From: Pseudomonadota bacterium
GTDB lineage: Bacteria > Desulfobacterota > Desulfobulbia > Desulfobulbales > Desulfurivibrionaceae
Direction of reading: 5' to 3'
Assembly: GCA_018830485.1 (NCBI GenBank)
Contig: JAHJRQ010000012.1
Coordinates: forward strand, 62,001-126,000
Length of the DNA stretch: 64,000 nucleotides
Within the stretch, counting starts at the first letter, position 1; every line of letters starts with the position of its first letter. Below the pieces are notes generated by a model that had not been told where the DNA came from, ran no database searches, and saw only the letters and a list, made by a program, of their open reading frames with translations. Shown here piece by piece: positions 1 through 64,000 of the stretch. A program made the position numbers and the translations under genes.

Positions 1-686
1 CGGTGCAGTTCCTCATTCCGCTTGCTCATCAGGCTGGTTTTTACCAGTATCAGCAGCGGGTAGTTGTTTCCTAGACCACCCAAATCGGCCAGTTCACGGC
101 CTCTCTTTTGCTCAGCCAGGGAAGGGGTCGGTTCGCTGGCCACAAAGGCATCCAGCGAACGTGCGGCCAGGGCATCGGGCATGAAGGCCGGATCAAGGTC
201 AATGATCTGCAGGTCAAGGTAACTAATGCCCTTGGCTGCCAGCAGGGCCAGAAAACCGCCGTGGGTGGAGGTGCCTTTCTTGACACCGATTCTTTTCCCC
301 TTCAAATCGGTCAGGCTGCGTATGGGGCTGGTTGGGGGCACGATGATCCGGTGCCGCTTTTCGCCGGATCCGTGGCTGGCGATGATGCGCAAGGCTGGTT
401 CCCGCGATACGGCCAAGAGGGCGGCGGTGTCGCCCATGGTGGCGACATCAACGGCTCCGGTAAAGATCGCCTCGGCACAGGCTGCTCCATTGTTGAACAG
501 TAGTCCCTTGACCCGAAGGCCTTCCTCGGCAAAAAAGTCCTTATTGAGCGCGATGATCGAAACAGCGTCGCCGATCCGGTTCTGATAGGCAAAGCGGAGC
601 GGCTCTGCCGCAACCGCCGCAGAAGCCATTGGCAAAAGAACAGGGAAAAAAAAGAACATTGTCACTGCCAGGCGAAACAGATTCAT
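1..686 (-). CDS. ABC transporter substrate-binding protein, nitrate/sulfonate/taurine type (3' end outside window)
   Basis: The reading frame starts at an ATG at 686 and is still open at base 1, so the C-terminus is missing. The first ~27 residues are a clear signal peptide (MNLFRLAVTMFFFF, then a hydrophobic stretch ending AAVAAE). The mature part reads LRFAYQNRIGDAVSIIALNK, then EEGLRV and GAVDVATMGD, and later DLKGKRIGVKKGTSTHGG. This is the usual pattern of SsuA/TauA/NMT1-like periplasmic proteins. The ATG overlaps the stop codon of the ATPase gene (ATGA), so translation is probably coupled. With the next two genes it forms a complete importer. The ligand cannot be told from sequence: sulfonate, nitrate and pyrimidine-precursor binders look alike. 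Confidence 0.82.
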   Translation of the reverse strand, partial: MNLFRLAVTMFFFFPVLLPMASAAVAAEPLRFAYQNRIGDAVSIIALNKDFFAEEGLRVKGLLFNNGAACAEAIFTGAVDVATMGDTAALLAVSREPALRIIASHGSGEKRHRIIVPPTSPIRSLTDLKGKRIGVKKGTSTHGGFLALLAAKGISYLDLQIIDLDPAFMPDALAARSLDAFVASEPTPSLAEQKRGRELADLGGLGNNYPLLILVKTSLMSKRNEELH

Positions 687-1468
687 AGCCCATGCACTCC
701 TCGGCTTGATGATGCAATGCAGCACGGCAGCGTGTCGAGCTCGGCGCGCAGCAACGCTGTGGTCTCTGTAAACTCCCGTGATGTGCGGAGGCGAGGCCGC
801 TTGGAAGGGAGGTGTATATCTGCGTGGATCGTATCGGGGGCCGGCCCCATGACAATGACCCGTTCCGCCAGAAATACAGCTTCTTCCACGTTGTGGGTAA
901 TATAGACAACCGTGACCGGACGAATTTCGCAGATCCTCAGCAGCTCATCCTGCAGCCGTTCCCTGCTGTTTGCGTCGAGGGCGCTGAACGGTTCGTCCAT
1001 CAGCATGACCTTGGGTTGCAGGGCCAGAATACGGGCAATGGCAACACGCTGTCGCATACCGCCGGACAGGCTGACAGGCCAGGCCGCGGTGTGGGGCAGC
1101 ATTCCCACCAGGTCGAGGTATTCTTGGGCAACGGCCGTACATTGCTCATGAGACAGGCCTTGCTGACAGAGGCCAAATCGGACATTGTCGAGTACCGTCA
1201 TCCACGGAAACAGGGTGGCATCCTGAAAGATCACCCCCCGGTCCGGCCCCGGCTTGTCTACCGGAACATCCTGGAACAGCACCCGGCCTGAGGTGGGGGC
1301 TATAAACCCGGCTATCAGGTTCAACAGGGTGGTCTTGCCGCAGCCGCTTGGCCCCAGCAGACAGGTAAACCGGTTTTCCGCAAAGGCAAGGGAGATATCC
1401 TGCAGGATGAACAGCCCGGTGGCTCTGCCGGGGCTATACTGTTTGCTGACCTGATCGAGCCGGATCAT
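683..1468 (-). CDS. ABC transporter ATP-binding protein, SsuB/TauB/NrtD type
   Basis: A 261-aa cytoplasmic ATPase energising the importer encoded with its neighbours. Walker A is GPSGCGKTTLL (about residues 39-49). The Q-loop region is GVIFQDATLFPWMTVLDNV, the signature is SLSGGMRQRVAIARIL and Walker B is VMLMDEPFSALD, followed by the switch histidine in YITHNVEEA. The PWxTVxxNV segment after the Q-loop is typical of the nitrate/sulfonate/taurine subfamily. It overlaps the permease gene upstream and the binding-protein gene downstream by four bases each, so the three form one tightly coupled unit. The last ~20 residues are Ser/Arg-rich and not conserved in the family. Confidence 0.92.
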   Translation of the reverse strand: MIRLDQVSKQYSPGRATGLFILQDISLAFAENRFTCLLGPSGCGKTTLLNLIAGFIAPTSGRVLFQDVPVDKPGPDRGVIFQDATLFPWMTVLDNVRFGLCQQGLSHEQCTAVAQEYLDLVGMLPHTAAWPVSLSGGMRQRVAIARILALQPKVMLMDEPFSALDANSRERLQDELLRICEIRPVTVVYITHNVEEAVFLAERVIVMGPAPDTIHADIHLPSKRPRLRTSREFTETTALLRAELDTLPCCIASSSRGVHGL

Positions 1469-2256
1469 TTCAGGGGTCCGCCTTCGAGGTGGTAGTGTTT
1501 CAGGGTTGTGCGTTCAAGCGGACGGAACAGGCCGTATTCGATCAGGATGCCTATCAGGGCGATAATCGTAAGACAGGCAAAGGCTCCGGTATAATCCAGG
1601 TTCCAGCGGGACTCGACAATTGAATAGCCAAGGCCGGTACCGGTACCGACCACCATTTCAGCCGCCAGCAGCACCCGCCAGCTGTTTCCCAGGCCAAGCC
1701 GCAGACCGCTTATGGTTGCGGGCAGGGCGCCGGGCAACAATACCTGGAAAAAGAGGGATCTTTTCCCGGCCCCCAGCATCCTGGCTGCACGAAGATAGGT
1801 GCCGTCCAGATGTTTGACTCCGGCCAGCACGGTTATGGCGACGGGAGGAAAGGCAGCCATGGCGATTATGAAGATGGTCGCTGGTTCTCCGAGACCGAAA
1901 ATCAGAAGAGCAATAGGAATCCAGGCCAATCCGGGAATCAACTGCAGCAGATGGACAATCTGCCCCGTGGCCAGTTCAAGGCGGCGGCAGACCCCCGCCG
2001 TTAGACCGTACAACAGGCCGATGACCGTTGCGCTTCCAAAACCGGCCAGCCAGCGGTACATACTGTCGCCGATGTGTCTATAGAGCAAAGCGTCCGCCAG
2101 CGGTTCCCCGGCAATAAGCCGTCCCAGCTTGACAAAGGTCTGCCAGGGGTTGGGAAAGGGAACCTCACGTATCGCTTCAACCAGAAGGGCCACGGTCTGC
2201 CAGAGGAGGAGAAAAAGCAGAAATGGCAGAACTGTTGTGAAAAAACGCCGGATCAT
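1465..2256 (-). CDS. ABC transporter permease, SsuC/TauC type
   Basis: A 263-aa inner-membrane permease with about six hydrophobic helices. The EAA-type cytoplasmic loop that docks on the ATPase is visible as AARMLGAGKRSLFFQVLLPG (about residues 158-177). The gene starts at an ATG with a GGAGAG ribosome site just upstream, 17 bases after the stop of the ComEA-like gene, and overlaps the ATPase start by four bases. With the two downstream genes it makes a binding-protein-dependent importer for a small oxyanion or organosulfur/nitrogen compound. The substrate is not inferable from the permease. Confidence 0.92.
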   Translation of the reverse strand: MIRRFFTTVLPFLLFLLLWQTVALLVEAIREVPFPNPWQTFVKLGRLIAGEPLADALLYRHIGDSMYRWLAGFGSATVIGLLYGLTAGVCRRLELATGQIVHLLQLIPGLAWIPIALLIFGLGEPATIFIIAMAAFPPVAITVLAGVKHLDGTYLRAARMLGAGKRSLFFQVLLPGALPATISGLRLGLGNSWRVLLAAEMVVGTGTGLGYSIVESRWNLDYTGAFACLTIIALIGILIEYGLFRPLERTTLKHYHLEGGPLK

Positions 2257-2273
2257 ACCGACTCTCCATTGAT

Positions 2274-2774
2274 TCAGTCAACAGTCAGATGGGCCTTGAG
2301 TATCTTCAGTTTGGCCGGGCCTATCCCCTTGACCGCGTCCAGTTCCTCAATGGCGTTGATCCTGCCGTGCTGCTCACGAAACTCGATGATTCTCCGGGCA
2401 AAGGCCGGACCGATCCCGGGGATGGTGGTCAGCAGTTCTGCATCGGCTTCATTGACGGCAATCGGTTTGAAAAACAGGGGGGCAAGTCTGGCAGGGGGTT
2501 TTCCCGAGGCTTTGCTTTCCTGGTCTTTTGCGGGCTCGGCCTGCGCATTTTTCTCCGCCTCCGGATACTCTGCATCGGCCGGCACCCGGTAGAGGCCGAT
2601 GGCGACAGAGCCATCGCTCCAGGCAAGTTTTTGCGGGGCGGGAACTTCCTGTGGAGAAAGGATCGGCAGCCAGCCAAGCCGCACAGCGGTAACGGTCAGA
2701 ATGGCCAAGGCAAAAAGGATCAGCACCATTGGGCGCAGATCCTTTTTGCCTGTATCACTGTTTGTTTCGTTCAT
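2274..2774 (-). CDS. ComEA-like helix-hairpin-helix protein
   Basis: A 166-aa protein with a short cytoplasmic N-terminus, one membrane segment (about residues 15-36, [20 protein letters not shown]), a charged Ala/Glu/Lys linker, and a C-terminal double helix-hairpin-helix domain ([19 protein letters not shown] and [18 protein letters not shown]). This layout matches ComEA, the membrane-anchored DNA receptor of natural transformation, and related exported HhH proteins. Its start lies inside the cimA coding end (20-base overlap), so it is co-transcribed with amino acid biosynthesis genes, an unusual location. A role in DNA uptake is possible, but no other competence gene is in the window. Confidence 0.8.
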
Positions 2775-4347
2775 CCTTCATGAGCTTGTAGGTGATGCTG
2801 TCCACCAGGGCCTGCCAGCTTGCCTCGATGATGTCCGGGGAGACCCCCACCGTGCCCCAATTGCTGTCGCGGTCGCGGGATTCGATCAGCACCCGCACCC
2901 GGGCCTCGGTGCCGTGTTCGCTGGCCAGCACCCGCACCTTGTAATCCTGCAGCTCCATCTCCTTGAGATTGGGATAGAACCGGGTGAGCGCCTTGCGCAG
3001 CGATTTGTCCAGGGCGTTGACCGGGCCGTTGCCCAATGCCGCGGTATGCACCTCCTCGCCGGCCACGGCCAGCCGGATGGTGGCCTCCTCCTGAAGCACG
3101 CCGTCCGGGGTTTTCTGGCTCATCACCCGAAAGCCGTGCAGGTCGAAATACTTCTTTGGGGTTCCCATGGCACGGCGCATGAGGAGCTCGAAGGAGGCCT
3201 CGGCCCCTTCATACTGAAAACCTTGGTTCTCCAGGTCTTTCAGCTCCTTGACGATGGCGCTGACCACCGGGTCCTTGCTGTCCATATCCAGGCCGAATTT
3301 CTTCGCCTTGACCAGCACGTTGCTTTTGCCGGAAAGATCGGAAATCAGCACCCGCCGCACGTTGCCCACCTTTTCCGGCTCCATGTGCTCGTAGGTCAGG
3401 GGGTTGCGCTGCACGGCGCTCACGTGGATGCCGCCCTTGTGGGCAAAGGCGGACTGGCCCACGTAGGGCTGGTACTTGTTGGGCGAGAGGTTGGCCAGCT
3501 CGGAAACAAAGCGGGAAACCTCGGTGAGCCGGTGCAGGTTGGCGGCGGCGGTGAACGTATAGCCCATCTTCAGAGCCAGGGCCGGCATGATCGAGGTGAG
3601 GTTGGCGTTGCCGCACCGCTCGCCAAAGCCGTTGGCCGTGCCCTGCACCTGTGAGGCGCCTAAGGAAACGGCGATCAGGGAGTTGGCCACCGCGCACTCG
3701 GAATCGTTGTGGGCGTGGATGCCGAAATGCACCGTGGATTTTTTCGCCTTCAGATGCGCCTTCACCGCCTTGATGATCTCGGCAAGTTCGGTGGGCAGGG
3801 TGCCGCCGTTGGTCTCGCACAGGCAGAGGCAGTCGGCCCCTCCGGCAATGGCCCGGTCCAGGGTTGCCAGGGCGTATTCCCGGTTGGCCTTGAAGCCGTC
3901 GAAAAAATGCTCGGCATCGTAAAACAGATGCTGCACGTGGGGCCGCAGGTACTTAAGCGACTCCTCGATGATCAGCAGGTTGTCGTCAAGCCCGATGCGC
4001 AGGGCGTCGTGGACATGGATGTCCCAGGTCTTGCCGAAGATGGTGATCCCCGGTGTTTTTGCGGCCAGCAGGGCATTGAGGTTCGCGTCCTGCTCAGCAG
4101 GATTGGCGAAGAGCCGGGTGGAGCCGAAGGCAGTCACCTTGGTGTGCTTGAGCTCGTACTTCCGGATTTCCTTGAAGTACTCCACATCCTTGGGGTTGGA
4201 GCCCGGCCAGCCGCCCTCGACATAGTCGATCCCCAGTTCGTCGAACTTGAGGGTGATGCGCAGCTTGTCCTCCACCGAGAGATTGAAATTCTCGGCCTGG
4301 GTGCCGTCCCGCAGGGTAGTATCGTAAATGGCGACTTTTTGGGCCAT
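2755..4347 (-). CDS. cimA: (R)-citramalate synthase
   Basis: A 530-aa enzyme of the HMG-CoA-lyase-like/LeuA superfamily. It condenses pyruvate and acetyl-CoA to citramalate, the first step of the threonine-independent route to isoleucine. The N-terminus carries the metal-binding DTTLRDGTQ motif (residues ~9-17), the central TIM barrel has [15 protein letters not shown], and the C-terminal ~130 residues form the regulatory LeuA dimer domain. Length and the [11 protein letters not shown] and [12 protein letters not shown] variants fit the CimA branch rather than LeuA. It lies 9 bases after lysC. Products would be isomerised by LeuCD, which is encoded at 42689-44533. Confidence 0.92.
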
Positions 4348-4356
4348 GCTGTTTCC

Positions 4357-5673
4357 TTATTTTTTGCTTTTGGCTTTCGGCTTTGTTGCCGGTTTTGCCT
4401 TGGGGGCAGCCTTGGCTTTTGCCGGGGCAGCGCTCTTGGCCGGCCGTTTCTTGGCGGAACCTTTTTCCAGTCCGAAGGCGTCATGCAGCGCCCGCACCGC
4501 CAACTCGGTGTATTTCTCTTCGATGACGCAGGAAACCTTGATCTCCGAGGTGGAGATCATCAGAATGTTGATCCCTTCGTCTGAGAGCACCTTGAACATG
4601 GTGGAGGCGATGCCCGCGTGGTTGCGCATGCCGACCCCGACGATGGAGACCTTGGCGATGTTCTCCGAGCCGGTCACACCTTCGGCGCCGATGTCCGCCA
4701 CAACCTTTTTCATGATCTGCATGGTTTTCTTGTAGTCGGTGCGCGGCACGGTGAAGGTCATGTCGGTGAGCGCGCCTTCCCGGGTGTTCTGGATGATCAT
4801 ATCCACCACGATCCCCTGGCTGGTGATCGGGCTGAAAACCCGGGATGCGGTGCCCGGAACGTCCGGCACCTTGGAAATGGTGATGCGTGCTTCGTTTTTG
4901 CTGCAGGTAACTCCGGATACCGGATTCGATTCCATTGCTTTATCCTCCTCTACCACCCATGTTCCTTCGGTTTCCGTAAAAGTGGAACGAACATGGACAG
5001 GAACTTTGTATCGTTTGGCGAAACCGACCGAGCGGATGTCCAGCACCTTGGCGCCCAGGCTGGCCAGTTCCAGCATTTCATCGTAGGAGATGCGGTCGAT
5101 CTTGCGGGCGTTCTTGCAGATGTTGGGATCGGTGGTATACACCCCCTCCACATCGGTGTAGATCTCGCATTCGTCCGCCTTGAGGGCCGCAGCCAGGGCC
5201 ACGGCCGTGGTGTCGGAGCCGCCGCGGCCCAGGGTGGTGAGGTCGCCGTCCTCGGTGACCCCCTGGAACCCGGCGACCACCACGATCTTGCCGTTTTTCA
5301 GATGGCGGTTGATCAGAGTGGTGTCGATATTTTTGATTCTGGCCTTGGTGTGCATGGTGTCTGTAACGATCCGCACCTGATCGCCAAGGAGCGACACCGA
5401 GTCAAGCCCGGCCTCTTTCACCGCCATGGCGAACAGGGCGATGGTCACCTGTTCGCCGGTGGCCAGGAGCATGTCCATCTCGCGGGGGTCGGGTATGGCC
5501 TGCATCTGGTTGGCCAAATCGACGAAACGGTTGGTTTCGCCGGCCATGGCCGAGAGCACCACCACCATGCGGTGTCCCTTGCGGTGATACCCCATGACCC
5601 GTTCGGCTACCGCCTTGATTTTTTGCGGGTTCGCCACCGAGGTCCCGCCGAATTTCTGCACGATTAACGCCAT
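4357..5673 (-). CDS. lysC: Aspartate kinase with basic C-terminal tail
   Basis: Phosphorylates aspartate, opening the lysine/threonine/methionine branch. The kinase domain starts with [13 protein letters not shown] and includes [16 protein letters not shown]. Two ACT domains follow (around residues 265-400; [13 protein letters not shown] and [20 protein letters not shown]), which normally bind lysine or threonine. At 438 aa it is about 30 residues longer than usual. The extra tail begins after GLEKGS and consists almost only of Lys, Ala and Pro ([18 protein letters not shown] and similar). It forms an operon with cimA. A strong hairpin plus T-run lies between this gene's start and its presumed promoter. 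Confidence 0.95.
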
Positions 5674-5702
5674 TGGTGCCTGCTGCTCCTGGTTTGTTAG
5701 TG

Positions 5703-5762
5703 TTAAAAAAATCCGGCCCGCACCCGGTGGAGCCGGAAAAATTCCGAAAACGCAGTGTGCAT
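5703..5762 (-). other. Possible 19-aa leader ORF running through the lysC attenuator-like hairpin
   Basis: An ATG at 5762 opens a 19-codon frame ([19 protein letters not shown]) whose stop codon is formed by the end of the terminator T-run. It contains four Phe codons in two pairs but no Lys, Thr or Met run, and no clear ribosome site precedes it. It may be chance. It is listed because its position across the hairpin is what a translation-controlled leader would look like. Confidence 0.2.
5705..5736 (-). terminator. Intrinsic terminator-like hairpin in the lysC leader (possible attenuator)
   Basis: On the minus strand, CCGGCTCCAC pairs with GTGCGGGCCGG (one bulged C) around a CGG loop and is followed at once by ATTTTTTT. 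It stands about 30 bases before the lysC start, after any promoter that could serve lysC, and no gene ends before it on this strand. A terminator in this position would cut transcription before lysC-cimA unless prevented, so attenuation is the simplest reading. The leader lacks the conserved core I would expect of a lysine riboswitch. Confidence 0.6.
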
Positions 5763-5967
5763 TACTTTTATTTTTTTTTCAACCGAACAAATTGTTTGAG
5801 GCAGTATTTTCCCGTTGTGCCGGGGAAATCCTTGCTTTTGGGAAAAAAACAGGCAAAAGAAACTTGTAATACTTGCCCGATCTTGCTAAATAAAAGGGGT
5901 TTATTCAAGCTAGGCGCATCCATATGACTGCGTGAGTGTCCACAATCCTATGGAATGGAGTATTACG

Positions 5968-7392
5968 ATGGCAGAAGAAATCAACATATTCACCCATGTC
6001 CGCAACATCTGCATGGCCTCCCTTCTCCGGATATGCCCGCCGTGTCTCGCTGCCCTTTCGCGGGCATTGGCCCGTTTCCACAGTAACACGCAAAGACAGT
6101 TGGTTCTCTTTTTAAACACCGCCCATTTCCTTACCATTGGCGTTTCCCTCGCGCTGGTTGTCGCCTTCTTTCTCTATGCCGTGGATGGGCGTCCCATCAA
6201 AGGTGAGGATGCTTACGCTTCCGAAGAAAGCGAAGAGTTTCTGCCCAACGTCCGGGAGATTGTCGGTGAGATCCGCCCGGGAGATTCGCTGAGTTCCTCC
6301 TTCCGCTCCAACGGGGTTGACGAAGAGGTGCGGGAGACGGTGATCTCCGCCTTTGACGGGGTGATGGATTTCAGGGATATGAAGCCCAATGACCGCTACA
6401 CCCTGACCCTCGACAACGACGGCACTCTGCTCAAATGTCTCTACGAGTCCGGCCCGCTCGAGGTTCATGCCATCGAGCGCACTCCGGAGGGTTCCTTGGC
6501 GGCCAAGAAGCTTGACGTCTCGCTCGATTGCCGGACCGTGAAGTTGCGGGGCAAGATCGAGTCCTCCCTTTTTGCCGCGTTGGCCGCCTTTAAGGAAGAT
6601 GCCAAGCTGGTCTACACCTTTGCCGACATCTTTGCCTCAAAGATCGATTTCAACACAGAAACCCGGTTTGGCGATACCTTTGAGTTGGTCGTCGAGAAAT
6701 ATTACAAAAACAACGAGTTTGTCGGCTACGGAAAGATTCTGGTGGCGCGCTACAACAGCAAGGAAGTCGGCCCGCTCGAAGGATTTTATTTCGACCAGGG
6801 CGGCAAGTCCGCGTATTTCGACCACCGGGGCTACGAACTGGGCGAATCGTTTATCCGCTCCCCCATCCCCATGGCCAGGGTTTCTTCCGGTTTTTCCTAT
6901 AACCGCCGCCATCCGGTGCTGGACATTGTCCGCCCCCACCTGGGCATTGATCTCGCTGCGCCCATGGGCACCCCGATCATGGCCACCTCCGACGGCAGGG
7001 TGAAGTTTGCCGGCTGGAAAGGCGGCTACGGCAAGCAGATCATCCTTGACCACGGCGGCGGCTACCAGACCTACTACGGGCATCTTTCCCGCTTCGCCAA
7101 CAACATCAAGGCCGGGGCCAAGGTGCGGCAAAAACAGATCATCGGCTATGTCGGCTCCACCGGCATGTCCACCGGCCCGCATCTCGATTACCGGATGGCG
7201 CAGAACGGCGTATTCGCCAACCCCTTCAATGTCAAATTTCGCCCGCGCTCCCAACTGTCTGGAACCGAGTTGGTTCTTTTCCGGCAGGATTTTCAGTCGC
7301 TTACCCAATTGGCCAGCAGCCTGGATGACCCCAAGATCGTTGTGGTGAAAAATGTGGTGGTGACCCCGGAAAACCCGATCTCCATGCTCTAG
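5968..7392 (+). CDS. Membrane-anchored M23 metallopeptidase (murein endopeptidase-like)
   Basis: Likely cuts peptidoglycan cross-links in the periplasm. The chosen ATG has GGAG nine bases upstream; GTG 5932 and ATG 5950 are in-frame alternatives. A membrane segment lies near residues 45-70, followed by an OapA/Csd3-like N-terminal region (EIVGEIRPGDSLSSSFRSNG). The C-terminal LytM/M23 domain contains HLGIDLAAPMGTPI (zinc His and Asp) and YYGHLSRF followed by STGMSTGPHLDYRM (the HxH-type site reads GPHLDYR). All catalytic zinc ligands appear present, so it should be active rather than an EnvC-like activator. Confidence 0.88.
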   Translation: MAEEINIFTHVRNICMASLLRICPPCLAALSRALARFHSNTQRQLVLFLNTAHFLTIGVSLALVVAFFLYAVDGRPIKGEDAYASEESEEFLPNVREIVGEIRPGDSLSSSFRSNGVDEEVRETVISAFDGVMDFRDMKPNDRYTLTLDNDGTLLKCLYESGPLEVHAIERTPEGSLAAKKLDVSLDCRTVKLRGKIESSLFAALAAFKEDAKLVYTFADIFASKIDFNTETRFGDTFELVVEKYYKNNEFVGYGKILVARYNSKEVGPLEGFYFDQGGKSAYFDHRGYELGESFIRSPIPMARVSSGFSYNRRHPVLDIVRPHLGIDLAAPMGTPIMATSDGRVKFAGWKGGYGKQIILDHGGGYQTYYGHLSRFANNIKAGAKVRQKQIIGYVGSTGMSTGPHLDYRMAQNGVFANPFNVKFRPRSQLSGTELVLFRQDFQSLTQLASSLDDPKIVVVKNVVVTPENPISML

Positions 7393-7396
7393 CTCC

Positions 7397-7867
7397 TTGC
7401 CCTGCCCTGCCCCCTTTCATATCGTTCTGGTCGAGCCGGAGATCCCCCCTAATACCGGGAGCATCGCCCGGCTGTGCGGGGCCACGGATACCGTCCTGCA
7501 TCTGGTCCGCCCCCTGGGCTTTTCCACCGAGGACAAGCACCTGAAGCGCGCCGGGCTTGATTACTGGAAGTTTGTCGATATCCGCTACTGGGAGAGTTTC
7601 GAGGAATTTCTCGCAGCCCGGGACGAGCTGCGGTTGCACTTTTTTACCACCAAGGTGGAGCGGCCGTATACCGAGGTGGCCTACCAGCCCGGCGATTATC
7701 TGGTATTCGGCCGGGAGACCAAGGGGCTGCCCGAGGAGATCATCGATCTCTACCGGGAACGCTGCGCCACCATCCCCATGTCCAACCCCAACATCCGCAG
7801 CATCAACCTGGGCATGGCCGCGGCGGTGGTGCTCTACGAGGCGATCAGGCAGCGGGATTTGCGGTAG
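7397..7867 (+). CDS. trmL: tRNA (cytidine(34)-2'-O)-methyltransferase
   Basis: A 156-aa SPOUT-fold methyltransferase that 2'-O-methylates the wobble base of tRNA-Leu isoacceptors. Family marks are VLVEPEIPPNTGSIARLCG at the N-terminus, LVFGRETKGLPEEII (SAM-binding loop), and PMSNPNIRSINLGMAAAVV at the C-terminal knot. The start is a TTG only four bases after the M23 gene stop, with no strong ribosome site, so the exact N-terminus is uncertain. Probably co-transcribed with the peptidase. Confidence 0.9.
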   Translation: MPCPAPFHIVLVEPEIPPNTGSIARLCGATDTVLHLVRPLGFSTEDKHLKRAGLDYWKFVDIRYWESFEEFLAARDELRLHFFTTKVERPYTEVAYQPGDYLVFGRETKGLPEEIIDLYRERCATIPMSNPNIRSINLGMAAAVVLYEAIRQRDLR

Positions 7868-7898
7868 TTTTGATTTGCCTTCAAGATGTAGAGATAAT

Positions 7899-7972
7899 CC
7901 TTCGACAGGCTCAGGATGAACGGATTTTACTGATACGATTAATTTTCCGTTCACCCTGAGCCTGTCGAAGGG
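7899..7972. repeat. Dispersed palindromic repeat, family 1 (CTTCGACAGGCTCAG), copy 1
   Basis: A 25-base arm beginning CCTTCGACAGGCTCAGGATG is followed 23 bases later by its inverted copy with one mismatch (CCGTTCACCCTGAGCCTGTC and onward). It sits between the convergent trmL and radical SAM genes and could form a large hairpin acting as a two-way terminator. Further copies are at 34747, 36168 and 37873. Confidence 0.9.
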
Positions 7973-7983
7973 CGGTCTTGTTG

Positions 7984-9294
7984 TCACACAGAAGCTGCTC
8001 CGTACCGGTATTTCATTTCCTGCATCACCATCTTCTCCAGGGTCGCTTCGAAGAACCCCTTCCGGCAATCCACCTTGGCCATGTTTCCGTCCCGCTGATA
8101 GGCCATGTAACGGCAGCCGCCAAAGCAAAGCGGCAGGTATTGGCACTCCCGGCATTTGCCTTCTCTTTGCCAGTGCCCCAGATGATGGGTTTCTCTGTAT
8201 CGCTTGTCTATCCCCTGCCAGATATCGCCGATCTTGAACTGTTCGTGACCAACCCAGGTTATGCACTTGTACAGGGTGCCATCGTAATTCACGCTGAAGG
8301 CGTCGTCCACTTCCACGGCGCAGGGCTCCGGCCCCAGTTCACCAAGGGAATAGCCCCGCTTGAACACCTCTTCCCGCACATGCAAGGACGCCTCTTGCAA
8401 CCATGGTTCGCTGATGGTGCAGCAGCCGCCATGGTAGGTATTGTTGGCGATGGTATCGTTGATCTGCATGACGATATTGAAGTTGACCAGCTCCAGGCGA
8501 TCCGGGGTAATGCCCTGGGCTGCCAGAGTATCGAGGATGGGCGGAAAGCTCCGGAAGTTGTCGCGGGTAAAGTTGCCGCCCAGGCGAATCTTGGTCTTGG
8601 TGCAGACCTTGGCCAGATTGTTGACGATGGTCTCGAAGCTCGGTGCGCCGTTTTTGAAGGGGCGGAAATGGTTGTGATTTTCCGGGGGGCCGTCCAGCGT
8701 CACCTTGACCCCATCCAGCCCCCACTGGTTCAGCTCATCCACCACCTGCGGGGTGAGGAGCGAGCCGTTTGAAACCAGATCGATGACAAGCTCTCCGCCC
8801 ATGGCTTCGACAAAGGGCTTGAGCTGTGCGGCCAGGGCGATGATGCGCTGTTTATAGAGGAGCGGTTCGCCGCCGTAGAGCTGGAGCTGGAGTTTTTTCT
8901 TGCCCGGAGTGAAACGCTTTTTGATATAGGCGATGAGTTGGTCTGCCGTCGCCTCGGTCATGTTTTTTTTGCCCTTCTGCTCGCCCTGGAAGCAGTATCT
9001 ACAGGCAAAGTTGCATTCAAGACCCAGGATGACGGCCACGGTCAGGTTGGGATTGATCCGGTTGAGTTCGTCCAGGTAGCCGGACACTGCCTGACGTTCC
9101 TGGGCAATACTCTCAACCAGAAACCCCGTTTCCTTGAGGGGCTCGACATGCTCCGCCTCCACCCTGCCCTGTTGCAGGTCGGCAAAATCCTCCTGCGGTA
9201 AGACGATGAGAGCGCCGGTTTTGGTTGCGAACAGCACCATCTGGTCGGGATTGTATGGGTACGGAAAGGAAACCAGATATGGGGTGAGTTGCAT
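7984..9294 (-). CDS. Radical SAM/SPASM peptide maturase (geopeptide-maturase-like)
   Basis: A 436-aa enzyme predicted to modify the small peptide encoded just upstream. Residues 1-65 form the short lead domain common in peptide maturases (FATKTGALIVLPQEDF and LKETGFLVES). The radical SAM cluster motif is CNFACRYC at residues 94-101, with the glycine-rich QLYGGEPLLY after it. The C-terminal SPASM region has cysteines in EPCAVEV, LYKCITW, GKCRECQYLPLCFGGC and VDCRKGF, enough for two auxiliary Fe-S clusters. The chosen ATG has GAGGAG seven bases upstream; the longer frame from 9318 would run through the terminator. From memory it resembles the radical SAM proteins paired with 'geopeptides' in Geobacter relatives. 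The chemistry (for example thioether or C-C bonds) is unknown. Confidence 0.88.
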   Translation of the reverse strand: MQLTPYLVSFPYPYNPDQMVLFATKTGALIVLPQEDFADLQQGRVEAEHVEPLKETGFLVESIAQERQAVSGYLDELNRINPNLTVAVILGLECNFACRYCFQGEQKGKKNMTEATADQLIAYIKKRFTPGKKKLQLQLYGGEPLLYKQRIIALAAQLKPFVEAMGGELVIDLVSNGSLLTPQVVDELNQWGLDGVKVTLDGPPENHNHFRPFKNGAPSFETIVNNLAKVCTKTKIRLGGNFTRDNFRSFPPILDTLAAQGITPDRLELVNFNIVMQINDTIANNTYHGGCCTISEPWLQEASLHVREEVFKRGYSLGELGPEPCAVEVDDAFSVNYDGTLYKCITWVGHEQFKIGDIWQGIDKRYRETHHLGHWQREGKCRECQYLPLCFGGCRYMAYQRDGNMAKVDCRKGFFEATLEKMVMQEMKYRYGAASV

Positions 9295-9316
9295 GGGAGA
9301 CTCCTCGGGTTGCAAC

Positions 9317-9350
9317 AAAAAAAAGGAGGGCCGAAGCCCTCCTTTTTTTT
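9317..9350 (-). terminator. Intrinsic terminator between precursor peptide and maturase
   Basis: A perfect 7-bp stem GGAGGGC/GCCCTCC closes a TTCG tetraloop on the minus strand, flanked by eight A on the 5' side and eight T on the 3' side. It lies 16 bases after the peptide stop and 22 bases before the maturase ATG. It should end most transcripts after the peptide and let a minority through to the enzyme. Confidence 0.88.
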
Positions 9351-9365
9351 GTAAAGATGTGAAAT

Positions 9366-9461
9366 TTATTTTGCTGCTGCGGGTGCCCCTGCACAGCAGC
9401 CCATGGTGGCTGCAACCGTTTTGACGTCTTTTCCTTTGGCCAGAATCGTAATCTTTTTCAT
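9366..9461 (-). CDS. Putative RiPP precursor peptide, 31 aa, Cys-Cys core
   Basis: Too short for routine calling. It starts at an ATG at 9461 preceded by a strong AGGAGG site. The N-terminal half MKKITILAKGKDVKT is lysine-rich and leader-like. The C-terminal half VAATMGCCAGAPAAAK is a small-residue core with adjacent cysteines at positions 22 and 23. It is followed directly by an intrinsic terminator and then by the radical SAM/SPASM maturase gene. An 89-base gap separates it from the TonB receptor gene upstream, which could hold its own promoter. Evidence for coding: perfect ribosome site, terminator just after the stop, and the partner enzyme. The function of the mature product is unknown. 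Alternative: a small metal-binding peptide that is not modified. Confidence 0.82.
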   Translation of the reverse strand: MKKITILAKGKDVKTVAATMGCCAGAPAAAK

Positions 9462-9550
9462 ACGTCCTCCTGTGGTTGAAAAACTGCTATTGCCTCGTGA
9501 AAAGGCGGCCGATGGTGCCTAGTCTATCACAAGAAAAACGGCAAACTCCA

Positions 9551-11476
9551 TCAAAATTTGAACATCGCTCCCACCTCTACCCAGCGATCTGGGTTAGGAT
9601 AGTCAACATCCCACATCTGGTTGCCGTTGAAGATATTGTGCGCCTTGAGAAAGAGATCGCCGCGGCAGGCCGACAGAGAAAAATCCCTGCTGAGCATGGC
9701 ATCCCAAAGCATATCGTCGCTGTCGTGGGTGTCGTTTTGCATATCTTCATTATACCAGATGTAGTTGCCGGCCAGCTCGGCGCGGATACCGGAAGGTTTG
9801 TGCCGGTATCCGAATATCAGGTTTGCGCTGTAGGTCTCGTCGCCTTCAAGATTTGTCGAGCCGTCGCCCATGCTGTCTTCCGTGGTATAGGTGAAGTTGG
9901 TGCGCAGAGACAGGCCGTGGAATTCCCTGGTCCGGAGGTCGAGATCAAAGCCCTGCCGGCGAACCTTTCCCTCGTTGGTAAAAGGGCTTGATGCGGTTTG
10001 CCAGGCATCATCGACATCAAGATAAAAGACGGAGAGCTTGCTGGTCAGGTAAGGGATGCGGAAGGTCTCAACCCCGGCCTGGTACGCCCAGATGATCTCC
10101 GGTTTCAGGTCGGGGTTTGCGTATGACGTGACAGAATAGGGTGCGGAGAAGCCACGGGCCACCGAGGCGCGCAGCAGGGTGTCGTCGGCCACCTGATAGG
10201 TGGCGCCAAGGGAGGGGCTGACAAACTCGTCGGAATTGGAATGGTAGTCGTAACGCAGGCCCGGGGTGATGGAAAACTTGCCATACACATAGGTGGCGTT
10301 GGTATAGATACCACGCCGCTCTTCCTTGAGCGGGTCGTTGATTGTGGTTGAGGGGCCCCATAGAACGCCCAGCCCTGTCTTGGAATCGATTTCGCTTCTG
10401 TTTGATTCAACACCGAGGTTGGCGGTAATGGCCTCCCCTGTCCAGTTTAAAGCGCCGCTGACGCTGGTATTGACATCCTTCCAGTTCTCCATGTAGATAA
10501 AATCGCCTTTAGGCCCCCCTGATCCCGTGCCCAAGGAACGCCAGTCATTGGTGAAATCATTTTCATAGCGTTGGACTGCAAGGTGCAGGTTGAGCCGGTC
10601 GGTGAAGCGGGTATCAAAGTAGAGGGTACCCCAGAGGTTGTCATTGCTGACGTCATCGTATATGTCGAGGGTTGGGATGCCCCAAGCATCACGCCAGTCA
10701 AGGGCTTTAAAGGAAGGATTGCTGGTGCCGCCGCTTGCTACCAGGGTTGAATTGTGGGGCAAATTGACCTGCATCTTGCCGTAAACGGCGTTGCGCTCGG
10801 AGTAGCGATCATTCTTCAGGCCGTCGGAGTCGATGTTGCCAGCATAGACAAAATACCCGTTTTTTTCATTGCCGCCGGCCAGATCGGCAGCCAGCTCCCG
10901 GGTGTTGGCTTCGCCATAGCTTATATTGACGTTGCCGGTCGGAATCCTGGATTTGCCCGCATCCTTGGTGATGATGTTGACCACCCCTCCGAGCGCTGAC
11001 CCCCAAACCGAAGAGGCCGGGCCTTTGATGATCTCGATGCGTTTGATGATGCCCACCGGTATAAAGTTGGGGATGGCAAAGCCGTTTGAGTTGAGATTGA
11101 CCCGGACGCCGTCCAAAAGCATCAACATCTGGTGCCGTTGAGCGCCAAGAGGGTATAGCTGTTCATCGCCGAGTATTTCGCGGCCGCTGAAAGGCACCAA
11201 CATTCCGGATTCGCGGCTGATGATTTCGGCCACCGAATGCGCGTGCATCGCCTCGATCTCTTCCGCCGTGATGATGGAAACGTTCTCCGCCACCTGACGC
11301 AAGGGTTTTGGCGCGCGGGTGGCGACCTCCACCATCTGGGAGTCGTCGAAATACATGGACATGGGGGCCTGGGTTTCGGTCGGTTCGGCACCGCTGCTCA
11401 GGGTGGGCAGCAGAGCGAGGAGAAAAACAGCGGTTCCGGCGGAGGTGCGACTACAGAAAAAATACGGATGCGGCAT
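9551..11476 (-). CDS. TonB-dependent outer-membrane receptor
   Basis: A 641-aa receptor with a signal peptide (AVFLLALLPTLSSGA), an N-terminal plug domain (about residues 50-165; VATRAPKPLRQVAENVSIIT, VPFSGREI, LMLLDGVRVNLNS, IKRIEIIKGPASSVWGSAL, GGVVNIITKD) and a C-terminal 22-strand barrel ending in aromatic VGAMFKF. It resembles the cobalamin/siderophore group, but no cobalamin riboswitch is visible upstream. It lies on the same strand just before the precursor peptide and maturase, and diverges from a binding-protein/kinase operon. The ligand is unknown; import of a metal complex, or export or import of the modified peptide, is speculation. Confidence 0.9.
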   Translation of the reverse strand: MPHPYFFCSRTSAGTAVFLLALLPTLSSGAEPTETQAPMSMYFDDSQMVEVATRAPKPLRQVAENVSIITAEEIEAMHAHSVAEIISRESGMLVPFSGREILGDEQLYPLGAQRHQMLMLLDGVRVNLNSNGFAIPNFIPVGIIKRIEIIKGPASSVWGSALGGVVNIITKDAGKSRIPTGNVNISYGEANTRELAADLAGGNEKNGYFVYAGNIDSDGLKNDRYSERNAVYGKMQVNLPHNSTLVASGGTSNPSFKALDWRDAWGIPTLDIYDDVSNDNLWGTLYFDTRFTDRLNLHLAVQRYENDFTNDWRSLGTGSGGPKGDFIYMENWKDVNTSVSGALNWTGEAITANLGVESNRSEIDSKTGLGVLWGPSTTINDPLKEERRGIYTNATYVYGKFSITPGLRYDYHSNSDEFVSPSLGATYQVADDTLLRASVARGFSAPYSVTSYANPDLKPEIIWAYQAGVETFRIPYLTSKLSVFYLDVDDAWQTASSPFTNEGKVRRQGFDLDLRTREFHGLSLRTNFTYTTEDSMGDGSTNLEGDETYSANLIFGYRHKPSGIRAELAGNYIWYNEDMQNDTHDSDDMLWDAMLSRDFSLSACRGDLFLKAHNIFNGNQMWDVDYPNPDRWVEVGAMFKF

Positions 11477-11686
11477 GCTGATCTCCCAGGTAATAAATCA
11501 AATATTACGCATGATCCTAAACGGTTATATGCGCTCTGTCAGTCCCCCCCGGGTTACAGGCAGCCTCTCTTCATGCAGGAAGGCCTTATCTCAGCCTTGC
11601 GCAATGGCGCACAAGGTTCTACGATTTATGATAGGTTGTTTCGTGTCGGAAAGATTTCCCCTTTTCTTTACGGGTTTGATGCGTCG

Positions 11687-12625
11687 GTGAAAAAGTGCGT
11701 CCCTCTCATAACCATGCTGCTTGTGGCCCTTGCTGTTCCCGCCTGGGCGCTGGACTGCGTCCTGCTCCAGTCTTCGCCGCTCAAACCCTATGAGGAGGCC
11801 CGCCAGGGTTTTGAAAAGGTCTGGCTCGCCCAGCCTTCGGCCACGGGGCCGAAAAGCATCAGCGGCAACACCGTAACACAGATTTTGCTGTCCGAGCAAC
11901 AGACAACCAGTGGTTTTTCCCTGAAAAAACAGTTGCAGAATGCCCGGCTGGTGGTGGCCATAGGGGATCAGGCCGTGGAGTTCGTTAAGGATCTGCGGGA
12001 GGTGCCTGTGGTCTATCTGCTGGCGCCCTCGGCCGCTTTCCTGCCCAAAAACTTCATCGGCATCGAGATGCGCATCCAGCCTTCTCGCCAGATGGCCGCA
12101 ATCAACAAGGCGCTGCCCAAGGTCCGCTCCATCGGGGTTCTCTACAATCCCGGCCAATCCGGCCAGTGGGTGCAGGAGGCGCTGCTCTCGCCGGTGGCTT
12201 CGGTGCAGACCCTGCTTTTCAAGAAGTTCGACAGCCAGACCAGTCTGCCCGGGGCGCTCCAGGAGATGGCAGGCGCGGTCGACGCCTACTGGCTGCTGCC
12301 GGATCCCCAGCTCACCGCGCCTCAGGTCTTGGGCAGCCTGCTGGAGTTCTCAATGAAACACCGCATTCCCATCATCAGCTTTTCGGAGAAGTACCTGGCG
12401 CCGGGCGCCGCCATGGCGGTGACCTTCGACACCGTTGACATGGGCGCCCAGGCCGCCGAGCTTGGCGCCAGGATTGCCCGAGACGGCCTGAGCGGAGACA
12501 TCCCCCCTCTCACCCCGCCCCGCAAGGTCAGAGTGGTGGCCAACCCCACGGTGCTTGAACGGCTGGGTGTTCCTTATGCCCCCAAAGGTATCGACGCCAC
12601 CTACATCCCGGAGGGTGGACGATGA
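11687..12625 (+). CDS. Periplasmic ABC-type substrate-binding protein, sensor-associated (PF04392-like)
   Basis: A ~312-aa exported protein. The start taken is GTG 11687, giving signal peptide VKKCVPLITMLLVALAVPAW; ATG 11711 is the alternative. The body matches the TrpX/PF04392 family: LVVAIGDQAVEFVKDLREVP, GIEMRIQPSRQMAAINKALP, SIGVLYNPGQSG, AVDAYWLLPDPQLTAPQ and FDTVDMGAQAAELGARIARD. No permease or ATPase follows. Instead its last codons overlap a histidine kinase gene (ATGA), so it probably presents a ligand to that kinase. Divergent from the TonB receptor gene with a ~210-base shared upstream region. Confidence 0.82.
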   Translation: MKKCVPLITMLLVALAVPAWALDCVLLQSSPLKPYEEARQGFEKVWLAQPSATGPKSISGNTVTQILLSEQQTTSGFSLKKQLQNARLVVAIGDQAVEFVKDLREVPVVYLLAPSAAFLPKNFIGIEMRIQPSRQMAAINKALPKVRSIGVLYNPGQSGQWVQEALLSPVASVQTLLFKKFDSQTSLPGALQEMAGAVDAYWLLPDPQLTAPQVLGSLLEFSMKHRIPIISFSEKYLAPGAAMAVTFDTVDMGAQAAELGARIARDGLSGDIPPLTPPRKVRVVANPTVLERLGVPYAPKGIDATYIPEGGR

Positions 12626-14343
12626 GTTTCCCGGTCCTGCACTGGATGAAGAAAAAAATTCGGCTCCCCAGGGGCTATCGCCTGAAGCTGTTCCTTACCT
12701 TTCTGGGGGTCCTGGTCCTCTGCGGCACCGCCCTGATTGTGCTTTTCGGCCAGATACAGAGACAAACCCTGCTGGAGGAGACATACAACAAGGGGAACTT
12801 CGTTTCCACGATCCTGGCCCGCAACCTGGAAATCCCGCTTTTTTTCATGAACACGGAGCAGATCAGCGCCAATGTGGAGGCCATCTTCGGGGCAACCGAT
12901 CTGGTGTCCGTGTTCATCTACGACAGGGAGGGCAAGCGGATCTTTTCCCATTTTGCGCCCCAGGCGGAAGGAATCGCTCCCCGGTTGGAGGAAATGGGCG
13001 GTCTTGGCCAAATCATGGCGGAACACTTAGCCGCCGATGGATATTATCCCAACCCCCGCTGGCGACAGGAGCACTATTTCGTGTTCTCTAAGCGGATCAG
13101 CACTGCCGGTTACTCTCGCGATCAGACCTCCCTCTATTTCGACACCGGCAAGGTGGAGCAGCGCCAGGTCACCGACCTTGGCGGGGTGCAGATCGTTTTC
13201 AGCCGGGCCCAATACACACAGGGCATGGAACGGATCATCCGGCATGTCTTGCTGCTCTTTCTCTTCTTTCTGCCCATTTCCCTGTTTACCGCCGTGATGC
13301 TGACGCGGGACGTGGTCAGGCCGTTGCGCGCCCTGGTCGAAACCCTGAGCATCCGGCTGGGGATAACAGAAGAAGAAGAAGAAGAAGAAGAAGAGAAGGC
13401 AACCGATGAACTCGGCCAGCTCGACATCCGCATGAAGCAACTGGTCACCCGGCTCGAGCAATCCTTCGACACCATCGCCCTGATGAACGAAGGACTTGAG
13501 GAAAAAGTCGCCGCCCGCACCGCCGAACTCACCAGGGCCATGCAGGAGCTCAAGGAGGCTCAAGCCTTGCTGGTGCAGTCCGAGAAGATGGGCGCCATGG
13601 GGCAACTGGTCGCCGGGGTGGCCCACGAGGTCAACAACACCACCAATTTCATCACCGGCGCCCTGCCGCCTCTTGGAAAACGGCTGGACGAGCTGCGCCG
13701 GATTCTGGACGGGTTGGGGAAGCAATGCTGCCCGGATGCTTCCAGGGTGGCTGAGTTGATGCAGAGCATCGACCTGCTCATGGGCAATGTCCGGGAAGGG
13801 GCGCGGCGGACCAGCAAGATCGTCTCCGATCTTAAAAATTTTTCCCGCCCGGACAACGATCTTGCCCGCCCCATAGACATCAATCATTGCCTGGAAAGCA
13901 CCCTGGCTCTGGCCTTGCCCGAGTATCGGCACCGGCTGGAGGTGATCAGGGAGTTCGCGGATGATTTGCCGCCGGTGCCCGGCTCCCAGGGGCAGCTCTG
14001 CCAGGTATTCATGAACCTGATCATCAACGCGGTTCATGCACAACCGGACAAGGGTTTCCTGCTGATCCGCACCTTCAGCACGGAGGATGGCGTGCATGTG
14101 GTGTTTGCGGACAAGGGGGCGGGGATTCCCAAGAACATCCAGGAAAAGATTTTCGAGCCGTTTTTTACCACCAAGGAGGTCGGCAAGGGCACCGGACTGG
14201 GGCTGAGCGTCTCCTTTGGCATTATCAGCAGGCACCGGGGCAGAATATTGATGCGCAGCGAACCCGGCCAGGGAGCTGAGTTCGAGGTGATCCTCCCAAC
14301 AGGGCAAGAACCGATCATGGCACAACACGAGGAGCATAAATGA
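12622..14343 (+). CDS. Membrane sensor histidine kinase with poly-Glu run
   Basis: A 573-aa kinase. One membrane helix lies near residues 25-45, then a ~150-aa periplasmic sensor domain, a second helix (LLLFLFFLPISLFTAVML) and a HAMP-like linker. At residues 250-258 nine Glu follow GIT, encoded by eight GAA and one GAG. A coiled coil (EEKVAARTAELTRAMQELKE) leads to the phosphoacceptor His335 in GVAHEVNNTTNF. The ATPase domain has FMNLIINAVHAQ (N box), DKGAGIPKNI and GKGTGLGLSVSFGI. It overlaps the binding-protein gene and the first response regulator gene, so the four genes form one signalling operon. Confidence 0.93.
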   Translation: MSFPVLHWMKKKIRLPRGYRLKLFLTFLGVLVLCGTALIVLFGQIQRQTLLEETYNKGNFVSTILARNLEIPLFFMNTEQISANVEAIFGATDLVSVFIYDREGKRIFSHFAPQAEGIAPRLEEMGGLGQIMAEHLAADGYYPNPRWRQEHYFVFSKRISTAGYSRDQTSLYFDTGKVEQRQVTDLGGVQIVFSRAQYTQGMERIIRHVLLLFLFFLPISLFTAVMLTRDVVRPLRALVETLSIRLGITEEEEEEEEEKATDELGQLDIRMKQLVTRLEQSFDTIALMNEGLEEKVAARTAELTRAMQELKEAQALLVQSEKMGAMGQLVAGVAHEVNNTTNFITGALPPLGKRLDELRRILDGLGKQCCPDASRVAELMQSIDLLMGNVREGARRTSKIVSDLKNFSRPDNDLARPIDINHCLESTLALALPEYRHRLEVIREFADDLPPVPGSQGQLCQVFMNLIINAVHAQPDKGFLLIRTFSTEDGVHVVFADKGAGIPKNIQEKIFEPFFTTKEVGKGTGLGLSVSFGIISRHRGRILMRSEPGQGAEFEVILPTGQEPIMAQHEEHK

Positions 14344-14807
14344 TGAATGCAAAAAAAGGGCGGGTGCTGTATGTGGACGACGAGGAAATCAATCTGGTCA
14401 ATTTTCGGGAGACTCTGTGTGACGAGTTCGAGATATTCCTTGCCGGGTCCGGCAAGGAGGCGTTGGCCCTTCTTGCCCGGGAGGGGGAAATGGCCCTGGT
14501 GGTCTCCGACCAGCGGATGCCTGGGATGACCGGCATCGAGCTGCTGAGCAAGGTTCGGGAAGCATACCCGGACACCATCCGGATGATCATCAGCGCCTAC
14601 ACCGAAATCCATGAACTGATCGATGCCATCAACAAAGCGGAGGTGTACCGGTATTTCGTCAAGCCCTGGAAGGAAGACCAATTGCGGCTCACCATCGGCA
14701 ACGCGGTGGGCACCTATGCCCTGGGCCAGGAGATCAAGCAGTTTGTCGAACAGGGAAGAAAACAGATGGCAGAGCGCATGCGGAGCCTGGAGGGAGAGAA
14801 AGGATGA
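14340..14807 (+). CDS. Single-domain-type response regulator (RpfG-like receiver)
   Basis: A 155-aa protein. The receiver domain occupies residues ~9-125: acidic pocket VDDEE, phosphoacceptor Asp in LVVSDQRMPGMTG, and the conserved Lys in YRYFVKPWKEDQL. A short helical tail follows, with no DNA-binding or enzymatic output domain, so it may act by protein contact or as a phosphate shuttle. The start ATG overlaps the kinase stop, and its own end overlaps the next regulator by four bases. Confidence 0.92.
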   Translation: MMNAKKGRVLYVDDEEINLVNFRETLCDEFEIFLAGSGKEALALLAREGEMALVVSDQRMPGMTGIELLSKVREAYPDTIRMIISAYTEIHELIDAINKAEVYRYFVKPWKEDQLRLTIGNAVGTYALGQEIKQFVEQGRKQMAERMRSLEGEKG

Positions 14808-15466
14808 GCCGGCCTCGCTTGCTGTTCATCGACGACGAGGAAATCAACCGGAGTAACTTCCAGGAGACCTTTGGGGATGAGTATGAGATTCTGCTGGCCG
14901 GTTCCGGGGAGGAGGCCTTGGAGATCATGGCCCGGGAAAGCGCCCTCGCCCTGATCCTTTCCGACCAGCGGATGCCGGGGATTTCCGGGGCCGAGGTGCT
15001 GGCCCGGGCCCGCGAGCTGGCGCCCAAGGCGGAACGGATTATGATCACCGGCTATTGCGAACCCGACGACATCATGGCCGCCATCAACCAGGGGCAGGTA
15101 TACCGGTATATCCTCAAGCCCTGGACCAGCGGAGAGCTGCGCATCGCCATTATCCATGCGGTGGAGCGGCATCAGCTCAAAGAGGAAAACCTGGCCCTGC
15201 TCTTAGCCCTGGAGAAAAAGAACGCCGAACTGGAGGAGCTGGTCCGGGCCCGGACCATGGAGTTGAAGAATCTCCAAAGCCTGCTGCCCATCTGCTCCTA
15301 TTGCCGGAAGATCCGTGACGACAGGAATGCCTGGCACGGGCTGGAGGAATATTTGCTCCAGCATACCGACATCCTTTTCACCCACGGCATCTGCCCGCAC
15401 TGCTACGACAAGGCGATAGCGGAAAACATGCTTCTGCTCGGCGAGTTGAAGAGCAAGGGGAAATAA
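14804..15466 (+). CDS. Response regulator with C-terminal Cys-rich (zinc-finger-like) module
   Basis: A 220-aa protein. The receiver (LLFIDDEEINRSNFQETFGD, LILSDQRMPGISG, YRYILKPWTSGEL) closely resembles the preceding gene and is probably a tandem duplicate. After a coiled coil (ALEKKNAELEELVRARTMEL) comes a C-terminal module with ICSYCRKIRDDRNAWHGLEE and THGICPHCYDK. This CxxC...CxxC pattern is common at the ends of regulators and kinases in this group and probably binds a metal; its output is unknown. Last gene of the sensor operon. Confidence 0.9.
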   Translation: MSRPRLLFIDDEEINRSNFQETFGDEYEILLAGSGEEALEIMARESALALILSDQRMPGISGAEVLARARELAPKAERIMITGYCEPDDIMAAINQGQVYRYILKPWTSGELRIAIIHAVERHQLKEENLALLLALEKKNAELEELVRARTMELKNLQSLLPICSYCRKIRDDRNAWHGLEEYLLQHTDILFTHGICPHCYDKAIAENMLLLGELKSKGK

Positions 15467-15478
15467 CTTCTTTTTTGT

Positions 15479-15509
15479 ATATCCCCCTCTGGGTCAAAGG
15501 GGGGGATAT
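15479..15509. repeat. Short palindrome between convergent genes (CCCTCCCCC family fragment)
   Basis: ATATCCCCCTCT and its near-inverse AAGGGGGGGATAT around GGGTCA form a hairpin between the response regulator and lpxB 3' ends, with a T-rich stretch on the left side that could serve minus-strand termination. Its sequence resembles the larger CCCTCCCCC repeats at 42502, 46559, 53887 and 59420. It overlaps the last codons of lpxB. Confidence 0.5.
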
Positions 15510-16675
15510 GAGTGGCGTTGTGTGGTCCGGGCCAGGTCCAAAGCCAACCGTGCGGTCCGGGCCGAGGCCCCTGCCCCGCCCAGTTTTTGCCGGACCTCGG
15601 CCAAACCCGCCAGCATGCGGCTGCGTTCCGGTTGGTTCACGATAAGACGCATGGTGGCGGTGGCGATTTTTTCCGGCACCGCCTGATCCTGCAGCAGCTC
15701 CTCCACCACCTCCCGGTCCGACACCAGATTGACCAGCGAGGCGTAGCGAACCTTGATCAAACGTCGGCCCAGAAAATAGGTGAGCGGCGAAACCCGGTAG
15801 GAAATGACCATGGGCACGTTCAGGATGGCAAGCTCCAGGGAAACCGTGCCCGAGGCAGCCATTACCGCATCGCAGGCGCCCATGAGGTCGTAGCGGTTCT
15901 CCCGCACCACCCGCACCTCTACCCCCGCATCCGCCAAGCCGTTGGCCAGCAGATCCTCCTCGTCCAGGGTGGGGGCCAGGGGCAGGACAAAGACCGGTTT
16001 GGGGGGCATCTGATCCTGCATCAGTTTTGCCGCTGCCAAAAAGATTGGGAGCATCACGGATATCTCCCGTTTCCGGCTGCCTGGTAGAATCCCTATTACC
16101 GTGCTGTCCTGGGCAATGCCCAGGGAGTGCAAGAACTCCGTCCGGGGTATGGCGGCGCGCACCGTATCCATGAGGGGGTGCCCTACATACTCAACCTCCA
16201 TCCCGTGCTTGTGGTAGAAAGCCTTTTCAAAGGGGAGGATCACCGCCAGCCGGTTCACCCGTTCCCGAATGGTTTTCACCCTGCCGGAGCGCCAGGCCCA
16301 GACCTGGGGGCTGATGTAGTAGAACACCGGGATGCCGAGCCGCTTGGCTTTTTTGGCCAGGATCAGGTTGAAGTCGGGGTAGTCGATGAGGATCAACAGG
16401 TCGGGCGGCTGCTCCCGCAGCCGTTTTTCCAGGGAGCGCATGGCCTCGCGGATGAAACGGAAATGGCTGATGACCTCGACAATGCCCACCACGGCCAGCC
16501 GGGAGGCGTCGTACAGAATCTCCACGCCCTGGCGCGTCAGTTCCGGGCCGCCGATGCCGCAGATCTGCGCCCCGGGTGCCTGCTCCTTGAGGGCGGCGAT
16601 AAGCCGGGCCCCGTGCATGTCGCCGGAGGCCTCGCCGGCAACAATCATGATCCGGGGCGGGTTTAGGGCCGGCAT
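15494..16675 (-). CDS. lpxB: Lipid-A-disaccharide synthase
   Basis: A 393-aa peripheral membrane glycosyltransferase joining UDP-2,3-diacylglucosamine and lipid X in lipid A synthesis. Motifs: IMIVAGEASGDMHGARLI at the N-terminus, LLILIDYPDFNLILAKKAKR, GIPVFYYISPQVWAWRSGRV, VEYVGHPLMD and the C-terminal GILPGSRKREI and AASGTVSLELAIL. The start was placed 13 bases after the stop of the Gfo/Idh/MocA gene; a longer frame upstream overlaps that gene and is unlikely. Shows that the organism makes LPS. Confidence 0.95.
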   Translation of the reverse strand: MPALNPPRIMIVAGEASGDMHGARLIAALKEQAPGAQICGIGGPELTRQGVEILYDASRLAVVGIVEVISHFRFIREAMRSLEKRLREQPPDLLILIDYPDFNLILAKKAKRLGIPVFYYISPQVWAWRSGRVKTIRERVNRLAVILPFEKAFYHKHGMEVEYVGHPLMDTVRAAIPRTEFLHSLGIAQDSTVIGILPGSRKREISVMLPIFLAAAKLMQDQMPPKPVFVLPLAPTLDEEDLLANGLADAGVEVRVVRENRYDLMGACDAVMAASGTVSLELAILNVPMVISYRVSPLTYFLGRRLIKVRYASLVNLVSDREVVEELLQDQAVPEKIATATMRLIVNQPERSRMLAGLAEVRQKLGGAGASARTARLALDLARTTQRHSYPPL

Positions 16676-16688
16676 GTTTTTGTTTGTC

Positions 16689-17657
16689 TCAGACACTGAA
16701 GAGCTGGGGATGGGCTGCGACATGTTCCTTGATCCTGGCCATGATCTCCTGGGCCACGGCCAGGGCCAAGCGCCCTTCCCTGCCCGAGACCATCGGCTGG
16801 GTCCGGTTGCGGACATTCTTGACAAAATCGGCGAGCTCCATCTCCAGGGCATCCTGGTGCAGGTAGCAGGAAGAGATAACTTCCTCCCGGGGCATGGAGT
16901 TGGCGTCCAGTTCCTTGCCGGGCTTGATCACGGTGATCTCCTTCTTGCCGTAATCAACCGCCAGAAATGAATGGGGCTGGAACACGCGGAGCCGGCGGAT
17001 GTTTTCCCGCGAAACGCGGCTCACCGTGAGATTGGCGGTGCAGCCGTTCTCGAAGATCAGCCGGACATTGGCGATGTCCGTGGTCTTGGTGAACACCGGC
17101 ATGCCCACCGGGTGCATGGAGGCGATGGGCGATTTGACCAAGCTTAAGACAATGTCGATGTCGTGGATCATCAGGTCGAGGACCACGTCGACATCAAGGC
17201 CCCGTGGCTTGAAGACATGGATCCGGTGCGACTCGATGAAAAGGGGCTGGGTGAGATGTTCGGCCATGGCCAGGATAGCCGGGTTGTACCGTTCGATATG
17301 GCCCACCTGGAGGATAAGTCCCTTCTCCCCGGCCAGGGCGATGAGTTCATCCGCCTCGGCCAGGGTTGTGGTCATGGGCTTTTCCAGCATCACATCCTTT
17401 CCGGCGAGAAGGCATCTTCTTGCCACCTCGTGGTGCAGGCTGGTGGGCACCACGACGCTCACCGCCTCGACCTGGTCGAGCAGCGCCTGATAATCGCCGA
17501 AGGCGGTGGTGTTGCATGCCTTGGCAACCTCGGCTGCATAGGCCGGATTGACATCCGCCACCCCCACCAGCTCCACCTCCGGGTTTGCCATGTATTTTTG
17601 GGCGTGAAATTTGCCGAGATACCCTACCCCGATAACCCCGATGCGTGTCTGTGCCAT
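16689..17657 (-). CDS. Gfo/Idh/MocA-family NAD(P)-dependent oxidoreductase
   Basis: A 322-aa sugar dehydrogenase-like protein. The Rossmann motif is IGVIGVGYLGKFHAQKYM, the family EKP motif is DVMLEKPMTTTLAEAD and the catalytic region is DLMIHDIDIVLSLV. It is directly upstream of lpxB, as in many Desulfobacterota. The context suggests lipid A or nucleotide-sugar work; a GnnA-like 3-oxidation of UDP-GlcNAc is one possibility, but no GnnB aminotransferase is nearby. The start at 17657 fits the family; the longer frame adds 26 non-conserved residues. Confidence 0.85.
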   Translation of the reverse strand: MAQTRIGVIGVGYLGKFHAQKYMANPEVELVGVADVNPAYAAEVAKACNTTAFGDYQALLDQVEAVSVVVPTSLHHEVARRCLLAGKDVMLEKPMTTTLAEADELIALAGEKGLILQVGHIERYNPAILAMAEHLTQPLFIESHRIHVFKPRGLDVDVVLDLMIHDIDIVLSLVKSPIASMHPVGMPVFTKTTDIANVRLIFENGCTANLTVSRVSRENIRRLRVFQPHSFLAVDYGKKEITVIKPGKELDANSMPREEVISSCYLHQDALEMELADFVKNVRNRTQPMVSGREGRLALAVAQEIMARIKEHVAAHPQLFSV

Positions 17658-17916
17658 ATGGTATGCCCGCCTGTTCGCTTGAATTTTCTGAGAAATTACG
17701 CCATTGCGGGGAAACTGGCAAGGTAAAAGGCTCAAGGGTAAAGGTCAAAAAACAGGCATTCCTCCTTGCGCCTTTGGCCTTGAACCTTTCACCTTTTATC
17801 TAAGTATGCTACTATCCCATTGATGTATTGGCGAACTGCCAGGCCCTGGTTTCCGTTTCAGTTCGTATCTCTTCCAGCCATATGACGGCCGTCATCGGCC
17901 CAGCCATCAATATTAT

Positions 17917-20900
17917 ATGAATCTTCCACGAATCGCCACCTTGCGCCTGAGAACCAGAATTATCCTTGCCTGTGCTGTTTTTCTGCTGGCAGTGGGCATC
18001 GGTTCCAGCCTGCTGCTTCCGCGGCTCATGGATCTTGACGCGCTCAAGGCGAGAATGAGCGCTCAGGTAAACGCCAGGCTGGAGGGCACCCTGCACACCG
18101 ACCGGCTGGAATGGGCATGGCTGCCGCTCCCCCATCTGAACCTGTACAACACCCGTTTTGCCGGCGCTGATTCCTCCTTGGCCGCGCCCATGGCCAAGGT
18201 ATATCCGGATTGGCGGGCCTTGTTCCGTGGCCAGATCCGGATCGGCAAGGTTCTGCTGATTGATCCGGAACTCCATGTCAACAAGTTTCCCTCCTCGCTG
18301 TCCGCCCCCCCTGATCCCGCACTTGCCGGATTGAATGTGGTGATCCGCAACGGGACATTGCACGTTTCCGCCAACAGCCAGTGGCCTGCGCTGCAAAGCA
18401 GGGATTTTTCCCTGCGATCGCTGAACGGCAGAATCGCTGTAACCCTTGCCGCCATTGATCTCGATCTTTCCGGCAAACCCGCGGCTGACGAAGATCTTTC
18501 CCTCTCCGGCAAGTATCTGCGCAAGGATGCCTCCCACCGGTTTCAATTTTCCTGCCGCAATTTCAATCTCAACAGGATATTCCTCTCTTTTGCCCAGGGA
18601 GCCCTGGCGCCCGCCGACTCTCCGCTCAATCTCAGCGGCAGCTTTGAAGGCCGCGGACTTGAAAAAATCACCGGCAGGATCACGGGGGATTCCTCGTGCC
18701 TGCTTGCCTTGCCAAAGGATAAAAAGATCCTGCTGAGCTGCGGGGTTGTCGATCTGGCCTTTGTCAAGGATGGAGACGATCTGCTCTTGACGCTCAATGA
18801 GTTTGAAATGCAGGAGCCGGGGGTAAAAATCGCCGGCACGGTCCGGCGTTCCGCCGGAGCCGAGACAAACGCGGCGCCGGTGTGGCAGATCGATCTCAAG
18901 GGGGAGGACCTTGACCTGACCCGCATTCGCGCCGCTGTTCTCGCCATGTGGGGGGAGAACGAAATTGTCGAAGAGTTGGGATACATCGTGCAGAGCGGCA
19001 CGGTCGGCAAGGCCAGCTACAGCTTCAAGGGTGCTGCGGCTGATTTTCATTATGCCCGCAACATGCATATCATTGCCGAAGACATCGACGCCTCGGTCAA
19101 GGTTCCGGAAGTGGATCTGCTGCTGACCAATGTCAAGGGGAAGTTGCGGGTCGAAAACGGCTTGCTCATCGTGGATGGAGAGCAAGCCGTGATGGGCAAC
19201 AGCCGCGGCCGCAATGGCCGTCTGATTTTAGGTCTGCCGGATGATGAATTCACCTTCAAGCTCGATGTTGATCTTGACGCGGATCTTGCCGAACTTCCCG
19301 CTGTTTTGGCGCGGCTGGTCGACCATCCTCCCTTTCAGGCTGAACTGGCCCAATTCAGCGGCGTATCGGGCCGGGCGACCGGCCATCTTCACCTTGGCGA
19401 TGACCTGAGGGATTTTCAGGTTGCCATCGAGGTTGCCTCCATGCAGGGCAAGGGCCGTTACGCGCCGATGGCCTGGGACTTTGCCGTGGACGCAGGGGAG
19501 ATGACCATTGCCCCTCCCCTGGTGCGATGGCGGAACGTACGAGGGGAGTATGGCCCCCATGCGGTGAAGAAAACAGCCGGGCAGGTGCGGTGGCCGGACG
19601 ACGTTTTCCTGGATATAACCCAGCTTGACGGGGTGCTGGCCGCCAAGGAGCTGGAAAAGGAAGACCTTTCTTATTTCAAGGAGCTCAGCGGAGCGCTGCA
19701 CGAAAACATAACCCGGGTCGATGGCCGGATAGAACTGCGGAACACGGCAATTTCAGGAAAGGCTTCGGAGCCGAAGCTGTGGAAAGCGGACGCGGATGTC
19801 ATGGTGAAAAATCTTGTTGTGGAAACGCCGCGTCTGCCGGTTCCGCTCCGGATACAGCAGGGCAAGGGACATTTTTCAAACGCCTCGATCACGGTTTCCG
19901 AAGCCACGGGCGACATTTTCGGCGATTCGTTCACCCTGGGGGCTTCCTTGTCCCACCAGGACTTTGCCGCGTGGCGCGGGAATATTTCCTTGCAAGGCAA
20001 GGTCGGGCAGGACTTCGGACAATGGCTCAAGGAGCAGCAGCTTCTTTCCCCTGCCCTTTTCCCGCGCCTCCCCTTTCGGATGGAGGCTTTGCAGGTCGAT
20101 TTGCAGGAGGGAAAAACCCTGGCCAAGGGTGTGCTCCGGCCGGATGGGTCTATATTGCGCCCCGCCAAGGCAGATTTTTCAGTGGAATTCATCAGGGACG
20201 TTCCCCTGAAAATGTCCGCCCGCGTAACGAGCGGCAAAGAAGAGGCCGCGATCACCCTGGATTTTCTCGATAACACCAGGGAGACCTTTATTTTTTCCTG
20301 GAAGGGCGAATTGTCCAAGCAAACCGTCGATCAGTTGCTGGAGAAGAAAAACCTGCTGCAGGGCAGGATTGCCGGGGATTTCCAGCTCTACCTGCCCCAG
20401 GATCCCAACAAGGTGGCGTTTACCGGTGAAATCGAGGCCACGGATCTGCGCTGGTACCTTGACGGGAAGGATGACTCCTTTATCGATTTTCAGGAGCTTC
20501 GCCTTGCGGGGGTTGGCAAGGATCTCAAGGTGAGACGCTTGGCCTGTGCCTTGAACGAACGGGAATCCGTGCTGGTCAATGGCCTGGTCTCGCGGGTCGG
20601 CAGCGGACTTGCCTTGAGGCTCGATCTCGCCTCACCCGCGCTTTCCCGTCAAACCTTGTTGGATCTAAAGGATGCCCTGAAGCGGATCAAGGACAACGGC
20701 GCGCCTGCCTCTTCCACCGAAAAACCGCGGCAGGAGGCGTCGCCGTGGAATATTACCGGCACCGTTGTTTTTGATGTGGATGAATTCTCTTCCGGCCGCA
20801 AAACCGGGGAGAGTGATTCCGCCACCCTGGTCTGGCAGGAACTCAGGGGAGAAATACGGATTCATCCCCAGTGGCGGCTGTCCGCGCTCATAAATAATGG

Positions 20901-21648
20901 CCGTCTCTGCTGCCTGGACACCACCGGCGAATGGTTTTCCACCCCGGAGCTTGGGCACAGTCATTTTTCCTTGAACAGCGCCTGCCCCACCCCCCCTCGG
21001 TTTGAGACCGTCCTGCCGTGCCTTGGGTACCCGCAGGACCTCATTGCGGGGGAATTCTCCCTCAATGGCCGCCTGGAAGGAGTGTTGGACAACTGGAAGG
21101 ACGGGCATCTTCGGATAGACTCCCACCAGGGGCGGATTCTCCGCATGAAGCTTCTGGCAAAAATCTTCAGTGTGGTCAATATCACGGATCTTTTCAGCGT
21201 GGACCAGAGCGAAGGCGGACCCGGGATGTCTTCCCTGGGGTTTCCCTACACGGATCTTCTCCTCAAGGCGTATGTCAAGGAAAACGAGCTGATCATCGAC
21301 GAGGCGGTGGTGCGGGGAGAAGGGCTGAATCTTTTTGCCCGCGGCAAGATGAATCTCAGCACCTTTGAGTTGGACATCGTGGTCATGATTTCTCCCTTTA
21401 AAAGCCTTGACGCCATTGTCAGCAGAGTGCCTCTGGTGGGCAGGATAATCGGCGGGGAAACCGCCACCCTGGTCACCTTCCCGGTCGGAGTCACCGGCAA
21501 GGCAAGCGACCCCCGGGTTACCCTGCTGCCGCCTAGCGCTGTGGGAGAGGGATTGTTGAATATAGTCAAGCGGACATTGCTGCTGCCGTTTCACATCCTT
21601 TCCCCGGTTTTACCTGAGGCGACACCCGAGCCTGATAAAAAGCCGTAG
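17917..21648 (+). CDS. Large AsmA-like envelope protein
   Basis: 1243 aa with one N-terminal membrane helix (RIILACAVFLLAVGIGSSLL) and a long, mostly beta-rich periplasmic body. The N-terminus (LLPRLMDLDALKARMSAQ, then GTLHTDRLEWAWLPLPHLNL) and the C-terminus (FARGKMNLSTFELDIVVMIS, FPVGVTGKASDPRVTLLPPS) match AsmA/YhdP-type proteins. Members of this group are thought to form bridge-like lipid conduits between the membranes. Single gene in its direction, followed 21 bases later by an ArsR regulator. Function here is inferred from fold only. Confidence 0.82.
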   Translation: MNLPRIATLRLRTRIILACAVFLLAVGIGSSLLLPRLMDLDALKARMSAQVNARLEGTLHTDRLEWAWLPLPHLNLYNTRFAGADSSLAAPMAKVYPDWRALFRGQIRIGKVLLIDPELHVNKFPSSLSAPPDPALAGLNVVIRNGTLHVSANSQWPALQSRDFSLRSLNGRIAVTLAAIDLDLSGKPAADEDLSLSGKYLRKDASHRFQFSCRNFNLNRIFLSFAQGALAPADSPLNLSGSFEGRGLEKITGRITGDSSCLLALPKDKKILLSCGVVDLAFVKDGDDLLLTLNEFEMQEPGVKIAGTVRRSAGAETNAAPVWQIDLKGEDLDLTRIRAAVLAMWGENEIVEELGYIVQSGTVGKASYSFKGAAADFHYARNMHIIAEDIDASVKVPEVDLLLTNVKGKLRVENGLLIVDGEQAVMGNSRGRNGRLILGLPDDEFTFKLDVDLDADLAELPAVLARLVDHPPFQAELAQFSGVSGRATGHLHLGDDLRDFQVAIEVASMQGKGRYAPMAWDFAVDAGEMTIAPPLVRWRNVRGEYGPHAVKKTAGQVRWPDDVFLDITQLDGVLAAKELEKEDLSYFKELSGALHENITRVDGRIELRNTAISGKASEPKLWKADADVMVKNLVVETPRLPVPLRIQQGKGHFSNASITVSEATGDIFGDSFTLGASLSHQDFAAWRGNISLQGKVGQDFGQWLKEQQLLSPALFPRLPFRMEALQVDLQEGKTLAKGVLRPDGSILRPAKADFSVEFIRDVPLKMSARVTSGKEEAAITLDFLDNTRETFIFSWKGELSKQTVDQLLEKKNLLQGRIAGDFQLYLPQDPNKVAFTGEIEATDLRWYLDGKDDSFIDFQELRLAGVGKDLKVRRLACALNERESVLVNGLVSRVGSGLALRLDLASPALSRQTLLDLKDALKRIKDNGAPASSTEKPRQEASPWNITGTVVFDVDEFSSGRKTGESDSATLVWQELRGEIRIHPQWRLSALINNGRLCCLDTTGEWFSTPELGHSHFSLNSACPTPPRFETVLPCLGYPQDLIAGEFSLNGRLEGVLDNWKDGHLRIDSHQGRILRMKLLAKIFSVVNITDLFSVDQSEGGPGMSSLGFPYTDLLLKAYVKENELIIDEAVVRGEGLNLFARGKMNLSTFELDIVVMISPFKSLDAIVSRVPLVGRIIGGETATLVTFPVGVTGKASDPRVTLLPPSAVGEGLLNIVKRTLLLPFHILSPVLPEATPEPDKKP

Positions 21649-21669
21649 CTGTAAACAAGAGGGAAAACC

Positions 21670-22011
21670 ATGAGAGAATTTGTCCGCCTCATGAAGGCGC
21701 TGTCCGACCAGAACCGGGTAAAGATCATCTCGATGCTTGGGGTGCGGGAGCTGTGCGTCTGTGAGTTGACCGCGCTTCTCGGCGTGGCCCAGCCCACGGT
21801 GTCCAAGCATCTGCGCATCCTTGAGGATGTAGGGCTGGTTTCTTTCCGCAAGGAGGGAAACTGGATCATATACCGGTTGAACAACGAGTGCCCGGAGCAG
21901 GGACGGACCATGCTCGGCCTGGTTGATCAGTGGCTGGGTAAGGCGCCCGAGATAGAGGGGGTACGGGGGAGATTGCCGGAGGTGCGGCATTTGCGGAAAA
22001 TAACAGCCTAA
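21670..22011 (+). CDS. ArsR-family metalloregulator
   Basis: A 113-aa winged-helix repressor. The N-terminal RLMKALSDQNRVKIISMLG is the family hallmark, the ELCVCEL segment at the start of the metal-binding helix has the CxC pair used for As(III)/Sb(III) or soft-metal sensing, and VAQPTVSKHLRILEDVGLV is the recognition helix. No arsenic resistance gene is adjacent, so the target is unknown. It starts 21 bases after the AsmA-like gene with a GAGGG site. Confidence 0.92.
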   Translation: MREFVRLMKALSDQNRVKIISMLGVRELCVCELTALLGVAQPTVSKHLRILEDVGLVSFRKEGNWIIYRLNNECPEQGRTMLGLVDQWLGKAPEIEGVRGRLPEVRHLRKITA

Positions 22012-22033
22012 GCGGTGTTTTCGGCGCCGTGCC

Positions 22034-22471
22034 TCAGGCAAGGCGAAAAAGCCCTTTCAGCCAGTTGCCTGCCACTGGGGGCTGGCCGGCAAGAAAGGCA
22101 TGCAGTTTGGCAATGTTCGGGTCTTCCGGGGGGGCAAGAAATTCCAGCCCGAGTTCAAAATGCTTGCTCGGGCTGGAAAGTACATGGTCGAACCAGACGG
22201 GATGGGCGGGGAGAACAAGGCGGTCCTCCCCGGGTTTGTCAATTAGCTCAAGCTGGATGATCTTTGCCTGGTCGTCTTTGCAGGCATAAAAGAGATGGTA
22301 GCGGCCGGTGCGGATGTGGGGAACGGACAGACGGGCTCCGTAGAGCGAGATGTCTAACAAGGTTCCCGAAAGGGGATCGGCGAGACTCAGCCTGTTTTTC
22401 GTGTCGCGCAGGATAAGCGTGACCGCCATGCTGACGTTGAACCGTCTTGCCCGTCGATGTTCTTGCCCCAT
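22034..22471 (-). CDS. PilZ-domain protein (probable c-di-GMP receptor)
   Basis: About 145 aa from ATG 22471 (the open frame extends further upstream). The RRARRFNVSMAVTL stretch supplies the RxxxR motif, and GTLLDISLYGARLSVP supplies a D/NxSxxG-type motif (DISLYG), the two parts of a PilZ c-di-GMP site. The rest is a small beta barrel ending ELGLEFLAPPED. Stand-alone receptor with no obvious partner nearby. Confidence 0.8.
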   Translation of the reverse strand: MGQEHRRARRFNVSMAVTLILRDTKNRLSLADPLSGTLLDISLYGARLSVPHIRTGRYHLFYACKDDQAKIIQLELIDKPGEDRLVLPAHPVWFDHVLSSPSKHFELGLEFLAPPEDPNIAKLHAFLAGQPPVAGNWLKGLFRLA

Positions 22472-22609
22472 ACCTTTTCGCCCCGGGGAAAACCCTTGCC
22501 CCCATGTCGTGCAATGCCGCTCGCTCCTCCCCAGCAATACTATTATACGATATTCCTGTAACACGTTGATGTCAAAGAAATTTTTCCCGATTCCCAGGAA
22601 AAAATCCCG

Positions 22610-23233
22610 TTAATCCATTTTTTTGTCCTGTATTTCATTGAGAATTTCGCTGACCAATTGACCGTTGGGCGCTGTGGCCATGGGATTGAGGCTGATCAGT
22701 TCCTGCCAGGCGTCAATGGTGCCGGAGTGGTCCTTGAGATCATAGAGCAGAACGACTCCCTTATTGAATCGGGCGGTTTCATGTTTGGCATTCACCTGGA
22801 TGGCCCGGTCAAAGGAAGCGATGGCCTGCTGGGGATTGCCAACCCTCCGGTACATGACCCCCAGGTCGGTGAGCACATCGGCATTATTGGGGGCCAGAGC
22901 CAGGGACTTGCTGTAGGCATTGATCGCCTTGTCCGCCTGGTCGGAGTCAAAATAGAGATTGCCGAGGCTGGTCCAGGCCTCGATGTTCTGAGGATTTTTT
23001 TGCACCTCGAGTTCGAGGTGCAACAGGTGCTGGGCCTGTTCGGCGGTGAGCTTCCCGGCTTGCGCTTCCGGCTGTCCCGTGGCGACCGTGGCCCCTCCCT
23101 CGCTTGCCGGGCTCTTGTAGATGCTGAAGACGATCCCGGAGAGAAAGCCGATGATCAGGCAGCAGAGGCCGATAACAAGCACGATTTCCGTTTTGTAGCC
23201 ACCTGCTGAAGATTGTTCGGGTTGTGATGCCAT
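22610..23233 (-). CDS. Membrane-anchored TPR protein
   Basis: 207 aa. A transmembrane helix (about residues 17-38, IVLVIGLCCLIIGFLSGIVF) is followed by a variable linker and about three tetratricopeptide repeats (EAWTSLGNLYFDSDQADKAI, DVLTDLGVMYRRVGNPQQAI, ARFNKGVVLLYDLKD). Such proteins scaffold complexes at the membrane; no specific partner can be named. Preceded on the minus strand by ~145 bases with no gene. Confidence 0.85.
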   Translation of the reverse strand: MASQPEQSSAGGYKTEIVLVIGLCCLIIGFLSGIVFSIYKSPASEGGATVATGQPEAQAGKLTAEQAQHLLHLELEVQKNPQNIEAWTSLGNLYFDSDQADKAINAYSKSLALAPNNADVLTDLGVMYRRVGNPQQAIASFDRAIQVNAKHETARFNKGVVLLYDLKDHSGTIDAWQELISLNPMATAPNGQLVSEILNEIQDKKMD

Positions 23234-23378
23234 GGGGTGAAGCCTCCTTCCTTGGTTTGGGTTGAGTAGTGCGCGGGGTCAAATCGTTACACAAACAAGA
23301 ACAGTAATTGATGCACCCTGTCACGCTTCTGTGACACGCACGGGAGGATAAAAGTTCCCGGGAAATGCACGGATCGGC

Positions 23379-26300
23379 TCATGTACCCAGCTCATGCACC
23401 AAAAGGGTGCATCCGGCCGCAAGCTGGAGCGCCTCGTCAACGATGCGGCGGTGGTGGGTGAAGAGGATGACCTGGGTTTTTTCGGCCAACTGCCCGAGAA
23501 TTTTCAGGGCGGCCCCGGACCGGGCGTCGTCGGCGTTCACCAGGATGTCGTCCAGGATCAAAGGCATGGGCTCATGGTTGGCAAGACGCCATTCCAAAGA
23601 AGCCAACCGCAGGGCGAGATAGAGCTGGTCCCTGGTGCCGGAGCTCATCCGTTCCACCAACACCCTGGTGCCGTTTGACCGTATTCCCACCAGCACCGGT
23701 CGGCCCTCGTCATCCTCATCGGCACGCAATCCGGCAAAAGAGCCCAAGGTAAGTTCGCTGAAATACCGGGAGGTGATGGCCAGCACCGGGGTCTGATTTT
23801 CGCTGCGAAACCGCTCGATCTCGCTGTTCAGGACGTACCCGGCCACCTTGAGCAGGACATAGCGCTCCGACAGCCGCCGTATTTTGGCGAGCAGCCTGGC
23901 GCCCTCCTCCGCAGCCTCGGCGGCCCTGGCATTGCCGTCCATCTGCCGGAGCTGGTTTTTCTTTTCGCCGATGAGCACGGAGAACCGCTTGCCGTCCGGG
24001 GCCAGGTCCTGCTCGATTTTTTGACTCAGTCGGGCGATTTCTTCGGGGAGTGCATCCGGGTCGATCCGTGCGGCCTGACCCTCCAGTTCGGCAAGGGAAA
24101 GGCCGCCCGCACCCTCGATGAGGATGTGTTCGGTTTGGGCGAGGTGGTCTAACAGACTGTGGTATCGGGCCGAGCGTTTCTCCGCCGCCTCCAGTTCTTC
24201 CGGCAAAACCTTTCCGGCCAGGCGGCAGAGTTCCGCGAGCTGATGCCTGGCTAAAAGCGTTTCTTCCGCCAGACGAAGTTTCTCCTCCATGGCCGCTTGT
24301 GTTTCCTGGGCATACCGGGCGTGGAGGGTTCGATCGTTTCTCGCCTGATTGAGCAGGGCCTTGAGCTGCGCCACGATTTGCGCGGCCGGTTGTCCCATGA
24401 GCCCTGGCGCGATGTCTCGGGCCAGGGCCAGAGCCGCCTCCTCGAATCGCCCGGCGTCGCGGTCGATCCCCTCAATCCGCTTGCGGAGCTCGTCGGCCTC
24501 TTTCAGTCTGGCAAAACAGTTGTGCAGATTTTCCAGCACATCCCCGGCCTCGGCAGGGTGGATCCGCCGGTTGCCGCCAAGGCTGCCGACCACCTCCTGC
24601 CACTCCTGCCGCCAGAGTCCAAGCTCTTCCGTGAAGCGAATTTTTTCATTTTCTGCCTGGAGGTGTTCACCTTCCAGGGCCGCTTTCTTTTCAAGGAGCC
24701 TCTGCCGCTTGTCTTCAATGGCCGTGAGCCGTTCCAGTCCATCCTCAACCTGGAGCAGGATCGGCTCAAGCTCCTTGCCCCGGGGCGAGGGGCGTTCTCC
24801 AAGTCCGGCTAGTTCCCGGAGCAGTGTCGTGCTGATTTTCTCCCGCTCCGAGCTTTTTCTTTCCAGTTCGACTTCCCTTGCCTGCAATTCCTCCGCGCTG
24901 AGCCGGAGAGCGGCGGCCTCGGCCAGCCAGGCCAGCATCTCCGCCGGAGAAAGGGGGGGGATTGCGCAGGGCTGCCACAGGCTGCGCCACTCCGTATCCA
25001 TGTCCGTAAAAGCCAGGCTGAGCTGGGCCGCGTTGTTCTCCAGTTCGGCCAGAGCCCCTTCGAGGCTCTGCTGCTCTGCCCGCAAGGACGCGAAGGCCTG
25101 GACCCGGTCTGCCTCGTGTCGGAGACGATCCGCCACCGTATCCGCCAGGGCCACCTTTTTTTCATAGGCCTCGGGCAGGGGCTGGTCCTGCCCGAAGGCA
25201 ACATCTTCTCCGGCAAGGTCTTCGCCCTTGAGCCACTGGCGGCGGAGCAGCTCCCACCCCTTGTCGCGCTGGGTCCGGATCAGGACAAGCGCTTCCTCAG
25301 TGGGCGCGTTTCCGGAAATTTCCCGTTGCCGGATGTCGGCCTGCACCTCTGCCAGCCTCTTGCGCAAACGTTCCCCTTCCTGCTGGCTCTCCCTTTGCCG
25401 CGCCGTCTGCTCAGTATGGGCGGCCTCGTATTTTCGCACCGTTTCCGGCAGGGGAAGAGGCAGGAGACGGAACTCCGCGAGATTGCCGGACCAGAGGGGC
25501 AGCCGCTCCAGTCCCTGAAGGCAGGTGCGTTTTTTTTCTTCTATAATCCTGGCCTTTTCCGTCAGGTCCGCATCGAGTCCCCCGGATTTCCTGGCCATCC
25601 GCAAGGCCTGGCTCAGGCCCGCCGTGTTTTTGGCTAACGGCAATCCGGCCAGATCCCTGTCGATTTTCCCCAGTTCCCCGCCAATCTCCAGCAGCCGTTT
25701 TTCGCTCTGGCTGAGGCCCTGCTGCAAGCCTTCGTGTCTGGCAGCCAGATGCCCGATAATCTTTCTTCTGCCGGAAACAGCCCGGAGGGTTTCCACCTGC
25801 TCCAAAGAGATATCCTGCCGCACCAGCCTGAGAAAATCGGCAGCCTCACCCTTGCTGCTGATCCGCATGCCTTCAAGACGGGGCCGGTCCTCCCTGCCCT
25901 TTTTGTATTCCCCCAGCCGCTCGTGCAGCTCCTCGATGGCATCCTCCGCCTCAAGCACCGGCTGACGGGCGGAAACAGTCGCTATTTTCCCCTGCATCTC
26001 CCTGAGCTTGGCCGCAACAACGGTTTCCTTGTGGGCCAGGGTGTGGAGCGTTCTGTCGATCTCCTGGCGCCGATCGGAAAAATCATCGTCCAGTTCCACG
26101 ACCTCGCCCAAGTCGACAAGTTGCTGCCGGAGCGCATTGCGTCGGACAAGCTGGGGCAGCAGTTGGTGGATGCGTTCCAGTTGCCTGCGGCGCCGTTCTT
26201 TTTGCCCATGCTGCTCTTCGATACCCTTGAGGGCAACCTGTGCCGCCTGCAACTCATTGTTCAACTCGTGCCACTCCCGGCTGGAAAGCGAGGCCTCCCG

Positions 26301-26879
26301 CACGATTTTCTGGGTTTCCTTGTAGGCGGCCAGGGCCTCGTTGATCTCCCGCTTTGTGCCGCGGGCCGTGAACAACGCCTCGGCCTCGTTCTCCAGCCCG
26401 GCAAGCACCCCGCGCAGGGAAGAGATTCCCGCCCCGGCGGAAAAAAGGGCCTGGCCCACCTCGCCTTTCTGGGCCAGGATATCCTCTCCGCCCCGGATGA
26501 GGTCCCCATGGCTTAAGCCGTACAGCGCTTCGAACACCGACTTTTCGGCGATGGGCAAAAATCCGGCCAACGCTTCCGGGGCAAGCGGATTGCCGTGCAG
26601 GTCAAGGATATCGCCTTTCCGCTTTTTGCGCCGGTAAAAGGCAAGCTCCCGGCTGTCTTCCGCCTGCAGGCAGCCGCCCACCAGCAACTGATCGTTGGCA
26701 TGGAGGAAATTATCGGGGGTTTGGTGGTCAAAACCGAAGAGCCAGGCCTTGAGCGCCCGGAGGGTGCTGCTCTTCCCGGCCTCGTTGGGACCGTAGACAA
26801 TGTGCAGGCCAGGGCCAAGCTCCAGGGTGCGGCCGGTGAAGGGGCCAAAGGCCTTGAGTTCGAGTCGGGCAATCCTCAC
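23379..26879 (-). CDS. YhaN/SbcC-like AAA ATPase (DNA repair-type SMC-like protein)
   Basis: 1166 aa with head-coil-head layout. The N-terminal half-head has MRIARLELKAFGPF and Walker A in VYGPNEAGKSSTLRALKAWL. About 800 residues of Glu/Arg/Leu-rich coiled coil follow. The C-terminal half-head has the signature ERMSSGTRDQLYLALRLASL, Walker B PLILDDILVNADD and the switch VILFTHHRR. This matches YhaN rather than classic SbcC. The gene overlaps the end of the nuclease gene (ATGA). The pair should process DNA ends like Mre11-Rad50. Confidence 0.92.
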   Translation of the reverse strand: MRIARLELKAFGPFTGRTLELGPGLHIVYGPNEAGKSSTLRALKAWLFGFDHQTPDNFLHANDQLLVGGCLQAEDSRELAFYRRKKRKGDILDLHGNPLAPEALAGFLPIAEKSVFEALYGLSHGDLIRGGEDILAQKGEVGQALFSAGAGISSLRGVLAGLENEAEALFTARGTKREINEALAAYKETQKIVREASLSSREWHELNNELQAAQVALKGIEEQHGQKERRRRQLERIHQLLPQLVRRNALRQQLVDLGEVVELDDDFSDRRQEIDRTLHTLAHKETVVAAKLREMQGKIATVSARQPVLEAEDAIEELHERLGEYKKGREDRPRLEGMRISSKGEAADFLRLVRQDISLEQVETLRAVSGRRKIIGHLAARHEGLQQGLSQSEKRLLEIGGELGKIDRDLAGLPLAKNTAGLSQALRMARKSGGLDADLTEKARIIEEKKRTCLQGLERLPLWSGNLAEFRLLPLPLPETVRKYEAAHTEQTARQRESQQEGERLRKRLAEVQADIRQREISGNAPTEEALVLIRTQRDKGWELLRRQWLKGEDLAGEDVAFGQDQPLPEAYEKKVALADTVADRLRHEADRVQAFASLRAEQQSLEGALAELENNAAQLSLAFTDMDTEWRSLWQPCAIPPLSPAEMLAWLAEAAALRLSAEELQAREVELERKSSEREKISTTLLRELAGLGERPSPRGKELEPILLQVEDGLERLTAIEDKRQRLLEKKAALEGEHLQAENEKIRFTEELGLWRQEWQEVVGSLGGNRRIHPAEAGDVLENLHNCFARLKEADELRKRIEGIDRDAGRFEEAALALARDIAPGLMGQPAAQIVAQLKALLNQARNDRTLHARYAQETQAAMEEKLRLAEETLLARHQLAELCRLAGKVLPEELEAAEKRSARYHSLLDHLAQTEHILIEGAGGLSLAELEGQAARIDPDALPEEIARLSQKIEQDLAPDGKRFSVLIGEKKNQLRQMDGNARAAEAAEEGARLLAKIRRLSERYVLLKVAGYVLNSEIERFRSENQTPVLAITSRYFSELTLGSFAGLRADEDDEGRPVLVGIRSNGTRVLVERMSSGTRDQLYLALRLASLEWRLANHEPMPLILDDILVNADDARSGAALKILGQLAEKTQVILFTHHRRIVDEALQLAAGCTLLVHELGT

Positions 26880-28132
26880 CGGCGTCCCCCCTGCCCCAGA
26901 AGTCTGGCGATGAGCATTTCCTTGATCTCTTCGCGCAGGTCGCTTGCTTCGGAAATTGATGCGGGAACAAGCCCGCCCTCGTGCAGGAGCTCCGGAGGCA
27001 GTTTTTTCTGCAGCTCCCCGATCCCAGGCACCAGTTCCATGAGTGCTGCCGGTTCAAAATCCAGACGCTCAATGGCCTGGATGAGTTCCGCAATTGGCGT
27101 TTCCTCGCCGAGGTCCGCCGCAAGCGCCACGGGCCGCTGGGTGGCAAACACCACTTTTTCCAGCCACATCTCGCCGAGCCCTGCGGCAAGCCCGCGAAAT
27201 TCTTCGGTCAGGAGAGCGGAATCACGGTGGAGTTCGGCATGGAGCGGGCTTTTCCCAGCCAGTTGCAACCGGATTGCCAGGGGTCTGCCCTCGGCTTTGG
27301 CCTGTTCCGTTTCCATCCCCTGCCGGACCGCATCAATGGCTAAATCCATTGTGGCGCAGTCCGTGAGATCAACCCGGCACAGGGACCAACGCAGGACATC
27401 CAGGTGGCGGTGCTCGACCGCAGCGATGCGCCCCTCCTCCACCCGCACCAGGGTGCCCCCTTTTGCTCCTGTCTCATGGATATGCCTGCCCTGGATATTG
27501 CCGGGGAAAACGATCCAGGGCGATCGGCTCAGCTCCTCGCGGAGATGGACATGGCCAAGGGCCCAGTAGTCATAGCCTCTGACGATAAGATCGTCGAGGG
27601 AGCACGGGGCATAGGATTCATGGCCCTCTCTGCCGGTGAGGGAGGTATGGAGCAGGCCGATGTTCAGATAGTGCGGGAGACCTTGGGGATACGTGCGGGC
27701 AATATTTTCGGTCAGGACTCTTTTGTCGTAGCCCTGGCCATGCACCGCAACACCCAACTCTTCGAGGAGTACGGTTTCCGGCTGCTTCGTGGAAAAAAGG
27801 TGGACATTATCCGGCAAGCGCAGGGATTTGGTGATCTGGCTTGCCGCGTCATGGTTGCCCGAGGCCAGGAAGACCCGGATATTCTCCTTGCGCAGCATGC
27901 CCATACGATTGACAAAGAAAAGACCGGTGTTGTAATCCTTCCACTCGCCATCGTAGAGATCGCCGGACAACAAGACAAAGGCGACCCGTTCCGCAATGGC
28001 CAGGTCGATCAGGTTGTCGAACGCCCTTCTCGTTGCCTGACGGATTTGGCCAACCGGTGCATCGGCGTAAGACTCCAGGCCGCGCAAGGGGCTGTCGAGG
28101 TGGATATCCGCAGCGTGGAGAAAGGTGAACAT
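26876..28132 (-). CDS. YhaO/SbcD-like DNA exonuclease (metallophosphoesterase)
   Basis: 418 aa. Metallophosphoesterase motifs run in order: FLHAADIHLDSPLRGLE, LLSGDLYDGEW, VFLASGNHD, IGLLHTSLTG and YWALGHVHLRE. The C-terminal ~150 residues form the capping and partner-binding region. Works with the ATPase encoded by the overlapping next gene. It starts three bases after the stop of a 32-codon ORF, so translation of that ORF may be coupled to it. Confidence 0.92.
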   Translation of the reverse strand: MFTFLHAADIHLDSPLRGLESYADAPVGQIRQATRRAFDNLIDLAIAERVAFVLLSGDLYDGEWKDYNTGLFFVNRMGMLRKENIRVFLASGNHDAASQITKSLRLPDNVHLFSTKQPETVLLEELGVAVHGQGYDKRVLTENIARTYPQGLPHYLNIGLLHTSLTGREGHESYAPCSLDDLIVRGYDYWALGHVHLREELSRSPWIVFPGNIQGRHIHETGAKGGTLVRVEEGRIAAVEHRHLDVLRWSLCRVDLTDCATMDLAIDAVRQGMETEQAKAEGRPLAIRLQLAGKSPLHAELHRDSALLTEEFRGLAAGLGEMWLEKVVFATQRPVALAADLGEETPIAELIQAIERLDFEPAALMELVPGIGELQKKLPPELLHEGGLVPASISEASDLREEIKEMLIARLLGQGGRR

Positions 28133-28135
28133 GGC

Positions 28136-28234
28136 TTATTTCACCAAGAGGTCGTAGCCGGCCAGGGCTGCAAACCCGGCCAGTCCGCCGCCAAGGACTG
28201 GCAGAAAAATATTGAGCACGGAAAACTCCTGCAT
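28136..28234 (-). CDS. Small predicted membrane peptide (32 aa) upstream of yhaO-like gene
   Basis: Starts ATG 28234 after GGAGG and ends TAA three bases before the nuclease ATG. The sequence is MQEFSVLNIFLPVLGGG followed by LAGFAALAGYDLLVK: one hydrophobic helix rich in Gly/Ala/Leu with a lysine end. Ribosome site, tight spacing and membrane-like composition argue for a real small protein, but conservation is untested. It might anchor or regulate the YhaO/YhaN pair, or simply serve as a coupling leader. Confidence 0.55.
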   Translation of the reverse strand: MQEFSVLNIFLPVLGGGLAGFAALAGYDLLVK

Positions 28235-28383
28235 CCAACCTCCCGAAGTCATTGGCTTTACTCAAACAGAATCTCTCTGTACCACAGGGTTGGACAATAT
28301 GCCAGCAAACAGTGGAGGTCTTGCAACACCCTCAAAAAGTCCCAGGTCCGCGACACTACTCATTACGTTATGAAGCAATAGTC

Positions 28384-28418
28384 GTTGTAATCACGGTTTT
28401 TTTTTGCGATTACAATAC
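28384..28418. other. Small palindrome upstream of nadC
   Basis: TTGTAATC and GATTACAA form perfect 8-base arms about a T-rich centre, ~105 bases before nadC. It could be an operator or the end of a small hairpin. The 28235-28522 gap otherwise shows nothing I can name. Confidence 0.35.
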
Positions 28419-28522
28419 ACAGTGAATCTCCCGGGACAGCCCCTTTCTTCTTGACACGGGGCATGCCAGGCAGCTATCAAGAGGTTTTCGCACCGCGAAA
28501 ACAGGGCACTCCGGGAGAGACT

Positions 28523-29356
28523 ATGGATACGCAGGGGGCACGGCAAATACAGCAGTTTCTTGAAGAGGATATCGGCCTGGGCGACATCACCACCGATGCC
28601 GTGTTTGGGCCCATGCAGGAGGGCACGGCCGTATTTGTCGCCAAGGAGGAATTCGTGGTGGCCGGCCTTGATGCAATCGCCCCCCTTGTTTTCACCACGC
28701 GCAATTCGCGAATTGCCTGTACGTCCATGAAAAAAGACGGCGAAACGGCGCATGCGGGGGAGCGCATCTTTTCCGCGCAGGGTCCGGTGCGGGATCTGCT
28801 CAGCGCCGAACGGCTGGCCCTCAATCTGGTGCAGAGGCTGAGCGGCATCGCCACCCTCACCGCCGCTTTTGTCCATGCGGTGGAGGGGCTGCCGGTGAGG
28901 ATCATCGACACCCGCAAAACCACCCCCGGTCTTCGGGCCTATGAAAAATACGCGGTCCGGACCGGAGGGGGACACAACCACCGCTTCAGTTTGGCCGACG
29001 GCATTCTGCTCAAGGACAACCATATCGCGGCAACAGGTTCGATCACCCGGGCGGTGCGCATCCTGCGGGACAAGGCGCCGCACACCCTGAAGATCGAGGT
29101 GGAAACGGAAAACCTTGCCCAGGTCGAAGAATGCCTGGCCTGCGGGGTGGAGATCATCATGCTCGACAACATGACCCCTGCCCTGATGCGCCAGGCCGTG
29201 GGCCTGATAGGCGGCCGCGCCCTGGTGGAGGCCTCCGGCGGGGTGAATCTCGCCAATGTCCGCGAGATTGCCGAAACCGGGGTTGACCTCATCTCGGTGG
29301 GCGCTCTCACCCATTCCGCCAGGGCCATGGATATCAGCATGCGGTTGAGCGTCTAA
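28523..29356 (+). CDS. nadC: Nicotinate-nucleotide diphosphorylase (carboxylating)
   Basis: 277 aa from ATG 28523, which has GGGAGAG upstream. Converts quinolinate and PRPP to nicotinate mononucleotide in NAD synthesis. Motifs: FLEEDIGLGDITTDAVF, NLVQRLSGIATLTAAFV, IIDTRKTTPGLRAYEKYAV (the conserved TRKTTPGLR), GGGHNHRFSLADGILLKDNH, IEVETENLAQVEE and EASGGVNLANVREIAETGVD. Full length. Convergent with the kinase gene that ends four bases later. Confidence 0.96.
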   Translation: MDTQGARQIQQFLEEDIGLGDITTDAVFGPMQEGTAVFVAKEEFVVAGLDAIAPLVFTTRNSRIACTSMKKDGETAHAGERIFSAQGPVRDLLSAERLALNLVQRLSGIATLTAAFVHAVEGLPVRIIDTRKTTPGLRAYEKYAVRTGGGHNHRFSLADGILLKDNHIAATGSITRAVRILRDKAPHTLKIEVETENLAQVEECLACGVEIIMLDNMTPALMRQAVGLIGGRALVEASGGVNLANVREIAETGVDLISVGALTHSARAMDISMRLSV

Positions 29357-29360
29357 GCGG

Positions 29361-32009
29361 TTACGCCTCGACCACCTTCTTGATGGCCGCGGCCAGGCTG
29401 GTAATGGTGTAGGGCTTTTGCAGGAAATCCTTCACCCCGAGGCTAAGGATCTCCTCCACCCGGTGGTCCTTGCGAAATCCCGAGGCAAGAAGCACCCTTA
29501 CCGCGGGATTGATTTTCTGCATCTCGATAAAAGCCTCCCTGCCGGACATGACCGGCATGGCCATGTCCAGAAGCACCGCCTGTATCTCTGCCTGACGCTG
29601 CCGGTAGATATCAACCCCCTCCCGGCCGTTGCTTGCGGTGAGCACCGTATAGCCCACGGCCAGCAAAACATCCTCCGCCATGCTCCGGACGAGTTCATCG
29701 TCATCCACCACCAGGATCAACCCTGCTCCCCGGACAATATCAGGGCTATGCCCTGCGAGGAGCGAGTCCCCCGTGCGTACCAGGGCGGGGAGATAGACGT
29801 TGAAGGTGGAGCCAAGCCCCGGCTCCGAATAGACATCGATAAAGCCCAGTTGCTGGCGGACGATGTTGTAGACCATGGCCAACCCGAGGCCGGTGCCCTT
29901 GCCTTGCTCCTTGGTGGTAAAGAAGGGATCGAAGATCTTGGCTGCTGTCTTGGTATCCATGCCCACTCCGGTGTCGCTCACCGAAATGCGCCAATACGCA
30001 TTCGCGATTGCCTCGGGGTGTTTTTTCTGAAACACCGGATCCACCGTGATCTTGTCAATGGTCACGGCCAGGGTGCCGCCCCATTGGGTATCTTCGCGCA
30101 TGATGGTCATGGCGTGCACCGCATTGATGCAGAGGTTCAGCAGAACCTGCTCCATCTCGGTGGTATCCGCAAGCACATAGGCCGGCTCCGCGGCAGGATG
30201 CTCCACCACCTTCACCGACTTGTCAAAGGTGTTCTCGCCAATCTTGCGCACATGCTTGAGGGAGAGGTTCAGATCCACTGGCACCAGATCGGCCTGCTGC
30301 TTGCGAGACAGGGTGAGCAATTGCCGGACCATGTCCACGGCCCGCTGCCCCGCTGTTTCCATGCGCTCAAGATACTCGTTCAACTCGGTGGAGGAAAGGG
30401 TTTGGTGGTTTTTGATCTTGTACTGGAGCAGGGAGAGATTGCCCAGTATGGAAGCAAGAACATTGTTGAAATCATGGGCCAGGCCGCCGGCAAGGGTGCC
30501 GATGGATTCCATCTTCTGAGCCTGCCGCAGTTGCTGTTCCTTGCGCTCAAGCTCGGTGATGTCATCAAGGCGAATGGCCACGCCGGCGGTGCCGTTGGCG
30601 ATCAGGGGAAAGAAGGTCAGATTGTAGAGATGTTCGGCATCCTGGCTTACCTGTTCGCGGGGGAGGGTCACCGTGTTCAGGTTTCGACCGGCATCGTCGA
30701 CCTGCTGGGTATATTTGCAAAAAAATGGGGCAATATCATAGATCTTTCTGCCGATCGCCTCCTGGGAGGAGATGCCGGTGAGCTTGCACGCCGCGGTGTT
30801 CCATTGGGTAACGGTGCAATCGACGTCCAGGGTGACCAGCATGGAGGGCATGGACTCGATGATATTGTTGAGGTAGTTGCGCATCCGGGCAATCTCCCGC
30901 TCCGCGGCCTTTTGCGCGGTGATGTCGCGGATCAATCCCTCGTATTTGACCTTCCCGCCAAACCCCCGAACCGCGTGGCAGGTCAAGGCGGCGATGATGG
31001 GAGTGCTGTTGTTGGCGATAAGAGTGAGTTCGTAGTCCTTGACAAACCCCTGGGAACCCATCCGCTCTTTAAAAGTAGCGAATGATTCCTCGTTCTCGAA
31101 GATATTGGCAAAGAGGTTTCTGCCGAGCATTTCCTCCAGTGAATCAGCGCCGAGGATGGAGATGAACGCGGGGTTTACATCGAGAAGCTCCCCTTTTTCG
31201 TCGGCCACGAAAATTCCTTCCATGGCCCGCTCGAACAGATGCCTGAATTTTTTCTCGGAGTTTTGCAGCGCCAGCTCCCGGGAGGCTATGGTGCTGGCCA
31301 TAACCTGCAGGGTCCGGGAAAAACGCTCCAGCTCCAGCACCCCCCTGGGCATGGGGATCTCCACATTGAAATCGCCCTGGGTAATGCTGTCGGTTGCCTG
31401 CATGAATCGCTGGACCGGTCCGCTCAAGCGCTGGGCCAGAAGCGAGCCGATTACAACGGAGAGGAGCCAAAAGCCAAGGCCGGTGAGCGCCGCGTTTTTC
31501 TGGATCGTATGCAGGTGTGCAAGAATCGGCTTCATGGACAGGGAAACCCTGGTTATACCGAACACCATCCCGCCGATGGCGATGGGCGCGGTAACCACCA
31601 ACTGGTCATGGACAGGGTCGACCCTGACCCGTATCTCAGTTTCCGTGATCGCAAGGTCTTCCTCCATCATGGTGCCGAGCAGCCGCACATCGGTGGCAGC
31701 CAGGATGTTTCCCTGGGTGGTCGCGATCTGGACGGACTCAACGATGGGAAGGGACGAGGTGTCCCTTCTGTGATGGTGTTGGAGCAACCTGCCAACGTAA
31801 TCTTGAAGGGGCGCATAGTTTTCCGTAATCAGGTCATCGATCACGGCAAAGGCGGTGTTGCGGGTCACCGCCTCGCCATAGGCGGTAAGGTCGCGGATGG
31901 CATGGTCCTTGAAAACGCTGGAATACAGGAAGATGAGCGAGGCCGTCAACAAGAGGGTGATGGCTGTGCAATAGGCAATAAGATGGGTGCGCAGGCGGAA
32001 GGAGATCAT
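29361..32009 (-). CDS. Hybrid sensor histidine kinase (sensor-HAMP-PAS-PAS-kinase-REC)
   Basis: 882 aa. The first membrane helix is at residues ~10-32, then a periplasmic sensor (~140 aa), a second helix near 175-195 and HAMP (RLSGPVQRFMQATDSITQGD). Two PAS domains follow (KFRHLFERAMEGIFVADEKG; SMPSMLVTLDVDCTVTQWN), then HisKA with GGLAHDFNNVLASILGN, HATPase (ISVSDTGVGMDTKTAAKIFD, GKGTGLGLAMVYNI) and a C-terminal receiver (LILVVDDDELVRSMAEDVL, VLLDMAMPVMSG). It overlaps the PhnD-like binding-protein gene by four bases and probably reads that protein's ligand state. Confidence 0.94.
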   Translation of the reverse strand: MISFRLRTHLIAYCTAITLLLTASLIFLYSSVFKDHAIRDLTAYGEAVTRNTAFAVIDDLITENYAPLQDYVGRLLQHHHRRDTSSLPIVESVQIATTQGNILAATDVRLLGTMMEEDLAITETEIRVRVDPVHDQLVVTAPIAIGGMVFGITRVSLSMKPILAHLHTIQKNAALTGLGFWLLSVVIGSLLAQRLSGPVQRFMQATDSITQGDFNVEIPMPRGVLELERFSRTLQVMASTIASRELALQNSEKKFRHLFERAMEGIFVADEKGELLDVNPAFISILGADSLEEMLGRNLFANIFENEESFATFKERMGSQGFVKDYELTLIANNSTPIIAALTCHAVRGFGGKVKYEGLIRDITAQKAAEREIARMRNYLNNIIESMPSMLVTLDVDCTVTQWNTAACKLTGISSQEAIGRKIYDIAPFFCKYTQQVDDAGRNLNTVTLPREQVSQDAEHLYNLTFFPLIANGTAGVAIRLDDITELERKEQQLRQAQKMESIGTLAGGLAHDFNNVLASILGNLSLLQYKIKNHQTLSSTELNEYLERMETAGQRAVDMVRQLLTLSRKQQADLVPVDLNLSLKHVRKIGENTFDKSVKVVEHPAAEPAYVLADTTEMEQVLLNLCINAVHAMTIMREDTQWGGTLAVTIDKITVDPVFQKKHPEAIANAYWRISVSDTGVGMDTKTAAKIFDPFFTTKEQGKGTGLGLAMVYNIVRQQLGFIDVYSEPGLGSTFNVYLPALVRTGDSLLAGHSPDIVRGAGLILVVDDDELVRSMAEDVLLAVGYTVLTASNGREGVDIYRQRQAEIQAVLLDMAMPVMSGREAFIEMQKINPAVRVLLASGFRKDHRVEEILSLGVKDFLQKPYTITSLAAAIKKVVEA

Positions 32010-32875
32010 CGGTGATGCTTAAAATATTCGCTGTTTTTGATGACTTCGAAGAACGGGTCGTAATTACCCTTGGTTGCGGAGACTATCTTCTTGATCTGCA
32101 GGCTTTTTAAAATTTCAAGATCTTCGGGTTTGTCCGGGGAGAGGGAGGTCAACACTGCCCGGATGGCGGCGATGGTCTGCTGATCCAAGCCGCTCTTGAC
32201 CACAAAGGGAAACTGGGGGATCTCGGAAGATCGAGTCACGACCCGGAGCTGATCCTTGACCGGAGCGAAATCCTTCATCTCCAGGGTGTCGAGCCGGATA
32301 ACCCCGGCCGCGTATTTTTTATTGAGCACCCCATAGATGATGGTGTCGAGCTTGCCGACAAACTGGATATCCAGATCCTTTTTCGAGTCGATCCCTTTTT
32401 CGTCGAGCTGGGCCTTGAAAAACATGTAGCCGGCATAGGAATGTTCGCCGATGGCGGCGATCTTATTCCCCTTGCACTGCTCGATGGTTGTGATCTCGCT
32501 GTCCTGCCGGACGATGACCCCGCCCCGGAAGGAGGGGGCTCCTTTGGCGATCACGGTGTACCCGGCAGGCAGCATCTTGTAGTAGGCGGTGGGCGGGATG
32601 AGGGCAAGGTCGTATTCCCCGGCCAGACTTTTTTTCAGAAACGCCTCCGAGTCCGTGGCGGAGACGAGCAGCACCTTTTTGCCCAGCCGTTTTTCAATCC
32701 TGGCGGCAAGGGGGCTGAAAACCTCGATCACGCTCTTGGGCGATTTGTAGGGAAACACGGCAAAACGGATGGTTTCGCTTGTTTCATGGGCCGGGCAAGA
32801 CAGGGGCAGGGCCATGCCCCATGCCGCCACGCAAAGAAAAAACCAGAATGCCGGTCTGGTCGATATGTTGCGCAT
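32006..32875 (-). CDS. PhnD-like periplasmic binding protein (sensor partner)
   Basis: 289 aa from ATG 32875 (GGGGAG eight bases upstream). The signal peptide is FWFFLCVAAWGMALPLSCPA. The body has the phosphate/phosphite/phosphonate-binding PhnD pattern: IRFAVFPYKSPKSVIEVFSP, LAGEYDLALIPPTAYY, IAAIGEHSYAGYMFFKAQL and PQFPFVVKSGLDQQTI. No permease or ATPase accompanies it; the next gene is a kinase that it overlaps, so a sensing role is more likely than transport. The ligand is unknown. Confidence 0.87.
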   Translation of the reverse strand: MRNISTRPAFWFFLCVAAWGMALPLSCPAHETSETIRFAVFPYKSPKSVIEVFSPLAARIEKRLGKKVLLVSATDSEAFLKKSLAGEYDLALIPPTAYYKMLPAGYTVIAKGAPSFRGGVIVRQDSEITTIEQCKGNKIAAIGEHSYAGYMFFKAQLDEKGIDSKKDLDIQFVGKLDTIIYGVLNKKYAAGVIRLDTLEMKDFAPVKDQLRVVTRSSEIPQFPFVVKSGLDQQTIAAIRAVLTSLSPDKPEDLEILKSLQIKKIVSATKGNYDPFFEVIKNSEYFKHHR

Positions 32876-33149
32876 ACTGTTTCTCCCCGAGGTGGTTGTT
32901 TCGCTCCGCGGTACACGGCCGCTGGATAATGATAGACGTTTGCATGCGCTGCTGTCAATTGACGGTTCGCGGTTTTTTGCAGGCAAGAAAGAGCCCGGAA
33001 AGAAATCAGCACCGCTGCGGCCTTGCCATCTTGCCCTGCTTGTATTGACAAAAAACCGGAGCTGGACTATTTTGCCACAGTTTAGGAGCCATCACCAAAA
33101 GAATCATCGGTGTTCCCCTGCTGCTTTTGACTCTTGCCAAAGGATCCCC

Positions 33150-33734
33150 ATGGACCAGCTCATCGAAAAAAGCCTGAAGCATTCCATTGCCGCCAAGCAA
33201 GCGCTGGTGGCCACCCAGATGGGCGGTATCAAGCAACTGGCCCAGTGGATGATCGACACCATCAAGCGCGGAAACAAGCTGATGATCTTCGGCAACGGCG
33301 GCAGCGCAGCCGATGCCCAGCACATGGCGGCCGAGTTCGTCAACCGTTTCATGATCGACCGCCCTCCCCTGGCCGCCATCGCCCTGACCACGGACAGCTC
33401 CATCCTGACCAGCATCGGCAACGATTTTTCCTTTGACGAAATCTTCAGCAAGCAGATCCTGGCCCTGGGCAAGGAAGGCGACCTGGCCCTGGGGATTTCA
33501 ACCAGCGGCAACTCGCCCAATGTCATCAAGGCGGTGGAAGCGGCCAAAACCCTGGGCATGCAAACCGCGGTGCTCACCGGCAAGGACGGCGGCAGGCTCA
33601 TCGGCCTGGCCGATCTGACCATCAACGTGCCCTCGCAGGTGACTCCGGCAATCCAGGAGGCGCATGTCTGGGTGGAGCATATCCTCTGCCAGATCGTGGA
33701 CGAGGCGTTGTACGGACGCGGCGTTTCCGCCTGA
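33150..33734 (+). CDS. gmhA: Sedoheptulose-7-phosphate isomerase (SIS domain)
   Basis: 194 aa, start ATG 33150 after AAAGGA. Makes D-glycero-D-manno-heptose 7-phosphate for the LPS inner core. SIS motifs: LMIFGNGGSAADAQHMAAEF, PLAAIALTTDSSILTSIGND, DLALGISTSGNSPNVIKAVE and the C-terminal TPAIQEAHVWVEHILCQIVD. Full length for GmhA. Twenty-five bases separate it from the next gene, which is likely co-transcribed. Confidence 0.93.
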   Translation: MDQLIEKSLKHSIAAKQALVATQMGGIKQLAQWMIDTIKRGNKLMIFGNGGSAADAQHMAAEFVNRFMIDRPPLAAIALTTDSSILTSIGNDFSFDEIFSKQILALGKEGDLALGISTSGNSPNVIKAVEAAKTLGMQTAVLTGKDGGRLIGLADLTINVPSQVTPAIQEAHVWVEHILCQIVDEALYGRGVSA

Positions 33735-33759
33735 TTCCCCCTGGATAACGACAATCCCC

Positions 33760-34728
33760 ATGAAAACATACCAGCCCCTGGATTTCTCCGGCCTCAACAC
33801 CTATTCGATCCATGGCCGTTACAGCAAGGTCACGGTGGAGAATTTCGCCAAGCCGCTGGCGCCCGGCTCCACGCTCAAGGAGTTCATCGCCTCTCTGCCG
33901 GAACAGCTTTTGGGTGTGGATTTTCCCGAGCTGGTCGGCCGGCTGGCCGCAAGCCACGAGAATGGCCGCCCCATCGTGGTCGGCATGGGCGCCCATGTGA
34001 TCAAGGTGGGGCTCAATCCCATTCTCATCGATCTCATGGAGCGGGGCATCATCAGCGCCATCGCCTTAAACGGCGCGGGCATCGTCCATGACACCGAGAT
34101 CGCCATGGTGGGCCGCACCTCGGAAGAGGTGGGCGACGTGCTGGGCAGCGGCGCCTTTGGCGCAGCCAAGGAAACCGGTGAGGTGGTCAACGCCGGAATC
34201 AACCTCGGCGCGGAAAAAGGATTGGGCTTGGGCGAGGGGTTGGGCGCATATCTGCTGGCTCAAGATTTCCCGTACAACCACATGAGCCTGCTGGCCACGG
34301 CCAAGCGTCTGGGGATTCCGCTCACCGTGCATGTGGCCATGGGCACGGACATCGTCCATATTCACCCCACGGCCAACGGCGCGGCCATCGGCCAGACCAG
34401 TCATCAGGATTTCCGGCTCTTCTGCGGCCTGGTTGCCGAGCTGGAAGGCGGGGCCTACCTCAACTTCGGCTCCGCCGTGCTCCTGCCCGAGGTCTTTCTC
34501 AAGGCCCTCACCGTTGCCCGCAACCTGGGGCATGCGGTGAACAATTTCACCACGGCCAACTTCGATTTTATCCGCCATTACCGGACCATGACCAACGTGG
34601 TGAACCGGCCGACCATGGGTGGCGGCAAGGGGTACAACATCATCGGCCACCACGAGCTTTTGATCCCGCTTTTGGCCGCCACCCTGCTCGACCGGCTCCA
34701 TGAGAAAGATGGGTTTGCAGCAAGTTAG
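33760..34728 (+). CDS. Conserved protein of uncertain function, possibly deoxyhypusine synthase-like
   Basis: 322 aa from ATG 33760. It has a nucleotide-binding-like flavour: GMGAHVIKVGLNPILIDLME, ALNGAGIVHDTEIAMVGRTS, VLGSGAFGAAKETGEVVNAG and HVAMGTDIVHIHPTANGAAI. From memory, proteins starting with a 'LDFSxxxTYSIxxRxSKV' segment are sometimes labelled deoxyhypusine synthase-like, though bacteria lack eIF5A; I cannot confirm this. No signal peptide or membrane helix. It follows gmhA closely, which may hint at sugar-phosphate or cell-envelope metabolism. Confidence 0.6.
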   Translation: MKTYQPLDFSGLNTYSIHGRYSKVTVENFAKPLAPGSTLKEFIASLPEQLLGVDFPELVGRLAASHENGRPIVVGMGAHVIKVGLNPILIDLMERGIISAIALNGAGIVHDTEIAMVGRTSEEVGDVLGSGAFGAAKETGEVVNAGINLGAEKGLGLGEGLGAYLLAQDFPYNHMSLLATAKRLGIPLTVHVAMGTDIVHIHPTANGAAIGQTSHQDFRLFCGLVAELEGGAYLNFGSAVLLPEVFLKALTVARNLGHAVNNFTTANFDFIRHYRTMTNVVNRPTMGGGKGYNIIGHHELLIPLLAATLLDRLHEKDGFAAS

Positions 34729-34746
34729 ACTTCGCTTCAAACATGT

Positions 34747-34817
34747 GCTTCGACAGGCTCAGCACGAACGGAATATCAATGCGTTAAGAGATCCGTTCGC
34801 CCTGAGCCTGTCGAAGG
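34747..34817. repeat. Dispersed palindromic repeat, family 1, copy 2
   Basis: Left arm GCTTCGACAGGCTCAGCACG (continuing GAACGG) and right arm CCGTTCGCCCTGAGCCTGTC (continuing GAAGG) are inverted copies about 21 bases apart. It starts 18 bases after the stop of the preceding gene and may act as a terminator hairpin. Confidence 0.9.
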
Positions 34818-34863
34818 GCCGTTGTTTTGATTCCGCAAAAGGTAACCACCCACAAAAAAATAT

Positions 34864-35059
34864 CTGATTACCACTAATCTTCAGCCATTTTTTTGACGTC
34901 ATTCCCGCGCAGGCGGGAATCCAGGCGACCTGGCTAATTCCTCTGGATTCCCGCCTGCGCGGGAATTACTTGGCTATGCCAGATGAACAGCCAAAATCGT
35001 TATTCATCAACATGTTGCCCGCCAATCTTGAATGCTGGCTGAAGTTCGATGGTAATCAG
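34864..35059. repeat. Nested palindromic element, copy 1
   Basis: Outer arms CTGATTACCACTAATCTTCA and TGGCTGAAGTTCGATGGTAA (each continuing four bases) are inverted with four mismatches. Inside, 34901-34966 is a separate perfect palindrome ATTCCCGCGCAGGCGGGAAT...ATTCCCGCCTGCGCGGGAAT. A similar outer arm is found at 59361-59519, so the element is dispersed. Confidence 0.8.
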
Positions 35060-35111
35060 AAAAAAATAAGCCTGGCGGATGACTTGCACCCAAAGGGTAT
35101 AAGTTTCGTAT

Positions 35112-35170
35112 GAGCAGGCAAGCTGCTCAACCTAGCTTTATCTTGCGAAATTTGCGGAAAAAAGATAAAG
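35112..35170 (+). promoter_or_regulatory. Two inverted repeats in the hemC leader
   Basis: GAGCAG-GCAAG-CTGCTC (35112-35128) and CTTTATCTT...AAGATAAAG (35136-35144 and 35162-35170, perfect 9-base arms) lie 45-100 bases before the hemC start. They could be operator or leader hairpins controlling haem/corrinoid synthesis. No known regulator site is recognised. Confidence 0.4.
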
Positions 35171-35213
35171 AACGGAGCGGTCTATTCGATAATCAACAAC
35201 AAAGGAACAGTTG

Positions 35214-36149
35214 ATGCAGAAACTAATCAGAATCGGTACCCGGGCAAGCCTGTTGGCCCTGGCTCAGTCCACCTGGATCAAGGGTTTGATCGAGGCCCAA
35301 TACCCGGAAACCACGGTGGAGCTGGTGAAGATCATCACCAAGGGCGACAAGATTCTTGACGTGCCGCTGGCCAAGGTGGGCGGCAAGGGGTTGTTCGTCA
35401 AGGAAATCGAAGAGGCGCTGCTCAATAACGAGGTGGACATCGCGGTCCACAGCATGAAGGACGTGCCCGCCGAACTGCCCGAGGGGCTGCACATCGGCAT
35501 CATCACCAAGCGGGAAAACCCGCTGGACGCCTTTATCTCCAACATCTGCGCCACCTGCCGCGAACTGCCCCAGGGCGCCAAGGTGGGCACCAGCAGCCTG
35601 CGGCGCAAATCCCAACTGGCCAATATCCGGCCTGATCTGGTCATCGAGGATCTGCGGGGCAATCTTGACACCCGGCTGCGCAAACTCGACGAGGGCCAGT
35701 ACGATGCGATCATCTTGGCCGCCGCCGGTCTGAACCGCTTGTCGCTCAGCGGCCGGGCCAAGTCTTTTTTCACTGAGGATGAGATGCTGCCTGCCGTGGC
35801 CCAGGGCGCGGTGGGCATCGAATTGCGGACCAGCGATGCCGCGCTGCTGGCCGGGCTGTTGTTTATGGATCACCAGGAAACCTCCCTGGCGGTTCGGGCG
35901 GAGCGCGGTTTTCTCCACCGGCTCCAGGGCGGCTGCCAGGTGCCCATTGCCGGTTTTGCCCGGCTGGTGGATGACCGGCTGCACATGACTGGCCTTGTCG
36001 CCTCCGTTACCGGCGATCAAACAGTGCGCCTTGCATTATCCGCCGACACCACGGATCCGGAGGGGTTGGGGGTGCTGCTGGCGGAAAGGCTGTTGGCCCA
36101 AGGCGGCAAGGATATCCTCTCGGAAGTGTACGGTCACGAAATGCACTGA
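35214..36149 (+). CDS. hemC: Hydroxymethylbilane synthase (porphobilinogen deaminase)
   Basis: 311 aa. Start ATG 35214 has AAAGGA upstream; TTG 35211 is one codon earlier. Polymerises four porphobilinogens to hydroxymethylbilane. Motifs: IRIGTRASLLALAQSTWIKG, LFVKEIEEALLNNEVDIAVH then SMKDVPAELPEGL (catalytic Asp region), GTSSLRRKSQLANIRPDLVI, RGNLDTRLRKLDEGQYDAII, and the dipyrromethane-cofactor cysteine in LQGGCQVPIAGFARL. The following gene continues the same pathway. Confidence 0.97.
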   Translation: MQKLIRIGTRASLLALAQSTWIKGLIEAQYPETTVELVKIITKGDKILDVPLAKVGGKGLFVKEIEEALLNNEVDIAVHSMKDVPAELPEGLHIGIITKRENPLDAFISNICATCRELPQGAKVGTSSLRRKSQLANIRPDLVIEDLRGNLDTRLRKLDEGQYDAIILAAAGLNRLSLSGRAKSFFTEDEMLPAVAQGAVGIELRTSDAALLAGLLFMDHQETSLAVRAERGFLHRLQGGCQVPIAGFARLVDDRLHMTGLVASVTGDQTVRLALSADTTDPEGLGVLLAERLLAQGGKDILSEVYGHEMH

Positions 36150-36167
36150 TGGCCTCGTAAAAGCTGC

Positions 36168-36245
36168 CCTTCGACAGGCTCAGGGCGAACGGACATTGTC
36201 TTTATATATATATTAATATTCCGTTCGTGCTGAGCCTGTCGAAGC
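36168..36245. repeat. Dispersed palindromic repeat, family 1, copy 3
   Basis: Arms CCTTCGACAGGCTCAGGGCG and CCGTTCGTGCTGAGCCTGTC (each with a few more paired bases) surround an AT-rich loop TTTATATATATATTAATATT. It is placed between hemC and cobA-hemD, 18 bases after the hemC stop, so it may weaken read-through between the two. Confidence 0.9.
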
Positions 36246-36310
36246 ACTCCTGTTTAAAATAAATTTCGAGTTTGCCGGCCTGGCCGGTTTTTTGTTAACG
36301 AGAAAAAATC

Positions 36311-37858
36311 ATGACAGCACACAGCAACAACACAACAACACGTTCCAAAGGCAAGGTCTACCTCATCGGCGCAGGCCCAGGCGACCCCACCCTGATCACG
36401 GTGAAGGGGCTGGAGCTCCTCAAACGGGCCGAGGTTCTGGTCTACGACTACCTGGCCACCCCAAAGCTGCTGAAGTTTGTGCCCAAGAACGCCGAACTGA
36501 TCTACGCCGGCAAGAAAGGCGGAGTCTGCCACGCCCATACCCAGGAGGAGATCAACCAGATTCTGGTGGATCATGCCACAGCCGGGAAGATCGTGGTGCG
36601 CCTCAAGGGCGGCGATCCTTTCATCTTCGGCCGGGGCGGGGAAGAGATCGAGGAGCTGGCCAAACACGGGATCGCCTTTGAGGTGGTGCCCGGCGTCACC
36701 TCGGCCACCGCCGCGGCCACCTATGCCGGCGTGCCCATCACCCACCGGGATTACACCGCCTCGGTGGCCTTTATAACCGGCCATGAAGACCCCACCAAGG
36801 AGGTCTCCAACATCGCCTGGGACAAGATTTCCACCGGCATCGGCACCCTGGTTTTCTACATGGGGATCAAGAACCTGCCCTGTATCACCGAGAATCTCAT
36901 CAAGCACGGCCGCTCCCCGGAGACCCCGGTGGTGGTGGTGCGCTGGGCTTCCACCCCGATTCAGCAATCGGTGGTGGGAACGCTTGCCACCATCGCCGAA
37001 GTGGTCAAGAAGGAAAAAATCAAGCCCCCTGCCCTCATCGTGGTGGGCGAGGTGGTCAAGCTGCGCGACACCATCAACTGGTTCGAGAAAAGGCCGCTGT
37101 TCGGCAAGCGCATCCTGGTGACCCGGACCCGCGAACAGGCCAGCGAGCTGGTCCGGCTTTTGGAGGATCAGGGCGCGGATTGCGTGGAAGGGGCCACCAT
37201 TGCCTTGGCGCCGCCGGACAGTTGGGAGCCTTTAGATGCGGAGTTGAACCGGCTGGGCGAATACCAGTGGCTGGTGTTTACCAGCATCAACGCCATTCGC
37301 TTCTTCTTCACCCGGCTTTTTGAGCGGGGCTTGGACTGCCGGGCCCTGGCCGGGCCCAAGATCGCCGTGGTCGGCACAGCCACCGCGGAAATCCTGAAGG
37401 AATACGGTCTTGCCGCCGATCTGGTGCCCGAGGAATTCACCGGCGAAGGGTTGGCTGCCGGCATGGTGGCGCAGGGGGTCAAGGGCTGCAAGGTTCTGCT
37501 GCCCCGCGCCAAGAAGGCCCGGGAGATTCTGCCGGAGATCCTGCAGGAGAACGGGGCCGAGGTTGCCATTGTGCCGGTGTATCAGAATGTACGGCCCAAG
37601 GATTACGATCTGGTGCGCCAGGAACTGGCCGAAGGCGGAATCGACATGGTCACCTTCACCAGCTCCTCCACGGTGACCAACTTTTTGGAAATGCTGGGGC
37701 CGGAGCGTGATGCGCTACTGGCCGGGATCAAGGTGGCGACCATCGGCCCGATTACGGCGAGAACCGCGGAAAAGGCCGGGCTGGCCATCGATGTGCAGCC
37801 AAAGACCTACACCATCCCGGCCCTGGTGGAAAGCATCCTTGATTTTTACGGGAAATAA
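36311..37858 (+). CDS. cobA-hemD: Fused uroporphyrinogen-III C-methyltransferase / uroporphyrinogen-III synthase
   Basis: 515 aa. Residues ~14-255 are SUMT (CobA): VYLIGAGPGDPTLITVKGLE, IVVRLKGGDPFIFGRGGEEI, GVTSATAAATYAGVPITHRD and LVFYMGIKNLP. Residues ~265-510 are HemD: KRILVTRTREQASELVRLLE, YQWLVFTSINAIRFFFTRLF, VLLPRAKKAREILPEILQEN and DMVTFTSSSTVTNFLEML. The enzyme cyclises hydroxymethylbilane and methylates the product to precorrin-2, feeding sirohaem, alternative haem or cobalamin. The fusion is common in Desulfobacterota and Firmicutes and fits an organism using sirohaem-based reductases. Confidence 0.96.
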   Translation: MTAHSNNTTTRSKGKVYLIGAGPGDPTLITVKGLELLKRAEVLVYDYLATPKLLKFVPKNAELIYAGKKGGVCHAHTQEEINQILVDHATAGKIVVRLKGGDPFIFGRGGEEIEELAKHGIAFEVVPGVTSATAAATYAGVPITHRDYTASVAFITGHEDPTKEVSNIAWDKISTGIGTLVFYMGIKNLPCITENLIKHGRSPETPVVVVRWASTPIQQSVVGTLATIAEVVKKEKIKPPALIVVGEVVKLRDTINWFEKRPLFGKRILVTRTREQASELVRLLEDQGADCVEGATIALAPPDSWEPLDAELNRLGEYQWLVFTSINAIRFFFTRLFERGLDCRALAGPKIAVVGTATAEILKEYGLAADLVPEEFTGEGLAAGMVAQGVKGCKVLLPRAKKAREILPEILQENGAEVAIVPVYQNVRPKDYDLVRQELAEGGIDMVTFTSSSTVTNFLEMLGPERDALLAGIKVATIGPITARTAEKAGLAIDVQPKTYTIPALVESILDFYGK

Positions 37859-37872
37859 CAGTGTGGAAAACT

Positions 37873-37934
37873 CCGTTCGCCATGAGCCTGTCGAATGGCA
37901 GATGTTTGCGGTTCGACAAGCTCACCACGAACGG
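37873..37934. repeat. Dispersed palindromic repeat, family 1, copy 4 (degenerate)
   Basis: CCGTTCGCCATGAGCCTGTC (continuing GAA) and GTTCGACAAGCTCACCACGA (continuing ACGGG) are inverted with several mismatches. It occupies the gap between the convergent cobA-hemD and rubrerythrin genes. The arm order is reversed relative to the other copies. Confidence 0.8.
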
Positions 37935-37945
37935 GACATTTTTTT

Positions 37946-38440
37946 TTAGTCGATCTTGTCAAATGCCTTCTGGCTGGCCCCGCACACCGGGCATTTATCC
38001 GGAGCCTCGCCCTCGCAGGTGTAGCCGCACACCGAACAGACATGCATGTCCGTTTCCTCCTGGTTGGCCAGGCTGTCCAAGGCTTTCTGGTACAGGGCGG
38101 CGTGGATTTTCTCCACCTCATTGGCATAGCTGAAGCTGCGTTCCGCCGATTTGTGCCCTTCCTCCTTGGCTGCGGCGATCATGTCCGGATACATCTCCTG
38201 AAACTCATGGGTCTCGCCGCCGATGGCTTCCTTGAGGTTGGTTGCGGTGTCGCCGATGCCCTTGAGGGCGCGGAGATGGGCGTGGGCGTGGATGGTTTCC
38301 GCATGGGCCGCGGCGCGAAACAGCCTGGCCGCCTGCTTGAAGCCCTCTTTGTCCGCCTTGTCGGCAAAGGCCAGATACTTGCGATTCGCCTGTGATTCCC
38401 CGGCGAAAGCCTCCCAAAGATTTTTTTCGGTTTTCGTCAT
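37946..38440 (-). CDS. rbr: Rubrerythrin
   Basis: 164 aa, full length. Reduces hydrogen peroxide in anaerobes. The N-terminal four-helix di-iron domain has FAGESQANRKYLAFAD, AAAHAETIHAHAHL and YANEVEKIHAALY with the expected ExxH pairs. The C-terminal rubredoxin-like domain has VCSVCGYTCEGEAPDKCPVC, which binds one Fe(SCys)4. Monocistronic. Indicates an anaerobic lifestyle with oxidative-stress defence. Confidence 0.96.
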   Translation of the reverse strand: MTKTEKNLWEAFAGESQANRKYLAFADKADKEGFKQAARLFRAAAHAETIHAHAHLRALKGIGDTATNLKEAIGGETHEFQEMYPDMIAAAKEEGHKSAERSFSYANEVEKIHAALYQKALDSLANQEETDMHVCSVCGYTCEGEAPDKCPVCGASQKAFDKID

Positions 38441-38607
38441 GTGGCTTCTCCTTTTTCTGTTTATTTTTTTGAGAAAAAAAAGCTATTAGTGTGGATTATT
38501 CATAGGGTAACATCCATCCTTCCTTGGATCGCACGCTGGGCATCGCAACCGGTGTGACGATTTGTGCAAAGTTGCCTAAAGTATTGACCAAACCCAAGGA
38601 AAACGCC

Positions 38608-39861
38608 ATGAAAAAAATGAGCTTTGCCGCATTCTTCCTCTTGAACCCGAGCAGGATGCGGCGAGTTTTTTTTCTCGGCCTGGGATTATGTCTCGCTCTG
38701 CCCGGTTCGGTCTGGGCCGGGGCAAGCCAGACGCTGGAAAGCCTGGTGGAAAACGGCGGCCTCATTGTCACCAAAAACGGGACCACCATCTCCGAGCGCA
38801 ACGCCGAAAGTCAATTCATCCCGGCCAGCGTTCTGAAAATAGGCACGGCCCTGGCCGGTATACGGATCCTTGGCAAGGAGTATCGCTTCACCACCCGGTT
38901 TTATGTAAATGGCGACCGTGATCTGTACATCCGCGGCCTGGCTGATCCCCTGCTGGTTTCCGAGGAAGTATTCAAGATTGTCGCCACCCTCCGCAGCCGC
39001 GGCCTTTCCTCGATCCGCAACATCGTTGTCGATGACAGCGGTTGCCGGCTTGAAAACGGAACCGATGGCGCCACCAGCACCCTCAATCCCTACGATGCCC
39101 AGAACAGTTGCCTGGCGGTGAACTTCAACACCATCAATCTCGTCAAAGGCGCCGACAACAGCGTGCGTTCCGCTGAAGAGCAGACCCCTACCCTGCCGCT
39201 CATGAGGGAACTGGCGCAAGGGCTGCCGCCAGGCACCCACCGGATCAACGCCACGGCCACCGGAAACCAGAGCCTGCGCTATGTGGGGGAGCTGTTCGCT
39301 GCCATGTGCAGGAAACAGGGGGTGACAATGCGCGGCAAGATCATCCCCGGCCCTGTGCCGGAGGGGCTCAAGCTGTTCTACGAGCATGGTTCGAACAAGA
39401 GTCTGGACGAGGTGCTCACGGGGCTGCTTAAGTATTCCAACAACTTCATCGCCAACCAGCTTTTTCTGGCCATGGGCGCAAAACAATACGGCTGGCCAGC
39501 CACCTGGGACAAGGGTCAGCGGGCCATGACCGCTTTGTACCGCAATGAGCTTGGGCTTTCGGAAAAGGACATCGTGATCCGCGAAGGCTCCGGCCTCTCC
39601 CGGCAAAACCGGGTAACGCCCAGGGCTATGCTCGCCCTCCTGGAGGCGTTTAAGCCCCATGCCAAGCTGCTCCCTTTTGAGAACAACTGCCTGCGCAAAT
39701 CCGGCACCATGACCGGGGTGTACGGGTATGGTGGATATTTTGCCGGAGAACGCGGGTTGGACAGCTTTGTCCTGATGCTCAACCAGCCGAAGAATACCAA
39801 GAATGAGGTGCTGGAACTGCTTGGCGCCATGCATGGGGCAAAGGGGAGGCGGAAGAACTGA
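38608..39861 (+). CDS. dacB: D-alanyl-D-alanine carboxypeptidase, PBP4 type (peptidase S13)
   Basis: 417 aa from ATG 38608 (AAGGA upstream). The signal peptide is RVFFLGLGLCLALPGSVWAG. Active-site motifs: SxxK as PASVLKIGTALAG, SxN as YSNNFIANQL and KTG-like KSGTMTGVYG. The S13 core is intact although the protein is shorter than E. coli DacB, suggesting a reduced insert domain. It trims or cuts peptidoglycan cross-links in the periplasm. The open frame extends 28 codons upstream without a start site I prefer. Confidence 0.88.
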   Translation: MKKMSFAAFFLLNPSRMRRVFFLGLGLCLALPGSVWAGASQTLESLVENGGLIVTKNGTTISERNAESQFIPASVLKIGTALAGIRILGKEYRFTTRFYVNGDRDLYIRGLADPLLVSEEVFKIVATLRSRGLSSIRNIVVDDSGCRLENGTDGATSTLNPYDAQNSCLAVNFNTINLVKGADNSVRSAEEQTPTLPLMRELAQGLPPGTHRINATATGNQSLRYVGELFAAMCRKQGVTMRGKIIPGPVPEGLKLFYEHGSNKSLDEVLTGLLKYSNNFIANQLFLAMGAKQYGWPATWDKGQRAMTALYRNELGLSEKDIVIREGSGLSRQNRVTPRAMLALLEAFKPHAKLLPFENNCLRKSGTMTGVYGYGGYFAGERGLDSFVLMLNQPKNTKNEVLELLGAMHGAKGRRKN

Positions 39862-39911
39862 AAGGAAGGTTTCTTTTGGGAGGGCTGATTTCGAAAAAGG
39901 GAATTAAGTTC

Positions 39912-40010
39912 GTAGGTCGGATAGAGCGAAGCGAAATCCGACAAGTTTCAGGCGGGGTGCAAATGCGGTTGCCGTGGAAACGTCGGGTTTCGTTCCTCTA
40001 CCCGACCTAC
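39912..40010. repeat. GTAGGTCGG inverted repeat element
   Basis: Left arm GTAGGTCGGATAGAGCGAAG (continuing CGAAATCCGAC) and right arm GTCGGGTTTCGTTCCTCTAC (continuing CCGACCTAC) are imperfect inverted copies of about 30 bases around a 39-base centre. The GTAGGTCGG...CCGACCTAC pattern is a widespread intergenic palindrome in proteobacteria. Single copy in this window. Confidence 0.75.
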
Positions 40011-40040
40011 TCTTTCCAAGTAAAGTTCTATAGCCTTATG

Positions 40041-40173
40041 GCGATCCTGTGTGATGGGACAGGGGAAGTCAAAAGAAAAATAGGACTGGATTTTGCCCGA
40101 ATACCGGCTCAACCGCAGGATAGTCTGGTCAGGCCTCTCCCCGACTCCCACTCCAGCCGCACCATGGTTTCCT
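40041..40173. repeat. Degenerate direct repeat A: copy of the rlmD 3' end flanking hicBA
   Basis: This 133-base segment aligns throughout with 40793-40924, sharing GGGGAAGTCAAAAGAAAAAT, GATAGTCT, and CTCCAGCCGCACCATGGTTT. On the minus strand it encodes ETMVRLEWES, matching the rlmD C-terminus ETMVRLERE, but the stop codon is lost. It is therefore a decayed duplicate of the rlmD end plus downstream sequence. Confidence 0.85.
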
Positions 40174-40252
40174 TCCGAATACCGGGTCCAAATTCCGGTC
40201 CGAATTCCGCATCCGAATTCCGTCCGAATTCCGGGGACAGGATACTCAATTC
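40174..40252. repeat. AATTCCG array with GAATTCCGGGGACAG motif
   Basis: Several tandem units of the type CCGAATTCCG(G) run into GAATTCCGGGGACAGGATAC followed by TCAATTCC. From memory this motif often occurs beside REP-associated or IS200-like transposase genes. No transposase is present here. Confidence 0.5.
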
Positions 40253-40315
40253 CTTTTTTTTAGGAAATCCCAGGTTCCTGTAGCGCCCTGCCGTCCATTC
40301 CAGAACTCGTTTGTC

Positions 40316-40540
40316 TCATAGAATTTCTTGAAGTTCCTTGGCTGTCATTTCACAATCTCGTAGGATTTGGGCAAGAAGTCCTCTCCCGATGTTCTCGCCA
40401 CGATGGACAGGAACAACTGTGCATCTGCCATCGGAATGTTGAAGAAAATGATGACTGCCTTTGACGCGGACAACTTCAAATCCGGTCATGCGCAAGGCTC
40501 GGATAAGGCGACTGCCGGTGATGGAGGGAAAGGTGCTCAT
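40316..40540 (-). CDS. hicA: HicA-type mRNA interferase toxin
   Basis: 74 aa with a double-stranded RNA-binding-like fold. SGSRLIRALRMTGF-like start (here ITGSRLIRALRMTGF), the catalytic-type histidine in VRVKGSHHFLQHSDG, and TVVPVHRGENIGRGLLAQIL are family hallmarks. Cleaves mRNA when free. It follows hicB by three bases on the same strand, the hicB-first order. Appears intact. Confidence 0.92.
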   Translation of the reverse strand: MSTFPSITGSRLIRALRMTGFEVVRVKGSHHFLQHSDGRCTVVPVHRGENIGRGLLAQILRDCEMTAKELQEIL

Positions 40541-40543
40541 AGG

Positions 40544-40753
40544 TTAACAGTTAACGGCTATACGTTGGACGCCCACAAACTCATTTGATACAGGCTCTTC
40601 CACTTCCAGGCACACTTCTATAGCCTCTCGTATTCTTTTCATTAAAATATCTAGGGACTTAGCCTGAGTGTGACATCCGCGAAGTGCTGGAACAGAAGCC
40701 ACAAAATATCCATCCTCATCTTTTTCTATAACGACATTAAACTCGCGGATCAT
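40544..40753 (-). CDS. hicB: HicB-type antitoxin
   Basis: 69 aa from ATG 40753 (GGAGGAG upstream); a longer frame from 40789 is unlikely. The sequence IREFNVVIEKDEDGYFVASV followed by PALRGCHTQAKSLD is the partial RNase H-like HicB fold that neutralises HicA. It lacks the C-terminal ribbon-helix-helix or HTH domain of longer HicB proteins, so DNA-binding autoregulation may be absent or weak. Confidence 0.9.
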   Translation of the reverse strand: MIREFNVVIEKDEDGYFVASVPALRGCHTQAKSLDILMKRIREAIEVCLEVEEPVSNEFVGVQRIAVNC

Positions 40754-40792
40754 TTTGGGCTCCTCCTCATTTCTGGTTGATTGCCACATATT

Positions 40793-40924
40793 GCGATCCT
40801 ATGTGATAGGAAAGGGGAAGTCAAAAGAAAAATAAGACTGAATTTTGCCCGAAAACCGGCCTAAACTCGGGATAGTCTCGTCAATCTCTTCCCTACTCCC
40901 GCTCCAGCCGCACCATGGTTTCCT
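40793..40924. repeat. Direct repeat B: native rlmD 3' end and downstream sequence
   Basis: Intact counterpart of repeat A. It comprises the last ~10 codons and stop of rlmD (40893-40924) and 100 bases downstream. hicBA lies between the two copies in the same orientation. Confidence 0.85.
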
Positions 40925-42236
40925 GATGGGCGGTTTGCGGGAACATGTCCATCAGCCGGACTTCGGTCAGGCGATAGCCGGCCTGGATAAGCCCGGCAAG
41001 ATCGCGGGCCAGGGTGGCGGGGTCGCAGGAGATGTAGATGATCTGCTTTGCCTCAAGGCCGGGCAGCATGGGGATGAGTTCAGCGCAGCCGGAACGGGGC
41101 GGATCGAGGAGGAGGCAGTCAAAGGTGGCCTTTTCGGCGAGCAGACGTCTGGCTGCCTTGGTGGCGCTTTCTTGGCTGAATCGGCAGCGGTCACCAAGCC
41201 CGGCATTCTCGGCGTTGCGCACAGCGCTGCGGATGGTGGAGCGCTGCATGTCCATGCCGGTTACCTGCCAACCCTGCATGGCCAGGGGAAGCGAGAAATT
41301 GCCCATGCCACAAAAGAGATCCAGCGCCTTGGTGGGCAGCATCCCTCGGGTCCATTCCAGCAGCAGCTTGATGCAGTTTTCGTTTTGCCCGAGATTGACC
41401 TGGCAGAAGCCCCCTGGTTCCAGGCCAAGGGTCAAGGGCTGACCGCACAGACCGGCAGGCAGGGAAAATTCCACCCGCAGCTCGTTTGGTTGAACCTCTC
41501 CCCTCTCGGTGAAATACGGCCCCTTGGCCTGGCCTTCCACGCTGAAGATCACCGCCGCAAGTTTGGGCAACGTCTGGCATAAGAGTTTGGCAGCCTGGTG
41601 CTCGGCGGGCCGGGCCTTTCTGGTGTAGTGGATGAGCAGGATGACCGAGTTGTGGGCGGGATTTTCGAGCAGCTCGATGGCCGAGGCCAAGTCCATAAGG
41701 CTCTGGAACGGTCTGCTTTTTAAAAGCTCGGCAAGCACCGAATTGATCCCCTCTCCAGCCAGGGGGCAGCGGGAAACAGGGACCAGGCTGTGGCTCTGGC
41801 GGCCGAAATACCCCACCACCCCCTGCGCCACCTGCAATCTGATCCGTTGCCGATAGCCAAAGGTCTGGGGCGAGGCCAGGGGGGCGCCAGGGAGGGTGGC
41901 AAGCTCCTCCTCCCGGCACAGCCCGGCCCGGCAGAGGGTTTCCCCCAGGATACCGTTTTTCAAGCAGATCTGTTTGGCGTAGGTGGCGTGCTGGAAATCG
42001 CAGCCGCCGCAGGTGTCGTACACCGGGCAGGCGGGGGTTATTCGCTGTTCCGAGGACACAAGCACTTCCAAGAGCTCCGCTTCCTGGTACTGCTTGTGCT
42101 GACGGCGCAGTTGCACCCGCACTCGCTCCCCAGGCAGCACGCGCGGAACCATGACCACCTGGCCATCGGACAGACGCCCCAGGCCAAGGCCACCCTTGAT
42201 TACTTTGTCAACCGTGAGTTCCACGGGTTTGCTCAT
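40893..42236 (-). CDS. rlmD: 23S rRNA (uracil-5-)-methyltransferase, RlmD/RumA family
   Basis: 447 aa from ATG 42236 (GGAG seven bases upstream). An N-terminal TRAM domain (VDKVIKGGLGLGRLSDGQVV, VLPGERVRVQLRRQHKQY) is followed by the Fe-S cysteines CPVYDTCGGCDFQH. The methyltransferase domain has ALDLFCGMGNFSLPLAMQGW (SAM site), DCLLLDPPRSGCAELIPML (catalytic Cys is normally later) and IIYISCDPATLARDLAGL with the catalytic cysteine. Makes 5-methyluridine in 23S rRNA. The exact target position (1939 or 747) cannot be decided. Confidence 0.9.
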   Translation of the reverse strand: MSKPVELTVDKVIKGGLGLGRLSDGQVVMVPRVLPGERVRVQLRRQHKQYQEAELLEVLVSSEQRITPACPVYDTCGGCDFQHATYAKQICLKNGILGETLCRAGLCREEELATLPGAPLASPQTFGYRQRIRLQVAQGVVGYFGRQSHSLVPVSRCPLAGEGINSVLAELLKSRPFQSLMDLASAIELLENPAHNSVILLIHYTRKARPAEHQAAKLLCQTLPKLAAVIFSVEGQAKGPYFTERGEVQPNELRVEFSLPAGLCGQPLTLGLEPGGFCQVNLGQNENCIKLLLEWTRGMLPTKALDLFCGMGNFSLPLAMQGWQVTGMDMQRSTIRSAVRNAENAGLGDRCRFSQESATKAARRLLAEKATFDCLLLDPPRSGCAELIPMLPGLEAKQIIYISCDPATLARDLAGLIQAGYRLTEVRLMDMFPQTAHQETMVRLERE

Positions 42237-42239
42237 CAA

Positions 42240-42495
42240 CGGCTCCGCATGGTTTTCTTTCTTCTTTTGCGTGCCCAAAAGAAGAAACAAGAAAAAGGCA
42301 CCCCAGCCAGTCCTGGCCCTGCGGGCTTCCCTTGCTTCTCGCCGGCTGCGGGGCGCGGCAGGACAAATGGGGGGAAACCCATTGGTGCGCAGCCGAGCAC
42401 CGGAAAAACTGCCGAAAAGGGAGGTTGCACTGTTTGAGTGCCCCATGCGGGGCATAAACTCCGCGAGTTTGCATCGTCCCTTTTCGCCAGCTCCG
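42240..42495. repeat. Dispersed 'QKKK' repeat upstream of rlmD
   Basis: About 250 bases beginning TTTTCTTTCTTCTTTTGCGT and GCCCAAAAGAAGAAACAAGA. Spurious frames reading FFFxLLGTQKKKE arise from such sequences in many proteobacterial genomes, and I read it as a dispersed non-coding repeat. It makes the rlmD open frame look 73 codons longer than it is. Confidence 0.5.
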
Positions 42496-42501
42496 CAATA
42501 G

Positions 42502-42609
42502 TTCCCTCCCCCCTGGCGGGGGAGGGTTAGGGAGAGGGGGAATCAGCCATGAACGCGGCAGGTTGCAGCTTCACCCACCCCCCAACCCCCTCCCGTCGAG
42601 GGAGGGGGA
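42502..42609. repeat. CCCTCCCCC palindromic repeat, copy 1
   Basis: CCCTCCCCCCTGGCGGGGGA and CCCCTCCCGTCGAGGGAGGG are two small hairpins separated by ~60 bases containing CTTCACCCACCCCCCAACCC. Same architecture as 53887-54004; related pieces lie at 46559 and 59420. Confidence 0.8.
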
Positions 42610-42620
42610 TTGAATAACAA

Positions 42621-42656
42621 ACAAAAAAGCCGGCACAGAGCCACTGCCCCATACCG
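42621..42656 (-). terminator. Probable terminator downstream of leuCD
   Basis: On the minus strand GCCGG and CCGGC enclose a 20-base loop and are followed by TTTTTTGTTTG, about 35 bases after the leuD stop. The outer stem is short, so strength is uncertain. Confidence 0.6.
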
Positions 42657-42688
42657 GCATTTGGGGGGGCAATCCACCCCGTCACAAC

Positions 42689-43204
42689 CTAATAATTCTT
42701 GTCAGCATAGGTCAGCCAACCGCCTGCTTCCACGAGTTTTTTGTCAAATTCGTTGAGCTTGAACGGGATAGCCACCTTCTTGCTGCCCCGGGCCGTGATC
42801 GTGCAAGCATCCAGATCCACACTGATCGTCACTGCATCCCCAAGACTAAAAAGGTTCTCAATATCCTTCTTCGGCAGCTCGATGGCCAACATGCCGCAGT
42901 TGTACATGTTCTGCCGGAAGATGCGGGCAAAGCTTTCGGCGATGACCACATTGATGTCGTTGACCTCAAACACCCAAACCGCGTGCTCGCGGGACGAACC
43001 GCAGCCGAAGTTTGCCCTGGTGATGATAACCCCTTTGCCCTCGATATCCTTGCGCGGATCAAAGCCCCCGAGCTTGAGGTCTTCCAGGATATAGGGTTGC
43101 AACGCCATCTTGGTGTTTTCGGTCAGGTACTTGGCCGGGATGATCTCGTCGGTATTGATGTCGTTTCTGTCAAGAAACAGCGCTTTGCCGCCAAACTCTT
43201 TCAT
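42689..43204 (-). CDS. leuD: 3-isopropylmalate dehydratase small subunit
   Basis: 171 aa of the archaeal/short type. Forms the isopropylmalate isomerase with LeuC. Motifs: FLDRNDINTDEIIPAKYLTE and ANFGCGSSREHAVWVFEVND, the swivel domain's substrate loop, and FRQNMYNCGMLAIELP. It lies 45 bases after leuC. It would act in leucine synthesis and also convert citramalate in the CimA isoleucine route. Confidence 0.95.
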   Translation of the reverse strand: MKEFGGKALFLDRNDINTDEIIPAKYLTENTKMALQPYILEDLKLGGFDPRKDIEGKGVIITRANFGCGSSREHAVWVFEVNDINVVIAESFARIFRQNMYNCGMLAIELPKKDIENLFSLGDAVTISVDLDACTITARGSKKVAIPFKLNEFDKKLVEAGGWLTYADKNY

Positions 43205-43249
43205 TATCGTTTACTCCAATGTGGTTGGGTCGTTGGAACCCGGTTGTTT

Positions 43250-44533
43250 CTATAAAAGTTTCCGCGGATCGGTGATATGCCCCTGCACCGCGGTGGCCGC
43301 GGCGGTGAGCGGGCTCATCAGGTGGACGATGCCGCCCTTGCCCATGCGGCCGTTGAAGTTCCGGTTGGTGGTGGAGGCGCAGATCTCGCCGTCGGCCAAG
43401 ACGCCGTTGCTCATGCCCAGGCAGGCGCCGCAGGTGGGGTTGGTCACGCAGAAACCCGCTTCCATGAAGATGGCGATGAGCCCCTCTTCCAGAGCTTGGG
43501 CATACACCTTGGGCGTGGCCGGCGAGAGGATGCCGCGCACAGTGGCGGCGATTTTCTTCCCTTTCAGAATCCGGGCCGCGGAGCGGAGATCCTCAATGCG
43601 GCCGTTGGTGCAGGAGCCGATATACACCTGATCCACCGGGGTGCCTTCCATCTCGGTGACGTCTTTCACCTCGTCGGGCTTGTAGCCGAAGGTCGCTTGT
43701 GGCGCCAGCGCGGACACGTCCAGGATCATTTCCTGCACATAGGTCGCATCGGGGTCGGAATGCCATTTGGCAAAATCCTTCACCGCCAGATCTATGGACT
43801 CGTACTGATCTTTGATAAAGGGCCAGAGGTATTTGGCGGTCACCCGGTCGGGCAGGCAGATGCCGCAGGTGCCACCAGCTTCGATGGCCATGTTGCACAG
43901 GGTCATCCGCGCTTCCATGCTCATTGTCTCAACCACCGGCCCGCTGAATTCCATGATTTTGTCGGTGGCCCCGTTTACGGTCAGCTTCTTGATGATGAAA
44001 AGGATCACGTCCTTGGCAGAGACGCCGTCCTGTAAGGCGCCGGTGATGGTGATTTTCATGGTTTCCGGGGTGCGGAAGGAACAGACCCCTTTGAGGATGC
44101 CAACCTCCAGGTCGGTGGTGCCGATGCCTGCGGCAAAAGCGCCGAAGGCCCCGTGGGTGCAGGTATGCGAATCACCCATGATCACCGTATGGCCGGGGCG
44201 GACAAAGCCTTTTTCCGGAAAGAGCGCGTGACAGACCCCGTTGGCTCCGATATCGAAGAAGTCTTGAATTTTATGGCGCCTGGCCCAGTCACGGATGATC
44301 TTGCCCTGCATGGCGGTCTTGGAATCCTTGGCCGGGGTGACATGGTCGATAACCGCCTTGATCTTGGCGGTGTCGAAGACCCGGTCCATGCCGCGGGATT
44401 CGAGGTCGGTAATGGCGATGGGCGTAGTGATCTCGTGGCACATGACCACATCGATATCCAGAATGACGTTTTCCGGGGTGGGGGTGTCGCGCAGATGCGC
44501 GGCGAAAATCTTTTCAGCTATGGTTTTACCCAT
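43250..44533 (-). CDS. leuC: 3-isopropylmalate dehydratase large subunit (HacA/LeuC2 type)
   Basis: 427 aa. [4Fe-4S] aconitase-fold subunit. Motifs: VMCHEITTPIAITDLES, HTVIMGDSHTCTHGAFGAFA, AGGTCGICLPDRV, VYIGSCTNGRIEDLRSAARI and NPTCGACLGMSNGVLADGE with the cluster cysteines. The ~420-aa length places it in the HacA-like branch common in anaerobes, rather than the 466-aa E. coli type. Co-transcribed with leuD. Confidence 0.94.
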   Translation of the reverse strand: MGKTIAEKIFAAHLRDTPTPENVILDIDVVMCHEITTPIAITDLESRGMDRVFDTAKIKAVIDHVTPAKDSKTAMQGKIIRDWARRHKIQDFFDIGANGVCHALFPEKGFVRPGHTVIMGDSHTCTHGAFGAFAAGIGTTDLEVGILKGVCSFRTPETMKITITGALQDGVSAKDVILFIIKKLTVNGATDKIMEFSGPVVETMSMEARMTLCNMAIEAGGTCGICLPDRVTAKYLWPFIKDQYESIDLAVKDFAKWHSDPDATYVQEMILDVSALAPQATFGYKPDEVKDVTEMEGTPVDQVYIGSCTNGRIEDLRSAARILKGKKIAATVRGILSPATPKVYAQALEEGLIAIFMEAGFCVTNPTCGACLGMSNGVLADGEICASTTNRNFNGRMGKGGIVHLMSPLTAAATAVQGHITDPRKLL

Positions 44534-44818
44534 TGGTCATAAGCCTCCGTGCGGGGGATTGTCTGAGATTTTTTGGTGGGGGTCATGCCCACGATAATTC
44601 AGTTTTTTACCACAAATCGGCAGCCGTTAGCCATGATAAATGACAGGAGCCGGCCTAAAAAAATACCGGCAATATCCGGCTTCTCAAACGGAAACGCTTT
44701 TTTTCATACTTTAAGGTTTGACCGGAATTGACCGGCTGTATATCATGCTAGAAACTCGGAGGTGTTATCGTCGGGTGCTCCCTCTCCGGGCGCGGGTAAT
44801 TATTCTCAGGAATACGGC

Positions 44819-46501
44819 ATGCACATGGCACGAAAGACCTCCCATACCCCTGCCCGGCAACAACCTGCCGCCCAGGTTGAAAATCTGCAAACCGTCGAAC
44901 TCATCCTGGCAATCGCCAAGGATGAATTTGGGGAAATACCCCCCGGGCTTGATGGGCTGTTCGCTGATGTCGCCGCTCTCTACGCAGGAATCTGGCCAAG
45001 CCACGAAGCCTGCGCTGTCACCTATCACAACTTCAACCACGCCCTTGATGTCTGCCTTGCCGCGGCCCGCATGCTCTCCGGCTGGAACAAGGTTGAGCAG
45101 GCACAGCCATTGGAGCGAAAGTACTTTCAGCTCGGCATGGCTGCAGCGCTGTTCCATGACTCCGGCTATATCAAGAACAAGGGTGATCATGATGGATCGG
45201 GCGGTAAATTCACCCTTGTGCATGTCGAGCGGAGTATTGAGATTGCCCGGGAATATTTGGCAAGAAAACAGTGGTCGCAGGAAGATATAGATGTGGTTTC
45301 CCGAATAATCTCCGTTACGGATTACTCGCAGCCGAGCAATATTTCCGAGCTTTTTCTCGATCCCTGCCTGAAAGTCGTGGCCCGGATGGTTGCCACCGCC
45401 GATCTGGTCGCCCAGATGGCCGATACCTATTATGTACAGCGTATTGACGACCTGTTTGCCGAATTCAAGGAGGTTTACGAGTTTGAAAACAGCGAAAACT
45501 TGAGCAGGAAAGGGACCAAGGTATACAAAAGTGTGCAGGAAATTAAGGACGGCACCATTGATTTTTATGAGAAGTTTGTCCTCCCCGCCCTGACAAAGTT
45601 TGGCCGGATGGATCGCTATCTGGCGAATTTTTTTGCTGACGGCAGAAATCCCTACCAGGAGAACATCACCGCCAATCTCTCCGAGCATCTCATGGATGTC
45701 CGCTCCCAATGGCGCCGCATCGGCGACATCCTCACCGACCTCGGACTGGCCTCCAGGGAACAGATTGCTTCTGCCCTGGACCGCCAACAGGCACTTGCCT
45801 GTCCAAAACCTGATGCAGCTAAAAAGTGTACAACGCCGCTGCGCGAGCAACTGCTGCCTTGGTTCACAGTCCGCCCCCATGAAGGCCGCTGTCTCGGCGA
45901 TATACTTATGGAAATGCAGGCAGTCGAACCGAAAGCCCTGGCCAAGGGCTTGCTGGCCCAAATGTTGCCCGATTCGCTGTATGAATCGCTTTCTCCCCGG
46001 GAATTGCATTTCCTGCTTCAGGCAGCTATCTTGTTGCAGAACATCTGCAAAGGCCCCTGGATTCTCGGGGTGATTCTGGAAATGGCCAACGAAATCCTCG
46101 ACTGCGAAGCCAGCTCGGTCCTTATCGCTGATCTTGAGGAAAAAATGATGCTGGTCGCCCTGCCCACCGGCCCCAAGAAAAACGCGGTCTACGGCAAGGA
46201 GATTGCCATGGACAAGGGGCTTTCCGGTTGGGTGTATCGCAACGGTCAGCCTGCGCGGGTGAGCAATGTTCTTGCCGATGCCCGTTTCGACGACGGCATG
46301 GACAAAAATATTGATTTTGTAACCCGCTCGATCCTCGCTGTGCCGCTGCATGTAAACGGGGAGTGCATAGGCGCGGTGGAGGCGCTGAATAAAAGCGATG
46401 ACAATTTTACCACCCACGACATGAATATGCTGAGCATCCTTTCCAATATGCTTGCCAATGTCATGGTCGGTGTTTTGTGCATCCAGGCAAACCAAGGGTA
46501 A
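44819..46501 (+). CDS. HD-type (cyclic-nucleotide phosphodiesterase-like) and GAF domain protein
   Basis: 560 aa from ATG 44819 (CAGGAA upstream). The N-terminal half has YHNFNHALDVCLAAARML and AAALFHDSGYIKNKGDHDG, the spacing and sequence of class I 3',5'-cyclic nucleotide phosphodiesterases, with later metal-ligand-like MVATADLVAQMADTYY. A middle ~100-aa helical region (RSQWRRIGDILTDLGLASRE) resembles the DNRLRE/GSPII_E-type N-domain. The C-terminal GAF domain includes MDKGLSGWVYRNGQPARVSN and SILAVPLHVNGECIGAVEAL. Cytosolic. Substrate unknown; a signalling hydrolase regulated by a small ligand is likely. Confidence 0.72.
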   Translation: MHMARKTSHTPARQQPAAQVENLQTVELILAIAKDEFGEIPPGLDGLFADVAALYAGIWPSHEACAVTYHNFNHALDVCLAAARMLSGWNKVEQAQPLERKYFQLGMAAALFHDSGYIKNKGDHDGSGGKFTLVHVERSIEIAREYLARKQWSQEDIDVVSRIISVTDYSQPSNISELFLDPCLKVVARMVATADLVAQMADTYYVQRIDDLFAEFKEVYEFENSENLSRKGTKVYKSVQEIKDGTIDFYEKFVLPALTKFGRMDRYLANFFADGRNPYQENITANLSEHLMDVRSQWRRIGDILTDLGLASREQIASALDRQQALACPKPDAAKKCTTPLREQLLPWFTVRPHEGRCLGDILMEMQAVEPKALAKGLLAQMLPDSLYESLSPRELHFLLQAAILLQNICKGPWILGVILEMANEILDCEASSVLIADLEEKMMLVALPTGPKKNAVYGKEIAMDKGLSGWVYRNGQPARVSNVLADARFDDGMDKNIDFVTRSILAVPLHVNGECIGAVEALNKSDDNFTTHDMNMLSILSNMLANVMVGVLCIQANQG

Positions 46502-46558
46502 TCGCGCAAAAACGGCATCGGCGCAACCGGGAGTCGGCTCAAGCGGGCACATTCTTCA

Positions 46559-46662
46559 CCTCCCCCTTTGACAAAGGGGGATTGAGGGGGATTTAAAAAC
46601 ATAGGACCGCACGGTCCCGTCCGGAAATCCCCCCTCGCCCCCCTGTAACAAAGGGGGAATAT
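46559..46662. repeat. CCCTCCCCC-like palindromic repeat, copy 2
   Basis: CCTCCCCCTTTGACAAAGGG at the left and CCCCCCTGTAACAAAGGGGG at the right are hairpins in their own right and inverted relative to each other around ATAGGACCGCACGGTCCCGT, itself a palindrome. Located ~60 bases before yejA. Confidence 0.8.
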
Positions 46663-46719
46663 TTTCGAAACAACCTGAAATCGTCGCGAGTCCAATAAAC
46701 CATTGAGCATCCTTTCCCA

Positions 46720-48519
46720 ATGAAAAGTCTCTTCTCCGTCCTGTTGGCCCTTATCCTTGCCCTGCCCGCAACCGCCTTGGGCGCCCAGGGAATCAGCATC
46801 GACGGCAAGGTGAAATACCCCCCCGGTTTCCGCAAGTTCGACTACGCTTCCGACACAGCGCAAAAAGGCGGCCAGTTGGTTCTGCATGATCTCGGCGGCT
46901 TTGACAAACTCAACCCCTACACTCTTAAGGGTACGCCACCCGCAGGGCTTGACGAGCTGGTTTTTGAACCCCTTGCCGTGCCGAGCCTGGATGAGCCCTT
47001 TTCCTCCTACGGCCTGATCGCCAAGGATATCGCCCTGGCCGAAGACAAATTGTCCGTCACCTTCACCATCCATGAAGAGGCCCGTTTTTCCGACAACACC
47101 CCCATTACCCCCGAGGATGTGAAATTTTCCCTGGACACCCTCAAAAGCCCTGCGGCAAGCCCCTCGTACCAGATCTATTTTCAGGACATCGCCTCGGCCG
47201 AGGTTTTGGACCCGCGCCGGGTCCGGTTCCATTTTTCCCAGCGCAACCGCGAGCTGCACATGATCGCCAGCCAGCTCCCGGTTTTTTCCAAGAAATTCTA
47301 CTCCGCACACCCCTTTGACGCCCAAAGCCTGACCCCGCCCGTGGGCTCCGGCCCCTATCTGGTCAAGCATGTCATCCCCGGCAAATCCATCACCTATGCG
47401 CGCAACCCGCAGTATTGGGCCAGGGATCTCAACGTGCGGCGGGGGATGTTCAACTTCGATAGCATCACCTACAAGTACTTCAAGGATCAGATCGTGGCGG
47501 TGGAAGCCTTCAAGGCCGGTGAATTCGATTTTCTCCCGGTCAACATGGCCAAGCAATGGGCCCGCGATCTGGACGGCCCCAGATTCAAGCGCGGAGAACT
47601 CGTGCGGGAAACCATGCCCCACAAGAATAATGCCGGGATGCAGGCGTTTGTCTTCAACCTGCGCAAGCCGGTTTTTCAAGATCCCCGGGTTCGCAAGGCC
47701 CTGTCCCTGGCATTTGACTTTGAGTGGACCAACGAGGCCCTCTTTTTCGGCCAATACACCCGCTGCGACAGCTTCTTCAGCAATTCGGCCATGAGCGCCG
47801 AAGGACTGCCTGCGGGCCTTGAGCTTTCCTATCTTGAACCGTTCCGCGCCTCGCTACCCAAGGAGGTGTTCACCACCCCACCCGCTCCTTTCAGCACAAA
47901 GCCGCCGGCCAGCCTGCGGAGCAACCTGCTCCAGGCAAAAAAACTTTTGCGCGAAGCGGGCTGGACCGTAAAAAATAACGTGCTTGTCAACCGCAAAGGC
48001 CAGCCCCTGGAGTTTGAAATCCTGCTGGTCGGCGCGGGCTTTGAACGGGTGATGGAACCGTACATCAACAACCTGAAAAAACTCGGGGTGCGCGCGCACT
48101 CCAGGGTTATCGACCCGGCCCTCTACATCCGCCGCATGGATACCTTTGATTTTGACATGACGGTTTCCGTTTTCGGCCAGGCCCAATCCCCCGGCAACGA
48201 ACAGCGCAATTACTGGCATTCGGCCGCGGCCCAGCGGCAAGGCTCCCGGAATCTCATCGGCATCGAGGAACCGGCGGTGGACTCTCTGGTGGACCGGATC
48301 ATCTACGCCCAAACCCAGGAGGAACTCTTCGCCGCCTGCAAGGCATTGGACCGGGTTCTCTGGTACGGGTATTATGTGGTGCCCAATTGGTATCTGGCCC
48401 AGCACCGGGTCGCCTATCGCACCATCTTCGCCCGGCCGGACACCCTGCCCCTCTATTACTCGCCGTTTCAGGCCCTGATGACCTGGTGGCTCGCGCAGGA
48501 CAACCGTCAGCCCCGATAG
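46720..48519 (+). CDS. yejA: Periplasmic peptide/microcin C-type substrate-binding protein
   Basis: 599 aa with signal peptide (LFSVLLALILALPATALGA). Belongs to the OppA/DppA cluster, YejA branch: KYPPGFRKFDYASDTAQKGG, LDELVFEPLAVPSLDEPF, FSDNTPITPEDVKFSLDTLK, VGSGPYLVKHVIPGKSITYA and VRKALSLAFDFEWTNEALFF. In E. coli YejABEF imports microcin C-type and other peptides. Here the permease and ATPase genes follow, after two inserted genes. Confidence 0.9.
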   Translation: MKSLFSVLLALILALPATALGAQGISIDGKVKYPPGFRKFDYASDTAQKGGQLVLHDLGGFDKLNPYTLKGTPPAGLDELVFEPLAVPSLDEPFSSYGLIAKDIALAEDKLSVTFTIHEEARFSDNTPITPEDVKFSLDTLKSPAASPSYQIYFQDIASAEVLDPRRVRFHFSQRNRELHMIASQLPVFSKKFYSAHPFDAQSLTPPVGSGPYLVKHVIPGKSITYARNPQYWARDLNVRRGMFNFDSITYKYFKDQIVAVEAFKAGEFDFLPVNMAKQWARDLDGPRFKRGELVRETMPHKNNAGMQAFVFNLRKPVFQDPRVRKALSLAFDFEWTNEALFFGQYTRCDSFFSNSAMSAEGLPAGLELSYLEPFRASLPKEVFTTPPAPFSTKPPASLRSNLLQAKKLLREAGWTVKNNVLVNRKGQPLEFEILLVGAGFERVMEPYINNLKKLGVRAHSRVIDPALYIRRMDTFDFDMTVSVFGQAQSPGNEQRNYWHSAAAQRQGSRNLIGIEEPAVDSLVDRIIYAQTQEELFAACKALDRVLWYGYYVVPNWYLAQHRVAYRTIFARPDTLPLYYSPFQALMTWWLAQDNRQPR

Positions 48520-48615
48520 CTTTTTTTCAAAGCGTATTACCCTGCGGTGGGGTAAAATGTATTATACGATTTCTTGATGTATCCTCTTCCCGTAGGGCCT
48601 TGGTTTTTTTATTCT

Positions 48616-49455
48616 ATGAAGAAAAAAAATATCCTCCTTACGCTCGTATGCCTTCTGGCCCTTGCTCCAGTTTCCGCCCCGGCCCTGCAGCCCGTGGCGC
48701 AGAAAACCGCGGAGAACCCGAAGGCGCTGGTTATCCCCGGCACCGGTGACAGCGAAGTGCTTTTGCGCAACCTCGCTCAGCTTTACACCAGGAACCGACC
48801 CGGGATCACGGTGGAAATCCCGGAAAGCATCGGCAGCGGCGGCGGCATCAGGTCCGTTCTGAGTAGAAAAAGCAGCATTGCCCGTGTGGCCCGCCCAATA
48901 ACGGAAAAAGAAAGCAGCCAGGGCCTCACCTCCCGCATTTTTGCCCTGGCGCCCATCGTTTTCGCGGTCAGCTCCGGGGTTGCCGGGGTGACGAACCTTT
49001 CCTTCGAGCAGATACTGGGAATATATTCCGGCGCAATACGGCAATGGGATGAACTGGGCGGTGGTGGCAAGATTTATGTAATGAACCGGGAGGAAGGCGA
49101 TTCTTCCCGTACCGTGCTCGAAAATTCGCTGCCGGGATTCAAGGAGATTTCCGCCCCTGCCGGGGCAGTGGTGTATACTACCCCGGAGGCCGTGCGGATC
49201 CTGACGGATTCGCCAAACACCATCGGCTATCTGCCCATGCCCGCCGTGGCCGGGAGCGGGCTCAAGGCGCTGTCCGTCCAGGATATCGCCCCAACCGCGG
49301 CCAATGTCCGGCTGAAGAAATACCAACTGGTTGTTCCCTTTGCCCTGGTATGGAAAGATCCTCTCCCGCCGCTGGCCCAGGATTTTGTGAATTTCCTCTC
49401 AACCCCCGCCGCCAAAAAGCTCATGCTGGAAAACGGCGCTATCCCTGTTGAGTGA
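48616..49455 (+). CDS. PstS-like phosphate-family periplasmic binding protein
   Basis: 279 aa from ATG 48616. The signal peptide is ILLTLVCLLALAPVSAPAL. The body reads ALVIPGTGDSEVLLRNLAQL, PESIGSGGGIRSVLSRKSSI, GVAGVTNLSFEQILGIYSGA, REEGDSSRTVLENSLPGF and PLAQDFVNFLSTPAAKKLML, the PstS-like fold. There is no Pst transporter nearby. Its stop overlaps or abuts a hybrid histidine kinase gene, so it is probably that kinase's ligand-binding partner. Confidence 0.85.
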   Translation: MKKKNILLTLVCLLALAPVSAPALQPVAQKTAENPKALVIPGTGDSEVLLRNLAQLYTRNRPGITVEIPESIGSGGGIRSVLSRKSSIARVARPITEKESSQGLTSRIFALAPIVFAVSSGVAGVTNLSFEQILGIYSGAIRQWDELGGGGKIYVMNREEGDSSRTVLENSLPGFKEISAPAGAVVYTTPEAVRILTDSPNTIGYLPMPAVAGSGLKALSVQDIAPTAANVRLKKYQLVVPFALVWKDPLPPLAQDFVNFLSTPAAKKLMLENGAIPVE

Positions 49456-49466
49456 GCCTCAGCCCA

Positions 49467-51779
49467 ATGCGCATCTCCATATTCAAAAAAATCTTTATCA
49501 GCCAATTTTCCCTGATCATCATTGCCTCCGGTTGTATTTCCCTGGCCAGCTATCTTTTCATGGTCCGGCAGTACAACGAATCCCAGAACGATACGCTGCG
49601 GATTATTTCCTCCGCAACGGCCATGCGGGTTTCAAACAAGGTTGCCCAGCACCGGGCCATCCTCAAGGAAGTCGCCGAATCCAAAGAGGTAGCCCTGTAT
49701 GCCCAGAAATTCCAGGAGCTCCTCCTTGCCAAGCATCTGGGCCGACACCGGGAACAGTTCCCGATTCTTGCATACGTGAACCAGGAGGGCGCCCAGGAAT
49801 TTCGCCTGGTCAACGGCCAGGCCAGCGAAGACCTCGAAAATCTTGCCGGTCAGAAGATATTCCGCACTGCCCTGGCCGCCCCGAACCAGGTGATCCTCGG
49901 CGAGGTGGCGCTTGACCCTGTTTTAAAAACCCACGCCTTGCAATTCGCCTATGCCCGGATAGACTATTTCGGCGATCAATTCCTCGGCCTGGTTTTCGGG
50001 CAATCGCCCCTGGCGAATTTTGTCGCCCCGGCCGCCAATTGCATGCCCAGCAAAAAAGGCTACTGCCTGATCGTTGCCCAGGACGGCACGATCCTGAGCG
50101 CCCCCGAGGCAAAAAAAGTCCTGCAACCTGTGGTTGTCGACCCCACCACCCTTGGCGCGCTGTTTGCCAAGGCCGAGACAGAACCCAATGGGCAGATTCG
50201 GCATGGTGTGATCAATGGCGAGGAGTGCTATTTTTCCGTCAGCCTGATCCCTGGCACCCCCTGGCTCGCCATGGGTGTGCTGCCTGCCCGGCAATACAGC
50301 GCGGTGCCCGCACTGTTTCGAAACTTTTCCATCGGCCTTTTTCTTGCCCTTCTGCTTTTGGCAGGCATCATCACCTTTTTTCTCGCCCGCTCCTTCACCT
50401 CCCCGATCCGGAAACTCGCCCTGGCCAGCACCGCCCTGGCGCAAGGGGATTTTGCGCAGCGGGTTGACCCGGGCACCGACGAAATCGGCGATCTGGCCCA
50501 ATCCTTCAACTCCATGGCTGAGCAGCTCGGCGTCTTTGTCGCCCGGGAAAAACAGCTCCTCGCCGCCGAAGCAGCCGCCCGGCTGAAGGCAGAACTCGCT
50601 GACCAGCATAAAAGCGAATTCCTTTCCAAGATCAGCCATGAGCTGCGGACCCCGCTCAATATCGTTCTCGGTATGGCCGAATTGCTGGACAAGGGCGCGC
50701 AGGACGAAAAATCTTCCCAGAAAATCCTGGCCATCAAGGAAGCCGGACGGAACCTGCTCCAGCTCATCGACGGCATTCTCGATTTTTCCCGACTGGAAAG
50801 CGGCACCATATGCCTTACGCCTGCCCCCTTTGACCTCTTCGCCATCCTTGGCAGGCTGAAGAAAAAATACGAGCCTGCCGCCAGGGCCAAGGGACTTGCC
50901 CTCCTGTACACGGAAGCCGAAGCGGTGCCAACCACGGTTGTCGGTGACGAAGGGAGAATTTTCCAGGTGCTGGAAAATTTGCTGGACAACGCCATCAAAT
51001 ATACCGCACACGGCGAGATATCCCTGCGGGTTCGCCCCCTTACCCTCACGGCCAGCAACGGCGGGCACACCATCCATCTCCGCTTCGAGGTGGCCGACAC
51101 GGGCTGCGGTATCCCCCTGGAACAGCAAACAGCCATGTTTAAGTCCTTCAAGCAGGCTGATCCCTATGCCACCCGCAAGGCCGGCGGCCTGGGGATCGGC
51201 CTCACCGTCTCCCGGCAGCTCATCGAACTCATGCATGGGGAGATCAGCATGAAAAGCGAACCCGGCCGGGGAAGCACCTTTTATGTCGATCTCGACCTGC
51301 CGGTGGCCAAGGAAGCGGCATCCTCCGCAACCGAGGAAAAAGGGCCGGAAATACCCGCCAGCGAAACAACCGAACACTCCAGCGGAGGAAGGGGGATGAG
51401 CATACTTGTCGCCGAAGATAATCCGGTAAACCAGAAGCTGCTGCGCCTCATGCTTGAGATGCATGGCCATCATGTGCTGGTGGCCGCCGACGGCAAGGAA
51501 GCCGTTGCCGTTTTCCAGAGCGAGCATATAGACCTTGTCCTGATGGATGTCCAGATGCCGGGGATGAACGGATTTGAAGCAACCGCGGCCATCCGGGAGC
51601 TAGAGAAACCCGCTGGCAGCCATGTGCCGATCATTGCCGTTACCGCCCATGTCATGCCGGGCTATAAGGACGAGTGCCTCAAGGCGGGCATGGATAATTA
51701 CCTTTCCAAGCCCTTTCGCATGCAGGAGCTCTTTGCGATAATCGATGAAACCCTTGCCCAGTTGAACAATCCGGCCTGA
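49467..51779 (+). CDS. Hybrid histidine kinase inside the yej operon
   Basis: About 770 aa from ATG 49467 (GTG 49452, overlapping the previous stop, is the alternative). Two membrane helices (residues ~5-30 and ~285-310) frame a ~250-aa periplasmic sensor. Then HAMP (RSFTSPIRKLALASTALAQG), HisKA with HKSEFLSKISHELRTPLNIV, HATPase (LLDNAIKYTAHGEISL, GGLGIGLTVSRQL) and a C-terminal receiver (ILVAEDNPVNQKLLRLMLEM, LVLMDVQMPGMNGFEATAAI). It stands 8 bases before yejB, so expression of sensor and transporter is linked. Confidence 0.92.
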   Translation: MRISIFKKIFISQFSLIIIASGCISLASYLFMVRQYNESQNDTLRIISSATAMRVSNKVAQHRAILKEVAESKEVALYAQKFQELLLAKHLGRHREQFPILAYVNQEGAQEFRLVNGQASEDLENLAGQKIFRTALAAPNQVILGEVALDPVLKTHALQFAYARIDYFGDQFLGLVFGQSPLANFVAPAANCMPSKKGYCLIVAQDGTILSAPEAKKVLQPVVVDPTTLGALFAKAETEPNGQIRHGVINGEECYFSVSLIPGTPWLAMGVLPARQYSAVPALFRNFSIGLFLALLLLAGIITFFLARSFTSPIRKLALASTALAQGDFAQRVDPGTDEIGDLAQSFNSMAEQLGVFVAREKQLLAAEAAARLKAELADQHKSEFLSKISHELRTPLNIVLGMAELLDKGAQDEKSSQKILAIKEAGRNLLQLIDGILDFSRLESGTICLTPAPFDLFAILGRLKKKYEPAARAKGLALLYTEAEAVPTTVVGDEGRIFQVLENLLDNAIKYTAHGEISLRVRPLTLTASNGGHTIHLRFEVADTGCGIPLEQQTAMFKSFKQADPYATRKAGGLGIGLTVSRQLIELMHGEISMKSEPGRGSTFYVDLDLPVAKEAASSATEEKGPEIPASETTEHSSGGRGMSILVAEDNPVNQKLLRLMLEMHGHHVLVAADGKEAVAVFQSEHIDLVLMDVQMPGMNGFEATAAIRELEKPAGSHVPIIAVTAHVMPGYKDECLKAGMDNYLSKPFRMQELFAIIDETLAQLNNPA

Positions 51780-51787
51780 TATCCGAT

Positions 51788-52849
51788 ATGGCCGCCTATA
51801 TTCTCAGACGTCTCCTGCTCATGATCCCCACCCTTTTCGGGATCATGCTGGTCACCTTTGCCGTCACCCAGTTCGTGCCGGGCGGGCCGGTGGAGCGGAT
51901 GCTCGCCCAGTTGCAGGGGCAGGACCGCGCCGGCGGCGAGGTGCGCGCCAGCCGCAGCATGGATCTCTACCAGGGCAACAAGGGGCTCGACGTGGAACGG
52001 GTGGCGCAGCTCACCAAGCTCTACGGCTTTGACAAGCCGCCGGCGGAACGCTTTCTGACCATGATGAAGAGCTATCTGCTCTTTGATTTCGGCACCAGCT
52101 ATTACCACCACAGCAGCGTGGCCTCGCTGGTCATTTCCAAGCTCCCGGTCTCCATGTCCCTCGGCTTGTGGTCCTTTCTCATCGTCTACGGGGTCTGCAT
52201 CCCGCTCGGCATTGCCAAGGCCATGCGGGAAGGCTCTCGCTTCGACGTGGTCACCACCTCCGTGATCCTCATCGGCTACGCCATTCCCGGCTTTGTCCTG
52301 GCCATCGCGCTCATTGTCCTTTTTGGCGGCGGGAGTTTTTTCAGCATCTTTCCCCTGCGCGGCCTGGTTTCGGACAACTGGGCAGAGATGGGGCTGGCGG
52401 CCAAGGTGGCGGACTACCTTTGGCACATGGTCCTGCCCGTGCTCTCCAGCACGGTGGGCAGCCTGGCGGTCATGACCCTCTTGACCAAGAACAGCTTCCT
52501 TGAAGAGATCCGCAAGCAGTATGTGATCACCGCCAGGGCCAAGGGGTTGAGCGAAAATCAGGTGCTGTACCGCCATGTGTTCCGCAACGCCATCATCCCC
52601 ATCATCACCGGTTTTCCCGGCTCTTTTATTACCGCTTTTTTCACCGGCAGCCTGCTCATCGAAACCATCTTCTCCCTGGACGGCATGGGGCTTTTAGCCT
52701 ACGAATCCATGCTCAACCGCGATTACCCGGTGGTGCTGGGCACCTTGTATTTTTTCACCATCATCGGCTTAATCTCCCGCTTGCTCTCGGACCTGAGCTA
52801 TGTGGTGGTGGACCCGCGCATCAGTTTTGAAAGTGTGGAGTCCCGGTGA
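51788..52849 (+). CDS. yejB: ABC transporter permease, YejB type
   Basis: 353 aa, six membrane helices. The start is MAAYILRRLLLMIPTLFGIM. A long periplasmic insertion follows the first helix (TQFVPGGPVERMLAQLQGQ). The EAA loop is VITARAKGLSENQVLYRHVF. First half of the inner-membrane channel for the peptide importer. Its stop overlaps the GTG start of yejE. Confidence 0.93.
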   Translation: MAAYILRRLLLMIPTLFGIMLVTFAVTQFVPGGPVERMLAQLQGQDRAGGEVRASRSMDLYQGNKGLDVERVAQLTKLYGFDKPPAERFLTMMKSYLLFDFGTSYYHHSSVASLVISKLPVSMSLGLWSFLIVYGVCIPLGIAKAMREGSRFDVVTTSVILIGYAIPGFVLAIALIVLFGGGSFFSIFPLRGLVSDNWAEMGLAAKVADYLWHMVLPVLSSTVGSLAVMTLLTKNSFLEEIRKQYVITARAKGLSENQVLYRHVFRNAIIPIITGFPGSFITAFFTGSLLIETIFSLDGMGLLAYESMLNRDYPVVLGTLYFFTIIGLISRLLSDLSYVVVDPRISFESVESR

Positions 52850-53889
52850 ACGATTTACCCATGCACCAGAAACCACAAAAACTCTCCTTCCGGCGCTGGC
52901 GGCGATTCAAGGCCAACAAGCGGGGCTATTACAGCCTGATCCTCTTTTCGATCTGTTTTTTCCTCTCATTAGGTGCTGAGCTCCTCAGCAACGACAAGCC
53001 GCTGCTGGTTTCCTACCAGGGAAACCTCTATTTTCCCATGCTGAAGGCATACCCTGAAACCACCTTCGGCGGGGAGTTTGAAACCGAAACCGATTACCAG
53101 GACCCCTTTGTCAAACGCAGGCTCACCAGCGGCGCCAATTATGCCCTGTTCCCGCTCAACCCGCACGGCTTTGCCTCGATCAACCTCCAACTCAACCAGC
53201 CGGTCCCCTCACCTCCCGATGCGGACAACTATCTGGGCACCGACGACCGGGGCCGCGATGTCCTTGCCCGGCTGCTCTACGGCTTTCGCCTCTCGGTGCT
53301 CTTCGCCTTTGTCCTCACCTTCATCGGCACTATCATCGGCATTATCACCGGCGCGGTGCAGGGGTACCTCGGCGGCCGCACCGACCTGTTCATGCAGCGC
53401 TTCATCGAGATCTGGAGCGCCATGCCCGAGCTGTACCTGCTGATCATCTTTGCCTCGATCTTCAAGCCCAGTGTGCTCCTGCTTTTGATCCTGCTTTCGA
53501 TCTTCGGCTGGATGGGGCTGGCCGATTACGTGCGGGCCGAGTTCCTCAAGGGCCGCAACCTCGATTATGTCAAAGCGGCCAAGGCGCTGGGCGTGGGCAA
53601 CATCACCATCATGTTCCGTCACCTGCTCCCCAACGGCATGACCCCGGTGATCACCTTCCTGCCCTTCCGGCTGAGCGGCTCGATCCTGGCCCTCACCAGC
53701 CTCGACTTCCTGGGGTTGGGCGTGCCCGCCCCCACCCCGAGCCTGGGCGAGTTGCTGGCCCAAGGCAAGAACAACATCGAGGCGTGGTGGCTCTCCCTGA
53801 CCACCTTCGGGGTGCTGGTCGGCACCCTGGTACTGCTGATCTTTATCGGGGAAGCGTTGCGGGAAACCTTTGATCCGAGGAAGGTGTGA
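52846..53889 (+). CDS. yejE: ABC transporter permease, YejE type
   Basis: 347 aa. The start is GTG 52846 with GGAG five bases upstream (ATG 52861 is an internal alternative). Typical long N-terminal periplasmic segment (GAELLSNDKPLLVSYQGNLY, YPETTFGGEFETETDYQDPF), the LGTDDRGRDVLARLLYGFRL box and EAA loop YVKAAKALGVGNITIMFRHL. Second half of the channel with YejB. Confidence 0.93.
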   Translation: MNDLPMHQKPQKLSFRRWRRFKANKRGYYSLILFSICFFLSLGAELLSNDKPLLVSYQGNLYFPMLKAYPETTFGGEFETETDYQDPFVKRRLTSGANYALFPLNPHGFASINLQLNQPVPSPPDADNYLGTDDRGRDVLARLLYGFRLSVLFAFVLTFIGTIIGIITGAVQGYLGGRTDLFMQRFIEIWSAMPELYLLIIFASIFKPSVLLLLILLSIFGWMGLADYVRAEFLKGRNLDYVKAAKALGVGNITIMFRHLLPNGMTPVITFLPFRLSGSILALTSLDFLGLGVPAPTPSLGELLAQGKNNIEAWWLSLTTFGVLVGTLVLLIFIGEALRETFDPRKV

Positions 53890-54004
53890 TGTATTACCCT
53901 CCCCCTTGACGGGGGAGGGTCAGGGTGGGGGTGAAGTCGGCAGAAGGAATCATATCGGCACCTTCACCCACCCCCCCCAACCCCCTCCCGTCAAGGGAGG
54001 GGGG
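53887..54004. repeat. CCCTCCCCC palindromic repeat, copy 3, inside the yej operon
   Basis: CCCTCCCCCTTGACGGGGGA and CCCCTCCCGTCAAGGGAGGG flank ~60 bases including CTTCACCCACCCCCCCCAAC. It fills the yejE-yejF gap, starting at the yejE stop, the only large gap between these transporter genes. It could attenuate or stabilise the upstream message. Confidence 0.85.
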
Positions 54005-54050
54005 AGCTTAAAACAAAAAGCTACAAGGCGTACCATGCCAGGAATGATCC

Positions 54051-55640
54051 ATGCTGCTTGAGCTGAAAAATCTCTCCGCCGGTTTCTACTCGGACAGCGG
54101 CTTTACCCCGGTGCTGGACAAGGTCTCCTTGGCCATCGCGCCCGGCGAAACCGCTGCCCTGGTGGGCGAATCCGGATCCGGCAAATCGGTGACCGCCCTT
54201 TCCATCCTGGGGCTGCTGGAAAAAGACGCAGCCAAGATCGAGGGGCAGATCCTCTTCAACAACGAGGATCTGGTCTCCTGCCCGGAAACCCGCCTACGCC
54301 AAATTCGCGGCAACCGGATCGCCATGATCTTCCAGGAGCCCATGACCTCGCTCAATCCGGTCTACTCCATCGGCGCCCAGCTCATCGAGCCGCTGATCCT
54401 GCATCAGGGTCTTGGCAAAAAAGAGGCGGCGGCAAAAGCTGAAAATCTCCTGGAGCGTTGCGGGATTCCCGACGCGGCTCAGCGGCTGAACAGCTTTCCC
54501 CACCAGCTCTCCGGTGGCCAGCGCCAGCGGGTGATAATCGCCATGGCCCTGGCCTGCCGACCGGACCTGTTGATCGCCGACGAACCGACCACGGCCCTGG
54601 ATGTCACCATCCAGGCGCAGATCCTGGCCCTGATCAAGGAAATTCAGCAGGAGCTGGGCATGGCCCTGCTCCTCATCACCCACGATCTCAACATGGTGGA
54701 GAAGATCGCAGGGCAGGTCCACATCATGCATCAGGGCAGGATCGTGGAAAGCGGCCCCACCGTTGAAGTGTTTGGCAACCCGCGGGATCCCTACACCATC
54801 CATCTCCTGAACAGCGTGCCCCACGAAGCCCCGACGCCCAAGGACAAACCGCCTCCGCTCTTGACCGCCGCCGACCTCTCCTGCCATTTCCCGATCAAGG
54901 CCGGCTTCCTGCGGCGCACGGTGAACACCATCAAGGCGGTGGACGAGGTGAACCTCACCATCCGCCAGGGCACCACCTTCGGAGTGGTCGGCGAATCAGG
55001 TTCGGGGAAAAGCACCCTGGGCATGTGTTTGCTCAAGCTGGTCAACAGCAGGGGCACCCTGCTTTACGAAGGACGCGATCTGCTGACCCTGTCCAACAGT
55101 CAGTGGCGGCCCCTGCGCCGCGATCTCCAGGTGGTGTTTCAGGACCCCTTCTCCTCTCTGTCGCCCAGGCTCAATGTAGGCCAGATCGTGGGCGAGGGAT
55201 TGAGCGTGCATGGCTTAGGCAGCCGGGAGGAGCGCAAGCAACGGGTGGCCGAGGCGCTGATCGAGGTCGGCCTTGAGCCGGAGATGATCGAGCGCTATCC
55301 CCACGAGTTTTCCGGCGGCCAGCGCCAGCGCATCGCCATTGCCAGGGCCGTGGTGCTCAAGCCCCGTTTCCTGGTGCTGGACGAACCCACCAGCGCCCTG
55401 GACATGACCATCCAGGCCCAGATCATCGAGCTTTTGAAAAGTCTGCAGGCCCGGCACGGTATCACCTACTTCTTCATCTCCCACGATCTGCGGGTGATCA
55501 AGGCCATGGCTGATGAAGTGGCGGTGATGCAGAATGGCCGCATTGTCGAGTCCGGCCCTGCTGCGCTGCTCTTTGCCAATCCATCCCACCCCTACACCAA
55601 AAAACTCTTTTCCGCAGCCTTTGACCTGGCTCCGGCTTGA
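54051..55640 (+). CDS. yejF: Double ABC ATPase, YejF type
   Basis: 529 aa with two complete nucleotide-binding domains. The first has [55 protein letters not shown] and [20 protein letters not shown]. The second has [59 protein letters not shown] and [21 protein letters not shown] 54051 has AGGAA upstream. Drives the YejBE channel. Complete set with YejA, so the importer should be functional. Confidence 0.95.
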
Positions 55641-55698
55641 GCCGAGCGATTGTCAATGGAATGAATATTCACGAACAATTAATACCAAGGAGAAAGAA

Positions 55699-56295
55699 GT
55701 GAAAAGATACGGAATAAAGCTCTTTATTGGCGGGATGGCAATTGCATGTCTGCTTCTGGCCGGAGTTCTCGCGGCGCCTGAAAAATCTGCGGCAGCGGCC
55801 AATCCCAAGGTGTTTTTTGATGTCGCCATCGGCGATGAGAAAGCCGGGCGGATCGTGATGGAGCTGTTTGTCGATGTGGTGCCGAAAACAGCGGAAAATT
55901 TCCGGCAACTGGCCACCCATGAAAAAGGCTTCGGGTTCAAGGGCAGCATCTTCCACCGCATTATTCCCGAGTTTATGCTCCAGGGCGGCGATATCACCAA
56001 CAGCGACGGCACCGGCGGCAAATCCATCTATGGGCGCACCTTTGCCGATGAGAATTTCATCCGCAAGCATGTGGATCCGGGCATGCTGTCCATGGCTAAT
56101 GCCGGGCGGAACACCAACGGTTCCCAGTTTTTCATCACCACCGTCAAAACGCCCTGGCTCGACGGCAAGCATGTGGTCTTCGGTAGGGTGGTTGAAGGCT
56201 TTGAGGTGGTCAAGAAGATCGAAGAAATGGGGTCGCGCAGCGGCCGGCCGCGAACAAAAGTGGTGATAGTGAACTCCGGCCAACTGGAGCAATAG
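55699..56295 (+). CDS. Exported peptidyl-prolyl cis-trans isomerase (cyclophilin)
   Basis: 198 aa from GTG 55699 with AAGGAG eight bases upstream. The N-terminal signal is [20 protein letters not shown]. The cyclophilin domain has [40 protein letters not shown] (catalytic Arg), [20 protein letters not shown] and [18 protein letters not shown]. Periplasmic protein-folding role. It follows yejF by about 60 bases. Confidence 0.93.
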
Positions 56296-56338
56296 GCTTT
56301 TCCCGGTTTCCGTACTACCCAGAACAAAGGAGACGAAG

Positions 56339-56764
56339 ATGAATCCGCGCCTGATGATCCTGCTGGCTGTTTTGCTTATTTTCCTTCCTGGCGCCGTCGA
56401 GGTCAGAGAGATCCGGCTCAATAAGGGCGAGGTTTTCCGCGACCGGGATCTTACCGTGATCTGCGAAGGGGCGCCGGGTGCGGTTTCCGGCCTTGTCCAG
56501 CCCATATCCGTGCGCGAGTGTCAGTACTGGGACGATTTTTCCAAAAAATGCCTCTTTGAAAAAACCATCCATAGTTATGGCGAGGTGGAATGTGTCGAAG
56601 GGTGCCAGTATTGGGATTCGTTCAGCAACACCTGCGACTACACAAGCAAATGCACCTTTTATCCCCAGCAGGAAGCCTTTGTTCTGAAAACCTGCACCGA
56701 ATTCGATGATCACAACCGCAAGTGTCTCAATACCCGGGAGGAAAAAATCCGCGCAGGCAGATAA
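56339..56764 (+). CDS. Small exported cysteine-repeat protein of unknown function
   Basis: 141 aa. Signal-like N-terminus (MILLAVLLIFLPGAVEV). Nine cysteines (42, 61, 71, 85, 89, 99, 105, 119, 129), six of them in three evenly built modules: CQYWDDFSKKC, CQYWDSFSNTC and CTEFDDHNRKC, each with ten residues from first to last Cys. The modules probably form disulfides or a metal site in the periplasm. I do not recognise the family. Ribosome site AAAGGAG is present upstream. Confidence 0.75.
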   Translation: MNPRLMILLAVLLIFLPGAVEVREIRLNKGEVFRDRDLTVICEGAPGAVSGLVQPISVRECQYWDDFSKKCLFEKTIHSYGEVECVEGCQYWDSFSNTCDYTSKCTFYPQQEAFVLKTCTEFDDHNRKCLNTREEKIRAGR

Positions 56765-56781
56765 TTTCCCCGGGGTGACAC

Positions 56782-57237
56782 CTACATGTTCAGTCGTTCC
56801 AGAGCGGTGACGACTCCGCCGGTGAATTCCACCCGGGCCACTGCATATTCCTCCCGAGTGTCGCGGTTGACCCAGACGTTTTCGTACTGAACGCTGCTCC
56901 TTCCGGATGTGTCCCGCACCCTCACCGGGATGGTCATCCGATCCGTGTGGGTCAGTATTCGCGTTCTCGAGTACGTCCAGACCGTTGCGTCACCCTTGTC
57001 GGTGGTCCGGGTATAGATCGTGTCCGGCACCCCCCAGGCAAGTTTGACCATTTCTTCGCTGAAGCCGAGTTCCACCTGGCCAGCCCGGATTTTCCGCTGG
57101 ATTTCCGCGTTGAAGGAGTTGAAGAGTTCCTGATTCGAGGCGATGCGGCGGTCCCTGATCTGCTGGACGCTCATGCAGGCGGAAAGAGCAAAAACGCTAC
57201 ACAGAATAAGGAGCACTAGTTTTGTTTTTTTTAGCAT
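56782..57237 (-). CDS. Small lipoprotein of unknown function
   Basis: 151 aa from ATG 57237. The lipobox is at the end of LVLLILCSVFALSACMS, so it is lipid-anchored. A helical segment (IRDRRIASNQELFNSFNAEI) is followed by GFSEEMVKLAWGVPDTIYTR, reminiscent of small BamE/SmpA-like folds (the 'aWG.Pd' motif), then beta-rich sequence with TYSRTRILTHTDRMTIPVRV. Role unknown; outer-membrane biogenesis is a guess. Confidence 0.72.
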   Translation of the reverse strand: MLKKTKLVLLILCSVFALSACMSVQQIRDRRIASNQELFNSFNAEIQRKIRAGQVELGFSEEMVKLAWGVPDTIYTRTTDKGDATVWTYSRTRILTHTDRMTIPVRVRDTSGRSSVQYENVWVNRDTREEYAVARVEFTGGVVTALERLNM

Positions 57238-57359
57238 GACGCTGTCTCTATGGAAAATGAACGTGTCTGGAAAACGCCAATAGGGCATGAACCTGATTCA
57301 TCTTAAATAGAATCGAGCCAGAGAGGAAGAAAAGAAAACGAAGTTCCGAATAAACAGGA

Positions 57360-57731
57360 TTACCTCTGCAAGGCGGCAAGCCTGTCCCGCAGCCATTCCT
57401 CCAGCGGCTGGTTCAGACGATGCACCGTGCCGCCCGGCAACCGCCCGTCCTCCCGCACCGCCGCCTCGAAAAGACCGGCAGGCACTTCCACCTTGGCAAG
57501 TTCCTCGGCGCCGCCCATGTTCCGGCGGATAAGGGTCACCTGGGGCGGGGTCTCCCAGTCGAACAAGACGAAATAGACCGATTCATCATGGGCGGAGCTG
57601 ACGAAATCGTGGCCCCTGGTCCAGCCCGAGCCCCATTCGAGATACATGTCCACCGCCTTTTCCGGGGTCATCTTCCAGTCGATGGATTCCAGCAGTTGCT
57701 GCTGGCGGCAAAGCTCTTCCGCATTCATCAT
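57360..57731 (-). CDS. DVU0772-like small conserved protein
   Basis: 123 aa from ATG 57731 with GGAGG nine bases upstream. Reads LLESIDWKMTPEKAVDMYLE, WGSGWTRGHDFVSSAHDESV and YFVLFDWETPPQVTLIRRNM, and the C-terminus is LNQPLEEWLRDRLAALQR. From memory this matches the DVU0772 family found in sulfate reducers, function unknown. No signal or membrane segment. Supports the Desulfobacterota assignment. Confidence 0.65.
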   Translation of the reverse strand: MMNAEELCRQQQLLESIDWKMTPEKAVDMYLEWGSGWTRGHDFVSSAHDESVYFVLFDWETPPQVTLIRRNMGGAEELAKVEVPAGLFEAAVREDGRLPGGTVHRLNQPLEEWLRDRLAALQR

Positions 57732-57983
57732 GATCGCGCACCTCCCATGGATGGAATATCGATACACCCCCAATTGTTTCCATCATAAAGCACAGTGGCG
57801 TCAAGCCGCCTTGACTTGGGTCAAGAGTTTTCAAGTTGGTGTGTCATTGCGCCAGGGGAGAGTTTCTGATTGTGGCTCAATGGGGTTTACAGATTCAGTA
57901 AAAAAGAATAACAATAATTTTCCGAAGGTCGGGGCTGCCGAACTGGCCTCTGAATTTGCAGTCCGCAAGGAAACCCAATACCC

Positions 57984-59309
57984 ATGAAACCGGAAACAAT
58001 CGCCACGACCCATATAGAGCTCTATCCCCTGCTCAGCAGCATGACAGCGGCCACCGACTTGATCAGCCCGGTGCTGGTGGACCATCATAAAAAGGTCTCT
58101 TTTGTCGCCGCCACCATCGGCAAAACGCTGGGATTAGACCAGCGCAGCCTGGAACGCCTTATCCTGGCTGCGGCAGTACATGATATCGGCGGGCTGTCGA
58201 GCAAGACCCGGGTGCAAACATTCGAGTTCGAAGTGGCGGAGCCGGATCGCCACACCCTGCCGGGATATTTCCTGCTGGCTGGATTCTCGCCGTTTGCGGA
58301 CCTGGCCCGGCTCATCCGTTTTCACCACGTATACTGGCAAAACGGCCACGGCATGGTGGACCGGGGAGAAGAAGTCCCGCTGCTCAGCCATCTTATCCAC
58401 CTGTCCGACCGGATTGCTGTTCAGCTTGATGCGAACCGCGAAATCCTGAGCCAAAAAACGGATATTGTCCGGCGGATCACCGCAAAAGCCGGGGAAATGT
58501 TCGTGCCCGAACATGTCCAAGCCTTTCAGGAAGTAGCCGGCAAGGAGGCCTTCTGGCTCGATCTGCTTTCCCCGTCGGTGAGCACTATTTTGCAGGAACG
58601 TTTCCCCCTGGGAGGAATGGAGCTTGACCGCGGCGGAATACTGGCCCTGGCGGAGATGTTCAGGCGTGTCATCGATTTTCGGAGTCGTTTCACCGCCACC
58701 CATTCAAGCGGGGTGGCTGCCGTTGCGGCGGCCATTGCCAATCACAGCGGTTTTAAAAAAGAAGACCCGGACAGGATGAAAATCGCCGGGTTGCTGCACG
58801 ATATCGGCAAGCTGGTGGTTCCCCTTGAAATTATTGAGAAACGCGAAGGGCTCACCAGCGAGGATTTTGCCATTATCTACAAACATCCCTATTTTTCCGC
58901 GGAAATTCTTCGTGGCATTGAAGGGCTTGAGGATATCGCGCAATGGGGGGCATTGCACCACGAACGGCTGGACGGCACCGGATATCCATACAAAAAAACG
59001 GCCGATGAAATCCCTCTTGGCGCCCGGATACTCTCCGTTGCCGACACCTTCACCGCCTTGATGGAGGACCGTCCCTATCGCTGCGGCATCAGCGCGGCGG
59101 GCACCGATCGAATCATGCGGGATATGGCGACCTGCCAGAAGATCGATATGGATTTTGTCGCGCTGATCTATGAAAACATCGAAGAGATTAACGACAAGCG
59201 CTATGAGGCCCAGGTCGGAGCCGATCTTAGCCATCTTCAATTTCTTGAGGATTGTCGATTGTTGGACAACACCAAGGAAGCTCAAGAAAGGTGTCCGGTC
59301 AGAAGGTGA
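57984..59309 (+). CDS. Tandem HD-domain protein with C-terminal HD-GYP
   Basis: 441 aa, no membrane segment. The first HD domain (residues ~30-170): VDHHKKVSFVAATIGKTLGL, ILAAAVHDIGGLSS and LIRFHHVYW. The second (about 225-420): THSSGVAAVAAAIANHSGF, IAGLLHDIGKLVVPLEIIEK, GALHHERLDGTGYPYK and SVADTFTALMEDRPYR, which retains the HHExxDGxGYP signature of c-di-GMP phosphodiesterases. Stand-alone with no receiver domain, unlike most HD-GYP proteins. Confidence 0.88.
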   Translation: MKPETIATTHIELYPLLSSMTAATDLISPVLVDHHKKVSFVAATIGKTLGLDQRSLERLILAAAVHDIGGLSSKTRVQTFEFEVAEPDRHTLPGYFLLAGFSPFADLARLIRFHHVYWQNGHGMVDRGEEVPLLSHLIHLSDRIAVQLDANREILSQKTDIVRRITAKAGEMFVPEHVQAFQEVAGKEAFWLDLLSPSVSTILQERFPLGGMELDRGGILALAEMFRRVIDFRSRFTATHSSGVAAVAAAIANHSGFKKEDPDRMKIAGLLHDIGKLVVPLEIIEKREGLTSEDFAIIYKHPYFSAEILRGIEGLEDIAQWGALHHERLDGTGYPYKKTADEIPLGARILSVADTFTALMEDRPYRCGISAAGTDRIMRDMATCQKIDMDFVALIYENIEEINDKRYEAQVGADLSHLQFLEDCRLLDNTKEAQERCPVRR

Positions 59310-59360
59310 GGCAGCGAGAGGGGCAGGATCACGAGTGTCCGGTTGTTATCATTATAATTA

Positions 59361-59519
59361 CTGATTAGCGCTAATCTTCCGCAAGACGTTATTTGTACAT
59401 AGGAGAGCCCCGACGAAATTCTCCCTCTCCCCCGCTTTGGTGGGGGAGAGGGGGTACACGGCGGCTGTTCACCCTCTCCCTCAAGGGGGAGGAAATTTGC
59501 GGAAGATTAGCGCTAATCA
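59361..59519. repeat. Nested palindromic element, copy 2
   Basis: Outer arms are a perfect 24-base inverted pair starting CTGATTAGCGCTAATCTTCC and ending in its complement GGAAGATTAGCGCTAATCAG. Inside lies a CCCTCCCCC-type hairpin (CTCCCTCTCCCCCGCTTTGG, GGGGGAGAGGG) and CCCTCTCCCTCAAGGGGGAG. The outer arm shares CTGATTA-CTAATCTTC with the element at 34864. Confidence 0.85.
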
Positions 59520-59564
59520 GATAACCAATTGATAAGTTGGAGTTTTTTCAAAAAATCGTAACGC

Positions 59565-59651
59565 TCAAGATTTGTAGATCCATTTGAAGAAAAGCTCCAC
59601 CTGCCAGCGGTTGCCTTATAGATGCGCTATGGTCAGCTGGAGTAGATTGTC
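59565..59651 (-). pseudogene. IS4-family transposase remnant
   Basis: On the minus strand a frame reads DNLLQLTIAHL, an in-frame stop (59616-59618), then GNRWQVELFFKWI and YKS before another stop. This is the conserved catalytic-Glu region of IS4-type transposases (typically ...LTIAxLYKxRWQVELFFKWIKQ). Only ~29 codons remain and the rest of the element is gone. Confidence 0.75.
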
Positions 59652-59851
59652 AGGACGTTTTTGAAGCCAAGAAAGGCAGGGAGAAATAGACAGGAGGCAA
59701 GTGGACTGCCGTGCTGTGCTGGCTCAAAAAGCCGACAAAACTGGCAGTCCGAGAATGATGAGGATGAACAAGGCAGAGTGGAGGACTTCAACTCGCGGGA
59801 TACTTGAAGAACGATGCCGAGATAAAGCTTCGGGCACAGCGAGTGTTCCTG

Positions 59852-60619
59852 TTATACTTCCTCATTACGGCGACGGCCGATAAACAATAATGCCATGCCG
59901 GAACCGAGCAAATATACGGCAGCCGGCAGCGGGACGGGGGATGGGTTCATCGCAGTCAGCTCTAAGTCCAAGCTCCCTGCGGGAAGAACGGGTATATCTG
60001 AAAAAACCGGCACCGAGATATTAGCACTCGTCGACATATCTGTGTTGATTAAGGAAATGGAACCGCCCGTGAAAAACTGGCCTGTTCCGCCTGAAAGACC
60101 CGACAGACCCGTTCTTACCATTGTCTCAACCAAGCCGTTCTCAAAAACAACAAGGTTGCCGGCGGACCGTATCGTAATGTTCCCCACAGTGTAAGGTGTC
60201 GAGGAGGAAACGGTGGAGCTGCCCCCTTCGTTGATTAAGGAGATGGAACCGCCCGTGACTAGCTGGTCTGTTCCTCCTGACGTCATTTTTGTTTTGTAAA
60301 AAATTTCACGATCGGCGATGGTAGAAATCCCGCTGCCTTTCACGGAGATGTCTACCGCCTGATTCTCCGCCACTCTCATCTTGCCCGGGGTGGTTCGGGT
60401 CATGCTCTTGTCGATAATTTGGAAAAAAAAACCGTCAAGGATTGGCGGGGCGTTTCCCTCATCCACGGAGAAGATGCGTGCGGCTGAAACGGGCATTTCC
60501 CTGCCGACAGAATCATTCTGTTGTCTGTAGCTGGCAAGCGAGGTCAATGCGGATGCTTGGGCCGCAGCGGATCCTGCAAGCACAAAGCCCAAGGCAACAA
60601 CGGTAATTTTTTTCTTCAT
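59852..60619 (-). CDS. VPLPA-CTERM sorting domain protein
   Basis: 255 aa from ATG 60619. Signal peptide ITVVALGFVLAGSAAAQAS. The C-terminus is PSPVPLPAAVYLLGSGMALL followed by FIGRRRNEEV: the VPLPA motif, a hydrophobic helix and a basic end recognised by exosortases, so the protein is exported and probably tied to extracellular polysaccharide. Residues 115-130 and 177-192 are near-identical internal repeats (GGTDQLVTGGSISLIN and GGTGQFFTGGSISLIN), showing a past tandem duplication. No exosortase gene is in the window. Confidence 0.9.
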   Translation of the reverse strand: MKKKITVVALGFVLAGSAAAQASALTSLASYRQQNDSVGREMPVSAARIFSVDEGNAPPILDGFFFQIIDKSMTRTTPGKMRVAENQAVDISVKGSGISTIADREIFYKTKMTSGGTDQLVTGGSISLINEGGSSTVSSSTPYTVGNITIRSAGNLVVFENGLVETMVRTGLSGLSGGTGQFFTGGSISLINTDMSTSANISVPVFSDIPVLPAGSLDLELTAMNPSPVPLPAAVYLLGSGMALLFIGRRRNEEV

Positions 60620-60837
60620 GAACCAATCCCCACGGTTTGAATTCCAATCGTAACGGTAACAGTATATTGTCATCATCCTAACTCTTGCTTGTTACGCCGA
60701 GATTATTTCTCCGTTAATATCATGTTAGGGTGAGTTTTAAAAAACTGTTGTTTCAGGCATGCGTTGTGTTACATAACAGGTGCGGCGCTGACACCAGGCA
60801 GCTTGAAAACACAAAAAAAATCAATGAGTGATAGGGA

Positions 60838-61512
60838 ATGAAAAAGTTAGCCATAACATTTTGCTGTCTTTCCGCCCTGGTGTTGGGGGGAGTCGCCGGC
60901 GTCGGCGCCGGAACGGAAGAGCATTATATGTATACGGAGAACAATGGGGGAAAGCATTATGTTTTTGCCTGGGGACTGCTGCTTTCTGAATATGCAACCG
61001 TCGTTTCGGAGAGCGACAACGAACGTTCCGTGAACAACTGCCGCCTGAACGGAGAAACGACTCGGTGGGAGATTAAAAAGACGGATATGGATATGGTGGC
61101 TGTACGCCAGGAGAAAACAATCGTTTTTCGCGGCAAGATGCAAGGGAGGGCTGTCGAACAGACCATCGCCATTGACGGGCTCCCCTGGTACCAGCCGCTT
61201 TCTTTTTCCCTGAGAAATTTTCTTCAGTCAAAAAAAGATTCCGTGGACTTCTGGATGATCCGCCCCGACAAGCTCGAACCCGTTAAAATGCGGGCAACCC
61301 GTCAATCCTCGGAGAAAATTGAGGTGAACAAACGCGAGGAAATTGCTGTCCGGGTAGAAGTGCGGCTGACCGGCCTCCTGGCTGGACTTTGGTCCTGTCA
61401 GTACTGGTTTCGCCAGGAAGATGGGGTATTCCTGAAATACGAAGGCGTGCACGGCCCTCCAGGCACTCCGAAAACCGTTATCCAACTCTCGGGCCGACAG
61501 AAAACCGGCTAG
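60838..61512 (+). CDS. Exported DUF3108-like protein
   Basis: 224 aa with signal peptide (LAITFCCLSALVLGGVAGVG). Mature part is beta-rich: YATVVSESDNERSVNNCRLN, DGLPWYQPLSFSLRNFLQSK, FWMIRPDKLEPVKMRATRQS and CQYWFRQEDGVFLKYEGVHG. The pattern resembles DUF3108/LolA-like periplasmic lipid-binding proteins, but I am not sure. Convergent with the membrane gene that follows. Confidence 0.65.
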   Translation: MKKLAITFCCLSALVLGGVAGVGAGTEEHYMYTENNGGKHYVFAWGLLLSEYATVVSESDNERSVNNCRLNGETTRWEIKKTDMDMVAVRQEKTIVFRGKMQGRAVEQTIAIDGLPWYQPLSFSLRNFLQSKKDSVDFWMIRPDKLEPVKMRATRQSSEKIEVNKREEIAVRVEVRLTGLLAGLWSCQYWFRQEDGVFLKYEGVHGPPGTPKTVIQLSGRQKTG

Positions 61513-61570
61513 GAGATCAACAACCGGCGGATGCTCCCCAAGTCGTTGCCGAGACCCTCACAGACAATCC

Positions 61571-62578
61571 CTACCCTTCCCCGCCGCTGATCAGGTATTT
61601 GAGATAGTGGTAGAACGACAGTCCTGAAAAAACCACCAGCAAAACCAGCGACAACTTCACGGCCAACCGCTGGTAGCCATCTACCACCCCCCCCAATCCT
61701 TCCCTGCCCCGTACCAGCCCTGCAATCGCCGCGCTGGCCCCGAAGAAGGTTGCGGGAATCAAGGCGCCGTACAATCCAAAGCCGAAATAATGATACTCCG
61801 GCTTGAGGAGGCAGAACGGGCACTTATGGTAGGGCATGGCATAGACATAGGATGAAACCACCGTGGTGATCACCACCAGGGAAAGGACAAGAAACCAGAG
61901 CCAGCCCGCGGCATAAAGCCCGGCCAGCCAGAGCCGCCACCGCAGCAACAACTCCCATCCCGCAAGCAGAAGTCCGGCAATGGCGCCGATAAAGGCCAGC
62001 AGCAATCCCTGTTGAGAATACCCGGCGATGAGATTGGTGGAGCCGCCGGTGTTCTCGCCGAAAACCACGGCGCAGCAGGAGGTGATGATGTCCGGCTTGA
62101 TCCCTGCGATGTACAGGGTTTGCAGGGTGACATCAAGGACAAGCAGAGGCAAAAGCAGGAGCAGGGCCAGGTATTTGATCCGCACCAGGGGGTAGTGTTC
62201 CGAGCGGATGTCCAATTGGTGGAGAAGAATCCAGAAGCCGTAGAAGAAGACGCCGAAGAGCTTGACCAGCAGCGCTGGCATGCCGAAGGGATTTGCCAGC
62301 AGGGCGCCGGTGGCGCACATGGCCCCGACGATGACCTGACAGAACTCATCTGCTGCCAGCACGAAGAGGATCAGGGTGACGATCTGAAAGCCCAGGCCGT
62401 AGGCGACCAGGGTGGAAGAGAGCCAGATCTCGTTTTCCAGCCTTATCTGTTGGTTGCTGTCGCTGCCCGGCTCCCAGAAACGCAGAACCCGCACCGCAGT
62501 TTTCCCGGCCACCGCGCCGAGCAGCAGCACCACCAGGCCGCAGAGGGTGAGAGCCAGGCTCCAGGGATTAAGGAACAT
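61571..62578 (-). CDS. Polytopic membrane protein of unknown function with CPFC motif, ABC-exporter linked
   Basis: 335 aa from ATG 62578, about eight hydrophobic helices (for example LALTLCGLVVLLLGAVAG, LLLLLPLLVLDVTLQTLYIA). Near the C-terminus MPYHKCPFCLLKPEYHYFGF has a CxxC pair in a loop between helices. The start overlaps the end of the ATPase gene, so it belongs to the ABC transporter operon. It could be an accessory membrane subunit, perhaps with redox or metal function; the family is not recognised. Confidence 0.7.
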   Translation of the reverse strand: MFLNPWSLALTLCGLVVLLLGAVAGKTAVRVLRFWEPGSDSNQQIRLENEIWLSSTLVAYGLGFQIVTLILFVLAADEFCQVIVGAMCATGALLANPFGMPALLVKLFGVFFYGFWILLHQLDIRSEHYPLVRIKYLALLLLLPLLVLDVTLQTLYIAGIKPDIITSCCAVVFGENTGGSTNLIAGYSQQGLLLAFIGAIAGLLLAGWELLLRWRLWLAGLYAAGWLWFLVLSLVVITTVVSSYVYAMPYHKCPFCLLKPEYHYFGFGLYGALIPATFFGASAAIAGLVRGREGLGGVVDGYQRLAVKLSLVLLVVFSGLSFYHYLKYLISGGEG

Positions 62579-63245
62579 GGATTCTGCCGTCCAGGATGGT
62601 GACGGTCCGGTCGATGGCCGGATGTTCGAAGACCAGAGGGTCGTGGGAGGCGATGACAATGGTCTTGCCCGCCGCCTTGAGCTGTTGCATGATCGCCATG
62701 AACTCCCGGCTCAGGTTTGTGTCGAGATGGGCCGTGGGCTCGTCGGCCAGGATGATTGGCTGGTTGTTGATCAGCGCCCTGGCAATGGCCACCCGCTGCA
62801 GCTCGCCGCCGGAGATCTGTCCGGCCGGGAACTGAGCCCGGTGGCTGATACCGAAGCGCTCCAGCAGCTCGTGCGCCCGGAGCTTGCGCTCCTTGGGCGT
62901 TACGCCCAGCGGCAGCAGGGGCAGGGCGATGTTCTCCAGCACCGTGAGTTCGGGCAGGATGTTAAAGCGCTGGAAGATAAAGCCGATGGTCTCACGCCGG
63001 TGCAGGGTGAGGAACCGGTCCGGCAGCCGGGCCAGTTGCCGCTCGGCAATGACGGCCCTGCCGCTGGTGGGCGGGAAGATACAGCCGATGATGGCGAGCA
63101 ACGTGCTCTTGCCCGAGCCGCTCGGCCCCTTGAGGCAGACCATGCTCCCCTGCTCCACCGTAAGATCGATGCCGGAGAGCGCCCGAACTTCGTTGGCCCT
63201 GCCCTGGTTGTAGACCTTGCTCACTTGGGAAAGTTCGATCAGCAT
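62568..63245 (-). CDS. ABC transporter ATP-binding protein, LolD/MacB type
   Basis: 225 aa. Motifs: [20 protein letters not shown] (Walker A), ETIGFIFQRFNILPELTVLE, ISGGELQRVAIARALINNQP and IILADEPTAHLDTNLSREFM. The 'FQRFNILPELTVLENIALP' pattern is typical of LolD/MacB/FtsE-like exporters that work with FtsX-type permeases. It starts four bases after the stop of the permease gene upstream. Confidence 0.93.
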   Translation of the reverse strand: MLIELSQVSKVYNQGRANEVRALSGIDLTVEQGSMVCLKGPSGSGKSTLLAIIGCIFPPTSGRAVIAERQLARLPDRFLTLHRRETIGFIFQRFNILPELTVLENIALPLLPLGVTPKERKLRAHELLERFGISHRAQFPAGQISGGELQRVAIARALINNQPIILADEPTAHLDTNLSREFMAIMQQLKAAGKTIVIASHDPLVFEHPAIDRTVTILDGRIHVP

Positions 63246-63249
63246 CAGA

Positions 63250-64000
63250 TCAGCCTCCCAGCGCCGAATCGGCGGGAACCGTGGCGCTGCGCCAGGCCGG
63301 GATCACCGTGGCCGCCAGATAGGGAATCACGGTGAAGGCGAGGATCAGCAGGATATCCCCCGCTGCGAGCCTGGGGAGGAGATGCAGATCCGGCCTCAGC
63401 ACGGACCAGCCCATGAGCACCGGCCTGAAGAGGGCGGCGTCAAAGTAGACCACATGGATGTAGGCTGCGGTCATTCCCACAATGCAGGCCAGGCCGGAAA
63501 CGATCACCGACTCCCGGGAACGGACCGCCAGGATGTCGCTGGTTTCCCAGCCCAGGACTTTCAGGATAGCGATCTCCCGCCGCTCTTCCGGGGAAAGGCC
63601 GGAGGCCTTGTCCCAGGCCAGGATGACAAAGGCTGCCAGGGCAGCAAGCAGACAGATGGAGCCAAAGCCGCTGCGCCAGCCGAACACCACCTGGTAGGTC
63701 TTCTGGATCTGAGACCGGGTCAGCACCCGCACCGAAGGCAGGGCCTCGGAGATTTTTTTGGCAATGGTCTCGATCTCCTTGGGGTTGGCCACATAGACGC
63801 AGAGATCCGTGACCAGCCCGGCGGGAATCCCGAAAAGATCACGGGCATCGGCCACATTCATGACAATGAGATCGTTGGTCAGGATATCGGTGTCGGGCGA
63901 GAATTCGCCGCTGATCTCAAAGGGCTTTAAGGAAAGATCGGGCCTGAACAGGGAGAAGGTGGTGCGTCCGGCAAGGTCCATGGTCTTTTTAATGGATTGC
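63250..64000 (-). CDS. FtsX/MacB-like ABC permease, C-terminal part (continues beyond window)
   Basis: The frame is open to the right-hand edge (QSIKKTMDLAGRTTFSLF and onward), so only the last ~250 residues are present. The soluble part includes FEISGEFSPDTDILTNDLIV and TDLCVYVANPKEIETIAKKI, typical of MacB/LolC periplasmic domains. Three helices follow (SICLLAALAAFVILAWD; ESVIVSGLACIVGMTAAYIH; ILLILAFTVIPYLAATVIPA). REIAILKVLGWETSDIL is the coupling region of FtsX-type permeases. Confidence 0.85.
   Translation of the reverse strand, partial: QSIKKTMDLAGRTTFSLFRPDLSLKPFEISGEFSPDTDILTNDLIVMNVADARDLFGIPAGLVTDLCVYVANPKEIETIAKKISEALPSVRVLTRSQIQKTYQVVFGWRSGFGSICLLAALAAFVILAWDKASGLSPEERREIAILKVLGWETSDILAVRSRESVIVSGLACIVGMTAAYIHVVYFDAALFRPVLMGWSVLRPDLHLLPRLAAGDILLILAFTVIPYLAATVIPAWRSATVPADSALGG

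Follow-up and report, generated by a model that had tools for sequence, protein, structure and literature searches.

A block of genes in the window (the whole stretch of DNA that was analysed, 64,000 nucleotides) comprises a precursor peptide of 31 residues, a radical SAM/SPASM maturase, a TonB-dependent outer-membrane receptor and a divergent set formed by a periplasmic binding protein, a histidine kinase and two response regulators. Peptide and maturase very probably make a geopeptide-type RiPP, and comparison of the genes among relatives favours, with some confidence, a full circuit where this RiPP would be released, re-imported and sensed. The widest form of the proposal is put forward tentatively, at somewhat less than an even chance: a closed circuit of making, release, re-import and sensing in a Gram-negative lineage, where an atypical geopeptide would act as a pheromone or as a sensed metallophore, the genes would be gained and lost as one unit and at least one relative, a receiver only, would eavesdrop. 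An earlier note on this DNA had interpreted peptide and enzyme as a compact RiPP cassette; this interpretation is supported; the receptor, the binding protein, the kinase and the two regulators linked to the pair had gone unnoticed.

The gene order on the minus strand is receptor (9551-11476, plug and barrel by Pfam PF07715 and PF00593), 31-codon ORF and radical SAM/SPASM gene, the receptor being directly upstream of the peptide. The plus strand carries, in divergent orientation, a PF04392 periplasmic binding protein with a probable signal peptide (11687-12625, with an inferred GTG start; the Pfam search used a longer frame starting at 11567), a histidine kinase with HATPase_c that appears to be a membrane sensor by sequence inspection (12622-14343) and two response regulators identified by domain search, one with a receiver domain (14340-14807) and one with a Cys-rich C-terminal tail (14804-15466), both absent where the block is absent. 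The tail of the second regulator (window 15293-15403, plus strand) reads CSYCRKIRDD...ICPHC, and no Pfam DNA-binding domain was found in it. The flanks of the block are a SpoU-family methylase gene (ending at 7867), which we take to be the gene named trmL, and lpxB (ending at 15494). Repeats of CTTCGACAGGCTCAGG face each other in inverted orientation, as a pair, where the block borders on the methylase gene (7899-7971), with further window copies at 34802 and 36168. No RNA family was identified in the window at gathering scores, and the promoter scan of the window gave a chance-level result (3 found against 3.1 expected).

The precursor gene (9366-9461, minus strand, stop included) encodes MKKITILAKGKDVKTVAATMGCCAGAPAAAK, and its AGGAGG ribosome binding site (9466-9471, minus strand) ends four nt before the ATG. 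The leader half is MKKITILAKGKDVKTVAATMG and the core half CCAGAPAAAK. A single-protein search of genome contigs found only one relative. Searching 395 phylum genomes and 58 relatives with the TIGR04280 maturase model (E 1e-60 or better) gave 73 distinct matches, 57 of them over the cut-off; these were present in 40 of the 395 phylum genomes (31 over cut-off) and in 30 of the 58 relatives (27 over cut-off). The first reading comprised 60 loci with 61 maturases and the other 12 matches were read last, the weaker radical SAM matches of the window's own genome (L002-L008) being left out of the counts. A CC peptide was identified near 61 of the 73 maturases. Among those over the cut-off it is present at 55 of 57, the exceptions being L091 and L092.

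In the first reading a small CC ORF lies within 700 nt upstream of 52 of the 61 maturases, and four more, farther off or divergent, raise this to 56. The five without it are L091 and L092, which have 1.6 and 0.8 kb of contig left on the upstream side, and three that score below the cut-off (L098, L100 and L103). The last 12 matches, mostly partial or below the cut-off, gave a CC peptide in five: upstream in L145, L146, L147 and L155 and downstream in L149. For the others, L156 has a single-Cys peptide downstream, L153 and L154 have almost no sequence upstream, and L148, L150, L151 and L152 showed no convincing CC peptide. Nine maturases below the cut-off had no clear CC peptide, though most had sequence to search. 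Four of the 56 peptides, and those of the last 12 loci, came from a wider search that also required the leader pattern. In L145 two CC peptides stand in tandem before the maturase match, at distances of 389 and 183 nt.

Since CC was what the search asked for, its invariance is partly by construction, and the fair tests of the peptide are a gene control and a homology search with the window peptide. In the gene control, a CC ORF with ATG and ribosome site within 300 nt upstream was found at 51 of 61 maturases and at 3 of 570 other genes; requiring the leader pattern as well gave 50 of 61 and none of 570. This control and the sequence itself confirm the 31-residue Cys-Cys ORF with AGGAGG that the earlier note had placed beside a radical SAM/SPASM enzyme. 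In the homology search of 28 relatives all 12 matches with E below 0.06 sit at maturase loci; the thirteenth maturase-bearing relative was reached at E 0.59, five of 18 were missed altogether, and four weak matches (E 0.15 to 0.77) lie away from maturase loci. No further copy was found in the own genome at E 1 or better, the peptide being single-copy by this search. Among differing peptide codons, the synonymous share is 11 of 18 between the window and L077, 11 of 20 between the window and L082 and 10 of 22 between L077 and L082. By these sequence comparisons the small ORF is a real, conserved peptide gene. The earlier note had suggested looking for a short CC ORF near homologous maturases and named two outcomes that would count against it, namely a consistent lack of such an ORF and a frame without conservation in relatives; since the frame is conserved beside homologous maturases, neither of them holds.

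Peptide and maturase are neighbours on the same strand, as expected of a geopeptide if the feature is taken from the names of the models. The enzyme does not follow as directly as had been described, the gap being 71 nt with a GC hairpin and then eight T. This hairpin (9317-9350, minus strand, identified by folding, with A/T flanks) is probably a partial terminator favouring peptide over enzyme, and the peptide would be transcribed in excess because an intrinsic terminator would stand between the two genes. Of 51 loci, 35 have a terminator-like hairpin; 30 shuffled sets gave 10.3 on average and 16 at most. A generic terminator scan of the window, itself near chance (11 found against 8.5 expected), omitted the 9317-9350 hairpin.

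The maturase (7984-9294, minus strand, 436 residues) scores 480.7 bits on TIGR04280, the geopeptide radical SAM maturase model (cut-off 400), over model positions 1-428 of 428, which bears out the guess of a geopeptide-type system. The next-ranked full-length models are far under their own cut-offs; those of the ranthipeptide type gave 129.4 bits for PapB (cut-off 340) and 101.5 for SCIFF (cut-off 425). Both the CNFACRYC motif and the Cys-rich SPASM tail that had been pointed out are present, the former as CX3CX2C at residues 94-101 and the latter with the full SPASM cysteine set (325, 344, 381, 384, 390, 394 and 410). In the alignment, C94, C98, C101, C325 and C344 are found in 61 of 61 maturases and C381, C384, C390, C394 and C410 in 60 of 61. 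The best PDB match of the family profile is 5wgg (E 1.7e-40), which we take to be the SCIFF maturase CteB.

The full-length model of the maturase was poor (mean pLDDT 49.7) and was set aside, and the structure search covered the N-terminal domain. Residues 1-84, modelled from a two-sequence alignment with mean pLDDT 87, form three strands followed by three helices. In the comparison with solved structures, RiPP biosynthesis proteins fill all of the first 13 rows with Z from 7.0 to 3.1, the first unrelated protein having 2.9. The top matches are TbiB1 with leader peptide (Z 7.0, rmsd 2.3, 59 aligned), lasso B1 (6.4) and PqqD (5.3), and lower ones include ThcOx, 5wgg/5why, a heterocyclase and SuiB; Foldseek on the same model gave weak matches (best E 8e-3). 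The N-terminus is predicted from this model to be a PqqD-like leader-recognition (RRE) domain, a reading that would make the enzyme a leader-dependent RiPP maturase. The maturases of L115, L117 and L118 contain an extra C-terminal, apparently helical domain of about 290 residues with an RYxDDFID-like motif, and the two of these domains that were tested gave no significant Pfam match.

The 56 peptides of the first reading share a hydrophobic stretch in the leader, loosely xVLxxG-like in 55 and of the stricter form [VIL][LIVF]xxG in 51. The core starts with CC, and Arg or Lys is found nine residues past the first Cys in 34; the two cysteines are the only invariant residues, CC having been the search rule. 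The basic character that the earlier note had seen in the leader is not a family trait and was rejected as a defining one, 35 leaders being acidic, 18 basic and 3 neutral by net charge. Six of the 56 cores, the window core among them by inspection, lack Ser, Thr, Asp, Asn and Glu, so a general thioether to such side chains cannot be the rule, and we infer that the Cys pair or alpha-carbons are the likelier sites of the chemistry. Selenocysteine variants were rejected on a TGA-as-Sec scan of the 60 loci, where none of the four matches was leader-like beside a maturase.

Of the 56 peptides, 43 were compared with TIGR04229, the geopeptide precursor model of 22 positions, and 14 of these gave a match at E 1 or better; the window peptide gave no match at that level. 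The best score belongs to L104, with 29.6 bits against a cut-off of 30. The six-frame search with TIGR04229 found 1 of the 395 phylum genomes, below the cut-off, a lower bound since a model of 22 positions is hard to find in whole genomes. By score, then, the window peptide is no TIGR04229 member, yet it is geopeptide-like in its apparent role, and the choice offered earlier between a geopeptide-type system and an unreported variant comes out partly right on both sides: the matches of 14 peptides stand for the first and the unmatched window peptide for the second. NCBIfam already names the maturase and a geopeptide, and most of these precursors escape TIGR04229.

Single-Cys peptides with a similar type of leader were identified just 3' of divergent maturases in L098 (MKLQVIKKGTRKDDKKTLYCAWFVST, 8262-8342, minus strand) and L100 (MKLKVVKKGSKEDKKVLWCFWYLYV, 10909-10986, plus strand), and less clearly in L156, also downstream. 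The maturases of these three loci are under the TIGR04280 cut-off. In L098 and L100 the peptide adjoins a kinase and a binding protein of cluster c13 (SBP_bac_5 by Pfam in L100). They are possibly a sister class of peptides.

The second element of the block is the receptor with its sensor. For 54 of the 61 maturases a TonB receptor was located at most 2.5 kb away, four of the seven misses being at contig ends; among the 12 maturases read last, 6 have one at that distance. A PF04392 protein was identified within 8 kb of 46 of the 61, and a kinase likewise at 46, each being missed at 15 partly owing to contig ends; the receptor, binding-protein and kinase profiles were built from proteins at these loci. 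The orientation of receptor and peptide varies among families (one strand or divergent) and the linkage persists. Receptors linked to maturases score 414-878 bits on their own profile, three other receptors of the own genome 130-229 and the distant receptor of L116 264, a gap that is merely indicative as the profile was built from the linked receptors. L083 and L087 contain two tandem receptors of the linked subfamily beside one peptide and maturase. The receptor of L088 (G301:C49) has one in-frame TAG and may be a pseudogene or an assembly error. A strict dependence between receptor and peptide is ruled out by a PF04392/TonB receptor pair without peptide elsewhere in the own genome, and, given this pair, the module could have a sensing target other than the peptide.

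Receptor and maturase are both present in 29 of the 58 relatives, both absent in 27 and discordant in 2, an agreement of 56 of 58 (Fisher p 4e-14, the genomes being related and kinship uncorrected). The discordant genomes are G412, with the maturase only, on a contig that starts 343 nt upstream, and G400, with the receptor only. Among nine genomes of the same genus that lack the maturase, seven showed the flanking methylase gene, and all seven were read. In each of them this gene is next to lpxB, the aligned ends being separated by no more than 133 nt; no maturase, receptor, binding protein, kinase or regulator lies between the flanking genes. No peptide match better than E 0.15 was found in the nine genomes. 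The genes being jointly absent between the flanks, the block comes and goes as one unit. In G400 (L141) long matches were obtained for the receptor, the binding protein, the kinase and both regulators, and the peptide is gone, a short stretch resembling the maturase C-terminus being left between the receptor stop and the methylase gene (L141 14390-14490); the assembly has a completeness of 85% and a contamination of 6%, and its contig ends close to the junction. A receiver half without peptide and maturase is what would be expected if the ligand can come from neighbours.

The modification and its chemistry, the export, the re-import, the sensing and the output are proposed as follows. The RRE of the maturase would bind the leader, with the conserved [IV]xVLxxG-like stretch as the most likely site, and the radical SAM/SPASM domain would then modify the core, most likely at the Cys-Cys pair because these are the sole invariant core residues. 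The intergenic terminator would hold the enzyme level below that of its substrate. The mature product would leave through a putative exporter, either unassigned or of housekeeping type, and return through the dedicated TonB receptor. In the periplasm the PF04392 protein would catch it, and the kinase and response regulators would read the signal. The product could serve as an autocrine signal or as one for the community, possibly with a metal in complex.

The strongest of the other readings puts supply before signalling: the Cys-Cys product would bind a metal outside the cell and be re-imported for nutrition, the kinase sensing the metal-laden complex. Metallophores of the methanobactin type are made with the enzymes MbnB and MbnC. 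The two thiols of the core would suit such a role, and the PDB relatives of the receptor are B12, colicin I, siderophore and heme receptors. The divergent locus L099 adjoins a Peripla_BP_2 protein, a FecCD permease and an MFS protein, and genes of an oligopeptide-type ABC transporter adjoin L069 (tested) and L084 (by clustering), a set that counts for the circuit as well, since it could be an onward carrier of the peptide. Supply would however need an inner-membrane ABC permease, unless a shared one is used, and none is conserved across the loci. This reading is held to be rather unlikely. As for export, MFS genes adjoin 5 of the 61 maturases (L091, L099, L102, L120 and L123, by clustering, with Pfam on three of the five).

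A lower probability is given to a product that stays inside the cell. What the receptor, binding protein and kinase sense would then be a nutrient or metal from outside, and the peptide, once modified, would be a regulated product within the cell, such as a cofactor or a peptide for redox or metal handling. No linked exporter, peptidase or protease is conserved across the loci, which counts against the circuit and would fit a product that stays inside, and the peptide-free PF04392/TonB pair of the same genome points the same way. Against it, peptide and receptor are still neighbours in L123 and L067, where the maturase is farther off, and G400 keeps receptor and sensor after the loss of the peptide, although an external ligand would fit that genome too. 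Some radical SAM RiPPs are antibacterial, and a small, probably modified peptide with a TonB receptor could suggest a bacteriocin-like antimicrobial; this is very improbable, the pair being tied to a sensor module with no additional conserved candidate gene for immunity or export. A chance frame, which the shortness of the ORF and the lack of a name for the peptide in the tested libraries might suggest, is ruled out with near certainty by the conservation at 61 of 73 maturases, the gene control, the homology search and the codon comparison.

The released, re-imported and sensed RiPP is thus the reading retained here. Its linkage to receptor and sensor gives an orphan RiPP a concrete functional hypothesis, that of a self-imported and self-sensed ligand, and points experimenters to deletion targets and a read-out. 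For the discovery of new radical SAM chemistry, the peptides of this family, which share a CC pair and a leader motif, offer substrates that are ready to use.

No paper on geopeptide or TIGR04280 was found in the literature search, which left most subscription journals outside. For TIGR04229 and geopep, none of the matches listed contained TIGR04229, and by title they were lipopeptide, marine-product and software work; among the matches listed for radical SAM with RiPP, TonB and Geobacter there was no paper on such a system.

Several known systems can be compared with the window. The Bacteroides ItfA/ItfD/ItfF cluster is a radical SAM RiPP cluster with a TonB-dependent transporter, a YcaO protein and an ABC/C39 exporter-peptidase (PMC11002830, in the excerpted text). 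The TonB-dependent transporter is common to both, YcaO and exporter-peptidase are features of Itf, and a sensing module of binding protein and kinase goes unmentioned in the excerpted description of that cluster (PMC11002830). In the thio(seleno)oxazole RiPPs of SbtM a radical SAM/SPASM enzyme acts on Cys or Sec of a small peptide with the loss of four hydrogens, according to the same excerpts (PMC11002830). The radical SAM/SPASM enzyme and the small peptide are the likeness with the window; the SbtM class is defined there by IPR018641, and the window enzyme is likened to it by description.

The ranthipeptide/SCIFF maturases CteB and PapB are likewise radical SAM/SPASM enzymes, and the N-terminus of CteB (5wgg) is among the RRE-like matches; the difference is that the window core lacks an Asp, Asn, Glu, Thr or Ser acceptor and that their models score below cut-off. 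From the geopeptide pair of NCBIfam (TIGR04229/TIGR04280) the window differs in a peptide unmatched by TIGR04229 and in a receptor and sensor covered by neither model, and it resembles that pair in its maturase over the cut-off with a small CC peptide adjacent.
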